Below are positions 1-64,000 of a DNA stretch of 64,000 nucleotides, piece after piece. Position numbers and translations under genes: made by a program. The DNA is from Dysgonomonas mossii DSM 22836 (GTDB lineage Bacteria; Bacteroidota; Bacteroidia; Bacteroidales; Dysgonomonadaceae). Each line of letters begins with the position of its first letter. Position 1 is the first letter of the stretch. Location of the stretch: contig NZ_GL892004.1 of NCBI RefSeq assembly GCF_000213575.1, positions 558,001 to 622,000 of the forward strand, read 5' to 3'. Below the pieces are notes generated by a model. It saw only the letters and a program-made list of their open reading frames with translations, did no database searches and had not been told where the DNA came from.

Positions 1-1426
1 ATGCGGGGAAGGTAACCGTACTCTCATTGTGATATCTATCTGATGCTGTTACTGTATAGTAATACCCAAAATCACCCTCTTTGATTGTAAAAGTATAGCT
101 ATTTGTCCGTAGTCCTGTTGATAATATATTACCTGCATTGTTGGTGTCTATGGGTTCTTTATCTGATACATAAACTGTATACGTGTAATCACCATCTGCT
201 GTCGGCGGATTCCATTTAATGTTTAGCTTGTTGTCTTTGTCTTTAAAGACTTGTAGATCAGTTGGGGAATTCGGTGCAATGTTGTTTAGCCATGTCAATG
301 GCGGTAGCTTCGCCGGAGTAGGGTAGTAGGTGTGTATAGAATCTAAAACCCCTTTCAGATTGCTGAGAACATTCGCTGTTCTGAAATATGCTGCTCCGGG
401 GATCTTTTTATCCCGAATGTATTGCATTTGGTTCGTAATATCTTGTAGCGGCCACTTTAATTCATCCATCTGATAAACACCCAATCCGGGAGCAATAAGC
501 CGTCCGTTACTGTTTGCAATCCAGTCGTTAAGGAACGGATAGAAATAATGGTCACGGTAATACATCATTGGGAAAAGTAGGTCGTGTTTTCCACTTTTCA
601 GCCAATGACCTGCATCCTGAAACACTGTTTCATAAGCTGTCCATCCATCGTTGGGTGAAACCTCCGGCAGAACTTTGTATCTGCCTAAAGGAGAGCTGCT
701 TACTTGCACCCATTTTTTTAGAGCCTTTACCGTATCGTATGCTTCACTGATCAGCTTGTTGATATTTTCTCTACGCCAATCGTATAGATTCATCCCGTTT
801 CCATATTTTCGGTAGGTATCGTCATCCGGAAATTTGCGGGAGTTGCTCGGATAGCGGATATAATCGAAATGAATGCCATCTACATCATAATTCTGAACGA
901 TCTCCTTCACTATCGATACTATCAGATTGCGTGTTTCTGGCATTCCGGGGTCGAGATACCACCTTTCTCCTATAGCCTTATAATATGATGGTTTGTTTTG
1001 CACAACGGTGGCTTTTCTTCGCCTGCCTTTGCCTTTATATCGTACTGTGGCTTTGTCCATAGGGTAGGCTATAACCCATGCATGGCATTCCATCCCTCTC
1101 TTGTGACATTCTTCTATAGCGAAGGCCAACGGGTCGAAATTGTCTTCATGATTGAAATATGAGCTGAGAGGTTCTATCTTGGAGCGATAAAAAACATATC
1201 CTTGAGCTCTTGCCTGAAAGAGGACAGTGTTGAAATTCGCTTCCTGTAATTTATCCAGAATTTTTTTTAATTGTTCTTTCTGAGCCTTAACGCTGGTATG
1301 CTGGGTAGGCCAGTCGAGACCCCAGTTTGTTGTTAGCCAAACGGCACGTATTTCGGTGGCAGGAGCCTGAGAAAATATATATATAGGAAGTAATAAAAGT
1401 AGAAATAAGAGGTGGAAGGGTTTCAT
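1..1426 (-). CDS. GHL10-type (DUF187/YngK-like) secreted glycoside hydrolase, 3' end off window
   Basis: The frame is open from an ATG at 1426 down to the left edge of the window (475 codons, no stop), so the C-terminus is missing. It starts with a signal peptide (MKPFHLLFLLLLLPIYIFSQ). A GHL10 barrel follows, with the hallmarks RAVWLTTNWGLDWP near the N-terminus and YDVDGIHFDYIRYP around residue 185. After about residue 385 comes a fibronectin III-like stretch (SPTDLQVFKDKDNKLNIKWN). Members of this family are thought to cleave surface or peptidoglycan-type glycans, but the substrate cannot be told from sequence. The start lies only 3 bp after the tldE stop, so the two are probably cotranscribed. 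Confidence 0.85.
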   Translation of the reverse strand, partial: MKPFHLLFLLLLLPIYIFSQAPATEIRAVWLTTNWGLDWPTQHTSVKAQKEQLKKILDKLQEANFNTVLFQARAQGYVFYRSKIEPLSSYFNHEDNFDPLAFAIEECHKRGMECHAWVIAYPMDKATVRYKGKGRRRKATVVQNKPSYYKAIGERWYLDPGMPETRNLIVSIVKEIVQNYDVDGIHFDYIRYPSNSRKFPDDDTYRKYGNGMNLYDWRRENINKLISEAYDTVKALKKWVQVSSSPLGRYKVLPEVSPNDGWTAYETVFQDAGHWLKSGKHDLLFPMMYYRDHYFYPFLNDWIANSNGRLIAPGLGVYQMDELKWPLQDITNQMQYIRDKKIPGAAYFRTANVLSNLKGVLDSIHTYYPTPAKLPPLTWLNNIAPNSPTDLQVFKDKDNKLNIKWNPPTADGDYTYTVYVSDKEPIDTNNAGNILSTGLRTNSYTFTIKEGDFGYYYTVTASDRYHNESTVTFPA

Positions 1427-1429
1427 ATT

Positions 1430-2749
1430 CTATAATCCGCTAAAGTTTACATTGTTGAATAAAAGCGATGGAATGCGCCAAGAGGAAGTCTCGCGGGGAT
1501 CGTTTCCCGCTTCTGTAAGACTATCCCAAAGAGACAGCATATTTCCGGTTATGTTCATTTCTCCCAATGGAGTTGAAATCTTTCCGTTTTCGATCAAAAA
1601 GCCCTCTATGCCAAACGAAAAATCTCCGGTAGTAGGGTTGCTGTTACCTCCGTTGAAGTTGGTGACCCATATACCTTTCTGTACAGATGCCAAAATGGCA
1701 TCAAAGTTTCTTTCTCCCAAAGACATTTTAAGAATAGAAGGGGACGATATGGTAGGAGCTACTCCCATTTTCAGAGAATTGTATGTGTCTATGAAATAAT
1801 TTTGCAGCATACCTTTCTCTATAATCGTTCTATCCTTTGTCTCTACGCCTTCACCATCAAACCATCGGGCACCAAAGGAGCGTTTTAGATGTGGTGTATC
1901 GTAAAGGGTAAAGATGTCAGCCGTTATCTTTTCTCCCATTTTGTTCAATAGGAAAGAATTTTTCTGTTGAAGTGCTGTTCCGTACATTGCGCTGATAAGC
2001 GGAGATAATATGCGCGACGAAGTAGTATTGTCTAACAGCATGTCATATTTGCCCGATTTTATCTTTTGTTGCCCGATCTTGCGTAATGCTCTGTTGAATG
2101 CAATTTTTGCTATCCCACTTTTTTTCAGATCTTCCCAATATACAGCACTGTCGTACCAGAAGGATTCGGCACGAGCGTCACCATCCGTTTTCAGTGATAC
2201 TTCTACCATCAGGTTGAACGCTGAGTCTACACATTCGGCTTCAAATCCATTACTGGCAATCATATATTCTGCTCCTACGCCATCGTCGTATGCCGAGGTG
2301 ACAGAGATTATACGATTGTCGCTACCATGTATTTCGTCTACAGACTGCTTTATAAGATTTAACTTCTCATTTGTTGGAATGGACTCAAAGCTTCCGTCAC
2401 AGAGGTCTAAATCAGTTTCGTCTCCTCTGAAATATCTTTGCGTGTCGGGCAGTTGGCGAAAAGGGTCTTCTGATAAATATTTAGTAGACGTGATACCTTC
2501 TTTTATAAAAGACTCTAATCCTGCTTTTTCTATCCGATTAGTAGAAAATGAGCCGTACCTGCCATCTATAAATAATTCTATATAGAGTTTGTTTTCACTG
2601 CTTTGGTGAAGTTTATCTAATTGAGTGTTTCTGTATTCGAAAGAGTTGTTGTTTGCCGTAATTACTGAAACCCGAGCTCCTTGGCATCCATTTGCCAGAG
2701 CCAGTTCCATAGACCATTGGGCAATATCTTTGTGTTGCTTACTTATCAT
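1430..2749 (-). CDS. tldE: TldE/PmbA-type peptidase subunit
   Basis: This is a TldD/TldE family protein of about 439 residues. It lacks the HExxxH zinc site that the partner at 48677 has, so it is the non-catalytic TldE/PmbA-type subunit. Late family motifs are visible, such as GNSNPTTGDFSFGIEGFLIE and the MNITGNM segment near the C-terminus. An upstream in-frame ATG at 2779 would add ten residues, but a TATTTTTG -7 box at 2769-2776 lies inside those codons. The ATG at 2749 is therefore preferred. TldD/TldE heterodimers are known to degrade unfolded peptides and to mature some peptide natural products. The gene is transcribed together with the downstream glycoside hydrolase. Confidence 0.85.
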   Translation of the reverse strand: MISKQHKDIAQWSMELALANGCQGARVSVITANNNSFEYRNTQLDKLHQSSENKLYIELFIDGRYGSFSTNRIEKAGLESFIKEGITSTKYLSEDPFRQLPDTQRYFRGDETDLDLCDGSFESIPTNEKLNLIKQSVDEIHGSDNRIISVTSAYDDGVGAEYMIASNGFEAECVDSAFNLMVEVSLKTDGDARAESFWYDSAVYWEDLKKSGIAKIAFNRALRKIGQQKIKSGKYDMLLDNTTSSRILSPLISAMYGTALQQKNSFLLNKMGEKITADIFTLYDTPHLKRSFGARWFDGEGVETKDRTIIEKGMLQNYFIDTYNSLKMGVAPTISSPSILKMSLGERNFDAILASVQKGIWVTNFNGGNSNPTTGDFSFGIEGFLIENGKISTPLGEMNITGNMLSLWDSLTEAGNDPRETSSWRIPSLLFNNVNFSGL

Positions 2750-2768
2750 ATCTTTGTTGTTGTGGATG

Positions 2769-2776
2769 CAAAAATA
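2769..2776 (-). promoter_or_regulatory. Bacteroidetes -7 box for tldE
   Basis: The minus strand reads TATTTTTG, matching TAnnTTTG, about 20 bp upstream of the chosen tldE ATG. It places the transcript start near 2762, downstream of the longer alternative start codon. Confidence 0.5.
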
Positions 2777-3058
2777 CACAGATTTAGTGTAAAAAAGAGA
2801 AAAAGTTAGAATAGAAACTTTCTTAGTATACGAATTAACGTTCTCTAACTAAGCTGCTGTAATTCAAAGTCTGGACAATGTTTTTGGAGAGAAGGTTCTG
2901 ATTTAATTTCTTAGAGCTTAGTCAGGTTGCTGAGGAATGTTATAGAGTGTACTTGTAAATAGAGACTGAGGAGGTATTTATTATAGCATATCAAACGCAT
3001 AACAATTGTTTTTTGATATATAATAGAAAAAGCGACACCGAAGTGCCGCAATTGATGT

Positions 3059-3396
3059 TTTCACAACGGAATAATCCTTATTGTGATTTGAAAGCAAATC
3101 ACAACTTGTCCGACTATCTTTATTGAAAGTTTTCTGATGTATTTCAATGAACTAAGATACAATTTTGAAAGCAAATCACAACCAGCTGTTGTTGATCCTG
3201 AACCATCTTTAGATGTATTTCAATGAACTAAGATACAATTTTGAAAGCAAATCACAACGAGGTCTTTTAGCTTTTGTTGGGGTAGGTTGATGTATTTCAA
3301 TGAACTAAGATGCAATTTTGAAAGCAAATCACAACACAGCTCGTCTGATATCTTAAAAGGTTTTGGATGTATCTCAATGAACCAAGGTGCGATTTT
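3059..3396 (-). CRISPR. Orphan, decaying CRISPR array, 47-nt type II-C-like repeats
   Basis: There are three full 47-bp repeats at 3136-3182, 3212-3258 and 3289-3335. A left remnant (3087-3105) keeps only the last 19 bp, and a right remnant (3366-3396) keeps only the first 31 bp. Spacers are 3106-3135, 3183-3211, 3259-3288 and 3336-3365 (30, 29, 30 and 30 nt), all different. Read on the minus strand, the repeat begins GTTGTGATTTGCTTTC, like the 47-nt repeats of Bacteroidetes type II-C (Cas9) loci; the strand call rests on that resemblance. The repeat at 3289 has one A-to-G change and the 3366 remnant has five transitions, so that end is decaying. No cas gene or obvious tracrRNA lies in the window. 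Confidence 0.88.
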
Positions 3397-3602
3397 TTCA
3401 TATCAGGAATGATATTTTCATCTTTTATACAAAAATATAGGAAGAAGAAATAATATGAAATCTGCTAGTGTAAATATTTGCATTTAGAGTTCTTATAGAT
3501 AGCAAGTTTTTTCTTTGCATTTCGATAGTTGTGTGCAAATTGCATGTACATATAAAAAGAAAAGAGAGCTAGATTTTCATCTAACTCTCGCATTTTAAAG
3601 TG

Positions 3603-3677
3603 TCGGGATACCAGGATTCGAACCTGGGACCCCCTGCTCCCAAAGCAGGTGCGCTAACCGGACTGCGCTACATCCCG
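3603..3677 (-). tRNA. tRNA-Pro (anticodon TGG)
   Basis: On the minus strand the acceptor CGGGATG pairs with the closing TATCCCG, with a G-T/U pair in the stem. The anticodon arm is CCTGC-TTTGGGA-GCAGG, giving anticodon TGG. The T arm contains GGTTCGAATCC. A TACCTTTG -7 box lies just upstream at 3696-3703. Confidence 0.95.
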
Positions 3678-3695
3678 TTTTCTGTGATTGCGGTG

Positions 3696-3703
3696 CAAAG
3701 GTA
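3696..3703 (-). promoter_or_regulatory. -7 box for tRNA-Pro
   Basis: The minus strand reads TACCTTTG, a match to TAnnTTTG, 18 bp upstream of the mature tRNA 5' end. Confidence 0.5.
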
Positions 3704-3855
3704 TGACATTTTTTTATATTTCAAAATAAAAAATAAAAATTTACTCATAATTTATTTTAAAACTAAAAAATGAAGCTGGGAAAGGATTCTACATATTGTT
3801 GAAAAAAAACGATTGTTAAATCTCCTTCGACAAATATTTAATTCTTTTTTTTACT

Positions 3856-3863
3856 TATTTTTG
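3856..3863 (+). promoter_or_regulatory. -7 box for the DUF5020 porin/permease pair
   Basis: TATTTTTG matches TAnnTTTG and sits 26 bp before the ATG at 3890 in a very AT-rich stretch. Confidence 0.45.
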
Positions 3864-3889
3864 CATTTTTAATAATAAATTCTAATAAT

Positions 3890-4618
3890 ATGGCAAAAAA
3901 GGTACTATTCACATTAATCGTATTAATGGCTTCATTCTATGCTTCGGCACAGAATCTTCAGTTACATTTCGATCCACGTCATGCCCTACATGGAGACAAG
4001 ATTTCTGGAAAAAACTATTTTACTGCAACGTTTGAGATGTTCAAACCTGACAAATGGGGTTCTACTTTCATGTTTGTCGATTTGGACTTTAACCAAAGCA
4101 GAGGAAATATAGGAACTATGTACCTTGAAATTGCCCGCGACCTGAAGTTGGGAAAAAGCCCAATTATGGCCCACTTAGAGTTTAATGGTGGTGTAGGTAA
4201 GGCAGAGAACTTTGGTTTTTCTATCGCAAATGCCTACTTAGCCGGAGCATCTTATGCTACAAATATTAAAGGCGTAAATCTTGGAACTTATTTAGTGTAT
4301 AAATACAATGCTTTCGAGAGAGTTAGTAACGATGTTCAGTGGACAGTAACATGGGGAGCTAACCTCTTTGATAATAAATTCACTGTATGCGGATTCCTTG
4401 ATGTTTGGACTCAGGATAAAAACCCGGTTCATGGAGTAGACCGAGGTGGTAAAAAAATAATTCTGCTTACAGAACCACAATTCTGGTATAATGTTAATTC
4501 GAATTTATCTTTAGGTACAGAAATAGAGATAAGCAACAACTTTATTAACTCAGCTAATGGGTCTCGCTTAAATGAACCATATATAAATCCTACTATTGCT
4601 GCTAAGTGGAACTTTTGA
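3890..4618 (+). CDS. DUF5020 family, Tsx-like outer-membrane channel
   Basis: This 242-residue protein has a cleavable signal peptide ending ASAQ (about residue 21). The rest alternates polar and aromatic residues as in a small beta-barrel, and it ends with Phe (AAKWNF), typical of outer-membrane proteins. It resembles the DUF5020 family of Bacteroidetes, which is related to the Tsx nucleoside channel. The next gene, 13 bp downstream, is a purine permease. This supports a role in letting nucleosides or nucleobases across the outer membrane. Substrate specificity is inferred only from this pairing. Confidence 0.7.
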   Translation: MAKKVLFTLIVLMASFYASAQNLQLHFDPRHALHGDKISGKNYFTATFEMFKPDKWGSTFMFVDLDFNQSRGNIGTMYLEIARDLKLGKSPIMAHLEFNGGVGKAENFGFSIANAYLAGASYATNIKGVNLGTYLVYKYNAFERVSNDVQWTVTWGANLFDNKFTVCGFLDVWTQDKNPVHGVDRGGKKIILLTEPQFWYNVNSNLSLGTEIEISNNFINSANGSRLNEPYINPTIAAKWNF

Positions 4619-4631
4619 TCATTAATAGAAT

Positions 4632-5954
4632 ATGAAAAACTTACTAGAAAAAACATTTAAGCTTTCGGAAAATAATACGACTATACGCAAAGAATTTCTT
4701 GCGGGTCTTATCACTTTCCTTACGATGTCTTATATCCTGATCGTAAACCCAAGTATATTGTCTACTACAGGGATGGATAAAGATGCGTTGTTTACTGCTA
4801 CAGCCTTGGCAACTATTTTCGCCACCCTTATGATGGCATTATATGCTAAATTGCCAATTGCACAAGCTCCCGGAATGGGGTTGAACGCATTCTTTGCATT
4901 CACAATATGCGGTGTAATGGGATATTCTTGGCAATTTGCACTTACAGCAGTATTTATTGAAGGGATTATATTTATACTACTTACGTTCTTCAATGTTCGT
5001 GAACTAATCGTAAAAAGTATCCCAAAAGTATTGAAGGATGCAATACCTGTCGGTATCGGGCTGTTTATAACACTGATCGGGTTGAAAAACGCAGGAATCG
5101 TAGTGTCAAGTCCTGCTACATTGGTTGCATTAGGAGATTTTTCTCAACACAGTATATGGATTGCCTTTTTAGGGCTATTTGTTACAGCTGTACTATTTGT
5201 AAGAAATGTAAATGGTTCTATTCTGATAGGAATCGTTGTAGCAACTATCTTTGGTCTTATTTTGGGAGATGTTAAACTGCCCGAAGGGAATGTGATTGAT
5301 ACACCTCCATCTATCGCACCTATCTTTGCTCAGTTTGAGTGGGATCATATTTTGTCTGTCAACATGGTTATTGTTGTATTCACCTTGTTGTTTGTAAACC
5401 TATTCGATACAGTAGGAACATTGATCGGTGTGGTATCAAAAGCAGGACTTGCAGATGAAGACGGAAATTTCCCTCAAATGAAGAAAGCCCTGTTCTCTGA
5501 TGCTCTAGGTACTACCGTGGGTTCTATACTTGGTACAAGTACAGTTACTGCGTATGTAGAAAGTGCATCGGGTGTCGCATCGGGCGGTCGCACCGGACTT
5601 ACCTCTGTAAGTACAGCGTTGTTTTTCATTTTAGCACTGTTTTTTGCACCATTATTCCTGATGGTTCCGGCTGCTGCAACTTCACCGGCATTAATCATCG
5701 TAGGTTTGTTTATGATTTCGTCTGTTGCTAAGATCAATTTTAGCGACATGAGCGAAGGCTTGCCGGCATTCCTTACCATCGTGTTTATGCCTTTTACATA
5801 CAGTATAGCAGAAGGTATTGTTTTCGGTATGTTAAGCTTTGCGTTTATCAAAGTTTTTTGCGGAAAATCAAAAGATGTTTCTGTTACAGTGTACGTCATT
5901 GCGGCATTATTCCTTCTAAAATTAGTGTTGGATGCAATGCATGTTATAGGCTAG
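4632..5954 (+). CDS. NCS2 family guanine/hypoxanthine permease (AzgA-like)
   Basis: This 440-residue protein has about 12-14 hydrophobic segments and the AzgA-type NCS2 pattern: EFLAGLITFLTMSYILIVNP near the N-terminus, APGMGLNAFFAF in TM3, and GTSTVTAYVESASGVASGGR in the TM10 substrate region. Characterised members import guanine, hypoxanthine or adenine by proton symport at the inner membrane. It follows the Tsx-like porin by 13 bp, so the two probably form a purine salvage uptake operon. A hairpin at 6008-6035 closes the unit. Confidence 0.9.
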   Translation: MKNLLEKTFKLSENNTTIRKEFLAGLITFLTMSYILIVNPSILSTTGMDKDALFTATALATIFATLMMALYAKLPIAQAPGMGLNAFFAFTICGVMGYSWQFALTAVFIEGIIFILLTFFNVRELIVKSIPKVLKDAIPVGIGLFITLIGLKNAGIVVSSPATLVALGDFSQHSIWIAFLGLFVTAVLFVRNVNGSILIGIVVATIFGLILGDVKLPEGNVIDTPPSIAPIFAQFEWDHILSVNMVIVVFTLLFVNLFDTVGTLIGVVSKAGLADEDGNFPQMKKALFSDALGTTVGSILGTSTVTAYVESASGVASGGRTGLTSVSTALFFILALFFAPLFLMVPAAATSPALIIVGLFMISSVAKINFSDMSEGLPAFLTIVFMPFTYSIAEGIVFGMLSFAFIKVFCGKSKDVSVTVYVIAALFLLKLVLDAMHVIG

Positions 5955-6007
5955 TGTATATTTGTTAAAAAGCGAGGTTTCGCTTACAAAAAATAATATT
6001 TTCATGT

Positions 6008-6035
6008 AATCCCGGCAAGGTCTCTTGTCGGGATT
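6008..6035 (+). terminator. Hairpin after the purine permease
   Basis: A 12-bp stem with one G-T pair (AATCCCGGCAAG/CTTGTCGGGATT) and a short loop, followed by an AT-rich tail without a clean U run. Confidence 0.5.
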
Positions 6036-6204
6036 ATTATGTTTTATAACCATATTAAATTACTCTAAAATACTTTGTTATCCGATTATTTTTTCATAAT
6101 ATTGAAATCGATTGATCGTAACAGATAGTCAGTCTATTTTTACACTATACGAATATCATGAACATGTTAAATACTATTATCTAACCTTTTAAAATCGTTA
6201 CAGT

Positions 6205-8940
6205 ATGAGTGGAAAGTCTGTTTATGTCTTTGGCGGTACAGTTACCGAGGGAAATGCGAAAATGAAGGAGTTGCTAGGAGGGAAGGGTGCTAATTTGGCC
6301 GAAATGAGTCTAATGGGTATACCTGTGCCTCCGGGATTTACAATCACGACAGAAGTGTGCAATTTATTTTACAAGGAAGGTAAAGAAAATGTTATAAAAC
6401 TTCTTACAAATGAGGTGAAAGAAGCAATACATCATATCGAGCGTGTTGTGGGAGGGCCAAAGTTTGGTGATGATGAAAACCCTCTTCTCGTTTCGGTTCG
6501 CTCGGGAGCAAGAGCTTCCATGCCGGGGATGATGGATACAATCTTAAACCTAGGTTTAAACGAAAAAGCCGTAGAAGCCATTGCGCGTAAGACACAGACT
6601 CCTCGCTTTGCTTGGGATTCATATCGTCGTTTCATACAAATGTACGGTGATGTGGTAATGGGTTTAAAACCCGTTGAAAAGGATGATGAAGATGTTTTTG
6701 AAGAAATTATAGATGAACTGAAAGAAAAGAAAGGTATAAAACAAGATTCAGAATTTGGAACAGAAGATTTGAAGGAGCTTGTTGTACGTTTCAAAAAAAT
6801 AATAAAAGAAAAGACAGGGCAAGACTTTCCAACAGACCCATGGGTACAGCTTTGGAATGCCATCATGGCTGTATTTGAAAGCTGGATGAACGAACGTGCT
6901 ATCTTTTATCGCAAACTGAATAATATTCCTGCCGAGTGGGGTACTGCCGTTAATGTGCAGGCAATGGTATTCGGTAATATGAATGATAACTCCGGTTCGG
7001 GAGTAGCATTTACCCGTAATGCCGCTACAGGAGAAGCTCGATTCAATGGAGAGTTTCTTATCAATGCACAAGGAGAAGATGTAGTTGCCGGTACACGTAC
7101 TCCTCAGCAGATTACCTTACAGGGTTCGTATGACTGGGCAAGACAACAGGGTATCACTGAAGAGGAAAGAAAGCAAAGAGGGTTGTCTCTGGAGGAAGTA
7201 ATGCCTGAAGCTTACAAGAGTCTGAATGAAATTCAGAAAAAGCTTGAATTGCATTATAAAGACATGCAAGACCTTGAGTTTACAATACAAGATAACAAGC
7301 TATGGTTGCTTCAGACTCGTAGTGGAAAACGAACAGGTGCTGCTGCCGTAAAAATCGCCATGGATATGTTAAACGAAGGCTTGATCTCCGAAGAAGAAGC
7401 TTTGTTGCGTGTTGAACCTCAGAAGATAGATGAATTGCTACACCCAGTGTTCGAACCTAAGGCGTTAAAAGCTGCTACAGTTATAGCGAAAGGGCTTCCT
7501 GCATCTCCGGGTGCAGCCACAGGACAAATCGTTTTCTTTGCCGATGATGCTGAATGGCAAACAAGCCATCATAAAAATAAAAAAGTTATCCTTGTCAGAA
7601 TAGAAACTGCCGCCGAAGATCTCAAGGGTATGGCTGTTGCCGAAGGTATCCTTACTGCTCGCGGAGGGATGACGTCTCACGCTGCCGTTGTTGCTCGTGG
7701 TATGGGTAAATGTTGCGTGTCCGGTGTGTCTGATCTCCGTATCAATTATAAGAGGCGTTCTCTGATGATTGATGATCGTGAGTATCGTGAAGGTGATTGG
7801 ATCTCTATCAATGGCTCTACAGGAGAAGTGTATGACGGTAAGGTAGGAACAAAAGACGCCGAATTGAGTGCTGACTTTGCCGAAATGATGAAGCTTACAG
7901 ATAAATATTCCCGTCTGAAAGTAAGAGCGAATGCCGATACTCCACACGATGCCTCTGTTGCTCATAACTTTGGAGCTGTAGGAATTGGTTTATGCCGCAC
8001 AGAGCACATGTTCTTCGAAGGAGATAAGATCATCGCCATGCGTGAAATGATTTTAGCAGACAATGTAGAAGAACGTAAGAAAGCTTTAAAAAAACTCCTG
8101 CCTCTTCAGCAAGAAGATTTTGAAGGCATATTCGCAGCGATGGAAGGACTTCCTGTAACAGTTCGTTTACTGGACCCACCGTTGCATGAATTTTTGCCTC
8201 ATGATATGAAGGGTTTGGAGGAAATGGTAGAGGCAATGCAAATTTCTGAAAGTAAGATAAAACAAAAGATATCATCATTGCAAGAAATGAATCCGATGCT
8301 CGGACACCGTGGTTGTCGTCTTGCAAATACTTATCCTGAAATTACTGAGATGCAGACAAGAGCTATTCTGCAAGCTGCTTTGAAACTGAAGAAAAAAGGA
8401 ATAAAAACACATCCTGAAATCATGGTGCCATTGACTACGTCGTTGACTGAAATGAAATTCCAGGAAGATATTATTCGCAGTACTGCTGAAAAGGTATTTG
8501 CCGAACTAGGAGATAGGATCGATTTTGAAGTAGGAACAATGGTGGAAACGCCTCGTGCCGCTATTACAGCTGATAAACTCGCCGAATCTGCTGAATTCTT
8601 CTCTTTGGGAACAAATGACCTCACTCAGATGACATTTGGGTTCTCACGAGACGATGTGGGTAAATTCCTGCCTATATACTTAGAGAAAGGTATTCTAAAA
8701 ATAGATCCATTCCAAGCTATAGACAGGGAAGGAGTTGGACAGCTTATACAATCTGCTGTGACTAAGGGCCGTCAGACCCGTCCGGGCATGAAGGTTGGTA
8801 TTTGTGGTGAACATGGAGGTGAACCATCTTCTATTGAATTCTGCCATTGTGTAGGATTGAATTATGTGAGTTGCTCTCCATACCGTGTTCCAATTGCACG
8901 CCTAGCGGCAGCACAGGCTGCTATTAACTTTAAAAGTTAA
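6205..8940 (+). CDS. ppdK: Pyruvate, phosphate dikinase
   Basis: PPDK (911 residues, normal length) interconverts pyruvate, ATP and Pi with PEP, AMP and PPi. The N-terminal ATP-grasp domain opens with FGGTVTEGNAKMKELLGGKG and contains VSVRSGARASMPGMMDT. The swivelling phosphohistidine domain has GGMTSHAAVVARGMG, with His492. The C-terminal PEP/pyruvate barrel has GTNDLTQMTFGFSRDD and GICGEHGGEPSS, with the acid/base Cys at residue 867. In anaerobic Bacteroidales this enzyme usually acts in PPi-linked glycolysis or gluconeogenesis. It stands alone between two hairpins. Confidence 0.97.
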   Translation: MSGKSVYVFGGTVTEGNAKMKELLGGKGANLAEMSLMGIPVPPGFTITTEVCNLFYKEGKENVIKLLTNEVKEAIHHIERVVGGPKFGDDENPLLVSVRSGARASMPGMMDTILNLGLNEKAVEAIARKTQTPRFAWDSYRRFIQMYGDVVMGLKPVEKDDEDVFEEIIDELKEKKGIKQDSEFGTEDLKELVVRFKKIIKEKTGQDFPTDPWVQLWNAIMAVFESWMNERAIFYRKLNNIPAEWGTAVNVQAMVFGNMNDNSGSGVAFTRNAATGEARFNGEFLINAQGEDVVAGTRTPQQITLQGSYDWARQQGITEEERKQRGLSLEEVMPEAYKSLNEIQKKLELHYKDMQDLEFTIQDNKLWLLQTRSGKRTGAAAVKIAMDMLNEGLISEEEALLRVEPQKIDELLHPVFEPKALKAATVIAKGLPASPGAATGQIVFFADDAEWQTSHHKNKKVILVRIETAAEDLKGMAVAEGILTARGGMTSHAAVVARGMGKCCVSGVSDLRINYKRRSLMIDDREYREGDWISINGSTGEVYDGKVGTKDAELSADFAEMMKLTDKYSRLKVRANADTPHDASVAHNFGAVGIGLCRTEHMFFEGDKIIAMREMILADNVEERKKALKKLLPLQQEDFEGIFAAMEGLPVTVRLLDPPLHEFLPHDMKGLEEMVEAMQISESKIKQKISSLQEMNPMLGHRGCRLANTYPEITEMQTRAILQAALKLKKKGIKTHPEIMVPLTTSLTEMKFQEDIIRSTAEKVFAELGDRIDFEVGTMVETPRAAITADKLAESAEFFSLGTNDLTQMTFGFSRDDVGKFLPIYLEKGILKIDPFQAIDREGVGQLIQSAVTKGRQTRPGMKVGICGEHGGEPSSIEFCHCVGLNYVSCSPYRVPIARLAAAQAAINFKS

Positions 8941-8961
8941 TTAACAACTTCTGATATATAT

Positions 8962-8997
8962 AATGGCTGTGATATTTTTGTCACAGCCATTTTTTTT
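8962..8997 (+). terminator. Rho-independent terminator of ppdK
   Basis: AATGGCTGTGA pairs perfectly with TCACAGCCATT across an 8-nt loop and is followed by a run of T. Confidence 0.9.
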
Positions 8998-9134
8998 GTG
9001 GAACTCGCTGGAAATTAAAATTCTATAAAAAACAGAAAGATCGTAAATGACAATATTTTGAATTTAAAGGAAATCTATTGTAACACTATGGCTTTTCATT
9101 TCGTGTAAATAGTATAAATGATTAAACAAAAAGA

Positions 9135-11438
9135 ATGAAAACCATATTATCCTTACTTTTACTTATCAGCGTCAACATCTCGGTAAGTGCAATAGATATA
9201 AAAGGGCGTATTGTTGATCTGAAAACAAAACAGCCTGTTGAGTTTGCCACAACAGTATTGCTTAAAGTGGATTCTACATATATCACCGGTTCTCAGACAG
9301 ATACTACCGGTTTGTTCTTGATTGCAGGTCAGTTTCAAAAACAAGATTACATTCTCAAAGCCTCTTATATGGGGTATCGTACGACGTTTATCAAGATTAG
9401 TAACCTTTCAACACACATCGATTTAGGTGATATAGAAATACAGGAAGATGCGAAAACTCTTGGTGAAGTCCTTGTAACAGGGAATCGGATAATAAACAAA
9501 ATAGATCGTCAAATACTTATGCCCGACTCAATGCAGGTAAAAACATCTGTGAGTGCATTCGATTTGCTTAGCAACATGGCAATACCTAGATTGAATATAG
9601 ATGCTGTAAACAGGACTATAAAAATTAGCAACCAAGAAGTTCAACTCCGCATCAATGGAGTCAGGGCTTCGGTGCAAGAAGTTGCAGCTTTAAGATCACA
9701 AGACATTCTTCGTGTCGAGTTTTTTGAAGACCCCGGAGTGCGTTTTGGAAATGAGAATGTTGGTGCTGTATTAAATCTGATCGTTGACCGACAGAAAAAT
9801 TATGGAGGGTATGTGTTTGCAGACGGACGGAATTCTCCATATGTAGGGTTTGGAAATGATAACGTGACTTTCAAAACCAACTATAAGGCCTCAGAATTCG
9901 GACTCAATTATTTTATCAATTATAGAAGCTATGACAAACGGTGGTCTGATCAGACAGAGACACTGAATTTTCCGAACAATCCGATCACCAGAGAACAGAA
10001 AGGTATTTATGCTCCTTTGGATTATCAATATCAATACTTGAATCTATCATACAATCTTACATCTCCTGATAAGTATGTGTTTAACGTATTGTTTAAAAAC
10101 CAGTTCTATAATTATAAAAATGAGAGTTCTCAGAATATATTATATTCCAATAGTTTAAACAAGACACTTTCCTCTTCAAAAAATAAGGGGAATGAATATA
10201 CTCCTGTACTCGATATATACTTTAAGCGAGAGTTGAAGAATAAGCAATCACTTGCAGTAAATCTGGTGGGGACATACATCGGTTCCAATAGTGACCGTAG
10301 ATACAAAGAAACCGAAGATAGCGAGGTTCTTTCCGATATTTTTAATAAAATAGACGGTAATAAATACTCGCTCATCGGTGAAGCCGTATATGAAAAGCAG
10401 TTCGAAAATCTATCTTTTTCCTCGGGTATAAAACATACACAAGGTTTTGCGGATAATACGTATGAGGGCGGTGCAAATACAATTACTAAAATGAAAAATG
10501 CAGAGTCTTATTTGTATGCCCAGGTACAAGGAAAAATAGCCAAAAAGTTAGGCTACACTATCGGTGTAGGTGGAACTCGTCTGTTTTTTAAAGAAGGTAA
10601 ACAGGATGCGACCTATTATACCTTCCGCCCTTCCGTTCAGCTCAGTTATCCATTAAACGATAATTTGTCGTTGAAATATTCATTTATTGTTAATACACGT
10701 ACTCCTTCTTTGGGGCAACTAAGTGATGTAGAGCAACAAACCGATACTTATCAGATAAGTAGGGGAAATCCTAACCTAAAACCATATAATGTATATAACA
10801 ACAGATTGACTGTAAGTTACAGTAAAGGAATATTTGATATAAGTACGGTCTTCGGTTATATGTATTTTGATAAGCTTATAGTAGACGCATTTAGTATAGA
10901 AGGAGATAAGGTGGTAAGCTTTTCGGATAACCATAAAGCAGAACATTACTTATTCTTAAATGGAGATGTTACTTTGAGGCTTATTAAAGATATATGGACT
11001 GTTACCGGGTGGTTTGGAGTGCATCGGGATATATTTAAGTCCAATTATGGTAATACACATGTGCATAATTTTATGCATGGCGGAGCTCGTTCCAACCTTA
11101 TATATAAAAACTGTTTATTGACAATGGGAATGTATACCAGATATAAAGAGTTGTGGGGCGAAACCATTTGGTATGGTGAAGACTGGAACTATATAGAAGC
11201 CGGATATAAATACAAAGAGGCACAACTTTCGGTTGGAATGTCATATCCGTTTAAAGATTATTGGAGTGCAGGAAGTCGTAATGTGTCTAATATTAAGCCA
11301 TCGACGTCATGGTCGTATATAAAAGAAAACGGACACATGCTTTATTTACGCTTTTCATGGAACGTATCGTTCGGTAGAAAACATGAAGCAGGGAAAAAGA
11401 GCTTGGAGAACTCAGATTCAGACAAGGGAATATTATAA
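9135..11438 (+). CDS. TonB-receptor-like outer-membrane beta-barrel protein
   Basis: This 767-residue protein has a signal peptide (to about residue 19), then a carboxypeptidase-regulatory-like beta-sandwich (KGRIVDLKTKQPVEFATTVL). A plug-like segment (LGEVLVTGNRIINKIDRQIL to GAVLNLIVDR) and a long barrel to about residue 750 follow. The architecture matches the outer membrane beta-barrel (OMP_b-brl_3) branch of TonB-dependent receptors. No SusD partner, regulator or enzyme is adjacent, so no substrate can be proposed. The last barrel strand ends near VSFGRK and is followed by a polar tail of about 18 residues, unusual for a protein that should end in an aromatic residue. Confidence 0.8.
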   Translation: MKTILSLLLLISVNISVSAIDIKGRIVDLKTKQPVEFATTVLLKVDSTYITGSQTDTTGLFLIAGQFQKQDYILKASYMGYRTTFIKISNLSTHIDLGDIEIQEDAKTLGEVLVTGNRIINKIDRQILMPDSMQVKTSVSAFDLLSNMAIPRLNIDAVNRTIKISNQEVQLRINGVRASVQEVAALRSQDILRVEFFEDPGVRFGNENVGAVLNLIVDRQKNYGGYVFADGRNSPYVGFGNDNVTFKTNYKASEFGLNYFINYRSYDKRWSDQTETLNFPNNPITREQKGIYAPLDYQYQYLNLSYNLTSPDKYVFNVLFKNQFYNYKNESSQNILYSNSLNKTLSSSKNKGNEYTPVLDIYFKRELKNKQSLAVNLVGTYIGSNSDRRYKETEDSEVLSDIFNKIDGNKYSLIGEAVYEKQFENLSFSSGIKHTQGFADNTYEGGANTITKMKNAESYLYAQVQGKIAKKLGYTIGVGGTRLFFKEGKQDATYYTFRPSVQLSYPLNDNLSLKYSFIVNTRTPSLGQLSDVEQQTDTYQISRGNPNLKPYNVYNNRLTVSYSKGIFDISTVFGYMYFDKLIVDAFSIEGDKVVSFSDNHKAEHYLFLNGDVTLRLIKDIWTVTGWFGVHRDIFKSNYGNTHVHNFMHGGARSNLIYKNCLLTMGMYTRYKELWGETIWYGEDWNYIEAGYKYKEAQLSVGMSYPFKDYWSAGSRNVSNIKPSTSWSYIKENGHMLYLRFSWNVSFGRKHEAGKKSLENSDSDKGIL

Positions 11439-11489
11439 ACGTTCTTAAAAATTCATAATACTATTAAGATTAATTTGGATTTGAAGCGT

Positions 11490-11524
11490 GTCGGCTATTC
11501 TGATGGGATATCAGGAGAGCCGAC
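11490..11524 (+). terminator. Two-tier hairpin after the barrel protein gene
   Basis: GTCGGCT pairs with AGCCGAC, and inside it CTGAT pairs with ATCAG. There is no strong U run, so it may be a weak terminator or mRNA stabiliser. The rest of the 11439-11743 gap holds the sufB promoter and a leader with GCC/GGC-type short repeats. Confidence 0.4.
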
Positions 11525-11648
11525 TATTTATATTGTATTGATTAATCGTACTGTTATAAAAAGGAAAAAAGTAAACAAAAGCCTGTTCTATGTGTTCTAT
11601 GAGTGATGCAAAATATTTATATATGTATAATTTATGAATAGAATGTAA

Positions 11649-11656
11649 TATCTTTG
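11649..11656 (+). promoter_or_regulatory. -7 box for sufB
   Basis: TATCTTTG matches TAnnTTTG and implies a 5' leader of about 80 nt. The leader contains a small hairpin, ATAGCC-tgt-GGCTAT. Confidence 0.5.
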
Positions 11657-11743
11657 CAAACTGGCAATAAGCTTTCTGCTTACAGCCAATAATGGACTTT
11701 AACAGCCTATAGCCTGTGGCTATTCGCTAAAATAAAATTAATC

Positions 11744-13201
11744 ATGCAAGAAACTCAAGATAAAATTTTAGAAGACGTTACCACCGCAGATTACAAATAC
11801 GGTTTTGTAACGGATATTGAAACTGAGGTTATTCCAATCGGACTCAACGAAGATGTTGTACGTCTGATTTCAGCGAAAAAAAATGAGCCGGATTGGTTGC
11901 TCGAATACCGACTTAAAGCATATCGTCATTGGCTTACAATGAAGACGCCGGAATGGGCGCATCTGGAAATTCCGGAGATCGATTATCAGAGCATCAGTTA
12001 CTATGCTGCTCCAAAGAAAAAAGACGGACCTAAAAGCCTTGATGAAGTAGACCCTGAATTGTTGAAAACATTCGATAAACTCGGAGTTCCGCTTCATGAA
12101 CGCGAAATATTAGCCGGTGTGCAAACGATGGCTGTGGATGCGGTTGTAGATAGTGTTTCCGTAAAAACAACATTTAAAGAAGTGTTGGCCGAAAAGGGTA
12201 TTATATTTTGTGCTTTCAGTGAGGCTGTACAAGAGCACCCTGAACTGGTGAAAAAATACCTTGGATCTGTCGTTCCATATAGAGATAATTTCTTTGCTGC
12301 GCTTAACTCGGCTGTATTCAGTGACGGATCTTTTGTTTATATCCCTAAAGGGGTACGTTGTCCGATGGAGTTGTCTACATATTTCCGTATCAATGCGGCT
12401 AATACAGGGCAGTTTGAGCGAACTCTGATTGTTGCCGAAGATAATTCATACGTTAGCTACCTTGAGGGCTGTACAGCTCCTATGCGTGACGAAAATCAAT
12501 TGCACGCTGCTATTGTAGAAATCATAGCTCTTGATTATGCAGAAGTGAAATATTCGACTGTACAGAACTGGTATCCGGGTGATAAAGAAGGCAAGGGCGG
12601 AATTTATAATTTTGTGACTAAACGTGGTATATGTAAAGGAAAAGGTTCTAAGATATCTTGGACACAGGTGGAGACCGGTTCTGCTATTACATGGAAATAC
12701 CCATCATGTATCCTTGCCGGAGATGACTCTATAGGTGAGTTTTATTCTGTTGCCTTAACCAATCATTATCAGCAGGCTGATACAGGTACTAAGATGATAC
12801 ACCTCGGCAAAAATACAAAGAGCCGTATCGTCTCCAAAGGAATATCCGCAGGATTTAGTCAAAACATATATAGAGGGTTGGTTAAAGTTTCACCAAAGGC
12901 AGAAGGGGCACGCAATCACTCTCAATGCGACAGTTTATTGCTAGGTGATAAATGTGGTGCGCATACATTCCCTTATTCAGATATAGCGAATCCGGGAGCT
13001 ATCATTGAACATGAGGCTACTACTTCTAAAATTAGTGAAGATCAGATTCTTTATTGTAATCAGCGTGGTATAGGTACCGAAGAGGCTGTAGGGCTTATCG
13101 TAAATGGCTATGCTAAAGAGGTGATGCAGAATCTTCCGATGGAATTTGCTGTTGAAGCGCAAAAGCTATTACAAATAAGTCTTGAAGGCAGTGTAGGATA
13201 A
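11744..13201 (+). CDS. sufB: Fe-S cluster assembly scaffold SufB
   Basis: SufB (485 residues, full length) is a subunit of the SufBC2D complex that builds Fe-S clusters. Visible family signatures are [20 protein letters not shown], the beta-helix core with [19 protein letters not shown], and the C-terminal [18 protein letters not shown] region with conserved Cys. The protein ends in the usual [10 protein letters not shown]. Normally sufC, sufD and often sufS follow directly. Here 427 bp of non-coding DNA and an unrelated surface-protein gene follow instead, and no sufC or sufD occurs anywhere in the window. Confidence 0.97.
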
Positions 13202-13628
13202 AGAGGTCAAAGTGTTAATATGGCGACATTTGATGTTGATATCTCTAAAAGTATAGATTGCTTTTCAAAGAATCATTAAATAATTACAACTACTGAAATG
13301 ATGCTTGCGGTATTTTTGCTATTTTGGCACTAAATACCGTAAGCTCGTAGTTTGTATTTTTACAGACATTAGGATAAGATCCTATTTTACAAAATTACAC
13401 ATCTCTACGTTCCTTTATTTAATCAGATAATATTTTCTGCTATAAAGCATAGCGGAATCAAATTCGCATATGTAAAAATAAATGTGTATTTTAGACGCAT
13501 TTAATATGATGGTTCTAAAATAAGATAAAAATTTTCCAAATCATTTATCAATATGAAAAAGTAAGCTTAAAAGACAGCCTGAGAGTAACGATATATAGAA
13601 AGTAAAGTATAAATTAAAATTAAACTAC
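13202..13628. other. Gene-free gap after sufB
   Basis: No convincing gene is visible. The main structure is an inverted repeat at 13303-13344 (GCTTGCGGTATTT/AAATACCGTAAGC, 12 of 13 paired) without a T run. The stretch from 13380 on is AT-rich and probably carries the promoter and leader of surface protein A. This gap marks the place where sufC would be expected. Confidence 0.5.
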
Positions 13629-15509
13629 ATGAAACAATCAAACTTTAAACAAAAGTACAGGAGGATAATAACCTATCGCATGGTGTTATTTATTTTCCTT
13701 ATGTTAGGATTTTCTCAAATTGCCAGCGCTCAGGTGACAATAGGTGTGGGCGAGAAATCTGAACAATATGCGACTCTTCAAGTTAAGGATTTAGAAAAAA
13801 GTAACTCAATCTCCGGAGACATCACAGCCAAGAAGGGAGGCTTTATGTTGCCAAGGGTTCGATTAGAAAATAAGCATCAATTATTACCTTTTTATACTGG
13901 GGATACGACCGCCGCAGACTATAAAGCTGCAAAGATAGAACACCGAGGCTTGTATGTTTACAACCTGACAGAGGACGACGACAAAGAACTATGTTTAGGA
14001 TTAAACCAATGGGATGGAGAACAATGGAATTGCTTTCAGAGCAAAATGGGAAATGCAATATTCGATCCTCTGAGTTGTTCAGACATAGAGATTAATGGGG
14101 TCTATGTGCAGGGAACGCCTCCCAATTCTACAAACTATCTGACAATACATCTGAATGTAAAAAAGACAGGAACTTTTTCTATTAGTGCAACTACCGGAAA
14201 TGGTTACAGTTTTTATATCTCCGGGGTTGCAATGAGTAAGGGCTGGATGACAGTAGAGCTTCCATGCCAGGGTACTCCTGTTAATGCACAAATAGATAAG
14301 CTTATTTTCACTGGTGTAATCTTCGCTCTAGGTTGTGAACCTCAAATAGAAGTGAATTCGAAAGTAGCCGATTATTCACTGAATTGCTCTAGTGTAGAGG
14401 TTAAAGGGCAATACATTAAAGGAACTCCTTTAACAGCTTCAAATACAATAACACTCAATGTAACCGTCACTACTGTGGGTTCATACAATATAAATACTCC
14501 TTTGACAAATGGTATCCGTTTTTCTGCCAGTGGAAATTTTACTCCCGGGACGCATACAGTCACGCTTGTTGGCTCGGGTACACCTACCGTCAATTCTGAT
14601 TTTCCGATAACGATTAATGCAAATACACCACAGGGAAATAACACATGTAATACAACCATCCCTTTAACCCTCCCGGCTATGACTTATGCCGTTATAGGTT
14701 CGGGAAGTACTTATTCTTGGAATTCTACTGCCAGAAGCCAGGCTTTGACCAATGGCGGTATCAGTTTTGGTCCTAACGGAATCGTAAGAATAAAAAGTTT
14801 TACACAATTATGGGGCACATCAGCAGTTGGTACAGCTACGAGCTATCTTGAAAACGGTTATGGTGTAGGAAGGGTTATGCCTGATGTTGTATTGTATTTT
14901 GCCTACGGTGCTGCCCCTACGGTAGCTCTCACTACGGCGTTAAAGGATTACATCAATAAAGGGGGCTGTGTAGTTTATGGATCTGCCGATGGGACTGTCA
15001 CGGATGTGAATACGCTGATGAACGGATTATTTGGTATAAGTCCGGCTATCGTTCAAACCGGAGGACAAGGGGATGATGATGTGTATCCGATATCAAACCT
15101 CCCTAATGACCCTGTTATTAATGGCCCGTTTGGGAATCTTTCAGCCAGACATTGGGGTGAAGACAATGCAACAACAGGCTCAGTGATAATGACTCAGCTG
15201 CCTCCTAAATCGGTGCAAATTTGTACAGCACGCTCGGCATCCAAAATATTACAAAATCCGGAATGTTCGATCGTATGGTACAACGACAGCAAGAATTTCC
15301 TTTATTTTGGAGATAGTGTGGGTTCTTCCACAACTGATAACAGTACAGGCGCTTACCCGTCAAGATATAACAGCCAAGGGTTACCATTGTCAAAAAACTA
15401 TGGCCCGGGAGCGGCGTGGAATCAATATATATACAATTCAGCTTTGGAACTCAATGCTGTGGCCTGGGCTTTGAAGAAGGCTGCAATTAGCGGAATCAAC
15501 CCTCATTAA
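13629..15509 (+). CDS. Large secreted surface protein A with two tandem beta domains
   Basis: A 626-residue secreted protein with a signal peptide ending IASAQ (about residue 35) and an MLPRVRL motif common in Bacteroidetes surface proteins. The segment YNLTEDDDKELCLGLNQWDG (about 112-131) follows. Two related domains of about 85 residues start CSDIEINGVY (about 150) and CSSVEVKGQY (about 252). The C-terminal 270 residues begin MTYAVIGSGSTYSW and resemble, weakly, a ThuA/GATase-like fold (MPDVVLYFAYG, INKGGCVVYGSADG). It is a close paralogue of the gene at 34777, with 92 bp of perfect DNA identity at 13965-14056. Function is unknown; cell-surface or fimbria-like roles are only guesses. Confidence 0.8.
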   Translation: MKQSNFKQKYRRIITYRMVLFIFLMLGFSQIASAQVTIGVGEKSEQYATLQVKDLEKSNSISGDITAKKGGFMLPRVRLENKHQLLPFYTGDTTAADYKAAKIEHRGLYVYNLTEDDDKELCLGLNQWDGEQWNCFQSKMGNAIFDPLSCSDIEINGVYVQGTPPNSTNYLTIHLNVKKTGTFSISATTGNGYSFYISGVAMSKGWMTVELPCQGTPVNAQIDKLIFTGVIFALGCEPQIEVNSKVADYSLNCSSVEVKGQYIKGTPLTASNTITLNVTVTTVGSYNINTPLTNGIRFSASGNFTPGTHTVTLVGSGTPTVNSDFPITINANTPQGNNTCNTTIPLTLPAMTYAVIGSGSTYSWNSTARSQALTNGGISFGPNGIVRIKSFTQLWGTSAVGTATSYLENGYGVGRVMPDVVLYFAYGAAPTVALTTALKDYINKGGCVVYGSADGTVTDVNTLMNGLFGISPAIVQTGGQGDDDVYPISNLPNDPVINGPFGNLSARHWGEDNATTGSVIMTQLPPKSVQICTARSASKILQNPECSIVWYNDSKNFLYFGDSVGSSTTDNSTGAYPSRYNSQGLPLSKNYGPGAAWNQYIYNSALELNAVAWALKKAAISGINPH

Positions 15510-15549
15510 AGAATATTGTTCAGAGCATTAGTTTGCTATTTATTATAAG

Positions 15550-15576
15550 AAAAGACGGTTTCAAACCGTCTTTTTT
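15550..15576. terminator. Bidirectional terminator between surface protein A and maf
   Basis: AAAGACGG pairs with CCGTCTTT around a TTTCAAA loop, with A runs on the left and T runs on the right. It lies between convergent genes and can serve both. Confidence 0.85.
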
Positions 15577-15588
15577 ATTTTATATAGT

Positions 15589-16167
15589 TCAAAACTTTTT
15601 CAGTTCCCTATATAATCTTTGTATCGGTAATCCCATTATATTGAAATATGATCCCGAGATGTACTCTACAGCGATATAGCCTATCCATTCCTGCACACCG
15701 TATGCTCCGGCTTTGTCGAAAGGCTTGTAGTTGGAAACGTAATACTCAATTTCATCGTCGTCTAGTTTTGCGAAACGGACTTCGGACGATACACCAAACG
15801 ATTCTTGTTTTTCTTTCGTCGTGATTGACACACCTGTGATTACCTGATGCGTTTTTCCGGAAAGATCGCGTAGCATCTGTTTAGCATCTGTATCATCGGA
15901 AGGTTTCCCATAAACTTTTCCATCAAGCAGAACAATTGTATCTGCTGTTATCAGTAATGTATTGTCATCCAGTTGGTCGAGGTAAGCATTAGCTTTTTCA
16001 TTGGCAATATAGATCGCAATATCTTCTCCTATAAGATTATCCGGATACGATTCGTCAATATTTGGTAGTGTTTTTACTTCATAAGGAATGTTTAATCCAC
16101 TCAGAAGTTCTTTTCTGCGAGGCGAATTGGATGCTAGTATTATGTTATATCGAGAAAGATTCAGCAT
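15589..16167 (-). CDS. maf: Maf family nucleoside triphosphate pyrophosphatase
   Basis: Maf proteins (192 residues here) hydrolyse non-canonical or methylated NTPs such as dTTP/UTP analogues to monophosphates. The family signature ASNSPRRKELL is at residues 12-22. ITADTIVLLDGKVYGKP and KPFDKAGAYGVQEW contain the conserved catalytic acidic and lysine positions. The start codon abuts the stop of ogt, so the two are translated from one message. The gene ends at a bidirectional hairpin. Confidence 0.93.
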   Translation of the reverse strand: MLNLSRYNIILASNSPRRKELLSGLNIPYEVKTLPNIDESYPDNLIGEDIAIYIANEKANAYLDQLDDNTLLITADTIVLLDGKVYGKPSDDTDAKQMLRDLSGKTHQVITGVSITTKEKQESFGVSSEVRFAKLDDDEIEYYVSNYKPFDKAGAYGVQEWIGYIAVEYISGSYFNIMGLPIQRLYRELKKF

Positions 16168-16629
16168 TTACATGAAGTTATAATAATTTTCGAGTTCAAG
16201 AAGAAGGAGCTTTATGTCTGTTCCGTATGCATAGCCGCCCAGTCCCCCTCCTTCATTTACCACACGGTGACAAGGCACTATAATTGCTAGGTTATTCTTT
16301 CCGTTTGCAGCTCCTACAGCTCTACATCCTTTTGGTGAGCCTATGGAGATAGCCTCATCTTTATAGGAGACGGTCTTGCCGTAAGGGATTGTACTCAGAT
16401 ACTCCCACGCTTTTTTCTGAAAGGGTGTGCCGTTTTGTTTCAAGGGTAGGTCAAAAACTTTACGTTCACCGGAGAAATATTCTTCCAACTGTTTTATTGC
16501 ATTATTCAAAAGGGGAGAAGCTTCAGATTCTTCCGCGTCTTCTTCGTGAATAATCTTTACAGATGAAATATACCTGTCAGTCTCTTTTATCTCGATTAAT
16601 CCTACGGGAGATTGTAAAAAAGCCTTCAT
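16168..16629 (-). CDS. ogt: Methylated-DNA--protein-cysteine methyltransferase
   Basis: Ogt/MGMT (153 residues) repairs O6-alkylguanine by transferring the alkyl group to its own cysteine. The acceptor site IIVPCHRVV and the helix-turn-helix region GTPFQKKAWEYLSTIPYGKT are intact. The first 53 bp overlap the 3' end of glsB in another frame, an unusually long overlap that suggests translational coupling. Maf follows without a gap, giving a glsA-glsB-ogt-maf unit. Confidence 0.93.
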   Translation of the reverse strand: MKAFLQSPVGLIEIKETDRYISSVKIIHEEDAEESEASPLLNNAIKQLEEYFSGERKVFDLPLKQNGTPFQKKAWEYLSTIPYGKTVSYKDEAISIGSPKGCRAVGAANGKNNLAIIVPCHRVVNEGGGLGGYAYGTDIKLLLLELENYYNFM

Positions 16630-17650
16630 TTTTTCTTTTCTTCGGTTTAGGCCTGTCTTCGTCTCTAGTCCAACTCCAGTTTATCATTTGTCGGAGTCTC
16701 TTCAAGAAGCGTTTCGACGGTTTATCTTTTAAATAAGACTCGATATGTCTCTTTTTCTTTTCTTCTAATATCTCATCTACATTGATGAGGATTCCTGTTT
16801 CCTCTACATTGCCAAAAGTATCGTTTACTGCTGTTCCAAAGACCTTCATTTGAGGAGAAAGGCTCATGTAAGCATTTACAAGGGGAGGGATATTGAGGTC
16901 TAATTTACGAACAGAAGTATTTAATATGCGATAGTCAGATTTAAACGATTCTCCATCAAAAAGCCTTCTCAGCTTACTCTTTTCGGTCTCTATTGTTAAG
17001 GCTTGTTTTGGCCATACAAGCTTTTCGGGATCAGGGAAATATTTATTCAGGAAATAAAGAATCATATCCCTCGCTTGTGTATTGTATGTGTCGTACATAG
17101 TTACCTTCCCAAAGAAATACTTCATAGAGGGATCTGCCACAGAAAGTGCGCCTAATCCGTCCCAAAGATTATCTAATGCAAAGATTCCTCTCGAACCGGC
17201 TAGTGTTGATTGATATTCGAGCGTAACAAACGAACGTCCAAGCTCGAATGTATAAGGAAGATATTCCTTAATAAACCTTTCGGAGAAATGGAACAAATGA
17301 GATGTTGCCAATATGGGCTCACCATTGTTATCGAAGCAAATATCAGGCCCACATATAAAGCGATATCCGCCTATTATTTCTCCTGCTTCAGGATTCCATA
17401 CTATTAATTGCTTGTATGGATTATCCATTTTGTCGTACTCGTCTATATCTACAGACTTTCCTGTTCCTCCGCCATAATACCGGAATGCTATCTCACGCAG
17501 ACGGCCTATCTCCAGCATCACATTCGGCGAATTATGATGTGTGACAATATAGATTTCATTGTTAGCCTTATTTGTATACCTGAGAAATTTATCTTTCGTC
17601 AGTTCGGCTCTCAATAAATCCTTATTTATCGGTGCGATAACAGTTTCCAT
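16577..17650 (-). CDS. glsB: Glycine-lipid N-acyltransferase, GlsB-like
   Basis: A 357-residue GNAT-fold acyltransferase of the OlsB/hemolysin-like type, with EIGRLREIAFRYYGGGTGKS and VTLEYQS as family landmarks. In Bacteroides thetaiotaomicron, GlsB N-acylates glycine and GlsA adds the second acyl chain, making glycine (flavolipin-type) lipids. The gene follows glsA with zero spacing here, the same pairing. The C-terminus is very basic (DRPKPKKRKNEG) and overlaps ogt by 53 bp. Identity as GlsB rests on family and context, since OlsB-type enzymes acting on ornithine look similar. Confidence 0.8.
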   Translation of the reverse strand: METVIAPINKDLLRAELTKDKFLRYTNKANNEIYIVTHHNSPNVMLEIGRLREIAFRYYGGGTGKSVDIDEYDKMDNPYKQLIVWNPEAGEIIGGYRFICGPDICFDNNGEPILATSHLFHFSERFIKEYLPYTFELGRSFVTLEYQSTLAGSRGIFALDNLWDGLGALSVADPSMKYFFGKVTMYDTYNTQARDMILYFLNKYFPDPEKLVWPKQALTIETEKSKLRRLFDGESFKSDYRILNTSVRKLDLNIPPLVNAYMSLSPQMKVFGTAVNDTFGNVEETGILINVDEILEEKKKRHIESYLKDKPSKRFLKRLRQMINWSWTRDEDRPKPKKRKNEGFFTISRRINRDKRD

Positions 17651-18484
17651 TTATTTCTTGTTTGTTTTTGCCAAATTATATGACTTTTCCTTTACATACT
17701 GCGCCCATTGCATAGCACTCTTTGAATTGTCAAAGAATCTATATGGTATAGGTTCACCAAATGTTATGGAAAAACTTTTATTTTTATTCTTAAACATTTC
17801 GTCAGGCAAAAGGATTAACTCAATATTAAATTTTATGCCCAGACGCTTTCTTATATTTGCAAATCTATAAAAGAAATTTGAATTTTTGCCTTCAAAATAT
17901 ACAGGAACTACATCCCTTCTTGATTCGACGGCTTTCAGAATGAAATTTTTCTGCCAATCTAAATCATGAATCTTACCATTCTCTTGTCTGGAACATAAGC
18001 CTGCCGGGAATGTAATGATTTGGTTGTCCGACTCATAGGCTTCATTTAGACTTGAGGTTGCTTGTTTCGACTGACGCCCGTATTTATTGACCGGAAGAAA
18101 AATAGGTTGTAGATTCTTGATGAAGTATAAAACATCGTTTACTACATATTTTATTTTTTTATCGAATCTTTCTCCAATAACCGCAGATAAGCAAATTCCA
18201 TCGAGTCCGCCTAACGGGTGATTTGAAACAAATATATATTTTTTATCATCTTGAATATTTTCTAGCCCCGAGGTCTCTAATGTAAGATTGAAATATCCTA
18301 CAACCGCCTGCATAAAATCCACTCCATACTTATCAGCATAGATCGTAAGTATTTCGTTCAGTTCATCTAAATGGATTTTTCGCTTGAGATAGTTTATTGC
18401 AAAACGTGGTACCTTATTATAAATCTTGGGAGCTTTCTCGGCAAGTACTTTATCTAAATCTAGTATTTGAGGTTCGTGATCCAT
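17651..18484 (-). CDS. glsA: Glycine-lipid O-acyltransferase, GlsA-like (PlsC family)
   Basis: A 277-residue PlsC/LPLAT acyltransferase. The catalytic block NHPLGGLDG (HxxxxD) lies near residue 90. ITFPAGLCSRQ corresponds to the acyl-acceptor motif that is FPEGxRS in standard LPLATs. With GlsB it would form di-acylated glycine lipids at the inner membrane. It is the first gene of the glsA-glsB-ogt-maf unit and has a -7 box at 18509-18516. Confidence 0.8.
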   Translation of the reverse strand: MDHEPQILDLDKVLAEKAPKIYNKVPRFAINYLKRKIHLDELNEILTIYADKYGVDFMQAVVGYFNLTLETSGLENIQDDKKYIFVSNHPLGGLDGICLSAVIGERFDKKIKYVVNDVLYFIKNLQPIFLPVNKYGRQSKQATSSLNEAYESDNQIITFPAGLCSRQENGKIHDLDWQKNFILKAVESRRDVVPVYFEGKNSNFFYRFANIRKRLGIKFNIELILLPDEMFKNKNKSFSITFGEPIPYRFFDNSKSAMQWAQYVKEKSYNLAKTNKK

Positions 18485-18508
18485 TCCGTATTATATACCT
18501 TTCTGATG

Positions 18509-18516
18509 CAAAAATA
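18509..18516 (-). promoter_or_regulatory. -7 box for glsA operon
   Basis: The minus strand reads TATTTTTG, 25 bp upstream of the glsA start codon. Confidence 0.5.
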
Positions 18517-18591
18517 GTTGAATTTAATATATATCATACTGAAAAATGTATAAATAGTTATAACAAGAACATTTTAATAGATAAGAACTAT

Positions 18592-18599
18592 TATATTTG
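18592..18599 (+). promoter_or_regulatory. -7 box for the thioredoxin gene
   Basis: TATATTTG matches TAnnTTTG and lies 28 bp before the ATG, divergent from the glsA promoter about 80 bp away. Confidence 0.5.
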
Positions 18600-18626
18600 C
18601 CGGAAATCATATAAAACTATTAAATA

Positions 18627-19058
18627 ATGAGACGTAAAATAACACTTCCAATACTGGGCGTAGTCCTTATGACTTTGGCGATCTTATTGGGAAGCAATAG
18701 TGTGTTTGGTAATAATAACACTACTACAAATAATGATACTCCTATTGTAACGCTTACCTCCTCTAATTATGAAAAAGAGACGGCAACAGGATTAGTATTT
18801 GTGGACTTCTGGGCTCCGTGGTGTGGGCCGTGTCGCCGGATGGCTCCTATTCTCGAAAGTATAGCTAAGGAATATAAAGGATCGGCAAAGGTTGCAAAAA
18901 TTAATGTTGACAACTACAAGAAATTCTCAATAGATAAAGGGATTGAGGTGTTGCCCACCATTGTTGTATACAAAGACGGAAAGGAAATTACTCGATTAAG
19001 AGGATTGGTATCTAAAGAAGAACTTGCGAAAATAATTACAGAGCATACAAAAAAGTAA
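18627..19058 (+). CDS. Exported or membrane-anchored thioredoxin
   Basis: A 143-residue protein made of an N-terminal hydrophobic segment (about residues 5-28), a short Asn/Thr-rich linker and a complete thioredoxin domain. The active site FVDFWAPWCGPCRRMAP and the cis-Pro loop EVLPTIVVYKDG are both intact. The leader implies that the domain works in the periplasm, where WCGPC proteins reduce or exchange disulfides. It is monocistronic, ending at a strong palindromic terminator. Confidence 0.9.
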   Translation: MRRKITLPILGVVLMTLAILLGSNSVFGNNNTTTNNDTPIVTLTSSNYEKETATGLVFVDFWAPWCGPCRRMAPILESIAKEYKGSAKVAKINVDNYKKFSIDKGIEVLPTIVVYKDGKEITRLRGLVSKEELAKIITEHTKK

Positions 19059-19076
19059 GCTATTATTATAAATAAC

Positions 19077-19107
19077 AAAAATGGCAGATCAGCTGATCTG
19101 CCATTTT
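19077..19107. terminator. Perfect-palindrome bidirectional terminator
   Basis: AAATGGCAGATCA and TGATCTGCCATTT meet with almost no loop, flanked by A and T runs. It separates the convergent thioredoxin and transglutaminase genes. Confidence 0.9.
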
Positions 19108-19127
19108 TTGTATCCTATATTTTACTG

Positions 19128-21782
19128 TTATTTTGTTCCTTTCTCCAGTTCTATTGTCTTAATTATATTCTCTCCGATTCCAATGCGGTAACCTTGCGAA
19201 GAATACAAAATTCCTCCATTTGTAGAGATATATACTGTAAGCGGGAAGTTGTTTGAGAATTCGATTTGCAAAGCTCCCGCAACTGTATTTAACAGAGTCC
19301 TGTTATGATCAGTCATCCATAATGATTGCTTAGGTAGACCTTTAAAGACAGAAGCATCAAACGCTTTACTTAGCTTGTCGTCAGGAATAGCAAACAAGAT
19401 TCCTCCGCCCCATTCTTCAATGGCTTGTTGTACGGCCGGAAGGTCTTGCAGAATATGCTTGGTTGGTTCTTTGTCCGGATCAGCAAAGCAGATCATCAAA
19501 CCTTTACCGTTCGTTAGTTCTTTGACTGACTTTTTACTACCGTCTTGTAATGTGACAACTGTGTTCGGATCTACGATACCTTGTACCTGAATGCGACCTT
19601 CTACTTTCGGCAATTCGATTTCGAATGTTTTCGCTTCATTGCCTTTTACTTCAAAATAGCGTGTACTTATCGTTACAGAACCATCATTTCCACGACTGCC
19701 TGTCATCAAACGATAGTAGCCTGCATCCACTGTTATTTTAGCCGGTAGATCTTTTATGCTGTTTTCATAATCAAGAGTTACAAAGTCTCCATTGTCGTAT
19801 CGGGCAATTGTGAAATGAGTGTAATAACCCGGCTTCACAATATTACCTTTTGCATTTGTAAACTGAATTGTAGCCTTTGGCTGTTCTTCGGCTTGCTTAT
19901 CAAAGAATACATCAGTCCATGCTGTTTCTCCCTTCAGGTATTGAGGGCGTCCTGTTGCACGATCGATACGTGCAGGGATATCCATAGAACGACAAAGAGC
20001 AACAAATAATATATCCCTTGAAGGCTTATCTGAAACTTTCAATTCATATACACCTTGTGGAGAGATCGGGCATTTAAAATAATTTTGTTCTTCATCGATT
20101 TTTATATTTTCACGAACAAAGTTTATTACTTCATTAATATCATTCCTCGATTTGTTCACGAAATCTTCGGTTAATGCTTTTTTGAAAAAGCTTCGCCAAG
20201 GACGAATCAATTCTTGTGATATTCTAGGAGAATAGATACTGCCTACCAGTGGGCTATCTTCAGCTAATTTTTTCTGTCCTGCATCTTGTCCGATAGTTAG
20301 GTGATCTAAGAGGTATGCAGCCGGAGTATCTCGCAAATCTTTATCAGATAGAGATAATAAGAATGTATTCAGATATGGATTATCTTTCTTAGCCTCCATG
20401 AAAGAGGATATTTCCTCCCAGTTTCCTTGCGATTTGGATAAGATATTCCAAGTCTTATCTGGGTTTAGCTTATTTTTTTCTGCAAATTTCTTAGCATCCG
20501 ATTCGCTTATAAAGGTTGCCATATATGCATTTCGTATTGAGTCTTCGTGAGCCAAACGCTTCGCATTTTCTGCAATCTTTTCGGGCGCTAATTCTTTTAT
20601 GGCTTGTTCTGCCGGGGCTTCCATTACAATGGTTTCATCTAAACCTTTTCCCGGTTTATTCTTTAATGTAACTGTCACTTCTCCCGATTCGGGAGTAGAT
20701 TTAGCATATCCATACACATCGTCTTTATTTGCCCAGATGAGGATATCCCCCATACCTGAGATTATAGAAGCTGTTCCGTCGGCTTTGGTCCTACTTGTAG
20801 CAATAGGGTAAAACTCAGCATAGTTGTATACTTTAAATTTTACGGTTGCACCTTCTACAGGTTTACCAGCCTCGTCTACTATCTTTACTTTTACGTCGCG
20901 TGTATTTGTGTAATTACCAAGTAGATTGATAACCGAATAGAGGTCTGTTTGTACATTTTTTTCCTCAGGTCCATTGTACAGTCCAAAAACATTGGTATGT
21001 ACCATCATGGCTCGTTTTACCGGAGCAGAGAACCATGCCACATCCAATTCAGGCTCGGGTTCGCAAGCTCCTATATAATGCCATTTGCCATCTACCCATG
21101 CTTCTACCCATGCGTGATTATCATCGGTGTGTACCCATCGTGGCGTGTAGCACTGGCGGGCAGGGATGCCTACAGCACGAAGTGCAGCAGTGGTGAAAGT
21201 CGATTCTTCGCCACATCGTCCCCAAGATGTTTTAGCTAAAGCCAGAGGTGCTGATGTGCGTCCGTCTGTTCCTCGGTAAGTTACTTTTTCATGACACCAA
21301 TGGTTTACTTCTAATACTGCTTTTTCCATTGTCAACCCTTTTACTCTATCTTTGAGTTCATCGAAGAACACTTGTCGAGCAGTATCTAGGTTTTCATTAT
21401 TTACACGATAGACCAATACAAAATGGCGGAATATATCATCCGGAATTTTTTTACCCCAATCGAAGTAATCACGAGCTTTGAATGCTGCATCTACCTGACC
21501 AAGGAAAAAATCCGCATCATAATCTGCCAGATCTGAGAGAGGCATATAAGCGTATAGGAATTCTAAGGCCTCACGCTGTTCCAGTGTGAGTTCTTGTTTA
21601 TCTAAAACAGAAAATAATTGTTCGTTACGTCCTGCCGCAAGGTCTTTGCGTTTCATAAACTGTTGGTGTACTTGTTCCCTGTACTCTTTATCTTTAAGGA
21701 AATGCTTGTCTGCCGAACTGCATGCGCCTAAGATAAAAAGAAGAGATATCATTAATACAGAACTGAAAATGATTTTTTTCAT
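19128..21782 (-). CDS. Transglutaminase-domain lipoprotein
   Basis: An 884-residue lipoprotein (lipobox ILGACSS). A transglutaminase-like Cys-His-Asp domain has the Cys in WGRCGEESTFTTAALRAVG and the His in DDNHAWVEAWVDGKWHYIGA. A carboxypeptidase-regulatory-like domain follows (KIVDEAGKPVEGATVKFKV). The C-terminal half contains a second, degenerate transglutaminase-like stretch (CRSMDIPARIDRATGRPQYL) and a beta-rich end with a thioredoxin-like look (GLMICFADPDKEPTKHIL). Such Bacteroidetes lipoproteins are probably surface or periplasmic peptidases, but no substrate is known. LptD-like lies 77 bp upstream on the same strand. Confidence 0.82.
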   Translation of the reverse strand: MKKIIFSSVLMISLLFILGACSSADKHFLKDKEYREQVHQQFMKRKDLAAGRNEQLFSVLDKQELTLEQREALEFLYAYMPLSDLADYDADFFLGQVDAAFKARDYFDWGKKIPDDIFRHFVLVYRVNNENLDTARQVFFDELKDRVKGLTMEKAVLEVNHWCHEKVTYRGTDGRTSAPLALAKTSWGRCGEESTFTTAALRAVGIPARQCYTPRWVHTDDNHAWVEAWVDGKWHYIGACEPEPELDVAWFSAPVKRAMMVHTNVFGLYNGPEEKNVQTDLYSVINLLGNYTNTRDVKVKIVDEAGKPVEGATVKFKVYNYAEFYPIATSRTKADGTASIISGMGDILIWANKDDVYGYAKSTPESGEVTVTLKNKPGKGLDETIVMEAPAEQAIKELAPEKIAENAKRLAHEDSIRNAYMATFISESDAKKFAEKNKLNPDKTWNILSKSQGNWEEISSFMEAKKDNPYLNTFLLSLSDKDLRDTPAAYLLDHLTIGQDAGQKKLAEDSPLVGSIYSPRISQELIRPWRSFFKKALTEDFVNKSRNDINEVINFVRENIKIDEEQNYFKCPISPQGVYELKVSDKPSRDILFVALCRSMDIPARIDRATGRPQYLKGETAWTDVFFDKQAEEQPKATIQFTNAKGNIVKPGYYTHFTIARYDNGDFVTLDYENSIKDLPAKITVDAGYYRLMTGSRGNDGSVTISTRYFEVKGNEAKTFEIELPKVEGRIQVQGIVDPNTVVTLQDGSKKSVKELTNGKGLMICFADPDKEPTKHILQDLPAVQQAIEEWGGGILFAIPDDKLSKAFDASVFKGLPKQSLWMTDHNRTLLNTVAGALQIEFSNNFPLTVYISTNGGILYSSQGYRIGIGENIIKTIELEKGTK

Positions 21783-21859
21783 CTTTGGTGATATTTATAG
21801 GTTTAGTAAAAGACAAATACAGATAATACTTTGCATAGCTCAAAGTATTATGAAAAATA

Positions 21860-24670
21860 TTAATCCCAATTAGGATCATAGCTGGATGCCCGCCCGCGTT
21901 GCTCGTATTTCAAATCCTGAAGCATTGAAGAGCTTGCACGTAACGATACATAATAAGATTTATATTGACCCACAGGGTTGAAGCTTGCCGAAATAGACCA
22001 GCAGTGTAAATTACGAGTAAGATTGCAACTCATGTATGCTATTTTGCCTGCATCGAAGTCGTAACTGGCATTGAAATTGAAACTCCAATTTTTGGTCGGC
22101 TGTATATTCCCGTTCAAACTGAGGGCTTTAGTTAGCGTACCTCTATATTCTGCATAATCGTTTCGAGCTGCTTGTTTAGGTAGTTTATTCGTATTATAAT
22201 TCATTGAAAAACTGATCCCCAAATTCCACTTGATTTCATTTTTTACATAACCATCTTCATCATACTGGTTATCATCTTTTTTTGCCTCCATCAAGCTTTT
22301 ACGTTCTTCTTCCTCGCCGGTTGCAGCCAAATTATTCTCACTCTGTCTGGGTTCTTCTTCTTTCTTTTTAGAATCCTTATCCTTGTCATCGCCGCCTCCA
22401 AACCATTTCTTAAATGTATCCTGATTAATGGATGGCGATATAGAATATCCTGTACTTTTCAATCGACCAAACCCTTTTCCATTTGAAATACGAAGTTCGT
22501 TCACCCTTCTCAAACTGGTTACTTCCCCTGCATCGTTTGTTTCAGCCCGATAGAGATATGGATCGAATGCCGCATTCAGATTTACAGTAAACGATTTGCT
22601 GAATTTGAGCCGGAGTCCCATATTAATGTCGCTCCATTTGAACTCTTTGGCCATCATGTTGTGACTGAAATTAATCCCGAGGTTATCAATCAAACTGATC
22701 TTCTTTATAGAGTCATTAGAGTCTCTGTATTTCATCTCAATGTTGTTGTCGAAGCTGAAATTAATCATTCCTTGGGCTCCTTGGCTTGGTACACCAAACA
22801 TGCCTTGTTCATATGGAGAATATTTATTTCCTGTATCTCTCCAATTTCCTTCCGCATCATAGTAATATAACTTCTCATAAAATCCGAATTTTTGATTACT
22901 AAAATCCGGAGCATAACTTAGGCTTATGCTAGGAGTAAATACATGTCGTATCTGAGTGTTCTTTGAAAATATAGGAGTGAACATCCCATATAGCTTGGTT
23001 TGAAAACCAAGAGAGAAATTGAAATCATAAACACGGTTGAATGAATAGGTTGTGTCTTCAACTACCATGCGACGTTGATCAGCATCCCATCGCTTTTCTA
23101 TTTTGCTTGTATACCATCGCTCGGTATAATTGAAAGACGGCGTAATATTTAGGTAGTTTAACGCGCTGAAAGTGGCAGACACAGGGATTGTATGTTTCAT
23201 TGCATTATTCCAGTCTTTTTGCAAGTTGGACTGAAATAGTTTGTTTTCTTTTGTCGTAATACTATTTCTTAAATCTCCCGTATAGCTTAACTGTATCTTT
23301 TCATACCATTTTTCTGCACCTACAGCATCCTTCCTCTTAAACGGAGCTATGCGGCTCATAGTAACTGTTACGTTAGGCAAAGTAAGAGATATTGTTGAGT
23401 CTTGTGTCCGTTGTGCTGCACTAATATTAGCAGAGAAACTCCAAGGAGAATTGGGTATTTTCTGGGTAAGAGTTACATTTGAACTTTTTGTATTATTTGT
23501 TCCTACAGGGGTATAAGCTGTATTCAGATCATTACGGTCGTAAGAACTGGTAGAGAATTGTACGCTAGCCGATAACGTCCTAAACATATTGGACTTAGGG
23601 TCTTGGCTATGTGTCCAGTTGATTTTTAGGTCTTTTGCCAATGAGTAATCTATTCCCTTTTCTCCGAGTTTAGTCACAAGATACCCGACATCAAATCCCC
23701 CCGAATACTTATACCTTTTTCTGTATGATGATCGGGCATTGATTCCCCACGAACCCTTGGTATATATTTCTCCGGTCAGAGCTAAATCGATATTATCATT
23801 GATTGCAAAGTAATAACCTCCGTCTCTTAAGTTGAAGCCTCGGGCGAGTTCATCTCCATACGATGGCATAATAACTCCCGAAGAATACTTTTCAGAAAAT
23901 GGGAAAAATCCAAATGGTAAACCGATAGGAAGAGGTAAGTCTTCAATAACAAGATATGCAGGCCCTGTTACAACATTCTTTTTCGGTCTCACCTTGGCTT
24001 TTGTCAGTGCCAAGTAAAAGTGAGGATGTTCGTGATCGTCGCAAGTAGTATATTTTCCCTCTCTCATGAAAAACGAATTGTCGTCGTTCTTTTTTGCTCT
24101 GCTTGCTACAATATAACCTTCTCCTTGAGTGGTAATCACATTTGTAATATAACCTTTCTTTGTTTTAAAGTTATATTTCATTGTTTTTGATTCGTAGTCT
24201 GTTCCTCCATCTGTAAATACAGGGAATCCAAATTCTTTTCCTACAGAATCGAGACCGTATGTGGCGTAAACAAGGCTACTATCCATGTTCATCCATATCT
24301 TTTCTCCTTTGAGTGAAATGTCGGTGTATTTCACTACGCTTTCGCCATATAGATACCCCCAATTTCCTGCTGTAAGCACAATAGAGTCATTGGCTGTGTA
24401 GTCTACTACAGCGTCCAAAACAGCTTTCTTTTTCTTTATAGAATCAGAAGGAAGGGAGTCTCCACGCATCCGTATAGAATCGTTTTGAGTTTTACGAACA
24501 GGGTCTCGACTTAAACGCACCCGAGGTGATGCAGAGTCGGTAGGCAATGAGTCTTGAGGATTGTCGAGATGTGTTATACGTGAGTCTATACGAGAAATTT
24601 GTGCACCCAAAAAAGGCACAGAAAAAAGAATAAGCAGAAACGTATACGTCAACAACTGAATTTTCCTCAT
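21860..24670 (-). CDS. lptD: LptD-like LPS assembly outer-membrane protein
   Basis: A 936-residue protein with a signal peptide ending FLGAQ (about residue 24), then a charged linker with several SLPTDS/SLPSDS-type segments. An OstA/LptA-like jellyroll (about 95-230, with VYATYGLDSVGKEFGFPVF) follows. The long barrel starts after the diagnostic LPLPIGLPFGFFPFSEKYSS. This is the Bacteroidetes form of LptD, which inserts lipopolysaccharide in the outer leaflet. A low-complexity acidic-basic stretch (about 750-800, rich in K, E and D) interrupts the barrel. A TAGCTTTG -7 box is at 24705-24712. Confidence 0.85.
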   Translation of the reverse strand: MRKIQLLTYTFLLILFSVPFLGAQISRIDSRITHLDNPQDSLPTDSASPRVRLSRDPVRKTQNDSIRMRGDSLPSDSIKKKKAVLDAVVDYTANDSIVLTAGNWGYLYGESVVKYTDISLKGEKIWMNMDSSLVYATYGLDSVGKEFGFPVFTDGGTDYESKTMKYNFKTKKGYITNVITTQGEGYIVASRAKKNDDNSFFMREGKYTTCDDHEHPHFYLALTKAKVRPKKNVVTGPAYLVIEDLPLPIGLPFGFFPFSEKYSSGVIMPSYGDELARGFNLRDGGYYFAINDNIDLALTGEIYTKGSWGINARSSYRKRYKYSGGFDVGYLVTKLGEKGIDYSLAKDLKINWTHSQDPKSNMFRTLSASVQFSTSSYDRNDLNTAYTPVGTNNTKSSNVTLTQKIPNSPWSFSANISAAQRTQDSTISLTLPNVTVTMSRIAPFKRKDAVGAEKWYEKIQLSYTGDLRNSITTKENKLFQSNLQKDWNNAMKHTIPVSATFSALNYLNITPSFNYTERWYTSKIEKRWDADQRRMVVEDTTYSFNRVYDFNFSLGFQTKLYGMFTPIFSKNTQIRHVFTPSISLSYAPDFSNQKFGFYEKLYYYDAEGNWRDTGNKYSPYEQGMFGVPSQGAQGMINFSFDNNIEMKYRDSNDSIKKISLIDNLGINFSHNMMAKEFKWSDINMGLRLKFSKSFTVNLNAAFDPYLYRAETNDAGEVTSLRRVNELRISNGKGFGRLKSTGYSISPSINQDTFKKWFGGGDDKDKDSKKKEEEPRQSENNLAATGEEEERKSLMEAKKDDNQYDEDGYVKNEIKWNLGISFSMNYNTNKLPKQAARNDYAEYRGTLTKALSLNGNIQPTKNWSFNFNASYDFDAGKIAYMSCNLTRNLHCWSISASFNPVGQYKSYYVSLRASSSMLQDLKYEQRGRASSYDPNWD

Positions 24671-24704
24671 GTAGAGACCTCTAACTATATAGTGTATTCG
24701 GATG

Positions 24705-24712
24705 CAAAGCTA
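24705..24712 (-). promoter_or_regulatory. -7 box for lptD
   Basis: The minus strand reads TAGCTTTG, 35 bp upstream of the lptD start codon. Confidence 0.5.
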
Positions 24713-24832
24713 ATCAATTATATAAGAAAGCATAATATGAAAAATCAAAAAAAGTATAAATTTTCATCTTCCATCCTAAGAATCAAATTGAATTGATAGA
24801 AACTTTATCCTTAAATATTGTGATTAATTTTT

Positions 24833-24840
24833 TATCTTTG
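24833..24840 (+). promoter_or_regulatory. -7 box for the M64 peptidase
   Basis: TATCTTTG lies 25 bp before the ATG at 24865 and inside the longer open frame that begins at 24793. This argues for the shorter start. Confidence 0.5.
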
Positions 24841-24864
24841 TTCTATTCTAAAACGAAGCTTTTC

Positions 24865-26142
24865 ATGAAATATTTTCTGTTAACCCTATCACTTTCCCTT
24901 CTAGCACTGGGGGGATATTCTCAAAACTTTGAAGAATACTTTGAAAACAAAACGTTGCGTGTGGATTATATATTTACAGGTGACAATGTCTCTCAAACGG
25001 TTTCTCTCGAACAATTAAACCAATTGCCTGAATGGGCAGGACGCCGCCACCATCTTGCCGAACTGGGCAGACAAGGAAACGGGCAAATCAAAATGACGGA
25101 TCATAATACCGGGAAATGTATTTATCTTGAATCCTTCAGTTCGTTATTTCAGGAATGGCTAACCATCCCGGAGGCTGCTACAGTAAGAAAAAGTTTCGAA
25201 AACACATTCTTATTACCATATCCCAAAGATAAAGTTGATATAGAGGTAAGTTTGCGAGAAAAAGACGGTTCGTACAAAACCGCTCTTAGGCATACTGTCA
25301 CTCCTGACGATATCCTAATAAGGAAAAAAGGATTGAAAAATATCCCGGCTTATACTGTTATGCATCAAGGTGGGCCCGTAGATAAATGTGTCAATGTAGT
25401 TATTCTGGCTGAGGGCTACACGCTGGCCGAAATGGAAAAATTCAGGCAAAATGCAAAAACGGCATGCGAACAGATTTTAGCACATAGCCCATTTAATCGT
25501 ATGCAAGATAAGTTCAACTTTATTGCTGTAGAAACAGAATCGAAAGACTCCGGTGTAAGCGTGCCTCGCAAAGGCAAATGGAATGAAACTGCTTTTCATT
25601 CCCATTTCGATACCTTTTATTCTGATCGTTATCTGACTACTACGAATGTAAAAGATATACACGACGCAATTGCAGGGATACCTTATGCTCATATCATTAT
25701 ATTAGCAAATACCGATGTGTATGGCGGTGGTGGTATTTTTAATGCCTATACATTGACTACGACGGGACATGCAGACTTCAAGCCTGTTGTTGTTCATGAA
25801 TTTGGTCATAGTTTTGGCGGATTGGCCGATGAATATTATTATGAGAATGATACGTTTAGCGACAGCTATCCTTTCGGTGTAGAACCTTGGGAACCAAATA
25901 TAACAACACTTGTCGATTTCAATTCGAAATGGAAAAGTTTATTGGTAAAAGGCACTCCAATTCCTACGGATATAAAGTCGGCAGATAAATATCCTATTGG
26001 AGTCTTTGAAGGTGGAGGCTATTCATCCAAAGGGATATATCGTCCTGCTGTTGACTGTAGAATGAAGACGAATACCTGCAAAGATTTTTGTCCTGCATGC
26101 CAAAAAGCACTTGAACAACTCATTAAATTTTATACCGAATAA
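24865..26142 (+). CDS. Secreted M64-family metallopeptidase
   Basis: A peptidase of about 425 residues. The frame is open from 24793, but the ATG at 24865 gives a clean signal peptide (MKYFLLTLSLSLLALGGYSQ) and is the only one downstream of the -7 box. An N-terminal beta domain typical of M64 precedes the catalytic domain. The zinc site is VVVHEFGHSFGGLADEYYY, with HExxH and a downstream Asp/Glu. C-terminal CRMKTNTCKDFCPACQKAL contains four Cys. The prototype of M64 is a Clostridium ramosum IgA protease; the target here is unknown. Confidence 0.88.
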   Translation: MKYFLLTLSLSLLALGGYSQNFEEYFENKTLRVDYIFTGDNVSQTVSLEQLNQLPEWAGRRHHLAELGRQGNGQIKMTDHNTGKCIYLESFSSLFQEWLTIPEAATVRKSFENTFLLPYPKDKVDIEVSLREKDGSYKTALRHTVTPDDILIRKKGLKNIPAYTVMHQGGPVDKCVNVVILAEGYTLAEMEKFRQNAKTACEQILAHSPFNRMQDKFNFIAVETESKDSGVSVPRKGKWNETAFHSHFDTFYSDRYLTTTNVKDIHDAIAGIPYAHIIILANTDVYGGGGIFNAYTLTTTGHADFKPVVVHEFGHSFGGLADEYYYENDTFSDSYPFGVEPWEPNITTLVDFNSKWKSLLVKGTPIPTDIKSADKYPIGVFEGGGYSSKGIYRPAVDCRMKTNTCKDFCPACQKALEQLIKFYTE

Positions 26143-26183
26143 AAAAATATAGTTAAGGATTTTATTTATAAGGATAAAACAGC

Positions 26184-26191
26184 TATTTTTG
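26184..26191 (+). promoter_or_regulatory. -7 box for the TPR protein
   Basis: TATTTTTG matches TAnnTTTG and lies 56 bp upstream of the ATG. Confidence 0.4.
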
Positions 26192-26246
26192 TCGCTGCTA
26201 AATTTGAAATAAACAGAATAATATAAATATTTATAACAGATTAAAA

Positions 26247-26951
26247 ATGTCTAAAAAGAAACAAGCTGAATTGCGTGAAGAAAAAGACTGGGAACGTATT
26301 GGAACAGCAGTTGCAGAATCAGAACGTTTCATTGAAAAATACCAAAAACAATTATTAATAGGTATTGGTGCTATAGTTGTCGTAGTTAGTGCATTTCTTG
26401 CATACAACTATTTTATTGTAGGGCCAAAAACTACCGAAGCTCAGGTGGCGATGTTCAGAGGTGAACAATACTTCAGAGCCGGACAAGATTCATTAGCTGT
26501 TTTTGGCGATAAAAACGGATATGTAGGATTTGAGTCAATCATAAGTGACTATGGTTCTACTAAAGCCGGAAAACTGGCTAAACTATATGCCGGAATCTGT
26601 TATGCAAATATGGGTAACTACGAGAAAGGTCTTGAATACCTGAAAGACTATAGCGGTAGTGATAAAATAATATCACAACTGGCGAATGGTGCAATCGGCG
26701 ACTGTTTGGATAACCTGGGAAAATCAGATGAGGCTGTTTCATATTATATCAAGGCTGCTAAAGGTGTAGATAATGCTTCTCAAAGCCCTATGTTATACAA
26801 AAAAGCAGGTCTTATATATCGTAATCAAGGAAATTACGATAAAGTAATTGAAGTGTTTTCAATTATAAAAAACCAATATATGAATTCTCCTCTGGCTATT
26901 GAAGCTGACAAATATATTGATGAGGCTAATATCCTGAAAGGACAGAAATAA
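26247..26951 (+). CDS. Membrane-anchored TPR protein, YfgM-like
   Basis: A 234-residue protein: charged cytoplasmic N-terminus, one transmembrane helix (about residues 36-56, LLIGIGAIVVVVSAFLAY), then three to four tetratricopeptide repeats, for example AKLYAGICYANMGNYEKGL and YKKAGLIYRNQGNYDKVIEV. The layout matches the YfgM-like periplasmic-facing TPR family, which in E. coli works with PpiD at the Sec translocon. The exact role in Bacteroidales is not established. It is monocistronic with its own terminator. Confidence 0.8.
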   Translation: MSKKKQAELREEKDWERIGTAVAESERFIEKYQKQLLIGIGAIVVVVSAFLAYNYFIVGPKTTEAQVAMFRGEQYFRAGQDSLAVFGDKNGYVGFESIISDYGSTKAGKLAKLYAGICYANMGNYEKGLEYLKDYSGSDKIISQLANGAIGDCLDNLGKSDEAVSYYIKAAKGVDNASQSPMLYKKAGLIYRNQGNYDKVIEVFSIIKNQYMNSPLAIEADKYIDEANILKGQK

Positions 26952-26972
26952 TAGATCTTATATATATTATAC

Positions 26973-27006
26973 AAAAGAGTTCCGCTGTACAGCGGAACTC
27001 TTTTTT
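26973..27006 (+). terminator. Rho-independent terminator of the TPR gene
   Basis: A perfect 14-bp stem (AAAAGAGTTCCGCT with its complement), a GTAC loop and a T run. Confidence 0.93.
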
Positions 27007-27177
27007 GTTTATATTACTTTTCAAAATAATAATTATCTAATTAAAAGTGATCTTTGAAATAAAAGTAAAATAAGAGTCGTGATCAGAAACTAAAAAAGGT
27101 GACATAAAGAACAGATTGGAACCTGTCACTTTTGTCACTTTTTGAATAATGATGCGAGTGCTTAGTACTTATATATT

Positions 27178-27209
27178 AAAAAAAACGGGCTTTAAAACAA
27201 AGCCCGTTT
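27178..27209 (-). terminator. Rho-independent terminator of ahcY
   Basis: Read on the minus strand, AAACGGGCTTT pairs with AAAGCCCGTTT and is followed by a T run, 19 bp after the ahcY stop. Confidence 0.85.
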
Positions 27210-27227
27210 ATATTGATAGATGATATC

Positions 27228-28646
27228 TTAATATCTGTAATGCTCAGGTTTGTATGGACCTTCTACAGGAACCCCAAGATATTCGGCTTGCGCCTCAGTC
27301 AGCTTGGTCAACTTCACTCCAATTTGTTCAAGGTGTAGGCGTGCAACTTCTTCATCCAAATGCTTCGGTAAACGATAGACGTTCACTTCATAGTCGCGAA
27401 CCCATAACTCCAATTGAGCTAAAGTCTGGTTTGTGAATGAGTTACTCATCACAAATGAAGGGTGACCGGTGGCACAACCTAAATTCACTAAACGACCCTC
27501 AGCCAAAAGGAATATAGAATGCTCATCAGGGAATGTATATTTATCTACCTGCGGCTTAATGTTTACATGTTTAATGCTAGGGTAGTTTACAAGTTTGTCC
27601 ACTTGAATTTCATTGTCAAAGTGTCCTATGTTACATACTATAGCCTGATCTTTCATGCGAGACATGTGCTCTATAGTTATAATATCCTTGTTGCCTGTTG
27701 TTGTAACAAAGATATTACCTTCCTTCACGGCCTCTTCCATTGTTGTCACTTCAAATCCTTCCATTGCTGCCTGCAAGGCGCATATCGGATCTATCTCAGT
27801 GACTATAACACGAGCTCCGTACGAACGCATAGAGTGAGCACAGCCCTTGCCTACATCTCCATATCCTGCAACAACTACAACCTTACCGGCAATCATCACG
27901 TCGGTAGCTCTTTTGATGCCATCGGCTAATGATTCGCGACAACCATAGAGGTTATCAAACTTAGACTTGGTTACCGAGTCGTTTACATTAATAGCCGGAA
28001 CAAGCAGTTCGCCTCGCTCCATCATTTGATACAGCCTGTGTACTCCTGTTGTTGTCTCTTCGGATACTCCTTTCCAATCGGCAACTGTACGATGCCAACG
28101 ATTGTTGTCATCCTTAAGAATACGAGACAGGGTGTCGAGTATTACTTGCTCTTCGTGGCTTGAAGCTTTTTTATTCAGAAAGTCAGCATTTTCTTCGGCT
28201 TTATATCCCCAGTGGATAAGCAATGTGGCATCGCCGCCATCGTCTACTATCAGGTTTGGGCCTTTCCCTTCAGGGAAAGCTAATGCTTGCTCTGTACACC
28301 ACCAATATTCTTCAAGGGTTTCTCCCTTCCATGCAAATACGGGTATCCCGGCTGCTGCAATAGCTGCTGCCGCATGGTCTTGGGTAGAGAAAATATTGCA
28401 ACTAGCCCAACGTATATCGGCTCCTAATTCTTTCAGGGTTTCGATGAGTACTGCTGTTTGCACAGTCATGTGTAACGAACCCATGATACGAGCACCTTTC
28501 AGCGGTTTTGTTGCTCCATATTTCTTGCGAAGTGCCATTAATCCCGGCATTTCATGCTCTGCTATTTCTATTTCTTTTCTCCCAAAGTCTGCCAGATTAA
28601 TATCTGCTACAAGGTAAGGGAGATTTGGCAAAAGTTCTCTGCTCAT
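27228..28646 (-). CDS. ahcY: S-adenosyl-L-homocysteine hydrolase
   Basis: A 472-residue SAH hydrolase that splits S-adenosylhomocysteine into adenosine and homocysteine. Visible features are [20 protein letters not shown], the NAD-binding [20 protein letters not shown], the substrate lysine/aspartate motif [14 protein letters not shown] and the C-terminal KPEHYRY. The presence of a 40-residue insert-type sequence makes it the long bacterial form. It lies 15 bp after a small lipoprotein gene, so the two may share a transcript. Confidence 0.97.
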
Positions 28647-28661
28647 TTTATATGATAATGA

Positions 28662-29231
28662 TTATTTTTTGTAGGATTTGGTCTTGAACTGACCATTCTC
28701 TTTTTTGATTATAGTAATAAACTCAACAGTGTTTGAAATTTTGGGAACTTTCCTCTGTGCTTCAAGTTCTTGTGATAGGGTATTCTCATTTAGCAATTTG
28801 ATGTAGTTTTCTAACTTGCCATGAGGACTTTCTATTTCAACAAGTTCGTATGAGTCGGTTAGATTGCGATTGGCTCCAACTTTAACATTACTGCGTTCTT
28901 GTTGAGAGTCATAGTTCTTTATCGCTCCTTTTTGTGCTATACTTGATGCGTATCTTTTGACGTTTGAAGATGCAAAGGTTTCAAATATAACAATCGAGTC
29001 GGATGTGATTTGATCTAGATTAGCTTTCGTGAGAGTTTCTGCACGAAGTGATTCTAGCATTTTGGCGGCACTTTCATCGAGATTTTCTAAGGTTACCATT
29101 TCTGTTAAAACTTGTTTAACTTCAGGTGATAATTCCGGCCTTGATTCAGTAGCTCCTCCCCCACAATTGAAGAAAAATAGTGCCATAACTAACGCTAGTA
29201 AAACGTAATATTTTCTAATAAAAATAGACAT
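28662..29231 (-). CDS. Small putative lipoprotein, unknown function
   Basis: A 189-residue protein with a hydrophobic leader ending LFFFNCGGG, a plausible though weak lipobox with Cys as the first mature residue. The mature part is mainly helical and charged (PELSPEVKQVLTEMVTLENL), ending in a beta-type stretch (NTVEFITIIKKENGQFKTK). I do not recognise the family. It lies 15 bp upstream of ahcY on the same strand. There is no obvious functional link. Confidence 0.65.
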   Translation of the reverse strand: MSIFIRKYYVLLALVMALFFFNCGGGATESRPELSPEVKQVLTEMVTLENLDESAAKMLESLRAETLTKANLDQITSDSIVIFETFASSNVKRYASSIAQKGAIKNYDSQQERSNVKVGANRNLTDSYELVEIESPHGKLENYIKLLNENTLSQELEAQRKVPKISNTVEFITIIKKENGQFKTKSYKK

Positions 29232-29386
29232 AATGATTTCGGTTTAATTAATAAAATTGTTTTGTAATAAATGAAGTAATGGTTGTTTATGAAAAAAATG
29301 TGTCGCTACTCTATAGATTATGCATACAGCGATATAAGAATGATTTTTTAGATCATAAACAAAACACTACTTTTCGGTTGTTGTTT

Positions 29387-30469
29387 TTATATATATTTTT
29401 CTCCGTATTTTAGTTTTACGTCAGCAACGAACTGCTTGATACGCTGTTCTTCCGACTTCTTGCAAATCAGCAGCACGCCGTCGGCTTCGGCTACAATATA
29501 GCCCTCTAAGCCTTGTATAACCGCTAATTTGCCGGCAGGCAATGTCACAACATTTTCGGCACTATCAAAAAATATAGTGTTGGCAATGAGCGACGCATTG
29601 GCATCATTATCTTTTTCCGATATTTCGTAAAGTGATCCCCAAGTTCCTAAGTCAGACCATCCGAAATCTGCTGCCTGTACATATACATTTGTAGCTTTTT
29701 CCATTATGCCATAATCTATTGATATATTCGGGCAAAATGGAAAATTCTCATCAATAAAGGCTTTTTCTTTTTCTGTACCAAAGGCATCGATACCACGGTC
29801 GAAACGGGAAGTTATCTCAGGAAGATATTCACGAAGTGCGCTTAAGATAGTTTTGTTGTTCCAGATAAAGATACCTGAATTCCACAGGAACTCTCCGCTT
29901 TCGAAGAAGACCTTAGCCAGTTCCAAATTCGGTTTTTCGGTAAATACTTTTACCTTATTCACACCGTCCAGCTTTTCTTCGCTCATTTGTATGTACCCAT
30001 AGCCTGTTTCGGGACGACTAGGCTTAATGCCGAGCGTCAACAACGTATTGTGTTTAGATACAAATTTGTAAGCGTTCTGAATAATAGAAAGGAATTCATC
30101 CTCTTTCAGAATCAAGTGATCGGAAGGAGCAACTACAATATTTGCTTCAGGATTAAAAGAGTTGATATGGTAAGTCGCAAAAGCAATACATGGGGCTGTA
30201 TTGCGTCGCATTGGCTCTAACAATATCTGATTGGGTTTCAACTCAGGCAGTTCGTCTTGTACCATCTGAGCATATTCATTATTGGTGACTATAAATATGT
30301 TCTCAAGAGGAAGGATTCTTTTAAACCGGTCTACAGTCATCTGCAAAAGAGAACGTCCTGTTCCGAAGAAATCAAGGAACTGCTTTGGACGGGCTTCGCG
30401 GCTAAAGGGCCAAAAACGGCTGCCAATGCCACCACCCATGATCACGCAATAATTGTTCTTGTTATCCAT
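29387..30469 (-). CDS. manC: Mannose-1-phosphate guanylyltransferase
   Basis: A 360-residue nucleotidyltransferase that makes GDP-mannose from GTP and mannose 1-phosphate. It has the nucleotide-binding GGGIGSRFWPFSREARPKQF and the ManC signatures EPMRRNTAPCIAFA, FTEKPNLELAKVF and the WNSGIFIW sugar site. The later isomerase domain of bifunctional ManC-GMP proteins is absent. It stands alone; the -7 box at 30490-30497 implies a very short 5' leader. GDP-mannose feeds capsule, O-antigen and GDP-fucose synthesis. Confidence 0.93.
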   Translation of the reverse strand: MDNKNNYCVIMGGGIGSRFWPFSREARPKQFLDFFGTGRSLLQMTVDRFKRILPLENIFIVTNNEYAQMVQDELPELKPNQILLEPMRRNTAPCIAFATYHINSFNPEANIVVAPSDHLILKEDEFLSIIQNAYKFVSKHNTLLTLGIKPSRPETGYGYIQMSEEKLDGVNKVKVFTEKPNLELAKVFFESGEFLWNSGIFIWNNKTILSALREYLPEITSRFDRGIDAFGTEKEKAFIDENFPFCPNISIDYGIMEKATNVYVQAADFGWSDLGTWGSLYEISEKDNDANASLIANTIFFDSAENVVTLPAGKLAVIQGLEGYIVAEADGVLLICKKSEEQRIKQFVADVKLKYGEKYI

Positions 30470-30489
30470 GTTTGTTTTAAAAATTTATA

Positions 30490-30497
30490 CAAAGTTA
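30490..30497 (-). promoter_or_regulatory. -7 box for manC
   Basis: The minus strand reads TAACTTTG, 21 bp upstream of the manC ATG. Confidence 0.5.
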
Positions 30498-30606
30498 TAT
30501 CATACTAATATACAAACAAAACGATTAGGGACAATAGCGAAATAAAATTATACGATTCTTTTTCAAAAAAGTTATACTTGATCTTTTGATATATGAAAAA
30601 TATGTG

Positions 30607-30614
30607 TACTTTTG
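30607..30614 (+). promoter_or_regulatory. -7 box for tRNA-Leu
   Basis: TACTTTTG matches TAnnTTTG, 18 bp upstream of the mature tRNA end, the same spacing as for tRNA-Pro. Confidence 0.5.
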
Positions 30615-30631
30615 CACCGCACTAGGCACAA

Positions 30632-30715
30632 GCCCAGATGGCGGAATTGGTAGACGCGCTGGTCTCAAACACCAGTGGATTCACTTCCATGCCGGTTCGA
30701 TCCCGGCTCTGGGTA
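30632..30715 (+). tRNA. tRNA-Leu (anticodon CAA)
   Basis: A class II tRNA of 84 nt. The acceptor GCCCAGA pairs with TCTGGGT. The anticodon arm is CTGGT-CTCAAAC-ACCAG, giving CAA. A long variable arm and a GGTTCGATCCC T arm follow. It sits exactly at the edge of an AT-rich accessory island. Confidence 0.95.
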
Positions 30716-30718
30716 CAG

Positions 30719-30751
30719 AAAAAGCCTGATAGAGAAATCTATCAGGCTTTT
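30719..30751 (+). terminator. tRNA-Leu terminator, left copy of the island direct repeat
   Basis: AAAGCCTGATAGA pairs with TCTATCAGGCTTT and a T run follows. Its core, 30725-30746, recurs at 34048-34069 in the same orientation with one mismatch in 22. Confidence 0.85.
30725..30746 (+). repeat. Direct repeat bounding the tRNA-Leu island, left (att-like)
   Basis: This 22-bp sequence (CCTGATAGAGAAATCTATCA plus GG) reappears at 34048-34069 with a single A/G difference. The preceding tRNA 3' end (GGGT..ACAG) also has a loose match before the right copy (GGGTGCACAG). The pattern resembles the duplication left by integration at a tRNA gene, though no integrase is present. Confidence 0.55.
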
Positions 30752-30788
30752 ACTCTATTAAAAAATTCTGCTTAAATGAAACTCAACT

Positions 30789-31397
30789 TTATAAAATATT
30801 ATTATTATAGTTATCTATCCTTTTTAAAATCATCAAATCTGAATCTTGATGAAAGCTAGATATCTGAGGTCGGACTTGACACAAATATTTTCTTTTTTTA
30901 TCATGGTAGCTTTGAGTCCCTTTAAGAAAAGCAAAACGAATCTGAAATAATCGAGATCCTACACTTATTTTAATAGGATTTTTGCTTGTGTTTGTTAATT
31001 CTAATGAAATACAGCCACAGTAACCTGGTTCAAGGGTTGAAGAAATACTCAGACCTAATCTAGCATATGAGCTTCGCATGCTAATAATCCCCAATATATT
31101 ATTAGGTAATTTAAAGTATTCCAAACTTGTGGATAATATAGTTTGATTAGGGTGTAATAAAAAGCTGTCTCCTAATTGTTTTCTAGTTTCCTGATAAAAA
31201 TTGGCTATATTAGTCGCTCCAATATTATTTAAAGAAGCATCAATACAAGCATCTCTTCCTTGTATAGAAACTAAAAAGTCACACCCTAAGCGAAAATCTA
31301 TGGAAATACTATTTATCTGATCCTCTTCCAGAAGTGGACGTATGATTATTTTATCCTTATCAATGTATTCTTTCAATTTAGTTTTAGATAGGTACAT
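30789..31397 (-). CDS. dCTP deaminase (Dcd-like, dUTPase fold)
   Basis: A 202-residue protein from the ATG at 31397; the frame is open further upstream to 31457, but that would overlap the peptidase gene. It has the Dcd core: DFRLGCDFL, then SMRSSYARLGL (E. coli Dcd has the similar GRSSLARLGL), then EPGYCGCISLELTN. The last holds the catalytic Glu position of the family. Catalysis therefore looks intact: dCTP to dUTP and ammonia, or a related pool-draining reaction. It is the last gene of a tight three-gene operon, not a housekeeping locus. Stand-alone dCTP deaminases are known phage defence effectors that deplete dCTP. Confidence 0.85.
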   Translation of the reverse strand: MYLSKTKLKEYIDKDKIIIRPLLEEDQINSISIDFRLGCDFLVSIQGRDACIDASLNNIGATNIANFYQETRKQLGDSFLLHPNQTILSTSLEYFKLPNNILGIISMRSSYARLGLSISSTLEPGYCGCISLELTNTSKNPIKISVGSRLFQIRFAFLKGTQSYHDKKRKYLCQVRPQISSFHQDSDLMILKRIDNYNNNIL

Positions 31398-31401
31398 TTT
31401 T

Positions 31402-32541
31402 TCACTTGTTTTTTGTCCATAAATCAATAATAATAAAATTATTAATTGATTTCTCAATTAGGCTGTTTATAATTGTATAAACTTGGCTAGGCAATAAATC
31501 ATCTTTCATATTATTATTCAATTTGAATTTATATGATTCATTCAACCAGATATCCCATCCAAGCTTAAACAATGAATGCAAATTTTCTTTTTTATCTATT
31601 TCAGATGGGATTAAAGAAAGAAAATCATCTTTTTTTAATTCGATAAATCTTTTTTCTAAGCTACACTTTGAGACATTAAATAAAGTTTCTTTCAAAGACT
31701 TGAGAACAAAGCCATCTGGTTTATTATTTAAAAATTCATCAACAAATCTAACTCGATTTGTTAAGGAGGGATGTGAAATACTTGCATGAGTCGGATAATC
31801 TTCTGATAAATATATAAGATGCTGATTTATAAATGATCCTATGTACTGAGATGCAAAAATATCACTAAAATATTCTCCAGTATGATTTGCTATTAAAATC
31901 TTCTTATCATTCTCAGAGAAACGAGGATCTTCCAAAAAAGGGAAATATGTAATGATTTCGTCTATAATTCCATGTGTTCTCGAAGCATAGTGGACAAAAA
32001 ATAAATCCGTTAGTACAGGGGATATCTTTAAAACATTATCTACAAAGTGACCTAATTCATGATATAATACTACATTAGTCAAATAATCTCTGAAAAGATA
32101 TTTAGGTAATTTTATTTGAATAAGTTTATATTTGAATTGGATATTATATTTAGATTCAATTAGATGATATATAAGAGTAATATCTTCTGGGATGACAAAA
32201 GCATAATCACCATAAGATGTTAAAATTATATATTGATCATGATCAGAAATCCAATCCGAAGAAGCCAATTTTATACATTCAATAAGTTCAAAGGGTATAG
32301 AGTTGATTGTATTACTATCCAGTAATTCTAGACTTTTTTGAAAAAAAGAAATAATATCTCTCATATTTCTTTTTTCTACATCACCTATCGCTTCAAATGA
32401 TTCTTGTTTTAAAAAGCCAAACAATTTTCCAAGACAATCATGATATTCTTGCTGTCGTTTATCTGCATAGGAATTGTCTTTTGAATTATTCCATGCTCGA
32501 ACTAACTGGGATAGATTTAAGTTTAATAGCTGAGCATCCAT
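31402..32541 (-). CDS. HExxH metallopeptidase-like protein, M48-type motif order
   Basis: A 379-residue AT-rich gene. The zinc motif LYHELGHFVDN lies at about 160-170. EYFSDIFASQYIG (about 223-235) supplies the third-ligand Glu and a nearby Asp. SHPSLTNRV (about 256-264) resembles the HP-x-x-x-R segment of M48-like gluzincins. There are no clear transmembrane helices or signal peptide, so a cytoplasmic protease is likely. The N-terminal 150 residues and C-terminal 100 residues match no family I recognise. It lies 3 bp after the small-protein gene and 4 bp before the dCTP deaminase gene, so it is an operon partner of both. Confidence 0.75.
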   Translation of the reverse strand: MDAQLLNLNLSQLVRAWNNSKDNSYADKRQQEYHDCLGKLFGFLKQESFEAIGDVEKRNMRDIISFFQKSLELLDSNTINSIPFELIECIKLASSDWISDHDQYIILTSYGDYAFVIPEDITLIYHLIESKYNIQFKYKLIQIKLPKYLFRDYLTNVVLYHELGHFVDNVLKISPVLTDLFFVHYASRTHGIIDEIITYFPFLEDPRFSENDKKILIANHTGEYFSDIFASQYIGSFINQHLIYLSEDYPTHASISHPSLTNRVRFVDEFLNNKPDGFVLKSLKETLFNVSKCSLEKRFIELKKDDFLSLIPSEIDKKENLHSLFKLGWDIWLNESYKFKLNNNMKDDLLPSQVYTIINSLIEKSINNFIIIDLWTKNK

Positions 32542-32544
32542 GTT

Positions 32545-32868
32545 TTAGACTAATTCATACTTGTTTTTCTCAAAAGCTATAAGTAATTTTTTATACTGTT
32601 CGATAGAAATCTTGTCAAGATTTATTTCATTTATCAATTCAGGTTGACTAACTTTAAGATAAATGATAAACTCATAATTCTCACGATTGATAGAACAATG
32701 GTCTTTTTCTCCGTTATTTAATGATTTTGCATCACTTACAATCGAACGAATAAAGTCTTCTAGTACTTGATCTCGAGCGACTCCATGTTGTAATTGCTCG
32801 ATGATAATTTGTAGCAAAGAACAAAAAAGCTCTCTACTTTTATCTTCTTTTGTGTGAGAAAATAACAT
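32545..32868 (-). CDS. Small protein, first gene of the dCTP deaminase operon
   Basis: A 107-residue predicted helical, charged protein. No family recognised. It starts about 40 bp downstream of a TATATTTG -7 box and is separated by 3 bp from the peptidase gene. It has a loose similarity to the 118-residue product at 33633: an L/M-Q-x3-E-x-L-x-x-G segment near the start and EFI-x-YLK near the end. Possible roles are a sensor, adaptor or inhibitor of the peptidase, all speculative. Confidence 0.6.
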   Translation of the reverse strand: MLFSHTKEDKSRELFCSLLQIIIEQLQHGVARDQVLEDFIRSIVSDAKSLNNGEKDHCSINRENYEFIIYLKVSQPELINEINLDKISIEQYKKLLIAFEKNKYELV

Positions 32869-32906
32869 AATTGTCTATTTTTTTTAAGAAAAATATAATT
32901 ATCCTA

Positions 32907-32914
32907 CAAATATA
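32907..32914 (-). promoter_or_regulatory. -7 box for the dCTP deaminase operon
   Basis: The minus strand reads TATATTTG. A TTTG (-33-like) lies 22 bp further upstream at 32937-32940. It is placed to drive all three genes. Confidence 0.5.
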
Positions 32915-33099
32915 ACTATTTTATCATTCTTTAGTTCAAAGTTTACTGAAATGTCTGCCATTACTCTTTAAACGAAATTTTATTGATAAAATTGTTATAG
33001 CTTATACCGTATAGATCGAAGTAAAAATCACAGTGTTTTATCTAAATCTTCAATAGATTCAATCTCTATGTTTTTCATTTTTGTGAGCCTATCAGGACT

Positions 33100-33507
33100 T
33101 CACCCCTTCCTCTCCTTCAACACCTCATGCAACAAAGAAATAGCCTCTTCTTTATCCTTCAACATTCTCTCATATAAAGCTATTTTCTCATCGTAAAGCT
33201 CAACTATTTTATCTAACGGGTTGAAAGTGTACTGATTGGTAATAGCATTGTCTTGCCAAGTTCCAGAATAAATATTTATAGAGGTTCCTTGTTCTAGTTC
33301 AGTAATAGCTTCAACCGGAATATCTAAAACCTTAGCAATCTTTTCTAAAATATCCTGTTCGAGCTTATCCTTTTTCTCATAGCTCGAAAGAGTAGCTTGT
33401 GATACACCAATTTGCTCTGCCAGAACATCTTGATTAATATTTCGCCATTCTCTCCATCGGCGGACGTTTGGACCATGATTGCTCTTCTTTATGCTTGTTT
33501 CTTCCAT
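33100..33507 (-). CDS. XRE-family transcriptional regulator with coiled-coil tail
   Basis: A 135-residue protein. Residues about 14-70 form a Cro/C1-type helix-turn-helix (NQDVLAEQIGVSQATLSSYE). The C-terminal 40 residues (VELYDEKIALYERMLKDKEE) are a predicted coiled coil for dimerisation. It lies upstream of, and in the same direction as, the small-protein/peptidase/deaminase operon, with 231 bp between. It is a plausible regulator of it or of itself. A 10-bp sequence, TATTTGTGAA, occurs at 33515-33524 and 33568-33577 on either side of its -7 box, a candidate operator. Confidence 0.85.
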   Translation of the reverse strand: MEETSIKKSNHGPNVRRWREWRNINQDVLAEQIGVSQATLSSYEKKDKLEQDILEKIAKVLDIPVEAITELEQGTSINIYSGTWQDNAITNQYTFNPLDKIVELYDEKIALYERMLKDKEEAISLLHEVLKERKG

Positions 33508-33514
33508 GTCTTTC

Positions 33515-33577
33515 TATTTGTGAATTTGTTTATATGCAAAAATAAGCATTTAGAGCAAATAATAATTTATTTGTGAA
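33515..33577. promoter_or_regulatory. XRE promoter with flanking direct repeats
   Basis: The -7 box TATTTTTG is at 33537-33544 (minus strand). It is flanked by TATTTGTGAA at 33515-33524 and 33568-33577, with a partial copy (TATTTGTG) at 33611-33618. The arrangement suggests autoregulation by the XRE protein. Confidence 0.4.
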
Positions 33578-33632
33578 GATAATATTTTAACAGTTAGGAT
33601 ATTAATATATTATTTGTGTTTCTGATATCTTA

Positions 33633-33989
33633 TTGTCTCAATTGATAGGAAATGAGAGGCTGTGCCCTTTACTTTGCAATTGTGAATTATACAAACTCAA
33701 TTATAGCAACCCTTACAAATACAAAAGTGCAGTAAGCCTAATGCAAACATTTATGGAAAAGTTAGAAAGAGGGGATATAAATCTGGAACCGATATATACA
33801 TTCTTTAAAGAAGATATTTCTCCTAAAGACTTTGCTAAACTATTGGATGAATTTTTATATAACTATGTCGTTCTATTTATACAGTGTCAGTCTGATGCTA
33901 TAATTAGCACGCATAAAGATACTCTCGAATTTATCCACTATCTAAAAACCTTACGGGATATTGTTCCTTTATGTGACAAAAGGCAATAA
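33633..33989 (+). CDS. Small protein of unknown function, TTG or internal ATG start
   Basis: A frame of 118 codons opening with TTG. The first in-frame ATG is at 33741 and gives 82 residues, so the true start is uncertain. The product is acidic and helical, with FMEKLERGDINLEPIYTFFK and DTLEFIHYLK. It shows a weak resemblance to the 107-residue protein of the neighbouring operon. It is divergent from the XRE gene and ends before the hairpin at 34046-34076. AT-rich, within the tRNA-Leu island. No family recognised. Confidence 0.55.
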   Translation: MSQLIGNERLCPLLCNCELYKLNYSNPYKYKSAVSLMQTFMEKLERGDINLEPIYTFFKEDISPKDFAKLLDEFLYNYVVLFIQCQSDAIISTHKDTLEFIHYLKTLRDIVPLCDKRQ

Positions 33990-34045
33990 AGCGATCAAAT
34001 TCTAAAGTACAGGTTTGGGAATAGAACAGTAAAGGGTGCACAGCA

Positions 34046-34076
34046 GTCCTGATAGAGAAATCTGTCAGGATTTTTT
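34046..34076 (+). terminator. Terminator at the right edge of the island
   Basis: TCCTGATAGA pairs with TCTGTCAGGA (one G-T pair) and a T run follows. On the opposite strand it includes the stop codon of the GNAT gene. Confidence 0.75.
34048..34069 (+). repeat. Direct repeat bounding the tRNA-Leu island, right (att-like)
   Basis: This is the partner of 30725-30746, with 21 of 22 identical bases in the same orientation. The 3.3 kb between the copies contains all the accessory genes. Confidence 0.55.
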
Positions 34077-34517
34077 CATTTCATTTTTTAGATAAACCAT
34101 GTCTATTAGTTGCTTGCCATTTTCAAATATTTGATGGTCGTAATTGTCTATGAAAAAGTTTTTTACGGTGTGAGAATATACAAAGCCAAATTTTTTGTAA
34201 AATGACAATATAGTAGGATCGTCGCCTGTGCCAACCAATAATATGTCACATTTGTCTTTGTAGTTGTCGATTATGTATCTCATCATTAGACTTCCGTATC
34301 CTTTCCCCTGTTCTTTTTGGTAAGTTGCAATATTTTTGATTTCGAAAGTTTTCTCTTCTTCTTGGGTAACGACACAAACGGTTTTTAGATCAGTGTCGTA
34401 TAAAGCAAATAGTTCTCCTCTTTCTAAATATTTGTGGATCATGCTTTCCTGTTCATCGCCCAATAGCAGCAGGTTCATAAACCGGTCTTTACCCTCTGTT
34501 ATTTTTTCTATTTTCAT
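34065..34517 (-). CDS. GNAT-family N-acetyltransferase
   Basis: A 150-residue GNAT. The acetyl-CoA binding loop is QKEQGKGYGSLMMRYII, the Q/RxxGxG/A motif. The C-terminal FYKKFGFVYSHTVKNFF is the usual GNAT end motif. Small stand-alone members acetylate diverse small molecules or proteins, and nothing in the context fixes the substrate. Its last codons run into the right-hand direct repeat of the island, so its 3' end may have been reshaped by the insertion. Confidence 0.85.
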   Translation of the reverse strand: MKIEKITEGKDRFMNLLLLGDEQESMIHKYLERGELFALYDTDLKTVCVVTQEEEKTFEIKNIATYQKEQGKGYGSLMMRYIIDNYKDKCDILLVGTGDDPTILSFYKKFGFVYSHTVKNFFIDNYDHQIFENGKQLIDMVYLKNEMKKS

Positions 34518-34611
34518 TTTAGCAGCATGTTGAGATTAATATCAAATATAAACATTCTAGTTTATGATTTCCTCTATCTACTCATTTGCTTCTTCTCCGA
34601 ACATTTCAGTT

Positions 34612-34645
34612 TTTAATAAAAAGGGAGATGCAAATATCTCCCTTT
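34612..34645 (-). terminator. Terminator of surface protein B
   Basis: On the minus strand AAAGGGAGAT pairs with ATCTCCCTTT, then TTTTATTAAAAA follows. Confidence 0.75.
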
Positions 34646-34776
34646 CCTACGCGTAGCTTTGTTAATCAGGCTTTCTTGCGAAAGCATATTTAAGATTGAA
34701 AAGTCCCAAAAGTTCTAGAGATTACTATTTTTAATTTAATAATTGATTAAGCCAATCTTCTTGAGTAATCTTTTAT

Positions 34777-36657
34777 CTAGTGAGGATTAATTCCACTAAT
34801 CGCCGCCTTTTTTAGAATCCAGGCGACAGCATTAAGCTCTAAGGCAGAGTTGTATATAAACTGGTTCCACGCTGTGCCCGGGCCATAATTCTTCGACAAT
34901 GGTAATCCTTGGCTGTTATATCTTGACGGGTAAGCGCTTGTGCTATTATCAGTTGTGGAAGAACCTACACTGTCTCCAAAATAAAGAAAGTTTTTGCTGT
35001 CGTTGTACCATACGATTGAGTATTGTGGATCCTGTAAGGTTTTGGAAGCAGATCGGGCCGAACAAATTTGCACCGAATTAGGTGGCAGCTCGGTCATTAT
35101 CACAGAGCCGGCTGTTCCATTATCTTCGCCCCAATGCCTTGCTGAAAGATTTCCAAACGGACCATTAATAACAGGATCAGTCGGTAGATTAGATATCATA
35201 TATACATCGTCGTCTGTTTGCCCTCCCGATTGAGCAATAGCCGGACTTATACCAAATAATCCGCTCATCAGTGTATTCACATCGCTACTAGTTCCATCAG
35301 CCGACCCATAGATTACGCAGCCTCCTTTATTGATGTAATCCTTCAACGCCGTAGTGAGAGCTGCCGTAGGCGCAGCACCGTATGCAAAGTACAATACCAC
35401 ATCAGGCATAGCCCCTCCGGAACCATAGCCGTTGCTTAGATAGTTTGTTGCTGTACTTATTGTTGAAGTACCCCATAGTTGAGTGAAGCTTACTATTTTT
35501 ACTATTCCATTCGGACCAAAACTGATACCACCATTGGTCAATGCCTGGCTTCTGGCAGTAGAGTTCCAAGAATAAGTGCTTCCCGAACCTATAACGGCAT
35601 AAGTCATAGCCGGCAAGGTTAACGGCATGGTTGTATTGCACGTGTTATTCCCCTGTGGCGTATTTGCATTAATCGTTATCGGGAAATCAGAATTGACGGT
35701 AGGTGTCCCCGAACCAATAAGAGTAATAGTATGTGTCCCGGGATTAAAATTTCCATTGGCAGAAAAACGGATACCATTCGTCAAAGGTGTATTTATGTTA
35801 TATGATCCGCTTGTTGTCACTGTTACGTTTAAAGTTATCGTATTTGAAACTGTTAAAGGTGTTCCTTTCAGGTATCTTCCGTTTACTACTATGCTGGAGC
35901 AATTCAGAGAGTAATTGGCTATGGCAGAAGATATTTCTATTTCGGGTTCACAGCCCGGAATAAGTTCTATGCCATTAAACGATAGTTTATCTGTTTGTGC
36001 ATCCACAGGAGTGCCTTGAGATGGAATATTCACAGTCATCTTCCCAGTACTCAATGCAGCTCCCGACTGATAGAAACTGTAGCCATTGCCCGTAGTTAAC
36101 GTAATAGAAAAAGCTCCGACTTTTGTTACATTCAGATTTATACTTATATAATTAGCGGAAGTAGTAGGTATGCCTTCCACGTAGACTCCATTGATCTCTA
36201 TGTCGGAACAATTTACTGCATCGAACTTAGCATTTCCCATTTTGCTCTGAAAGCAATTCCATTGTTCTCCATCCCATTGGTTTAATCCTAAACATAGTTC
36301 TTTGTCGTCGTCCTCTGTCAGATTGTAGACGATCATGCCGGTATGAGCCTTATCTAAAGCCTGCTTATTAGTTGCTCCACTATAAGCCGTATTAGGCCCC
36401 GAGTCCGGATTGTCGGGGTCTACTAAGAACATCGGGTACAGGGCTTTCTTCTCCGAAAGGGTTACTCGTGGTAAAGCTAAACCCCTATATGCATTAGGGC
36501 TTGCATCGGTCACTGCACCTTTTTCTTTTAGTTGTAAGATAGATCCGGAGATAGGTTCTTCTCCCGACCCAATTGAGACTTGTGCTTGCAGTGTAGATAA
36601 GGACAAGAACAACATTATAAAAACGAGAAATGTTGTTACTGGTTTGTTTCGATTCAT
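34777..36657 (-). CDS. Large secreted surface protein B, paralogue of A
   Basis: A 626-residue paralogue, the same length as the gene at 13629, in opposite orientation. Signal peptide to about residue 26 (STLQAQVS). The first 110 residues differ from A, while from YNLTEDDDKELCLGLNQWDG on the two are very similar. It has the same pair of Cys-initiated beta domains (CSDIEINGVYVEG and CSSIVVNGRYLKG) and the same C-terminal domain ending in SGINPH. A tract of 92 bp (36230-36321) is identical to 13965-14056. It is monocistronic and ends at the hairpin at 34612-34645. Function unknown. Confidence 0.8.
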   Translation of the reverse strand: MNRNKPVTTFLVFIMLFLSLSTLQAQVSIGSGEEPISGSILQLKEKGAVTDASPNAYRGLALPRVTLSEKKALYPMFLVDPDNPDSGPNTAYSGATNKQALDKAHTGMIVYNLTEDDDKELCLGLNQWDGEQWNCFQSKMGNAKFDAVNCSDIEINGVYVEGIPTTSANYISINLNVTKVGAFSITLTTGNGYSFYQSGAALSTGKMTVNIPSQGTPVDAQTDKLSFNGIELIPGCEPEIEISSAIANYSLNCSSIVVNGRYLKGTPLTVSNTITLNVTVTTSGSYNINTPLTNGIRFSANGNFNPGTHTITLIGSGTPTVNSDFPITINANTPQGNNTCNTTMPLTLPAMTYAVIGSGSTYSWNSTARSQALTNGGISFGPNGIVKIVSFTQLWGTSTISTATNYLSNGYGSGGAMPDVVLYFAYGAAPTAALTTALKDYINKGGCVIYGSADGTSSDVNTLMSGLFGISPAIAQSGGQTDDDVYMISNLPTDPVINGPFGNLSARHWGEDNGTAGSVIMTELPPNSVQICSARSASKTLQDPQYSIVWYNDSKNFLYFGDSVGSSTTDNSTSAYPSRYNSQGLPLSKNYGPGTAWNQFIYNSALELNAVAWILKKAAISGINPH

Positions 36658-37080
36658 AAGTTCTCTTTTAGTTTATTTCTATTATTTGTGTTATAATCAT
36701 ATTTTGTTTTGTAAAAAAACAGAGCAGCATAAATCTTTTATTTCATAAATAATATCTGACGTAATGATTGTCACAAATGCAAAATTTAGTTAGAATTAGG
36801 GCAATAGAGTAATTCGTCTTGATGATACATCTAGATAAATGTTCTACGATATTTTTTATCTTATATCTTTATATTACCTTCATGCTGTTTGTCTGTTCGG
36901 TAATTTCTGACAAAGTTGAGGGAATTATTTTGTGTAAACAATAAGCTATATCGACATGGCTGTTAATAATGTCTCTGTTTTAGAGCCTATTGATAAGGCT
37001 TAGGATGATGTTCGATGTATTGATGTAAAAAATCTTTTGAATATACATTGAATTGTAGATAAACTTGTAGTTGTAAACTT
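36658..37080. other. Gene-free gap upstream of surface protein B
   Basis: I see no convincing gene, hairpin or repeat. The part next to surface protein B probably holds its promoter and leader, though no clear TAnnTTTG box could be placed. Confidence 0.4.
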
Positions 37081-37800
37081 TTAATCGTCAGATATTGTAT
37101 CTTCTCCCAATATTATTTCTACTGTTTTTCTCTGCTCATTAAAATACTCTTTTCTTATTAGAACGGCATTTTTTGTTATTAATGTAGAGCATCGTTTTAA
37201 TGAATTGATCCAAGTTTTATGAACGTTGCATATAGTTGGATCTTCAGTGTTTATACTGCAAAGACCATATATACGGAAATGTGTTACTTGATTGTGCTCC
37301 CATTCTAGAATTGTGTATGTCGTATCTATGCTAATATTAGATATATAAACCGATATTTTTGAGGTTGGGCTAAACTTGCCCGATGCAGTTTTTATTTCGA
37401 GGTCGTCAATCAAAGTTAAAAATTCTTCTTTCAATAAACTGAGCTCTTCTTTGGTTATTAAGTTTAATTTGTAAAGAAAAACAATGTCTTCAACTATAGA
37501 TTTAAAGGTGTTAGGATCAAATATAAAATCAGAGTCAATGGTATTATATTCTTTTACAAATTCATGAGCAAGGTTGATTATTTCATCCGATACTTTATAC
37601 TCACTAAAGGTCATCATATTCTCCACCGGTTGGGTTTGATATAACCATTTATAAGATGGTATTCTCGCTAGATTGCTGTAATTGAGAAAAAACTGATAGG
37701 GCATTGTATTTGTTGCGATAGACATTTTAGCCTCAGGGTGCTTATTTGCGAGTTTGCATAGTTCGATATGCGCATTTAATGTCTCTTTGATATTCTCCAT
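37081..37800 (-). CDS. Hypothetical protein, unknown family
   Basis: A 239-residue protein from the ATG at 37800 (MENIKETLNAHIELC); an in-frame ATG at 37833 would add 11 residues. There is no signal peptide or transmembrane segment. The N-terminal two thirds look helical (SDEIINLAHEFVKEYN), and the last third is beta-type (KTVEIILGEDTI). I do not recognise the family. It lies alone between surface protein B and the nrd operon. Confidence 0.65.
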   Translation of the reverse strand: MENIKETLNAHIELCKLANKHPEAKMSIATNTMPYQFFLNYSNLARIPSYKWLYQTQPVENMMTFSEYKVSDEIINLAHEFVKEYNTIDSDFIFDPNTFKSIVEDIVFLYKLNLITKEELSLLKEEFLTLIDDLEIKTASGKFSPTSKISVYISNISIDTTYTILEWEHNQVTHFRIYGLCSINTEDPTICNVHKTWINSLKRCSTLITKNAVLIRKEYFNEQRKTVEIILGEDTISDD

Positions 37801-37901
37801 AATATATTTTAAAGAAGTATCTTTTATTAGCATTTTTGTTTCAAATAGAATGCCTTATTTTCCCATCTTTTGAGGGTTTACAATGCTATCTAAAGATATA
37901 T

Positions 37902-38081
37902 CTAAGCCTTTGGAATTAATATTATTTCATTCAGATTGAATGTTGTTTTTCCCCTTAATCTGCAATATAAAGCTTTTCGGACTAACGATAACAAATCCAT
38001 CCGGTAATGGGGCATTTTTACATTTTCCGGTAGTGCTGATTTGATTCTATGCACCAAGCTGTTTACAACCTCTTTATTCAT
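37902..38081 (-). CDS. Possible 59-residue small protein or gene remnant
   Basis: A minus-strand ATG at 38081 opens a frame of 59 codons to a TAG at 37902. It is basic (MNKEVVNSLVHRIKSALPEN at the start, LVRKALYCRLRGKTTFN in the middle). It lies in the 370-bp gap between the hypothetical gene and nrdG, runs the same way, and has no recognisable relatives. It could be the degraded start of a longer gene. Confidence 0.3.
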   Translation of the reverse strand: MNKEVVNSLVHRIKSALPENVKMPHYRMDLLSLVRKALYCRLRGKTTFNLNEIILIPKA

Positions 38082-38207
38082 TATGGACTCATATTAATTG
38101 AGATTGATATATGTTTTTAATGGCTAACCTTTAATCTAAGTTTACCATATCTCTTTTTTATCGCATAAATTTATCATGTTTATTTTAGAAATCGGCATGA
38201 ATTTTAT

Positions 38208-38735
38208 TCAACAATGTGTGATTATGTTACTTTTTTCTGAAAATTCTAAGAGCTGAGCTGGATCCCTGTATTTATCCAACGTTTGCACATTTATGATTCT
38301 TTGATTACTGCTGCCTCTGAATCGTAATTCTTCACTTCGCAGTGCTTCAATATATTTGCCGTCTACCAAAACATCAATAAAAGGAAGAATCTGAGAAAGT
38401 CTATTCGATTTTAGAATGTCTTCATACAAAAAACCCGTATAGCACCAGATATTTTTGTTTGTTTCTGCTTTTATTCGTTGTGCAAGTTCTGTGAAACCTT
38501 CTACTTGAAACAGAGGATCTCCTCCTGTGAAGGTAACGTTTGCGAACTCATCTTCTTTTATGATCTCTAATAGCTGTTCAATGGTGTGTGGTGTGCCATT
38601 TTCTATATTCCACGATTGTGGGTTATGGCATCCCGGGCATCTATGTGTGCAACCGGCAGCGTAGATGGCTGTCCTGAATCCGGGGCCATCTACGGTGGTG
38701 TCATGTATAACGTTTAGTATTGATAACTTATTCAT
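38208..38735 (-). CDS. nrdG: Anaerobic ribonucleotide reductase activating enzyme
   Basis: A 175-residue radical SAM enzyme that makes the glycyl radical on NrdD. The cluster motif CTHRCPGC (CxxxCxxC) is near residue 30, followed by HNPQSWN and the FTGGDPL glycine-rich SAM site. Its start overlaps the end of nrdD by 8 bp, so the pair is translationally coupled. It is under the same cobalamin riboswitch as nrdD. Confidence 0.95.
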   Translation of the reverse strand: MNKLSILNVIHDTTVDGPGFRTAIYAAGCTHRCPGCHNPQSWNIENGTPHTIEQLLEIIKEDEFANVTFTGGDPLFQVEGFTELAQRIKAETNKNIWCYTGFLYEDILKSNRLSQILPFIDVLVDGKYIEALRSEELRFRGSSNQRIINVQTLDKYRDPAQLLEFSEKSNIITHC

Positions 38736-40935
38736 GAATAATGCGGTCGTTTAGCTCTGCTAGTTTAGCGCTGTTCCATCGGTCTGTTGTCCCTACCAGA
38801 TAACCGGTTATGCGTTGCAGGCGATCTATTTCGCTGCTACCACATTTGGGGCATCGGGTGAGCTTCGTATCCGAATTTTCATAGCCGCATTTCAAACAAC
38901 GGTTGCGGTTGTGATTCACAGAGGCATACCCCATATTATATTTATCCATCATATCCACTACTGTCAATATGGCATCGGGGTTGTGGGTGGCATCACCATC
39001 TATCTCTACATAGAAGATATGTCCTCCACGGGTTAGATCATGATAAGGAGCTTCTGTCTTGGCTTTCTTATGTGCACTGCATTGGTAATATACAGGTACA
39101 TGGTTCGAATTAGTGTAATATTCACGATCGGTAATACCCTTGATTAGTCCAAAGTCTTTTTTGTCTCTGCGGGTAAAGCGTCCGGCGAGACCTTCGGCTG
39201 GGGTGGCAAGTACACTGTAATTATGCTGATATTTTTCTGAGAATTCACTTACCCGATTTCTCATATAAGTTATGATCTCCAATCCGAGTTTTTGAGCTTG
39301 TTCGTCTTCTCCATGATGTTTTCCTACAAGTGCCACAAGAGCTTCGGCAAGACCTATAAAGCCAATGCCTAGTGTGCCCTGATTGATAACCTTCTCTATC
39401 GTGTTTTCATCTTTTACTTGCTCGCATCCTTCCCATAATACCGACATTAGTAACGGAAACTGTTTGGGAGCGGCAGTTTTCTGAAATTCGAACCTGCGAT
39501 GCAATTGTAATGCGGTCAGGTCGAGTATTTGGTTTAGTTTGCTGTAGAAGCAATCTATTCTTTCTTTTTCATTTTCTATATTTCTACATTCTAAGGCAAT
39601 GCGTACAAGATTGATTGTGGAGAAAGAGAGATTTCCCCGCCCGATAGATGTTTTCTTTCCAAAGCGGTTTTCGAATACACGTGTCCGGCAACCCATTGTA
39701 GCTACTTCGTGTTCAAATCGGCGAGGATCGTCAGCTTTCCAGTCTTCATGCTGGTTGAATGTCGCATCCAGATTCAAAAAGTTAGGGAAGAAACGGCGGG
39801 CACTCACCTTGCTGGCTAGTAAATAAAGATCATAATTTTTGTCGTCCGGCAAATAGTTTACACCTCGTTTCTTTTTCCATATTTGTATCGGAAAAATAGC
39901 CGTTACACCACTTCCTACACCTTCGTATGTGCTGTGGAGCAATTCACGAATGATGCAGCGACCCTCAGCGGAGGTATCTGTGCCGTAATTGACAGAGCTG
40001 AATACCACCTGATTCCCTCCACGAGAATGGATTGTGTTCATGTTGTGGATAAAGGCCTCCATCGATTGGTGAACCCTGCTCACTGTTCTGTTTATCGCAT
40101 GCTGTATAATTCGTTTGTCTCCTTCTAAATGTTTGACCGAAGAAGGAATATAATCATCTATTTCTACCTCGTACAAATGTTTGTATTCTATTCCTGTAGC
40201 TTGTTCTAGAACTTTTATTTCTTCAATAAAACTCTTGCGTACAAATGGAGCTAAATAAAAATCGAAAGCCGGAATGGCCTGTCCTCCATGCATCTCATTT
40301 TGTGCTGTTTCGAGTGAGATACAACCCAGCATACTCGCAGTCTCGATGCGTTTTGCAGGACGAGATTCTCCGTGCCCTGCAAAAAAACCATTCTGTAATA
40401 TCTTATCTAAAGGGTGTTGTACGCAAGTAAGGCTTTTGGTGGGGTAATAATCTTTGTCGTGTATATGCAGATAGTTGAGGCGAACAGCTTCTTTTACTTC
40501 CGGTAATAGTAAATAGTCATCCACAAATGGTTTGGTGGTTTCACTAGCGAACTTCATCATCATGCCGGCAGGAGTATCGGCATTCATGTTCGCATTTTCG
40601 CGCGTGATATCGTTCGATTTGGTTTCGATTATTTCCAGAAACATATCTCGCGTTTTGGCTTTGCGAGCAATGCTTCGTTTGTCACGATAGGCGATGTATT
40701 TTTTTGCCACTTCTTTGCGAGGGCTTTTCATCAGCTCCATTTCTACCATGTCTTGTATCTGCTCTACTGTCATTTGCTCATTGCCTTGGCAAGATACATA
40801 GTCTGTTATACGTCTTATTAAAATGGAGTCTTCTCCTTGTTCGGTGTGTAGCATGGCTTTGCGAACCGCTGCCATGATTTTTTCTTCATTAAAACCGACG
40901 ATACGTCCGTCTCTTTTTACAACTGTCTGAATCAT
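38728..40935 (-). CDS. nrdD: Anaerobic (class III) ribonucleoside-triphosphate reductase
   Basis: A 735-residue class III RNR that makes dNTPs without oxygen. It has an N-terminal ATP-cone (VVKRDGRIVGFNEEKIMAAV), the barrel, a C-terminal zinc site (CLKCGYEN then CPKCGSSE) and the glycyl radical end QRITGYLVGT. Characterised formate-dependent NrdDs use formate as reductant; whether this one does is not settled by these motifs. The 5' leader has a cobalamin riboswitch at 41064-41230, so the gene is probably repressed when B12 is plentiful. Confidence 0.96.
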   Translation of the reverse strand: MIQTVVKRDGRIVGFNEEKIMAAVRKAMLHTEQGEDSILIRRITDYVSCQGNEQMTVEQIQDMVEMELMKSPRKEVAKKYIAYRDKRSIARKAKTRDMFLEIIETKSNDITRENANMNADTPAGMMMKFASETTKPFVDDYLLLPEVKEAVRLNYLHIHDKDYYPTKSLTCVQHPLDKILQNGFFAGHGESRPAKRIETASMLGCISLETAQNEMHGGQAIPAFDFYLAPFVRKSFIEEIKVLEQATGIEYKHLYEVEIDDYIPSSVKHLEGDKRIIQHAINRTVSRVHQSMEAFIHNMNTIHSRGGNQVVFSSVNYGTDTSAEGRCIIRELLHSTYEGVGSGVTAIFPIQIWKKKRGVNYLPDDKNYDLYLLASKVSARRFFPNFLNLDATFNQHEDWKADDPRRFEHEVATMGCRTRVFENRFGKKTSIGRGNLSFSTINLVRIALECRNIENEKERIDCFYSKLNQILDLTALQLHRRFEFQKTAAPKQFPLLMSVLWEGCEQVKDENTIEKVINQGTLGIGFIGLAEALVALVGKHHGEDEQAQKLGLEIITYMRNRVSEFSEKYQHNYSVLATPAEGLAGRFTRRDKKDFGLIKGITDREYYTNSNHVPVYYQCSAHKKAKTEAPYHDLTRGGHIFYVEIDGDATHNPDAILTVVDMMDKYNMGYASVNHNRNRCLKCGYENSDTKLTRCPKCGSSEIDRLQRITGYLVGTTDRWNSAKLAELNDRIIHE

Positions 40936-41063
40936 ATTCGTTATCGTTTATACTTTTATTGTATCAATTAAAATATAACTGACAGGAGCAGGGAAGTACA
41001 CAGACTTATTTGAAGTGAATATGTTGTATAATTCTGCTGCTTTTCTCCCGAAAGCTAGAATGT

Positions 41064-41230
41064 ATATACGGCAGGTCTTCTGACTTATTTCGCAGTTGGT
41101 AACCTTCCCATCAGTATTCGTTGACAGTGGTGTGAGAGTCCAACTTCCTTTCTGAAATTTACAGCTACGGGGATAGTTCAGGTCTTTCACCTGATTCCCT
41201 TTTCATCCAATTTTACTTGGAACCGTATAT
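41064..41230 (-). ncRNA. Cobalamin riboswitch upstream of nrdDG
   Basis: The minus-strand leader has the B12 aptamer landmarks in order: P1 5' arm ATATACGG, GGGAATCAGGTGAAAGACCT, a GTAGCTGTAA core, GATGGGAAGG, GTCAGAAGACCTGCC (B12 box) and P1 3' arm CCGTATAT. The -7 box TAACTTTG at 41236-41243 puts the start of transcription at the first P1 base. The nrdD start codon is 128 nt downstream. No clear intrinsic terminator follows, so control of translation start is more likely. Confidence 0.93.
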
Positions 41231-41235
41231 GTTAA

Positions 41236-41243
41236 CAAAGTTA
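41236..41243 (-). promoter_or_regulatory. -7 box for nrdDG
   Basis: The minus strand reads TAACTTTG, 6 bp from the riboswitch P1 stem, identical in sequence and spacing to the pflB promoter. Confidence 0.6.
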
Positions 41244-41452
41244 TATGATTTTACTTAATAAAAGACTTGATTGGATATTTTATTTAAGTTTTTATTGGTG
41301 TATATTTTCTTTGTTTGTTGTTAATTGTCTGTTGTATAGTATGTTGAAATTTTGTTTTTGTTAAAAAGTTTTCTAAAAATAAAATTTTGTATTCTTATTG
41401 ATGATCTTTTTTTGTTTTTGTAAAGGTAGATGTTTTATGAATAATCTATATA

Positions 41453-42172
41453 TCAGATCTTAAGTCCATAATTTCGGAAAATATTTTCAGCCTTCTCTAT
41501 TTCCGACTGATCAGGAGGCGCAATGTCTCTAAGCTTGTAGTCTTCGCCTAGCTGTTCCCATTTATGCAACCCCATTTGATGAAAAGGTAAAATATCTACT
41601 CGCTGTACATTTTTATATTCAGAGACTTGTTTTGCCCAGTCATTCAGGTCTTCATCATCATCGGTGAAGCCCGGAACGAGCACATATCTCAGCCAAACAG
41701 GTTTCTCAATTTCTGAGAGGTACTGCATGAAGCGAAGTGTTGGTTCCAGTGGTTTTGCTGTGAGGTTTTTATATTTGTCGGGGTTAATATGCTTAATATC
41801 TAGTAGTACTAGATCTGTGTACTCTAAAACCTCCTTTACCTTATCGTTCAATATATATCCAGATGTGTCTATAGCTGTATGTAAACCTTCACTTTTACAC
41901 AGCTTAAATAGCTCGATAATGAACTGGGGTTGTAGTAGGGGCTCTCCTCCTGAGATGGTTACACCTCCACTGCGGATGAAGTTTTTTACTTTCTTTACTT
42001 CTTCGAAAGCTTCTTCCGGAGTTAGTTCGTGCTTCTTGTCGTTCATATTCCATGTGTCGGGATTGTGACAATAGAGGCAGCGAAGAGGACAGCCTTGCAT
42101 AAAAAATACAAACCTTATCCCCGGGCCGTCTTTGGTTCCAAAAGACTCGAAAGAATGAATTAAACCTTTCAT
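41453..42172 (-). CDS. pflA: Pyruvate formate-lyase activating enzyme
   Basis: A 239-residue radical SAM enzyme that installs the glycyl radical in PflB. The N-terminal FGTKDGPGIRFVFFMQGCPL and the cluster motif CPLRCLYC are diagnostic, followed by HNPDTWN and TISGGEPLLQP. It lies 197 bp downstream of pflB on the same strand, with a hairpin repeat between, so readthrough or a separate promoter must supply it. Confidence 0.95.
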   Translation of the reverse strand: MKGLIHSFESFGTKDGPGIRFVFFMQGCPLRCLYCHNPDTWNMNDKKHELTPEEAFEEVKKVKNFIRSGGVTISGGEPLLQPQFIIELFKLCKSEGLHTAIDTSGYILNDKVKEVLEYTDLVLLDIKHINPDKYKNLTAKPLEPTLRFMQYLSEIEKPVWLRYVLVPGFTDDDEDLNDWAKQVSEYKNVQRVDILPFHQMGLHKWEQLGEDYKLRDIAPPDQSEIEKAENIFRNYGLKI

Positions 42173-42229
42173 TATTTGTTTTCCTCCTAATAAATAATGA
42201 GGAGACTCCTAAAGTTTTTTTACTATCCT

Positions 42230-42303
42230 TTTGTCATGTTGAACGGAGTGAAACATCTCGTTTATAGATAGTCGAGATTCTTCATTACATTCAGAATGAC
42301 AAA
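42230..42303. repeat. REP-like palindromic repeat between pflB and pflA
   Basis: An imperfect 31-bp inverted repeat: TTTGTCATGTTGAACGGAGT at the left, and at the right a complementary arm ending TTCAGAATGACAAA. The sequence resembles the GTCATTCTGAGCGAAG...AATCTC interspersed repeats seen in many Bacteroidetes and Chlorobi genomes. As an mRNA it would fold into a strong hairpin between the two pfl cistrons. Confidence 0.7.
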
Positions 42304-42369
42304 GAGGATAATAATCGTTTAATAGAGTATTTTTACTTTTGGGGTAACCTCATATTTATTAATGAAATA

Positions 42370-44601
42370 TTAGAATGATGTAGTAATCGTTCTATTTATC
42401 ACATCCAATTGCTGTTCTTTTGTAAGCCTTACGAAGTTAACGGCATAGCCTGATACACGTATTGTCAACTGAGGATATTTTTCAGGGTGTTCCATCGCAT
42501 CGATAAGCAGATTCCTGTCAAATACATTAACGTTCAGGTGATGGCCTGTTTGTAAGAAGTAGCCATCAAGAAGTCCGCTCAGGTTTTGAGCTTCCTCTTT
42601 CCTGTTTTTACCCAATGTGTTTGGCGTGATAGCAAAAGTGTATGAGATACCATCATTTGCGTGAGCAAACGGAAGCTTAGCTACAGATGAAAGTGATGCA
42701 ACAGCACCTCTAGTGTCACGCCCGTGCATAGGGTTAGCTCCCGGAGCAAAAGGTGTTCCTCCACGTCGTCCGTCAGGGGTGTTTCCTGTTTTCTTTCCGT
42801 ACACCACGTTTGATGTGATGGTTAACACCGACTGTGTAGGTATAGCATCTTTATACATCTTACGTTTGCGGATTTTGCTCATAAACTTTTCTACTATTTC
42901 CACAGCAAACCTGTCGGTCTTGTCATCGTTATTCCCAAACGGAACGTAGTCTTTTTCTATGATATAGTCGACTGCGTCACCTTCTTCATTTCTTACGATG
43001 CGTACTTTTCCGTATTTGATAGCAGCAAAAGAGTCGGCGATAATAGATAACCCCGAAACCCCGAATGCTTGTGTGCGGACGATATCAACATCATGCAAAG
43101 CCATTTCCAAAGCTTCGTATGAATATTTATCGTGCATATAGTGTATAATGTTCAGCGCTTTTACATAAGTCTCGGCAACCCAATCTAAGGTACGATCAAA
43201 TTTCTCCCAAACTTCTTCAAAGTCAAGATACTCTCCTGAGACCTTTTCTACCCAATGTTTCGGTAATACTTGAGCTTTGGTTATTTCGTCCTTACCTCCG
43301 TTTATAGTGTAAAGCAATGCTTTAGGCAAGTTCGCTCTTGCACCGAAGAATTGCATCTGGTGGCCTATCCGCATGGGCGATACACAACATGCTATGCCGT
43401 AATCATCGCCTAACTGAGGGCGCATCAGATCGTCATTCTCGTATTGAAGAGATGAAGTATCGATAGAAACCTTGGCACAATAATGTTTCCAGTTTTCGGG
43501 TAGTCTGTCACTCCATAGTATTGTCAAATTAGGTTCAGGTGCAGGCCCTAAATTATAAAGCGTATGAAGCATACGGTAGCTGTTTTTCGTAACCATCGAC
43601 TTTCCGTTGTTTGTCATACCTCCGATCGATTCGGTTACCCATACAGGATCTCCCGAAAATAGTTCATTGTATTCATTTGTGCGGAGGAAACGGACAATAC
43701 GTAGCTTCATCACAAAATGATCGATAAGCTCTTGCGCGTCTATTTCGGTTATTAAGCCGGCCTGCAAATCTCTTTCGATATAGATATCGAGGAAAGTGGT
43801 TACACGTCCGAGGCTCATTGCTGCGCCATTTTGGTCTTTGATAGCTCCCAGATATCCAAAGTATGTCCACTGGATAGCTTCCAGAGCCGTATTAGCCGGT
43901 TGAGAAATATCGAAGCCATACGAAGCTGCCATACGTTTCAATGCTTTCAAGGCCTCTATTTGTGAACTTAGCTCTTCACGAAGACGAATCAGATCGTCCG
44001 TCATCACAATAGGGTCACATTCTTGGAAACGCTTTTCACGCTCCGAGATTAATCGATCTACACCATAAAGAGCTACTCTGCGATAATCTCCAATAATACG
44101 TCCACGTCCGTAAGCATCAGGTAGGCCCGTTAATAATCCGTTACTTCTGGCTTGGCGGATGCTGTCGGTATAAGCTGCAAATACACCTTCGTTGTGTGTA
44201 CGTCTGTATTTTGAGAATATTTCCTCTGTTCCTTTGTCGAGTTTGTAACCATATTCAGCTAAGCTTTGTTTCACCATACGGAGACCTCCATTCGGAAAGA
44301 TTGCTCTTTTTAGTGGCTTGTCGGTCTGAACTCCTACAATTTTTTCGAGTTCGTTGTCTATATATCCGGGTCCATAAGCATCAATCTGTGAAGGGATGCG
44401 AGTTTCGGCATCATATATGCCTCTCTCCTTTTCTTCAAGAAACATTTTGCTTAACTTCTCCCATAGCTTGATTGTTGCTTCGGTAGGGTTTTGTAGAAAA
44501 GATTCGTCCCCTGTGTATTCTTTATAGTTTTGGAGTATAAAATCATTTACATTGATTTCCTCTTGCCACCGTGTGCCTTTAAAGTTTTTATATGCTTCCA
44601 T
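42370..44601 (-). CDS. pflB: Formate C-acetyltransferase (pyruvate formate-lyase)
   Basis: A 743-residue glycyl radical enzyme that converts pyruvate and CoA to formate and acetyl-CoA. The catalytic Cys pair is in GIACCVSPM, and the glycyl radical motif is [10 protein letters not shown] near the C-terminus. The length and the [20 protein letters not shown] segment are those of genuine PflB rather than a diol dehydratase relative. A cobalamin riboswitch occupies its leader (44783-44962), which I do not know from other pfl operons. Confidence 0.97.
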
Positions 44602-44782
44602 TTAATTATAAAATAAATTTCTAAATACTCAATTATCGGAGCTTACGTGGAATAGAATAAGAAACAAATACAGACGTATTTAAATAAAATGTAATAGAAT
44701 AAAATAGAGAATTTTTTTTCTATCTGAAAAAAAATCCCATCCTAAATCCTCAGCTTTATTCCTCGAAAGCTTCAAATTACAC

Positions 44783-44962
44783 GGTTCTGGCAGGTCTTCT
44801 GACTTACTTTATCTTTGAGCATCCTTCCCATTCAGTGTAAGAACAGTGGATAGAGTATTGTTCAAAGTCTTTGGAGGAGCTTACAGCAGCGGGTCTGTCC
44901 AGGACTTTCACCTGATTCCCTTTTCATCATTTTCTATGGATATAGTAAATGACACCAAAACC
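44783..44962 (-). ncRNA. Cobalamin riboswitch upstream of pflB
   Basis: On the minus strand: P1 5' arm GGTTTTGG, GGGAATCAGGTGAAAGTCCT, GCTGCTGTAAGC, AATGGGAAGG, GTCAGAAGACCTGCC (B12 box) and P1 3' arm CCAGAACC. Its B12 box is identical to that of the nrdD element, and the distance from P1 to the TAACTTTG promoter is the same, suggesting duplication. The pflB ATG is about 180 nt downstream. Confidence 0.93.
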
Positions 44963-44967
44963 TGTGA

Positions 44968-44975
44968 CAAAGTTA
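44968..44975 (-). promoter_or_regulatory. -7 box for pflB
   Basis: The minus strand reads TAACTTTG, 6 bp from the riboswitch P1 stem. About 135 bp separate it from the divergent thrE-operon promoter. Confidence 0.6.
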
Positions 44976-45109
44976 TATGTTTTTCAGCATAATAATAAAC
45001 ATTTAATGTAAAAATGCTTATTGATTGAGACTCTTCTCTTTTTGTTTTCTTTTATATCTTTTTGTATAGGAAAAAATAAAAAAGATGTGCTATTTATTAT
45101 TTTTTCCTA

Positions 45110-45117
45110 TACCTTTG
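45110..45117 (+). promoter_or_regulatory. -7 box for the ThrE-type operon
   Basis: TACCTTTG matches TAnnTTTG and lies 37 bp before the P1 stem of the riboswitch. Confidence 0.6.
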
Positions 45118-45153
45118 CCTCCCGAAAGTTCTTTATCATTATTCTTCAACCGC

Positions 45154-45311
45154 TAAGGTGCCTCAGATATTGAGGAGAATAGGGAATCAGGTGAAAGTCC
45201 TGAGCTGTCGCGCAACTGTAATCACCGCGAAAGTTTCTATTTAAAAATCCACTGTTTCGTACAGAAATGGGAAGGAAAATAGAAATGGTGAAAGCCAGGA
45301 TACCTGCCTTA
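45154..45311 (+). ncRNA. Cobalamin riboswitch upstream of the ThrE-type exporter operon
   Basis: Plus-strand landmarks: P1 5' arm TAAGG, GGGAATCAGGTGAAAGTCCT, CGCGCAACTGTAATCACCGC, AATGGGAAGG, GAAAGCCAGGATACCTGCC (B12 box) and P1 3' arm CCTTA. The core and B12 box are closer to the general consensus than the two minus-strand elements. The leader from here to the thrE ATG is about 165 nt. Confidence 0.94.
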
Positions 45312-45475
45312 AATCGGATTGACAATGCTTCGCGATAAAAGTGTTATGTCTAATAATTTCATTCATCCCTCTTGTCGGAGGAGATGTTATTATCCAGGTG
45401 TGTTTTTATTGCAGCATTGTGAAGTTCAAAAGAGCTTTTTACATTTATGTTTAATCGTAAAAAGTTTAGAAAGAA

Positions 45476-46318
45476 ATGCGCGCAAACGTTCTTGATTATT
45501 CGCATATTGATGATCGATGTGCAGATGTAGAAAACACACATTCAGGCAAAGAGTTGTCGCTGAAGGAATTTGTAGACATCATATTGGAGGTCAGTAGCCT
45601 GTTGCTTGAATCGGGAGCCCACTGTGAAAGAATTAATAGGAATGTACAACGTATAGCACAGAAGACAAACTATAAAGTAGAAATGCTGATTTCGTTTACT
45701 GCTGTCTCGGTCTCGGTAACTGATATGGATAATGAGGAAAACATAATAACGGCCAATAAGAAGATAATACATCATGGGGTACACTTTGGAATACTCACCA
45801 ATACCAGTCTGCTTACATGGGAACTTGCCGAAGATCGTATTTCCTTACAGGAGTTGCACGAGCGTATAAAAGGGTTAAAGAATACCTCTCGTTATTCAGT
45901 CTGGCTTGTTCGTCTGTTCATTGGGATAGCTTGCGGTTCGTTATGTTTACTTGCCGGAGGAAATTTAATAGATGGGGCTTTTACTTTTTTAGCTTCTTTT
46001 GTGGGGCTTGTAGTACGTCAGGAGATGATCAAGAGAAAATTTAACCTGATGGTTATTGTAATCTGCTCAGCGTTTGTGACAACAACCATATCAGGATTGA
46101 ATATCTTGTCTGGATTTGGTTATTTGCCTCAAACATCTATTGCTACTTCTGTATTGTTCCTTATTCCGGGAGTTCCTCTAATAAATAGTATAATCGATTT
46201 GCTTGAAGGGTATATTCCTACAGGTATAGCCCGTGGAGCATTCGGAGGATTTATTCTCTTATGTATCGCTGTGGGGATGTTTATTAGTATGACAATAATA
46301 GGAATAAGTAATTTTTGA
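45476..46318 (+). CDS. ThrE-type (DUF1212) exporter, large subunit
   Basis: A 280-residue protein. The N-terminal soluble half has the ThrE pattern (LLLESGAHCERINRNVQRIA), and the C-terminal half has about five transmembrane helices (SLCLLAGGNLIDGAFTFLAS, PQTSIATSVLFLIPGVPLIN). In Corynebacterium, one ThrE polypeptide exports threonine and serine; here the two halves are split into this gene and the next, which overlaps by 4 bp. The upstream cobalamin riboswitch implies a role tied to B12 status. What it transports is unknown. Confidence 0.85.
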   Translation: MRANVLDYSHIDDRCADVENTHSGKELSLKEFVDIILEVSSLLLESGAHCERINRNVQRIAQKTNYKVEMLISFTAVSVSVTDMDNEENIITANKKIIHHGVHFGILTNTSLLTWELAEDRISLQELHERIKGLKNTSRYSVWLVRLFIGIACGSLCLLAGGNLIDGAFTFLASFVGLVVRQEMIKRKFNLMVIVICSAFVTTTISGLNILSGFGYLPQTSIATSVLFLIPGVPLINSIIDLLEGYIPTGIARGAFGGFILLCIAVGMFISMTIIGISNF

Positions 46319-46827
46319 TTATGCTAATAGATATATTGAAAGACGCTCTTCTTAGTTTTTTTGTTGCTATAGGTTTTGCACTATTGTTCGAAACGCCAAA
46401 GAAGGGATTGTTGGTTGCCGGTTTGCTGGGAGGGCTGGGGCATGCTATTCGCTTCACGTTATTGTATTTTGGTTTTGGCTTGATCTCCGCTACGTTGAGT
46501 GGGACTGTTGTGATAGGGCTTTTGGGTATCTATTGTGCTCATAAAATACATACTCCTCCGGTTGTATTTACATTGCCGGCTTGTATAACGATGATACCGG
46601 GTTTGTATGCCTACAAAACGATGCTGGGATGTATAAGAATATACGAAGAGGGAACGACGGGTGCAAAAACAGCATTCTTATTACACGACACGGTTTACAA
46701 TTTTATATTGACATCGTCTTTACTCTTTTGTCTGGCAATCGGTATATGTATTGCCGCATTATTGTTTCGGAAGAAGAGTGTGAAGAAAATAAAGAAGATA
46801 AAAGATTTAGGAATAAAAATATTTTGA
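46315..46827 (+). CDS. ThrE-type (DUF3815) exporter, small subunit
   Basis: A 170-residue membrane protein with about five helices, corresponding to the second half of full-length ThrE (LLVAGLLGGLGHAIRFTLLY, VFTLPACITMIPGLYAYKTM). It overlaps the preceding gene by 4 bp and probably forms a complex with it. The C-terminus is lysine-rich (KKSVKKIKKIKDLG). The next gene begins 30 bp downstream. Confidence 0.85.
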   Translation: MIMLIDILKDALLSFFVAIGFALLFETPKKGLLVAGLLGGLGHAIRFTLLYFGFGLISATLSGTVVIGLLGIYCAHKIHTPPVVFTLPACITMIPGLYAYKTMLGCIRIYEEGTTGAKTAFLLHDTVYNFILTSSLLFCLAIGICIAALLFRKKSVKKIKKIKDLGIKIF

Positions 46828-46857
46828 TACTAATATATTAACTAATTAATAACAAAG

Positions 46858-48588
46858 ATGCTGCAAGAATTTACATTAAACAGGGATCGTGCTATCATCA
46901 ATTTCTCTTTGAAGTATTGTGATAACAGACAGAAAATTTTAAGTAGTTACGCGTTTCATCGGGTGGTTGAATCCTTTATTTTCAGAATAAAGAAAGACAA
47001 CCAGATTATTTACGATTATTTTATTAAAGATTTCAAAACTGATGAGGAGCTTACCATGTCTTTGATAGAGGTTGTTAAGCTTTTGACTGTATGTGAAATA
47101 GATGAGCTTTTGGTGGTAAACAATAAGTTTGCTCCATTCTTTAAGGATAAAGGCTTGTTTATAGAGCTTATAGAAATGCTGTATAACTATTGGAGAAGGC
47201 TGGAGCGGGTTACTGTTGTTCACAACAACCGCATGGGTGATGGTCTCCAAAATGTACGCTTTGTGCAAGCGAACCAACTCCTCAACGAGTTGATTCTGTC
47301 TATCTACAGACGTACAGAAGAAACGGTAATGGGATACAGCCATAGCGTATACCGTCAGACTATCGCAGGTGCTAATGCCGGCTTGATGCTTAACGATATG
47401 CAATGGAATTGTCCGATTGAGTATAAAGGGCTTGCATCTATACCATTTATAGGAACAGTAGTTATCAATCCTCCTTATATTTCATATACGAAGAAGAATA
47501 CAAGAGATGGTATTTTTCAGGAACATCAAACAAACCCTTTGGCTAATTTGATTCTGAATGAGGATGAGTGGTTTTTGTATCCTGCAAAAGTTGGTAACTT
47601 GTTGGCTTTTGTCTATTTCCATAAAGATTTTATGTGTCATGGTTTAGGTCTTGCCAATTTGTTTGAGCTGGCTAAAGGCAATGATTATGTAGGAAAGAAA
47701 CCCGATTTGATTTACGTATTCGGATATCCTGACGGCTATGAAGAAAAACGTACTTTCTATCATAAGGATAAGAAGAATGATATATTGATCGGTTATGCTA
47801 ATTATTGCGATGAGATCGACTATTTCGGTTATATGAAGAAGATGCTTCTTACGCTGCATAATATCAAGCAAATGGAAAGAGGTAACCTTCCTATTCATGG
47901 GGCTATGGTAAACATTGCATTGAAGAATGGTAAAGAAGCAAATATCATTATAATGGGAGATAGTGGAGCGGGCAAATCTGAAAGCCTCGAAGCTTTCCGC
48001 ACACTCAACGAAAAATATATACGTCACATGCGTGTAATATTCGATGATATGGGATATTTGCAATTTGAAGCTGATGGGCAAATAAAAGGATACGGAACAG
48101 AAATAGGGGCGTTTGTTCGTACCGACGATTTGGATCCTGCTTATGCTTTTGCTCAGCTGGATAGAGGTATTTATACGAACCCGGATAGAATAAATGCACG
48201 AGTAACCATTCCGATATCTACTTATGAAGTTATATCGAGAGGGTATACGATTGATTATATGCTATATGCTAATAATTATGCCGAATCGGAAACAAAGATC
48301 AGTTTCTTTGAGGATGTAGATAAAGCAATACAGGTTTTTGAAGACGGAGCAAGAAAGGCAAAAGGAACAACAACAGAAAAAGGGCTTGTTAAGTCTTATT
48401 TCGCAAATCCTTTTGGCCCTGTGCAAGAAAGAGATAGAGCGGAAACACTTGTTCGTAAATTCTTCTTGGCTTTAGACGAAAGTGATGCAAAAATTGGAGA
48501 GATGCATACTTCTTTGGCGATTGATGGTAAAAGCAAAGAAGGGCCACGTGAAGCGGCAGAAGAGCTTTTCAGTATTATTAATGAATAA
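46858..48588 (+). CDS. P-loop protein with PEPCK/HPr-kinase-like core
   Basis: A 576-residue soluble protein. A Walker-A type loop, IIMGDSGAGKSESLEAF, lies near residue 365 and is followed by an acidic motif (VIFDDMGYL), as in PEP carboxykinase and HPr kinase folds. The N-terminal 300 residues are unlike classical PEPCK. It is a known but uncharacterised family of Bacteroidetes and Firmicutes, often labelled PEPCK-like. It is the third gene of the riboswitch-controlled operon and ends at a bidirectional hairpin. I do not claim PEPCK activity. Confidence 0.7.
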   Translation: MLQEFTLNRDRAIINFSLKYCDNRQKILSSYAFHRVVESFIFRIKKDNQIIYDYFIKDFKTDEELTMSLIEVVKLLTVCEIDELLVVNNKFAPFFKDKGLFIELIEMLYNYWRRLERVTVVHNNRMGDGLQNVRFVQANQLLNELILSIYRRTEETVMGYSHSVYRQTIAGANAGLMLNDMQWNCPIEYKGLASIPFIGTVVINPPYISYTKKNTRDGIFQEHQTNPLANLILNEDEWFLYPAKVGNLLAFVYFHKDFMCHGLGLANLFELAKGNDYVGKKPDLIYVFGYPDGYEEKRTFYHKDKKNDILIGYANYCDEIDYFGYMKKMLLTLHNIKQMERGNLPIHGAMVNIALKNGKEANIIIMGDSGAGKSESLEAFRTLNEKYIRHMRVIFDDMGYLQFEADGQIKGYGTEIGAFVRTDDLDPAYAFAQLDRGIYTNPDRINARVTIPISTYEVISRGYTIDYMLYANNYAESETKISFFEDVDKAIQVFEDGARKAKGTTTEKGLVKSYFANPFGPVQERDRAETLVRKFFLALDESDAKIGEMHTSLAIDGKSKEGPREAAEELFSIINE

Positions 48589-48613
48589 TTTGCAATAGCT
48601 GATATTTAAAATA

Positions 48614-48657
48614 AAAACAGGATCGATAATTTTCTGAGAAATCGATCCTGTTTTTTT
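48614..48657. terminator. Bidirectional terminator between the PEPCK-like gene and tldD
   Basis: AACAGGATCGAT pairs with ATCGATCCTGTT, with an A run on the left and a T run on the right. Confidence 0.9.
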
Positions 48658-48676
48658 ATGCTGTAAATTTCTAATA

Positions 48677-50107
48677 TTATTCTCCGCCTACAGTAAGTTT
48701 CCGTACTAACACCGAAGGTAGCCCTTGTCCTACAGGTACACTTTGTCCGTCCTTTCCGCATGTCCATGTGCCTTCATCTATCTTCAGATTATTGCCCACC
48801 ATTGTGATGTCGGTGAGTACTTTGGCTCCGTTTCCGATAATGTTTATATCTTTTATAGGTTGAGTAAGTTTCCCGTTCTCAATCAGATAGCCTGTTTTTA
48901 CGAAAAATGTAAAATCTCCCGCTCCGATTTGTACTTGTCCATTGGTGAAATTATCGACATATACACCTTGTTTCACCGACGCTATAATGTCAGCTTCGGG
49001 AATACCTCCATTTTCCATGTATGTTACCCGCATACGAGGTAGGGGAGCGTAGCGGAACGATTGTCGCCGTCCATTCCCTGTAGGTAATACATTGTAATGC
49101 TTGGCGCTGATTCGGTCGTGAAGGTAGCTTTCCAAAACCCCATCTTTCACAATATATGTCTTTTGGGTTTCCATTCCTTCATCATCAAAGTTGATTGTGC
49201 CACGGGCATTATCGATCGTGCCGTCATCCACAACATTTATGTCGGATGAGCAGATTTGTTTTCCAAGCTGATCTGAAAATATGGAGATGTTCTTTCTATT
49301 GAAATCTGCCTCGAATGTATGACCTATCGCTTCATGTAGCAAGATACCCGAGCTGCCTGCACCCATCACTACAGGCATCTCACCGCCTTTGGGTTTTATA
49401 GCTTCGAACATCAGCGAAGTTTGCGCAACGGCCTCTTTTGCTAAAGTCTCTATCAGATCATTGTTTAAATATTCAAATCCTTTTCTGTAGGCACGTGAAG
49501 CATATCCGTTTTCTATCTTGCCCCCCTGTTCCATTGTGCACGACCCTGACATAAGGCTCATTGGACGGTAATCCCATGTAAGGATACCTTCTGAGTTAAA
49601 GAACAGAATATAGGAAGTGGAATCGTTCAAGCTGACAGACGCTTTGATGACTCGAGTGTCTAGCTCGAAAATTCGATCATTCAATTTTTGAACAAATGAC
49701 TTTTTATCGGCTACAGAGACATCAAGCCAATGCCTTTCTATTTTATAGTGATTTCTGAAATGCTTTTCTTTTATCTCTATCGGAGTTATTCCTTTTGACG
49801 GAATAGAGGCTATTCCTGCTGCTGTTTTTGCCGCTTTCAGAAGCTCTGCTATTTGGGTATTCTCTACATAAGCATAGCCTGTCTGATCTCCTGAAACAAC
49901 CCGGATGCCTACGCCGAAATCTATATTCGAGGCTGCACGATTTACTTCTCCGTCACGGAGTGATATGCTATTACTGAAAGTGTGCTCGAAAAATATGTCG
50001 GCATAATCACCTCCTTTACCAAGAGCTTCGTTTATTACTTTAAGCAAGTCATTCTCTGTTATGGAGAAATGCTCTAATATATTTTGTTTGTTCAAATGAT
50101 CTATCAT
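48677..50107 (-). CDS. tldD: TldD-type metallopeptidase subunit
   Basis: A 476-residue TldD with the zinc motif LLHEAIGHTFEAD (HExxxH) and the glycine-rich SSGILLHEAIGH region. It is the catalytic partner expected for the TldE at 1430, 46 kb away. The C-terminal segment GAGDFTFFVKTGYLIENGK is also typical. The start codon is 1 bp from the stop of the upstream MATE gene, so the two share one message. Confidence 0.92.
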   Translation of the reverse strand: MIDHLNKQNILEHFSITENDLLKVINEALGKGGDYADIFFEHTFSNSISLRDGEVNRAASNIDFGVGIRVVSGDQTGYAYVENTQIAELLKAAKTAAGIASIPSKGITPIEIKEKHFRNHYKIERHWLDVSVADKKSFVQKLNDRIFELDTRVIKASVSLNDSTSYILFFNSEGILTWDYRPMSLMSGSCTMEQGGKIENGYASRAYRKGFEYLNNDLIETLAKEAVAQTSLMFEAIKPKGGEMPVVMGAGSSGILLHEAIGHTFEADFNRKNISIFSDQLGKQICSSDINVVDDGTIDNARGTINFDDEGMETQKTYIVKDGVLESYLHDRISAKHYNVLPTGNGRRQSFRYAPLPRMRVTYMENGGIPEADIIASVKQGVYVDNFTNGQVQIGAGDFTFFVKTGYLIENGKLTQPIKDINIIGNGAKVLTDITMVGNNLKIDEGTWTCGKDGQSVPVGQGLPSVLVRKLTVGGE

Positions 50108-50108
50108 A

Positions 50109-51479
50109 TTATAATCGCTCTGCGGATTCTATTTTCTTAAATTTATTTATCTGCCATATAAACAAAGCTGCGGTCAGTAAAGTTGCCGAAAAGTCAGCTG
50201 TTGGCAATGAATACCATACTCCGTTTACTCCGAAAAATTGAGGTAGAATAAACAAGGCTGGCAATAATAATAGGAATTGACGGGTAAGACTCAATAAGAT
50301 TGATTTTCCTGCCATACCTATACATTGGAAAAAGTTTGTAACTACAATCTGGAATCCGACTAGTGGTAGCATAATTGTTACAATCCGTAAGGCTTTTGCT
50401 GTTTCGGCAGCGAGAGGAGGTGAGGGATTGAAGGGTTTTACTATAATGTCCGGCAATAGTACGCCTATGGCTAAGCCTATGCAGCCGATAGCCACACCAA
50501 CTTTTATTGTGTAAAACAAAGTTTCTTTTACTCTCTGTATCCTTTTCGCTCCATAGTTGTATCCTACAATAGGTTGCATTCCCTGAGTAAGTCCGACCAT
50601 AATCATTACAATGATCATTATCAGGGTATTTGCTATGGCGTAAGCTTCGATAGCAATATTACCTCCGTAGGTTTTCAGATTGTTATTGATGAAGAATACG
50701 ACGATAGACGCTGCAACTTGTATGAAAAAAGGAGACATACCTATGCTTGCGACCGCCCATACTATTTTTTTGTTTAAGCCAATATGCTTTCTGCGCAAAC
50801 GCAACATGCTATTTTTGTTCATGAAGTGGTACATGACAAAGCATAGCCCGATAAACATCGAAATGATAGTAGCTATCGCAGCACCTTTTATTCCCCATTC
50901 GAACCAGAAGATGAAAATTGGGGCTATTATAATGTTGGCTATAACACCGATCAGCATCGTATACATTGCTTTCTGAGGATAGCCCGAAGCACGCATCATA
51001 CTGTTGAAATTGAAGCACATGGTCAGAAATATATTACCGGGCAGGTAATAAAGTAAGAATTCTTTCGCATACGGAAATGTCTCTTTTGTGGCTCCAATCC
51101 TTAATAATATAGGATCGAGAAAAATAAATAAAGTTGTGACAAGTACTCCAGTGAATAAAAGAGTCATAAGGAACGAGTTTCCTATTATCTTTTCTGCGGT
51201 TTCTTTATCACCGCTACCCAAGCATATTGAAATACGGCTGGCTGAACCAGCACCTACCAGCATACCCACAGCGGCAGTAAGATTCATTATCGGCAAAACA
51301 ATACCAAGCCCGCCAATTGCATGGTCTCCCAGATTAGGCCCGTGTCCGATGTAAATACGGTCTATAATATTATACAAGGCGTTCACCATAGTTCCTACTA
51401 TGGCCGGCAATGCGTACTGCCAAAGAAGGTTACTTATTTTTTTGTTTTGTAATTCATCAATGTTAGCTGTTTTTGACAT
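50109..51479 (-). CDS. MATE family efflux transporter
   Basis: A 456-residue membrane protein with 12 predicted helices. MATE features include IGGLGIVLPIMNLTAAVGML and VGAGSASRISICLGSGDKET in the first half, and GLTQGMQPIVGYNYGAKRIQ in the second. MATE pumps exchange cationic drugs or metabolites for Na+ or H+. It is the first gene of a MATE-tldD operon whose -7 box is at 51532-51539. This pairing is suggestive, because TldD/E can mature small peptides and pumps can export them, but that is only an inference. Confidence 0.93.
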   Translation of the reverse strand: MSKTANIDELQNKKISNLLWQYALPAIVGTMVNALYNIIDRIYIGHGPNLGDHAIGGLGIVLPIMNLTAAVGMLVGAGSASRISICLGSGDKETAEKIIGNSFLMTLLFTGVLVTTLFIFLDPILLRIGATKETFPYAKEFLLYYLPGNIFLTMCFNFNSMMRASGYPQKAMYTMLIGVIANIIIAPIFIFWFEWGIKGAAIATIISMFIGLCFVMYHFMNKNSMLRLRRKHIGLNKKIVWAVASIGMSPFFIQVAASIVVFFINNNLKTYGGNIAIEAYAIANTLIMIIVMIMVGLTQGMQPIVGYNYGAKRIQRVKETLFYTIKVGVAIGCIGLAIGVLLPDIIVKPFNPSPPLAAETAKALRIVTIMLPLVGFQIVVTNFFQCIGMAGKSILLSLTRQFLLLLPALFILPQFFGVNGVWYSLPTADFSATLLTAALFIWQINKFKKIESAERL

Positions 51480-51531
51480 CTAAAAAAGCATTTAACTGTT
51501 AAGGAGTGATTCCTCCCATCTTTTGAGCGTG

Positions 51532-51539
51532 CAAAGGTA
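51532..51539 (-). promoter_or_regulatory. -7 box for the MATE-tldD operon
   Basis: The minus strand reads TACCTTTG, 53 bp upstream of the MATE start codon. Confidence 0.5.
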
Positions 51540-51620
51540 CAAAAAACACTACCATCGGCATTGTTTTTTAAATAATTAAGTATTTAACTTTGTTAATTTG
51601 AGGTTGAGGCTATCTAGAGT

Positions 51621-52394
51621 TTATTTACCTTTTATTATTTCTAGAAATTCGGATGGAGTAACGAACTTTACATTCTCCGATTCTAAGAACTCTACTATTT
51701 TTACAAAGTTTTTCCATTTGTTTTCGTCCCAACTATTTGGATGCCCCTGTAGGTAGAAATAGTTTAAATCTTTCGATTTTTCACGATAAGCTTTAAGGAA
51801 TTCATCATAATTCGGATTATGTACCGGGTATTCCATATCTAGGGTATGCGGCAATATATATCCTTTGTAGTAGACCGGAGACGCAGGACTGCCTAATGTC
51901 ATTTTAATTTGAGGCAATTGAGCCAAAGCTTTATCAGTGTTAATGTTTGTGCTACTCCAGTGAGGTCCCCATACCCGAAGCTGAAGTCCGAGTTTTGCTT
52001 TTGCAAGACTATCAGTCAAATGCAGAGCTTTGAGCTGCTGTTCGTAAGTTCCTTCAAATTCGCCTATTGTATCGCCTTTTGTACGGTTGTAATAACCATG
52101 ATTCCAGAATTCAATGAAACCTCTTTCTGCACGATTGGTAATCCATTTGAAGTAAGCCCGATTGTCTTCGGCAAGAGAAAATCCAATAATACCAAACCCT
52201 GCTTTTATTTTTTTGTTTTCTATATAGTCTGCAACACGTTGCCAGCGAGGAGAAACAATTCCTTCCTTGCCTCCTGCGGTTACATCATCTAGCTTTAAAA
52301 TGACAATTTTCTGGTTTTGAGAAAATGCGGTATTTGTCAATGATATGGCACAGAACAATAGAAGCAGAGAAAATAATATCTTTTTATTGTACAT
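51621..52394 (-). CDS. Secreted polysaccharide deacetylase-like protein
   Basis: A 257-residue protein with a signal peptide ending TAFSQ (about residue 25). It looks like a NodB-type barrel: VILKLDDVTAGG holds the metal/base Asp pair, GFIEFWNHGYYNR the metal His, and FYLQGHPNSWDE the late His. Such enzymes remove acetyl groups from surface polysaccharides or peptidoglycan. The classic motifs are divergent, so activity is likely but not certain. It has no close partner; the MATE gene is 141 bp away. Confidence 0.75.
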   Translation of the reverse strand: MYNKKILFSLLLLFCAISLTNTAFSQNQKIVILKLDDVTAGGKEGIVSPRWQRVADYIENKKIKAGFGIIGFSLAEDNRAYFKWITNRAERGFIEFWNHGYYNRTKGDTIGEFEGTYEQQLKALHLTDSLAKAKLGLQLRVWGPHWSSTNINTDKALAQLPQIKMTLGSPASPVYYKGYILPHTLDMEYPVHNPNYDEFLKAYREKSKDLNYFYLQGHPNSWDENKWKNFVKIVEFLESENVKFVTPSEFLEIIKGK

Positions 52395-52563
52395 TGTTTC
52401 AGGTTTTATGTATAAAAATTAGAAAGAATAAAGAAACAAAATTTAATTTTCTTTTCCAGTGATTTGCCTCTTGATTTTTATATCCTTGTTAAATTTTGAA
52501 TCGGAATGTGTTGTCTCTCAAATTTAAGTAAAAAATAAGATGTTTGTTTTCCATTATATTTCT

Positions 52564-52571
52564 TAACTTTG
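52564..52571 (+). promoter_or_regulatory. -7 box for lysS
   Basis: TAACTTTG, with a TTTG 17 bp upstream (52543-52546) as a possible -33 element, gives a leader of about 55 nt. Confidence 0.5.
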
Positions 52572-52631
52572 CGGGGTTATTCGTGTGCGAAAATATTATT
52601 AAAATAATAAAAATCTGAGGATAGATTAATA

Positions 52632-54359
52632 ATGAATATATTGGAATTAAGCGAACAGGAGATAATTCGCAGACAAAGTTTAGATGAACTAAGAGCACTA
52701 GGAGTAGAACCCTATCCGGCTGCATTGTATGAAGTAAATGCATATTCGAAAGAGATCAAAGAGAGCTTTCAGGATGATGCGGATAAGCGTTATGTGTCTT
52801 TAGCGGGACGTATAATGGGGCGTCGTATTATGGGTAAAGCTTCCTTTATGGAATTGCAAGACTCGGAGGGACGTATACAGGTTTATATTTCTCGAGATGA
52901 TCTTTGTCCGGATGAAAATAAAGAACTTTATAACACTATCTTCAAGAAATTGCTGGATATTGGCGATTTTGTCGGTGTTAAAGGATTTGTTTTTCGTACT
53001 CAGATGGGCGAAATATCTGTACATGCCGAAGAACTGACGGTTTTGGGTAAATCGCTTCGTCCTCTTCCTGTCGTAAAAGTAAAAGATGGTGTTACCTATG
53101 ATGGTTTTACCGATCCTGAACAACGTTATCGTCAACGCTATGTTGATTTGGTTGTTAACGACAACGTAAAAGATGTATTCATTAAAAGAACAAAAGTGTT
53201 CAACTCTATGCGTGAATTCCTTAACGGACATGGATATATAGAAGTTGATACACCTGTGCTGCAAAGTATTCCCGGAGGAGCTACAGCTCGTCCTTTCATC
53301 ACGCATCATAATGCACTGGATATTCCTTTATATCTACGTATTGCAAATGAATTGTATTTAAAACGCCTTATTGTAGGTGGGTTTGATGGAGTATATGAGT
53401 TTTCTCGTAATTTCCGCAACGAAGGTATGGACCGTACGCATAATCCGGAATTTACAGTAATGGAATTCTATGCCGCCTATAAGGATTATAACTGGATGAT
53501 GGACTTCACTGAGAGGATGCTGGAAAAGATCTGTACAGATGTTCATGGCACAACTAAGGTGAAGATGGGCGATAAGGAAATAGACTATAAGGCTCCATAT
53601 CCTCGTGTTACGATGATTGACTCTATCAAACATTTTACAGGTTTTGACATTAGTGGCATGGATGAAGATCAGCTACGTGATGTTTGTAAGCAATTAGATA
53701 TAGAGCAAGATGCAACTATGGGCAAAGGAAAGCTGATAGATGCCATCTTCGGCGAGAAGTGTGAAGGAAACTATATACAACCTACATTTATAATAGATTA
53801 TCCGGTAGAGATGTCTCCGCTTACAAAGAAACATCGCAATAATCCGGAACTAACAGAGCGTTTCGAACTGATGGTAAATGGCAAGGAATTGGCAAATGCA
53901 TATTCTGAGCTGAATGATCCGATCGATCAGCGTGCTCGTTTCGAAGATCAGCTCAAATTGTCTGAAAAAGGAGACGATGAGGCGATGTTCATCGATCAGG
54001 ATTTCTTGCGTGCTTTAGAGTATGGTATGCCTCCTACAAGTGGTATCGGTATCGGTATGGATCGTCTGGTTATGTTTATGACGGGTCAGGAAAGCATACA
54101 AGAAGTGATGTTCTTCCCTCAGATGCGTCCCGAAAAAGCACCGAAGAAAGATGCTGTATCAAAATATGAAGAATTAGGAATCGCTGAAGATCTTGTTCCT
54201 GTATTACAAAAAGCAGGATACTTTACTGTTGAGAGTATGAAGGATGTCAATTCTCAGAAGATAAGACAAGATATAGGTGAAGTTAACAAAAAATATAAAC
54301 TGGATTTAGCACTACCTTCTGTAGACGAAGTAGAAGGATGGGTGAAAAAGCTTAGCTAA
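52632..54359 (+). CDS. lysS: Lysyl-tRNA synthetase (class II)
   Basis: A 575-residue class II LysRS. It has an N-terminal OB-fold anticodon domain ([20 protein letters not shown]), class II motif 2 ([20 protein letters not shown]) and motif 3 ([15 protein letters not shown]). A C-terminal extension of about 70 residues after motif 3 ([20 protein letters not shown]) is helical, resembles a helix-hairpin-helix-like add-on, and is typical of Bacteroidetes LysRS. gpsA follows 30 bp downstream. Confidence 0.97.
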
Positions 54360-54389
54360 TCCCCTTGTGTCTAATTAAAGTATGAATGA

Positions 54390-55388
54390 ATGAGTTTTCC
54401 CGGTAAAATAACAATATTTGGAGGTGGTACATGGGCTACAGCTTTGGCCAAAATTATGCTTAATCACGAAAAGCATATAAACTGGTACATGCGCCGCCCG
54501 GAACAAATAGAGGATTTTAAGAAAACAGGACATAATCCTTCTTATCTTTCAAACGTTGAGTTCAATCTGGATAGAATTACATTTTATTCCGATATCACAC
54601 AAGCTGTGGAAGATTCGGATACCATAGTCCTTGCAGTGCCTTCTCCTTTCTTGAAAAGTCATCTTGAAAAGTTGAACACAAGTTTGGCGAATAAATTTAT
54701 TATTTCAGCGATTAAAGGCATCGTGCCTCCGGAAAATTTGCTTGTGACAGATTATCTGGAGCAATACTATAATGTGTCGCCCCAAAATATGGCGATTGTG
54801 GGAGGCCCTTGTCATGCCGAGGAAATAGCTTTGGAACGATTGACTTACCCTACTATCGCTTGTGCCGATATTCAGAAGGCAAATGCGATTGCTCAAGTCT
54901 TTAATAATAGATTTGTGCGGGCTTCGGTGTCGAATGACGTTGCGGGGATTGAGCTTGCCGCAGTCCTGAAGAATGTATATGCGATTGCGTCAGGAATTTG
55001 TCACGGTCTGAAGTATGGCGATAATTTTCAGGCGGTATTGGTTTCCAATGCTATATCAGAGATGGAACGCTTTGTTGATATCGTTTCTCCTATCGAAAGA
55101 AGGATACAGGATTCTGCTTATTTAGGAGATCTTCTTGTAACTTGTTATTCTAGTTTTAGCCGCAATCGTACCTTCGGTGCAATGATAGGCAAGGGCTATT
55201 CGGTAAAAGCTGCTCAAGTAGAGATGGAAATGATAGCGGAAGGTTACTATGGCACAAAGTGTGTAAGAGAGATCAATGAAAAATATAATGTGGATATTCC
55301 TGTTGCAGATATGGTTTATCGTATATTGTATGAAAATTCTCCTGCACATCTGGAAGTGAAAACATTAAGAGAACAGATACTAAAATAA
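54390..55388 (+). CDS. gpsA: NAD(P)H-dependent glycerol-3-phosphate dehydrogenase
   Basis: A 332-residue GpsA that makes sn-glycerol 3-phosphate for phospholipids. The Rossmann motif is FGGGTWATALAKI, and the catalytic region is ELAAVLKNVYAIASGICHGL (conserved Lys). It lies between lysS and pgi in the same direction with 30 and 9 bp gaps, forming a lysS-gpsA-pgi operon. Confidence 0.96.
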   Translation: MSFPGKITIFGGGTWATALAKIMLNHEKHINWYMRRPEQIEDFKKTGHNPSYLSNVEFNLDRITFYSDITQAVEDSDTIVLAVPSPFLKSHLEKLNTSLANKFIISAIKGIVPPENLLVTDYLEQYYNVSPQNMAIVGGPCHAEEIALERLTYPTIACADIQKANAIAQVFNNRFVRASVSNDVAGIELAAVLKNVYAIASGICHGLKYGDNFQAVLVSNAISEMERFVDIVSPIERRIQDSAYLGDLLVTCYSSFSRNRTFGAMIGKGYSVKAAQVEMEMIAEGYYGTKCVREINEKYNVDIPVADMVYRILYENSPAHLEVKTLREQILK

Positions 55389-55397
55389 AGAAACAAT

Positions 55398-56744
55398 ATG
55401 GATAAGGTTATCAAATTAGACATTAGCAAAACATTAGGCTTTATAAGCCAAGCTGATATCAACAGTAAGGCAGCTCTTGCTAAAAAATGCAATGAAGCTC
55501 TTCACGATGGATCAGGCAAAGGAAATGATTTTCTAGGCTGGCTCAATTTGCCATCTTCTATTACAGATGCACAATTGAAAGATATTGAAGATACAGCAGC
55601 TGCATTGAAAGCCAAATGTGAAGTGATTGTATTGGTGGGTATCGGTGGTAGCTATCTTGGATCAAGAGCAGTTATCGATTCTTTATCAAATGCATTTGAC
55701 TGGTTACAGAAAGATCGTAAAAATCCTGTTATTTTATATGCAGGAAATAATATAGGCGAAGATTATCTTGTTGAGCTTTTAGCTTATTTGAAAGATAAAT
55801 CTTTTGGAATTATCAATATTTCCAAATCGGGAACAACAACAGAGCCTGCTTTGGCTTTCCGTATCCTGAAGGCTGAATTGGAAAAAGCTGTAGGCAAAGA
55901 AGAAGCTAAAAACCGTATCGTTGCGATCACCGATGCGGCTCGTGGTGCTTTGTATACATTGGCAACAAAAGAAGGTTACAAGAAATATGTAATTCCTGAC
56001 AATGTGGGAGGACGTTACTCTGTATTGACTCCGGTAGGGTTACTTCCAATAGCGTTGGCTGGTATCGATATTCGTCAGTTAGTGGCAGGTGCGGTTTATA
56101 TGGAAAAAGAAACAGCTCCAAGTGTGTCATTCGAGAAGAATATCGCTGAAATATATGCAGTTACTCGCAATGAGTTGTATAAAAAAGGCAAAAAGATAGA
56201 AATCCTTGCAAACTTCAATCCTAAATTGCACTACATCGCAGAATGGTGGAAACAGCTTTACGGAGAAAGTGAAGGCAAAGAAAATAAAGGGATATTTAAC
56301 GCTGCGGTAGACTTTACTGCCGACCTTCACTCGATGGGTCAATGGATTCAGGAAGGTGAGCGTTCTATCTTCGAAACTGTTGTTTCTGTGGCTCAGCCAA
56401 ATGAAACTCTTACAGTGCCGACTGATGAGGAGAATCTTGATGGATTGAACTTCCTTGCAGGTAAAAGAATAGACTTTGTAAACAAGATGGCCGAGCTGGG
56501 TACTCAGATTGCTCACGTTGACGGAGGCGTTCCGAATATAAAAGTAGAGTTGCCTAAACTGGATGAATATAGTATCGGACAGTTACTTTATTTCTTCGAA
56601 AAAGCATGTGGTATAAGCGGTTATATTCTTGGCGTAAATCCATTCGATCAGCCGGGAGTAGAGGCGTATAAGAAGAATATGTTTGCTCTTCTCGACAAAC
56701 CGGGTTTTGAAAAGGAAAGCGAAGCAATTAAGAAAAGATTATAA
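55398..56744 (+). CDS. pgi: Glucose-6-phosphate isomerase
   Basis: A 448-residue isomerase of the shorter bacterial type, interconverting glucose 6-phosphate and fructose 6-phosphate. [17 protein letters not shown] is the first phosphate site, [19 protein letters not shown] the SIS signature, and [14 protein letters not shown] a conserved active-site segment. It starts 9 bp after gpsA. G6P made here can also feed myo-inositol-3-phosphate synthase, encoded at 62623. Confidence 0.97.
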
Positions 56745-56813
56745 AATAAGCTGTTAGCCGATAGCCTTTAGCAATTTGCTAGAGGCTGTTTGCTAAAAGC
56801 TAAATACTAGAAT
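56745..56813. repeat. Short AGCC/GGCT-type repeat between pgi and rlmN
   Basis: The gap is built of related short words: GCTGTTAGCC, GATAGCC, TTTAGCAA, TTTGCTAGAGGCT, TTTGCTAAAAGC. They can fold in several ways. Similar words occur in the sufB leader (11690-11730), so they may be copies of one interspersed repeat. Confidence 0.35.
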
Positions 56814-57866
56814 ATGGAAAATAAAAGGCACTTACTAGGTATGACTATGGAAGATTTCTATGGTGTAGTAGGTGAGTGTGGTTTACCCAGATTTTCTGCC
56901 AAACAAATAGCAGACTGGGTTTACAAGAAAAGAATAACATCTATCGATGAAATGACGAATCTCTCTGTGGCAAACAGAGCTTTGCTGTCAGAGAAATATG
57001 ATATAGGGCGGTATAACCCTCTCGAATTTCAGCAATCTGTAGATGGTACTGTAAAATATTTATTCAAAACGGAAAAAGAAAAGCTGATAGAAGCCGTTAT
57101 GATACCCGAGGACGATCGGGCAACGCTTTGTGTATCTTCTCAGGTTGGTTGTAAAATGAATTGCTTGTTTTGTATGACAGGAAAGCAAGGGTTTAATGGA
57201 AATCTAACAGCAAACGAGATATTGAATCAGCTTTATTCTGTTCGCGAAGCGGAGAGCTTGACGAATGTGGTTTTTATGGGAATGGGTGAGCCCTTGGATA
57301 ATTACGAAGAACTGAAAAAGACACTCGAGATAATGACTGCTGATTATGGAATGGCGTGGAGTCCGAAGCGTATAACTGTTTCCACAACGGGTGTAACGCC
57401 CAAGTTGAAACGTTTCTTAGACGAGAGCAACGCTCATTTGGCTATCAGTATACATAGTCCTGAAAAAGAACAAAGATTATCGATTATGCCTGCCGAAAAA
57501 GCATTTCCTATCACAGGGGTAATGGATTTATTGAGACAATACGATTGGACAAAGCAGAGGCGATTGTCTTTCGAATATATAATGTTTGACAACTTCAACG
57601 ATTCTTTAATTCATGCAAAAGAGTTGACGCAGATGCTTAGGGGGGTTGAGTGTAGGGTAAACCTTATCCGCTTTCATGCAATACCTAATGTTGATTTGAA
57701 AACTTCTACTAAAGAGAAAATGGAGGCATTCCGCGATTATTTGACTAAAAAAGGAGTAACAAGCACGATTCGTGCATCTCGTGGAGAAGATATTTTTGCC
57801 GCCTGTGGTATGTTGTCGACAATGAAAGGAGATGCTTTAAGTGCTTCTAAAAAAGATTTAGAATAA
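56814..57866 (+). CDS. rlmN: Dual-specificity 23S rRNA/tRNA adenine-C2 methyltransferase
   Basis: A 350-residue radical SAM methyltransferase that methylates A2503 of 23S rRNA and A37 of some tRNAs. The cluster motif is CKMNCLFC (CxxxCxxC). The methylation Cys is in the C-terminal AACGMLST segment. The early part KQIADWVYKKRITS and MGMGEPLDNYEELKK are family signatures. It is followed by pdxA. Confidence 0.95.
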   Translation: MENKRHLLGMTMEDFYGVVGECGLPRFSAKQIADWVYKKRITSIDEMTNLSVANRALLSEKYDIGRYNPLEFQQSVDGTVKYLFKTEKEKLIEAVMIPEDDRATLCVSSQVGCKMNCLFCMTGKQGFNGNLTANEILNQLYSVREAESLTNVVFMGMGEPLDNYEELKKTLEIMTADYGMAWSPKRITVSTTGVTPKLKRFLDESNAHLAISIHSPEKEQRLSIMPAEKAFPITGVMDLLRQYDWTKQRRLSFEYIMFDNFNDSLIHAKELTQMLRGVECRVNLIRFHAIPNVDLKTSTKEKMEAFRDYLTKKGVTSTIRASRGEDIFAACGMLSTMKGDALSASKKDLE

Positions 57867-57941
57867 TCTATCAGGCAAAATAAAGAAATGACCCTCGTGT
57901 AGTCTTCCTTTGTGGAAGTTGAGAGGCCTAAATATAAAGTT

Positions 57942-59027
57942 ATGATTAAAGTAGGAATAACACAAGGTGATATAAACGGAATAGGCTATGAGGTTATATT
58001 AAAGACCTTCGCAGATATACGTATGGCTGAAATATGTATTCCCGTCATATACGGTTCAGCTAAAGTTGCCGCTTATCATCGCAAGGCGATGGAGTTGCAG
58101 ACAGTTGCTTTTAATCAGATAAGTGATGTAAAAGACGCTGTTGTAAATAAGGTCAATATCATCAATTGTATCAATGAAGATACTAAAGTAGAGCTGGGGC
58201 AAGCTACTCCTGTTGCAGGTGAAGCTGCATATCAATCGCTCGAAAGAGCTGTCGCCGACCTCAGGGATGGCGCAATAGATGTTCTTGTAACAGCTCCTAT
58301 TAATAAGCATAACATACAACGAGAAGACTTTAAATTCCCGGGACACACAGAATACTTGGAAGAACGTTTTGGGAAAGATCAGGATAAAAGTTTAATGATT
58401 CTGGTAAAAGACTCTCTTCGGATAGCTCTTGTTACAGGGCATATTCCGTTGTCAGAGGTTCCTAATACATTGACGAAGGAAAAGATAGTGGAAACAGCTA
58501 CTCGCTTCGAACGAAGTCTTAAAAGAGACTTTAGGGTGGGGCGACCTCGTATTGCTGTTTTGTCACTGAATCCTCATGCCGGAGAAAATGGATTGTTAGG
58601 AAATGAAGAAAACGAGATTATAATTCCTGCACTGAATGAGTTGCAAGATAAAAAGATACTTTGCTTTGGACCATATCCGACCGATGGATTTTTTGGTTCG
58701 GGCGATTATACTCATTTTGATGGTATATTGGCTATGTACCACGATCAGGGATTAGCCCCATTCAAAACATTAGCGATGGAGGACGGCGTTAATTTTACTG
58801 CCGGACTGTCTATTGTGCGCACATCGCCTGCTCATGGTACTGCATACAGTATTGCAGGACAGAATAAAGCTTCAGAAGAGTCGTTCCGTCAGGCAATATA
58901 TATGGCTATTGATACTTATGGCAATCGTATAGAATATGATAAAGCTTATGCTAATCCACTGAGAAAGTTATATGTGGATAAAGGCGGCGATGATAGTGTT
59001 GACCTGATAAAAGAAGCAGAAGAATAG
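57942..59027 (+). CDS. pdxA: 4-hydroxythreonine-4-phosphate dehydrogenase
   Basis: A 361-residue PdxA of vitamin B6 synthesis. The frame is open from a GTG at 57912, but the ATG at 57942 fits the family start (MIKVGITQGDINGIGYEVI). Metal-site residues are seen in KFPGHTEYLEERFG and MYHDQGLAPFKTL, and the substrate motif in SPAHGTAYSIAGQNKA. It is in the same direction as the inositol cluster, which starts 36 bp later, but is a separate function. Confidence 0.95.
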   Translation: MIKVGITQGDINGIGYEVILKTFADIRMAEICIPVIYGSAKVAAYHRKAMELQTVAFNQISDVKDAVVNKVNIINCINEDTKVELGQATPVAGEAAYQSLERAVADLRDGAIDVLVTAPINKHNIQREDFKFPGHTEYLEERFGKDQDKSLMILVKDSLRIALVTGHIPLSEVPNTLTKEKIVETATRFERSLKRDFRVGRPRIAVLSLNPHAGENGLLGNEENEIIIPALNELQDKKILCFGPYPTDGFFGSGDYTHFDGILAMYHDQGLAPFKTLAMEDGVNFTAGLSIVRTSPAHGTAYSIAGQNKASEESFRQAIYMAIDTYGNRIEYDKAYANPLRKLYVDKGGDDSVDLIKEAEE

Positions 59028-59063
59028 TATATTTACCTCTTAGTTAAAATTTAGTTAATAAAA

Positions 59064-59759
59064 ATGAATTACGCTATAATTGCTGCGGGAGAAGGTTCTA
59101 GACTTGTCCAGGAAGGTGTTACTTTGCCAAAACCATTAGTAAAGCTAAATGGTGTGGAAATGATTCGTCGGCTGATTGATATATTTCTCAAAAATAATGC
59201 TTCTTCAATAAGTATTATTGTGAACGAAGAAATGACTCAAGTGCAAGACTATCTGACTAATCTCGAATTGGGCATTCCCTTTAATATTGTGATTAAGTCC
59301 ACACCCAGCTCGATGCATAGCTTTTTTGAGTTGAGAGATTTTCTTAGAGACGGAAAATTCTGCTTAACGACAGTAGACACAATTTTTAAAGAAGACGAGT
59401 TTTCTGAATATATTCAAACATTCATAAATGATTCGGAAAGTGACGGTATGATGGCTGTGACAGACTTCATAGATGACGAAAAACCGCTTTATGTGGATGT
59501 AAATGAACGTATGGCAATAAAAGGCTTTCTAGATCATTCTGATAATTGTAAATACATCTCCGGAGGTATTTACGGTTTGACACCCAAGGCGATTCATACG
59601 CTTGAGGCCTGTTTGAATTCGGGGCAAGCTCGTATGCGCAACTTTCAGAGGCAATTAGTTGCCGACAATTTACAATTAAAAGCATATCCTTTTGAAAAAA
59701 TAGTAGATGTGGATCATGCAGGCGATATCGTTAAAGCTGAGAAGTTCTTAAACAATTAA
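59064..59759 (+). CDS. Nucleotidyltransferase, probable CTP:inositol-1-phosphate type
   Basis: A 231-residue NTP-transferase domain with the loop MNYAIIAAGEGSRLVQEGVT and the PKPLVKLNG motif. TTVDTIFKEDEF holds the metal-binding Asp. In this cluster, with myo-inositol-3-phosphate synthase and a CDP-alcohol phosphotransferase, it most likely makes CDP-inositol from CTP and inositol phosphate. A sugar-1-phosphate substrate cannot be ruled out. It begins 36 bp after pdxA and is followed 31 bp later by the ATP-grasp gene. Confidence 0.75.
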   Translation: MNYAIIAAGEGSRLVQEGVTLPKPLVKLNGVEMIRRLIDIFLKNNASSISIIVNEEMTQVQDYLTNLELGIPFNIVIKSTPSSMHSFFELRDFLRDGKFCLTTVDTIFKEDEFSEYIQTFINDSESDGMMAVTDFIDDEKPLYVDVNERMAIKGFLDHSDNCKYISGGIYGLTPKAIHTLEACLNSGQARMRNFQRQLVADNLQLKAYPFEKIVDVDHAGDIVKAEKFLNN

Positions 59760-59790
59760 TATAAATAGAGATAGGGACATTATAAAGACT

Positions 59791-60660
59791 ATGTCAAAGA
59801 TAAAAGTAGCAGGAATCAAAAGGAAGACAAAATTTTCTCCCAATCATATAGGCAATGACGGCATGATATTCAGTGAGACTGCCGAATGTCTAAGAAATAT
59901 GGGATATGATGTAAGGGAGTATACGGAAGACGAATTTATTTTAAGTGAAGAGAATGAGCTATATATATTCAATATGGCTCGTGACAAAACAACCATTCGT
60001 AAACTAAAGAAAAGAGAAGAGGATGGAGCTGTTATAATAAATCCGGGAACCGGTATTGAAAACTGTACACGTGAGGCAATGACTCGCTTGTTGTTGGAAA
60101 ATCATATACCATATCCAACAAGCCTTATAGTGGATGTAACCGATGATCCGACCCAAGAGTTGAAGAAAATGACGGCGGATGCATATTGGATCAAACGAGG
60201 TGATTCGCATGCCATTCATAGAGAGGATGTAACCTATGCACGTAATATACCCGAAGTGAAATCGATATTAAAAGAGTTTGCTTTACGTGATATACCCAAT
60301 GCTGTGATCAACGAACATCTTGTCGGAGACCTTGTTAAGTTTTATGGAGTGGCAGATACTGATTTCTTCTATTGGTTTTATCCTTACGATTTGAGCCATA
60401 GTAAATTTGGACTTGAAGCAATAAATGGTGAAGCGCATGAGTTTCCGTTTGATGTAGAGGCTTTGAAGAAAGCATGTGATAAGGCCGGTGAGATATTAGA
60501 TGTTAAAGTATATGGGGGAGACTGCGTTGTAGACGAGGATGGCTCTTTTAAAATAATTGACTTTAACGATTGGCCGAGCTTTGCTCCTTGTAGAAGTGAT
60601 GCAGCGCCTAAGATTGCAGAATGTGTGCATAAGCAGATTCAAAGAGATTTGCAAGGATAA
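59791..60660 (+). CDS. ATP-grasp-like protein of the inositol-lipid cluster
   Basis: A 289-residue ATP-grasp fold: TREAMTRLLLENHIPYPTSL leads to the nucleotide-binding region, and the C-terminal GGDCVVDEDGSFKIIDFNDW holds the metal-binding Asp/Asn. No recognised substrate. It sits between the nucleotidyltransferase and the phosphotransferase with short gaps. It could attach an amino acid or other group to inositol or its lipid, which is a guess. Confidence 0.6.
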   Translation: MSKIKVAGIKRKTKFSPNHIGNDGMIFSETAECLRNMGYDVREYTEDEFILSEENELYIFNMARDKTTIRKLKKREEDGAVIINPGTGIENCTREAMTRLLLENHIPYPTSLIVDVTDDPTQELKKMTADAYWIKRGDSHAIHREDVTYARNIPEVKSILKEFALRDIPNAVINEHLVGDLVKFYGVADTDFFYWFYPYDLSHSKFGLEAINGEAHEFPFDVEALKKACDKAGEILDVKVYGGDCVVDEDGSFKIIDFNDWPSFAPCRSDAAPKIAECVHKQIQRDLQG

Positions 60661-60672
60661 TTATAATAACCT

Positions 60673-60680
60673 TATATTTG
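60673..60680 (+). promoter_or_regulatory. Internal -7 box within the inositol-lipid cluster
   Basis: TATATTTG matches TAnnTTTG and lies 46 bp before the CDP-alcohol phosphotransferase ATG, suggesting a second promoter for the downstream genes. Confidence 0.45.
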
Positions 60681-60726
60681 CATTATACGGAAAGTAGTTT
60701 GTAATAAAAGTAGTATCAATAAATTA

Positions 60727-61644
60727 ATGGATAATAAACAACCGACACTTGAATCTACTCTAAAATCAACGGATACAGAAGAGTTTATAGATATTTATTT
60801 CTATCGTCCGATCGGTTATCGTTGGGCTCTATTGTTTCAGAAATTAGGTGTTACGCCTAATGCTGTCACCATAGCAAGTATTTTCTTGGGGATAGGGGCA
60901 GGTATATGTTTTTATTTTGACAATATATGGATATCTCTATTAGGGATATTTTTACTCGTATGGGCAAACTCTTATGATAGTGCAGATGGGCAGTTGGCTC
61001 GCATGACAAAGCAGTTTTCTGCTTTAGGACGTGTTTTGGATGGTTTTGCCGGTAATCTGTGGTTCGCTTCTATTTATGTAGGTATTTGCTTACGTCTTTA
61101 TCCCGAGTGGGGCGGATGGATATGGGTTCTAGCTTGTGTTACAGGTTACTTCCATTCCAAACAAGCGGAGATGGCTGATTACTATCGCAATGTACATCTA
61201 CTGTTCCTTAAAGGGAAAGCAGGGAGTGAATTAGACAATTCGGCCGAGCTTACTGCCAAATTTAAAGAGCTAACTTGGAGTAAAAACTTTGGAGCAAAAA
61301 TTGTATTGTTTTTCTATCGTAATTATACTACCGATCAGGAAAATCGATCTCCAAGACTTCAGGTGTTATTTCGATTACTCAGAGAAAGATTTGGAGATGT
61401 TGCTCCTGAAAGTTTTCGCAACGATTTCAGAGAGAAAAGCCTCCCTTTGATGAAATATACCAATATACTCTCTTTTAATACACGATCTATCGCATTATTT
61501 GTGTCTATATTGTTGGGGTGGCCTTGGTTGTATTTTGTATTTGAATTAACTGTATTGAATATACTGCTTGTATACATGGTAACAAAGCATGAAAAAATAT
61601 GTAAAAGCTTTGTTCTGGATATAAAGAGTGGAAAATACAATTAA
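60727..61644 (+). CDS. CDP-alcohol phosphatidyltransferase-family membrane protein
   Basis: A 305-residue membrane protein with about six helices. The CDP-OH signature D-x2-DG-x2-AR-x8-G-x3-D-x3-D is seen as D84-SA-D87-G88-QL-A91-R92, G101 and D105. The final Asp position is Gly109 (GRVLDGFAGN). The first three acidic residues bind the two metals, while the last is the usual catalytic base, so activity or chemistry may differ. A polar loop of about 100 residues follows TM3. In the inositol cluster it would join inositol to a lipid. Confidence 0.8.
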   Translation: MDNKQPTLESTLKSTDTEEFIDIYFYRPIGYRWALLFQKLGVTPNAVTIASIFLGIGAGICFYFDNIWISLLGIFLLVWANSYDSADGQLARMTKQFSALGRVLDGFAGNLWFASIYVGICLRLYPEWGGWIWVLACVTGYFHSKQAEMADYYRNVHLLFLKGKAGSELDNSAELTAKFKELTWSKNFGAKIVLFFYRNYTTDQENRSPRLQVLFRLLRERFGDVAPESFRNDFREKSLPLMKYTNILSFNTRSIALFVSILLGWPWLYFVFELTVLNILLVYMVTKHEKICKSFVLDIKSGKYN

Positions 61645-61656
61645 AATAAGTTTAGT

Positions 61657-62382
61657 ATGTTTGATTTGTCAAAAGTAAAAGGAATTATCTTCGATTACGG
61701 AGGTACTATAGATAGCAATGGTAAGCATTGGTCTGAAGTTTTATGGGAATCATATTTGGATAATAAGGTTCCTGTAACCAGAGAACAGTTCCGTGAGACG
61801 TTCGTATATGTAGAACGTTATCTGGCTGCTAATCTTGTTATATTACCCGAAGATAACTTTCATGTTTTACTGAAAAAGAAAGTAACTCTTCAAATAGAAT
61901 ATCTTCTGGAGAAGGGCTTCCTAGAGGAAAATGATAAGACAAAGATGTATAGCCTTGCAATTTCAGATCAATGTTATAACTTTGTAAAAGATTTGATTAA
62001 AAAGGAAGTTGATATCCTTACAGCACTCAAAGACCGTTATCCAATGGTTCTGGTGTCTAATTTCTATGGAAATGTACAGTCTGTATTAGGCGATTTTGAC
62101 TTACTTAAATATTTTGATGATATTATAGAATCGGCTGTTGTTGGTATAAGAAAACCCGATCCTGCCATATTTGGATTAGGCGTTGAGAAGCTCGGTCTAC
62201 CGGGTTCTTCCATTGTGGTTATTGGAGATTCTTATACGAAAGACATTGTTCCCGCTACAAAAAATGGATGCCAAACTATTTGGCTCAAAGGTTTGGGCTG
62301 GGGTGACGATGACGAAAATGCTACAGCTGATATAATTATAACGGATTTCATGGAGTTGAAATCTATCTTTCAATTAGATTGA
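61657..62382 (+). CDS. HAD-superfamily hydrolase of the inositol-lipid cluster
   Basis: A 241-residue HAD with motif I IFDYGGT, in which the usual second Asp of DxD is Gly15 (Asp13 is the nucleophile). Motif II is LVSN, and the late acidic motif IVVIGDSYTKDI is intact. Cluster partners suggest it removes phosphate from inositol phosphate or a phosphoinositide, but the family is too broad to be certain. It begins 12 bp after the phosphotransferase gene. Confidence 0.75.
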   Translation: MFDLSKVKGIIFDYGGTIDSNGKHWSEVLWESYLDNKVPVTREQFRETFVYVERYLAANLVILPEDNFHVLLKKKVTLQIEYLLEKGFLEENDKTKMYSLAISDQCYNFVKDLIKKEVDILTALKDRYPMVLVSNFYGNVQSVLGDFDLLKYFDDIIESAVVGIRKPDPAIFGLGVEKLGLPGSSIVVIGDSYTKDIVPATKNGCQTIWLKGLGWGDDDENATADIIITDFMELKSIFQLD

Positions 62383-62622
62383 AAGGCAATACTTGAATAC
62401 ATTGATAATACTATAGAGTCAGTCTGACTATCTGCTTTAGTAATGGATACCGCTTGTATGGTAGAAAAGCCCGGGTTGGGAGAATAAAGTAAAACAGATC
62501 TTCACTGAAACTATGCTATTATATAGGATTTTATGAATTCGGGAGATAATATCCTGATGAAGTAAAGTCTCCGGTTTAAAGGATTACTGCGGGTTGCAGT
62601 GTATTTTAAAAATTAATTAAAA

Positions 62623-63918
62623 ATGGAAAAAGTACAAGTGAAAGAAGCCAAGGGTAAACTTGGTATTCTAACAATTGGTGTTGGAGCTGTTGCTACAACA
62701 TTCATGGCAGGAACGTTATTAACACGTAAAGGACAAGGTGTTCCTGTAGGTTCAATTACACAGTTAGCTACAATGCGTCTGGGAAAAAGGGAAGAAAATC
62801 GCTTTCCGAAGATTAAAGACGCTGTACCTTTGGCAGATCTTAACGATGTTGTTTTCGGTGGATGGGATATCTTCGAAGAAAACGCATACGAAGCTGCAGT
62901 ACACGCAGATGTGTTGACAAAAGACGACCTGAACAAGGTGAAAGACGAATTGGAAGCAATCAAGCCAATGAAAGCTGTTTTCGATCAAGACTTTGTTAAA
63001 CGTCTACACGGTACATGGGTAAAATCAGCTCCTACTAAATGGGAATTAGCTGAACAAGTAAAACAAGACATCCAAGATTTTAAAACAAAAAATAATTGCG
63101 ATCGTATCGTGGTTATCTGGTGCGGAAGTACTGAAGTTTTCACTCCGCTTGGTGAAGTTCATAAAACATTAGCAGCATTTGAAAAAGGACTTAAGGAAAA
63201 TCATAAAGATTTAGCTCCTTCAAACGTATATGCCTATGCTGTAGTATCGATGGGTATCCCATATATCAATGGTGCACCAAACCTTACAGTAGATATTCCT
63301 GCAATGTGGGAACTAGCGGCTAAAACTCAGACTCCGATCTGTGGTAAAGACTTCAAAACTGGTCAGACTATGTTGAAGACTGTATTGTCTCCAATGTTCA
63401 AAACTCGTATGTTGGGTCTTAACGGATGGTTCTCAACCAATATTCTTGGAAACCGTGACGGGGAAGTACTCGATGATCCGGGTTCATTCAAAACGAAAGA
63501 AGAGTCGAAACTTTCAGTTATAGACAATATTCTTCAGCCAGAACTGTATCCTGAACTTTATGGAAATGTTTATCATAAAGTACGTATCAATTATTATCCT
63601 CCTCGCAATGATGACAAAGAAGGATGGGATAATATTGACCTATTCGGATGGTTGGGTTACAAAATGCAAATGAAAGTGGACTTCCTTTGTAAAGACTCTA
63701 TTCTTGCTGCTCCTCTATGTCTTGACCTTGTATTGTTCTCCGATTTGGCGAAACGTGCAGGTCTGAGCGGAATACAAGACTGGTTGTCTTTCTACTTCAA
63801 GAGCCCAATGCATGAGCCAAGTAAGATAGCAGAGCACGATTTGTTTATCCAATATGTGAAGTTGAAAAATACACTTCGTAAAATGATTGGAGAAGAAACT
63901 GTGGATTTTATTGATTAA
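62623..63918 (+). CDS. ino1: Myo-inositol-3-phosphate synthase
   Basis: A 431-residue MIPS that converts glucose 6-phosphate to inositol 3-phosphate with NAD. The N-terminal GVGAVATTFMAGTL is the NAD site, and FKTGQTMLKTVLSPMFKTR and GWFSTNILGNRDGEVLDDP are the conserved C-terminal active-site segments. The length fits the bacterial type. Homologues in B. thetaiotaomicron start inositol phospholipid and sphingolipid synthesis. A 240-bp gap precedes it, and a strong terminator follows at 63938-63974. Confidence 0.95.
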   Translation: MEKVQVKEAKGKLGILTIGVGAVATTFMAGTLLTRKGQGVPVGSITQLATMRLGKREENRFPKIKDAVPLADLNDVVFGGWDIFEENAYEAAVHADVLTKDDLNKVKDELEAIKPMKAVFDQDFVKRLHGTWVKSAPTKWELAEQVKQDIQDFKTKNNCDRIVVIWCGSTEVFTPLGEVHKTLAAFEKGLKENHKDLAPSNVYAYAVVSMGIPYINGAPNLTVDIPAMWELAAKTQTPICGKDFKTGQTMLKTVLSPMFKTRMLGLNGWFSTNILGNRDGEVLDDPGSFKTKEESKLSVIDNILQPELYPELYGNVYHKVRINYYPPRNDDKEGWDNIDLFGWLGYKMQMKVDFLCKDSILAAPLCLDLVLFSDLAKRAGLSGIQDWLSFYFKSPMHEPSKIAEHDLFIQYVKLKNTLRKMIGEETVDFID

Positions 63919-63937
63919 ATAATAATCTTATAATACT

Positions 63938-63974
63938 AAAAGACTGTCTAGGTTAACCTAGACAGTCTTTTTTT
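63938..63974 (+). terminator. Rho-independent terminator of the inositol-lipid cluster
   Basis: AAAGACTGTCTAGG pairs perfectly with CCTAGACAGTCTTT around a TTAA loop, then a T run follows. Confidence 0.93.
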
Positions 63975-64000
63975 GTTGGTACACCTCTTTTCGAAGAAGT

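Follow-up and report, generated by a model that had tools for sequence, protein, structure and literature searches.

Why should a gene for pyruvate formate-lyase (PFL) be placed under the control of vitamin B12? B12 riboswitches have mostly been described on genes for B12 supply and on spare isozymes. We know of no B12-dependent enzyme for the PFL reaction, and the pflBA operon considered here falls outside the isozyme pattern because its PflB matches the ordinary family. The operon belongs to Dysgonomonas mossii DSM 22836 (GCF_000213575.1, NZ_GL892004.1) and lies in a window of 64,000 nt, the whole stretch of DNA that was analysed (positions 558,001–622,000 of the contig), to which all coordinates below refer. 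It had been proposed, in what we call the original prediction, that B12 shortage may switch on a formate module, PflBA making the formate that the neighbouring reductase NrdDG uses. The answer towards which we lean, with slightly better than even confidence, is a B12-free anaerobic programme switched on by shortage of the vitamin: PFL would both give NrdD its formate and shift fermentation.

The locus and its genes

The features that matter here are the following (score, then family cut-off where there is one).

38208–38735, minus strand: nrdG (TIGR02491, 164.5 bits, cut-off 126.1)
38728–40935, minus strand: nrdD, assigned as a formate-type class III ribonucleotide reductase with an ATP-cone (PRK07111, 982.7 bits, cut-off 764)
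41053–41242, minus strand: predicted cobalamin riboswitch 1, leader of nrdDG (RF00174, 110.6 bits, E 7.7e-27)
41236–41243, minus strand: TAnnTTTG element opening the nrdD leader (pattern search)
41453–42172, minus strand: pflA, PFL activase (TIGR02493, 344.4 bits, cut-off 231.75)
42370–44601, minus strand: pflB, PFL (TIGR01255, 1143 bits, cut-off 994.2)
44772–44975, minus strand: predicted cobalamin riboswitch 2, leader of pflBA (RF00174, 103.3 bits, E 9.1e-25)
44968–44975, minus strand: TAnnTTTG element opening the pflB leader (pattern search)
45110–45117, plus strand: TAnnTTTG element upstream of riboswitch 3 (pattern search)
45141–45325, plus strand: predicted cobalamin riboswitch 3, leader of a row of yjjP-like, yjjB-like and PEPCK-like genes (RF00174, 103.2 bits)
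45476–46318, plus strand: ThrE-domain protein, homologue of Escherichia coli YjjP, putative succinate exporter (PF06738, 172 bits; 29% identity to YjjP, E 5e-33)
46315–46827, plus strand: ThrE_2 protein, homologue of E. coli YjjB (PF12821, 100 bits; 32% identity to YjjB, E 4e-25)
46858–48588, plus strand: PEPCK-like protein of 576 aa with a GDSGAGKS P-loop (PEPCK family matched weakly, E 1.8e-6, far below the cut-off)

As had been predicted, nrdDG and pflBA are riboswitch-led neighbours read in one direction, with an RF00174 match before each and both operons on the minus strand. The curated family search also placed NrdD above the cut-off of TIGR02487. PflB carries the Cys405-Cys406 pair and the glycyl-radical Gly718; that it might be a dehydratase-type glycyl radical enzyme was ruled out, TIGR01255 being matched above its cut-off. 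On the plus strand, the domains of the ThrE and ThrE_2 proteins are named threonine/serine exporter by Pfam and NCBIfam, and the pair, made of homologues of YjjP and YjjB, fits the subunit composition of YjjPB; we regard it as a likely succinate exporter. The PEPCK-like protein matched no Pfam family at E 0.001, and its AlphaFold model, made with nine close homologues, has a mean pLDDT of 41.

Three predicted cobalamin riboswitches

The genome has eight cobalamin riboswitches in total, three of them within 4.3 kb at the present locus; the third, divergent one had been overlooked in the earlier description. These three score 103–111 bits, for an RF00174 gathering score of 31.5. The match ends 117 nt upstream of the nrdD ATG in riboswitch 1, and 170 nt upstream of the pflB ATG in riboswitch 2. 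The TAnnTTTG elements correspond to what we take to be the Bacteroidetes −7 consensus. Complementarity between loops L5 and L13 is a feature of cobalamin riboswitches: L5 reads CCCG in the nrdD leader and is the exact 4-nt complement of a downstream CGGG loop, CGCG faces CGCG, again an exact complement, in the thrE leader, and the proposed pairing of CCCG with CGAG has one mismatch in the pflB leader. Over all the sites given, the pairing was exact in 70 of the 106 that could be parsed and inexact in 36, nine more remaining unparsed, compared with 440 of 3508 in the swap control. Folding of the expression platform revealed no clear terminator by eye, and the hairpin after the aptamer was alone used further. 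We treat the three leaders as predicted cobalamin riboswitches that presumably bind their ligand and repress.

The leaders of nrdD and pflB had been described as near-identical, one being copied from the other. Neither statement survives comparison: their aptamers are 52.9% identical, gaps counted, an ordinary value among the eight riboswitches of the genome, which range pairwise from 42 to 63%. In a set of 37 riboswitches (these eight and 29 from relatives), the nearest to that of nrdD are nrdD riboswitches from other species, while that of pflB has as its nearest neighbours three from pflB and one from a carboxylase gene, all in other species, followed by one further pflB and two nrdD riboswitches (66%). 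These comparisons lend no support to a recent local copy.

The type of NrdD and its B12-dependent counterpart

The proposed coupling requires that NrdD use formate, and here the original prediction fares well. The protein aligns without gaps over 734 residues (1327 bits) with the Prevotella copri NrdD (8p23), for which a requirement for formate has been demonstrated (PMC11226230). It keeps C171, C416, N435 and G711, hence has the features of NrdD1/NrdDc: no third active-site cysteine, the position being taken by Asn435, and Cys171, Cys416 and Gly711 present. The SCCR/MCCR motif, described as a mark of the NrdDh class (one of whose enzymes uses thioredoxin; PMC4493059), is missing from it and occurs in 16 of 30 NrdDs in the alignment. 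Judged by its sequence, this NrdD is of the formate-requiring type; a thioredoxin-type enzyme was dropped on the same residues and on the absence of the motif, and the glutaredoxin- or thioredoxin-dependent type that was to refute the scenario is excluded at this level.

The genome also encodes a B12-dependent NrdJ (TIGR02504, 579.8 bits, cut-off 400), the sole match in a search for class I and class II reductases, and we can therefore understand NrdDG as a B12-free spare, which fits the pattern of a B12-independent isozyme controlled by a B12 riboswitch when its B12-dependent counterpart is encoded.

Recurrence in the Dysgonomonadaceae

Neighbouring nrdDG and pflBA, each with its riboswitch, are found in genomes G007 and G016, and in the 98–99% identical sister G017; in other relatives the two riboswitch-led operons stand at separate loci. 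A pflB leader is visible in 38 Dysgonomonadaceae genomes, and of these the pflB riboswitch is present in 10 of the 13 with a formate-type NrdD and in 2 of the 25 others: one of nine with an SCCR-type NrdD, and one of 16 in which a full-length NrdD was not detected (these 16 include G034, with a partial match of 94.6 bits, and G040, with a match below the cut-off). The claim that the paired riboswitches are conserved together is thus only partly borne out: G010, G059 and G062 have a formate-type NrdD and no pflB riboswitch, and a pflB riboswitch occurs in G003, whose NrdD is of SCCR type, and in G015, a 94% complete genome in which no NrdD was detected. These counts exclude G005, with pflB at a contig edge, G013 and G014, which have no PflB, and G051 and G052, with a partial PflB. 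The G008 leader scores 32.8 bits, barely over the gathering threshold, and was entered as lacking a riboswitch because the 3′ half seems to be gone; G017, outside the NrdD alignment, received its type from 98% identity. Leaders L119–L122, L220–L246 and L386–L394 were judged by a pattern script instead of Rfam; the script agreed with Rfam on strong sites, and missed the two decayed ones as well as one strong-looking site in L132, cut at a contig edge. A riboswitch-led pflB as a general Bacteroidales trait was rejected, since the same script found none in 27 order-level PflB leaders outside the family, drawn from 27 of 40 such genomes.

A phylogenetically controlled test, reduced to four independent pairs (on average 2.4 with the association and 0.1 against it), was too small to reach significance. 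Furthermore, the pflB riboswitch is associated as strongly with the riboswitch of yjjPB-like genes as with a formate-type NrdD (p 0.012 each), so that the formate and fermentation purposes are statistically inseparable.

A wider B12 regulon and the competing explanations

In relatives, riboswitches precede genes for FocA-like channels, probable alcohol and aldehyde dehydrogenases, MetE and class Ib ribonucleotide reductase, together with yjjPB-like genes. In this survey of 65 riboswitch sites, downstream genes were named by eye from the beginning of their products, except where a family search is given. Because the regulon is broader than a formate module, formate for NrdD is probably not the sole purpose of pflBA control. 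On a rival account, B12 shortage would block the conversion of succinate to propionate, and the cell would re-route carbon by derepressing PFL, PEP carboxylase and the formation of ethanol, together with the export of formate and of succinate, the formate used by NrdD being incidental and not what explains control of pflB. We hold this fermentation-only account to be rather unlikely, though several observations speak for it. In 8 of the 12 genomes with a riboswitch-led pflBA, a FocA-like gene stands next to it; G003 and G015, which have no formate-type NrdD, carry such a pflB-pflA-focA row, and in G021 a FocA-like gene has its own riboswitch. Other riboswitches stand before a probable iron alcohol dehydrogenase and a CoA-acylating aldehyde dehydrogenase (in G005 with scores under the family cut-offs, in G007 as judged by eye), before a PEPCK-like gene followed by PEP carboxylase (in the genome of the window and, by eye, in six of eight relatives surveyed), and before yjjPB-like genes in at least 12 of 26 clade genomes, a lower bound because the leaders of these genes in G010 and G015 are truncated by contig ends. 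Class III NrdD consumes about one formate per dNTP, far under PFL capacity. Against this account, no FocA-like protein was matched at E 1e-20 in the genome of the window or its sister, and, in the PflB subtree with riboswitches, four of the five losses, the decayed G008 leader counted, fall in genomes without NrdD, though G018, G019 and G024 retain 6–8 cobalamin riboswitches elsewhere; G024 keeps a riboswitch before its yjjPB-like genes and none before pflB, and no NrdD was matched there. In G021, a riboswitch, thrE, thrE2, nrdD and nrdG form a single same-strand row, with no second riboswitch listed in the 507-nt gap before nrdD.

It is less probable still, and on the whole improbable, that PFL serves one-carbon supply, its formate restoring formyl-THF for purines when an idle B12-dependent methionine synthase lets methyl-THF build up. 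Formyl-THF is fed by PFL-derived formate elsewhere, and the pfl motif is tied to pfl, fhs and purH in the accounts of PMC2864571 and PMC12288474; MetE, moreover, was not found in 24 of the 26 clade genomes, yet inspection by eye of the first genes after the 65 sites revealed no fhs, purT or folD. Very improbable, finally, is chance or hitch-hiking, pflBA having moved between strains with a leader that was acquired once and whose presence brings no advantage linked to NrdD. The PflB tree disagrees with that of NrdJ and points to a single gain followed by losses, the nearest PflB found outside the Bacteroidales being those of Streptobacillus and Oceanivirga; against this, the aptamers of the 12 riboswitch-bearing pflB leaders have remained intact over divergent hosts (87–109 bits), with loop partners that covary, and the losses lie mostly in genomes without NrdD.

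A proposed B12-free anaerobic programme

In the programme that we favour, plentiful B12 would, as adenosylcobalamin bound to the leaders, repress nrdDG, pflBA and the yjjPB-like genes, while DNA precursors would come from NrdJ and succinate would be converted to propionate via the B12-dependent methylmalonyl-CoA mutase, which is matched in 65 of 66 genomes of the family. When B12 falls, the riboswitches would release all three operons: ribonucleotide reduction would pass to the formate-requiring NrdDG, PflBA would convert pyruvate to formate and acetyl-CoA, and the YjjPB-like pair would export the succinate no longer convertible to propionate. The sequences themselves show the riboswitches, what the genes are, the type of NrdD, the presence of NrdJ and of the mutase, and the recurrence in relatives; we infer the repression by B12, the flow of formate from PFL to NrdD and the export of succinate. 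The FocA-like genes next to riboswitch-led pflBA, the G021 row and the loss of pflB riboswitches mainly in genomes without NrdD also favour the programme, while the five genomes in which pflB riboswitch and NrdD type disagree and the loop mismatch of the pflB leader count against it. No MetE was found in the genome of the window, and the organism may therefore not grow B12-free without methionine.

The pfl motif, another RNA that precedes pfl genes, is the ZTP riboswitch. The resemblance is that formate is thought to serve a biosynthetic need there as well; the motif is however another RNA family with another ligand, a predicted ON switch, concerned with purines where B12 and dNTPs are at stake here (PMC2864571). 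Control of nrdDG by B12 is already known: as in the account of Desulfovibrio vulgaris and Desulfuromonas, a B12-independent NrdDG stands behind a cobalamin riboswitch (B12-element) in genomes with NrdJ, but that account concerns the reductase alone, whereas here the adjoining pflBA and succinate-exporter-like pair have cobalamin riboswitches of their own (PMC545781). The cobalamin regulons described in Bacteroidaceae, with riboswitches on B12 uptake genes and on isozymes of B12-dependent enzymes, likewise share isozyme control with the present case, and the main text of that paper nowhere uses the words 'pfl', 'formate', 'nrd' and 'ribonucleotide reductase' (PMC3766115). Xylanibacter ruminicola KHP1, a member of the Bacteroidales whose formation of propionate from succinate depends on B12, is described with four cobalamin riboswitches, none near propionate-pathway genes, while here they stand on fermentation genes (PMC11575231). 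In the literature searched, we found no report of B12-riboswitch control of pflBA.

We may go one step further and give about even chances to the idea that, through many independent leaders, cobalamin riboswitches form a vitamin-set fermentation switch, between a B12-dependent state with propionate and NrdJ and a B12-free state with formate, succinate and ethanol, where PFL feeds the replacement reductase. Cells starved of B12 would then be predicted to require PFL or added formate for DNA synthesis. If this is true, two glycyl radical enzymes, a formate maker and a formate consumer, would be joined by a shared regulator, and the availability of a vitamin would exert direct control, at the RNA level, over the acids that a Bacteroidales bacterium excretes.

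Cobalamin riboswitches in the window and in the genome

Three matches to the cobalamin riboswitch, each of 103-111 bits (Rfam; gathering score 31.5), lie in the window:

41053-41242, minus strand: cobalamin riboswitch 1 (Rfam), upstream of nrdD-nrdG
44772-44975, minus strand: cobalamin riboswitch 2 (Rfam), upstream of pflB-pflA
45141-45325, plus strand: cobalamin riboswitch 3 (Rfam), upstream of a ThrE/ThrE_2 pair and a PEPCK-like gene

The original prediction, in which B12 shortage switches on a linked module where PflBA makes the formate that NrdDG uses, had the first two right and overlooked the third. At the start of each leader, or shortly before it, a pattern search finds the element TAnnTTTG, which we take to be the Bacteroidetes -7 consensus and which occurs 92 times across the window on both strands. 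The whole genome (3.95 Mb, completeness 99.99%) holds eight cobalamin riboswitches. Four of the five outside the window precede receptor, transport and cob/cbi genes (labels by eye); the remaining one (contig C3:255882-256085) leads genes for a small protein rich in Cys, for a paralogue of the PEPCK-like protein and for a PEP carboxylase (verified, PRK00009, 1095 bits).

The nrdD and pflB leaders had been taken as near-identical, one perhaps being copied from the other. Their aptamers share only 52.9% identity, gaps counted, within the 42 to 63% found among pairs of the genome's eight riboswitches. Among 37 riboswitches compared (these 8 and 29 from relatives), the closest to the window nrdD aptamer are the nrdD riboswitches of the sister genome G017 (97%) and of G016, G022 and G006 (73-75%), while the closest to the pflB aptamer are the pflB riboswitch of G017 (97%) and a carboxylase riboswitch of G006 (72%); pflB riboswitches of G023, G006 and G012 stand at 67-72%, and the nrdD riboswitches of G023 and G020 come next (66%). 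With such low identity, and with the nearest relatives of each aptamer in other genomes, a recent local copy is unsupported.

Across the sites surveyed, a hairpin 3' of the aptamer often has a loop complementary to loop L5, a pairing that is presumably L5-L13. The partners covary between leaders (CCCG/CGGG, CGCG/CGCG, CCTG/CAGG), and the complement is exact in 70 of 106 parsed sites and inexact in 36 (9 more were unparsed), against 440 of 3508 in a swap control. The window pflB leader has a single mismatch in this pairing.

The type of the anaerobic reductase

The window NrdD aligns without a gap over 734 residues (1327 bits) with the P. copri NrdD structure 8p23, an enzyme which, according to the relevant part of PMC11226230, requires formate and has Asn435 in place of the third cysteine of other enzymes. 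C171, C416, N435 and G711 are all present at the P. copri positions. Judged by this alignment and these residues, the window NrdD is of the formate type, which agrees with the predicted dependence on formate. The formate type accounts for 14 of the 30 aligned NrdDs, all within the 26-genome Dysgonomonas clade; the other 16 carry the SCCR motif (in two cases as MCCR), which section 13 of PMC4493059 gives as specific to NrdDh, the class of the N. bacilliformis enzyme, described there as able to use thioredoxin.

NrdJ, the B12-dependent reductase, is the sole class I/II match in the genome (TIGR02504, 579.8 bits, cut-off 400). A B12 riboswitch on NrdDG beside NrdJ is an established pattern and not new here, as the account of Desulfovibrio vulgaris and Desulfuromonas in PMC545781 describes the same arrangement. 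For pfl genes we found no report of a cobalamin riboswitch in the open-licence literature, which does not prove its absence; the Shewanella passages of PMC2659441 name none at pflB. The arrangement is akin to the pfl motif, a known riboswitch that PMC2864571, in its part on this motif, ties to pfl for formate supply.

Conservation of the pflB riboswitch with NrdD

PflB is found in 41 of 66 family genomes, and its leader is visible in 38 (23 in the Dysgonomonas clade and 15 others). Twelve of these leaders, all within the clade, carry the riboswitch; a pattern script found none at 27 PflB leaders (of 40 matches) from order-level genomes outside the family. It accompanies formate-type NrdD in 10 of 13 genomes, SCCR-type NrdD in 1 of 9 (7 of these 9 outside the clade), and occurs in 1 of 16 where no full NrdD was found, one of these 16 having a partial match. 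Fisher tests that ignore relatedness give p 3e-5 for the formate type against the rest, p 0.0075 against the SCCR type and, within the clade alone (10/13 vs 2/10), p 0.012. The NrdJ tree offers only four supported independent pairs (average 2.4 for and 0.1 against), with which significance is unreachable. A PflB tree, built quickly and with several forks unresolved, suggests a single gain of the riboswitch, in an 18-row subtree (SH-aLRT 93), followed by five losses (G024, G018, G019, G010 and, by decay, G008). Four of the five losses fall in genomes without an NrdD match (p 0.028, from 17 rows with G005 excluded, the rows retaining the riboswitch not being independent); G018, G019 and G024 retain 6-8 cobalamin riboswitches elsewhere. 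The 3' half of the pflB aptamer is apparently gone in G008, where no NrdD was found, as is the centre of the nrdD aptamer in G014, where no PflB was found; both fit a tie between pflB and NrdD.

The predicted co-conservation thus holds in part. Formate-type NrdD occurs without a pflB riboswitch in G010, G059 and G062; the riboswitch occurs without an NrdD match in G015 (94% complete) and with SCCR-type NrdD in G003. The nrdDG side of the pairing varies less, since a riboswitch precedes 12 of 12 NrdDs that are 83-100% identical to the window's, G014's being decayed. Each with its own riboswitch, nrdDG adjoins pflBA-focA in G016 and G007; the two riboswitch-led units are about 28 kb apart in G022 and on separate contigs in G006 and G012. 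Upstream of the riboswitch-led pflB of G020 lies a match to the Bacteroidetes small RNA family FopS (RF04319, 77 bits; L108:4389-4463).

The window PflB (42370-44601) shares 91% identity with the Dysgonomonas sp. 521 protein. The PflB tree conflicts with that of NrdJ, and the nearest PflBs found outside Bacteroidales are those of Streptobacillus and Oceanivirga, which suggests horizontal transfer.

A putative regulon broader than a formate module

The predicted cobalamin riboswitch regulon extends beyond formate. Eight of 12 riboswitch-led pflBA are followed by a focA-like gene, which scores over the cut-off of the formate/nitrite family TIGR00790 and under that of the FocA equivalog TIGR04060; focA adjoins in 2 of 11 cases where the pflB leader was counted as riboswitch-free (G009 and the decayed G008; p 0.036). 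A lone focA-like gene has its own riboswitch in G021; none lies upstream of the stand-alone genes of G010, G018, G022, G059, G060, G062 and G005.

The neighbourhoods of riboswitches were surveyed in eight genomes, the main survey covering 65 sites. Besides numerous B12 uptake and synthesis genes, the predicted targets comprise a probable iron alcohol dehydrogenase with a CoA-acylating aldehyde dehydrogenase (G005, best families below cut-off; G007 by eye), an acyl-CoA carboxylase-like pair (MmdA-like, below cut-off, with biotin carboxylase; G005, G006, G062, and G012 and G021 by eye), MetE (G005, G007), class Ib NrdE and NrdF (verified in G007; by eye in G005, G006, G021) and an AspT/YidE-family transporter (G012). 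The carboxylase-like pair lies downstream of nrdDG in G005, G006 and G062. Some of the riboswitches stand in tandem: those before class Ib nrdIEF (G005, G021) and those before the alcohol/aldehyde dehydrogenase genes of G007 (names by eye).

A PEPCK-like protein is riboswitch-led in 7 of the 8 genomes, followed in 6 by an apparent PEP carboxylase (by eye). That of the window (46858-48588, 576 aa) has no Pfam family; under cobalamin riboswitches, its kind stands beside succinate-exporter-like genes in the window and G062, beside an AspT-family transporter in G012 and beside PEP carboxylase on C3 and in several relatives. The yjjP/yjjB-like pair, which follows a riboswitch in at least 12 of the 26 clade genomes, is in the window 29% and 32% identical to E. 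coli YjjP and YjjB, labelled putative succinate exporter in RefSeq and treated as a succinate transporter in the part of PMC7236211 on yjjPB. In G021 a riboswitch, thrE, thrE2, nrdD and nrdG stand in a single row; nrdD is preceded by a gap of 507 nt in which no second riboswitch is listed. If the transcript is single, one switch serves both the exporter and the reductase.

Possible uses of PFL: formate for the reductase, or fermentation

No statistical distinction can be drawn between the two uses that PFL might have, because the pflB riboswitch is associated equally with the yjjPB-like riboswitch and with formate-type NrdD (p 0.012 each). Pointing to control for the formate of NrdD are the losses of the pflB riboswitch in genomes with no NrdD match, the case of G024, which keeps the exporter riboswitch and has none on pflB, and a genome search that found no FocA-like match in this genome or its sister. 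Control for fermentation is what the focA-like genes, the probable ethanol enzymes and the PEP carboxylase under the same control point to, as do the exceptions G003 and G015. In X. ruminicola, propionate production is B12-dependent and, in the portion of PMC11575231 that deals with it, no cobalamin riboswitch lies near propionate-pathway genes; the riboswitches here stand on fermentation genes, whose control would be a departure.

Methylmalonyl-CoA mutase has a match in 65 of 66 family genomes. A search for MetE found none in this genome, where wholly B12-free growth may therefore require methionine, and none in 23 of 25 other clade genomes. Our preferred reading of the whole is a B12-free anaerobic programme in which PFL would serve two uses, supplying formate to NrdD and sustaining a fermentation that would no longer end in propionate.
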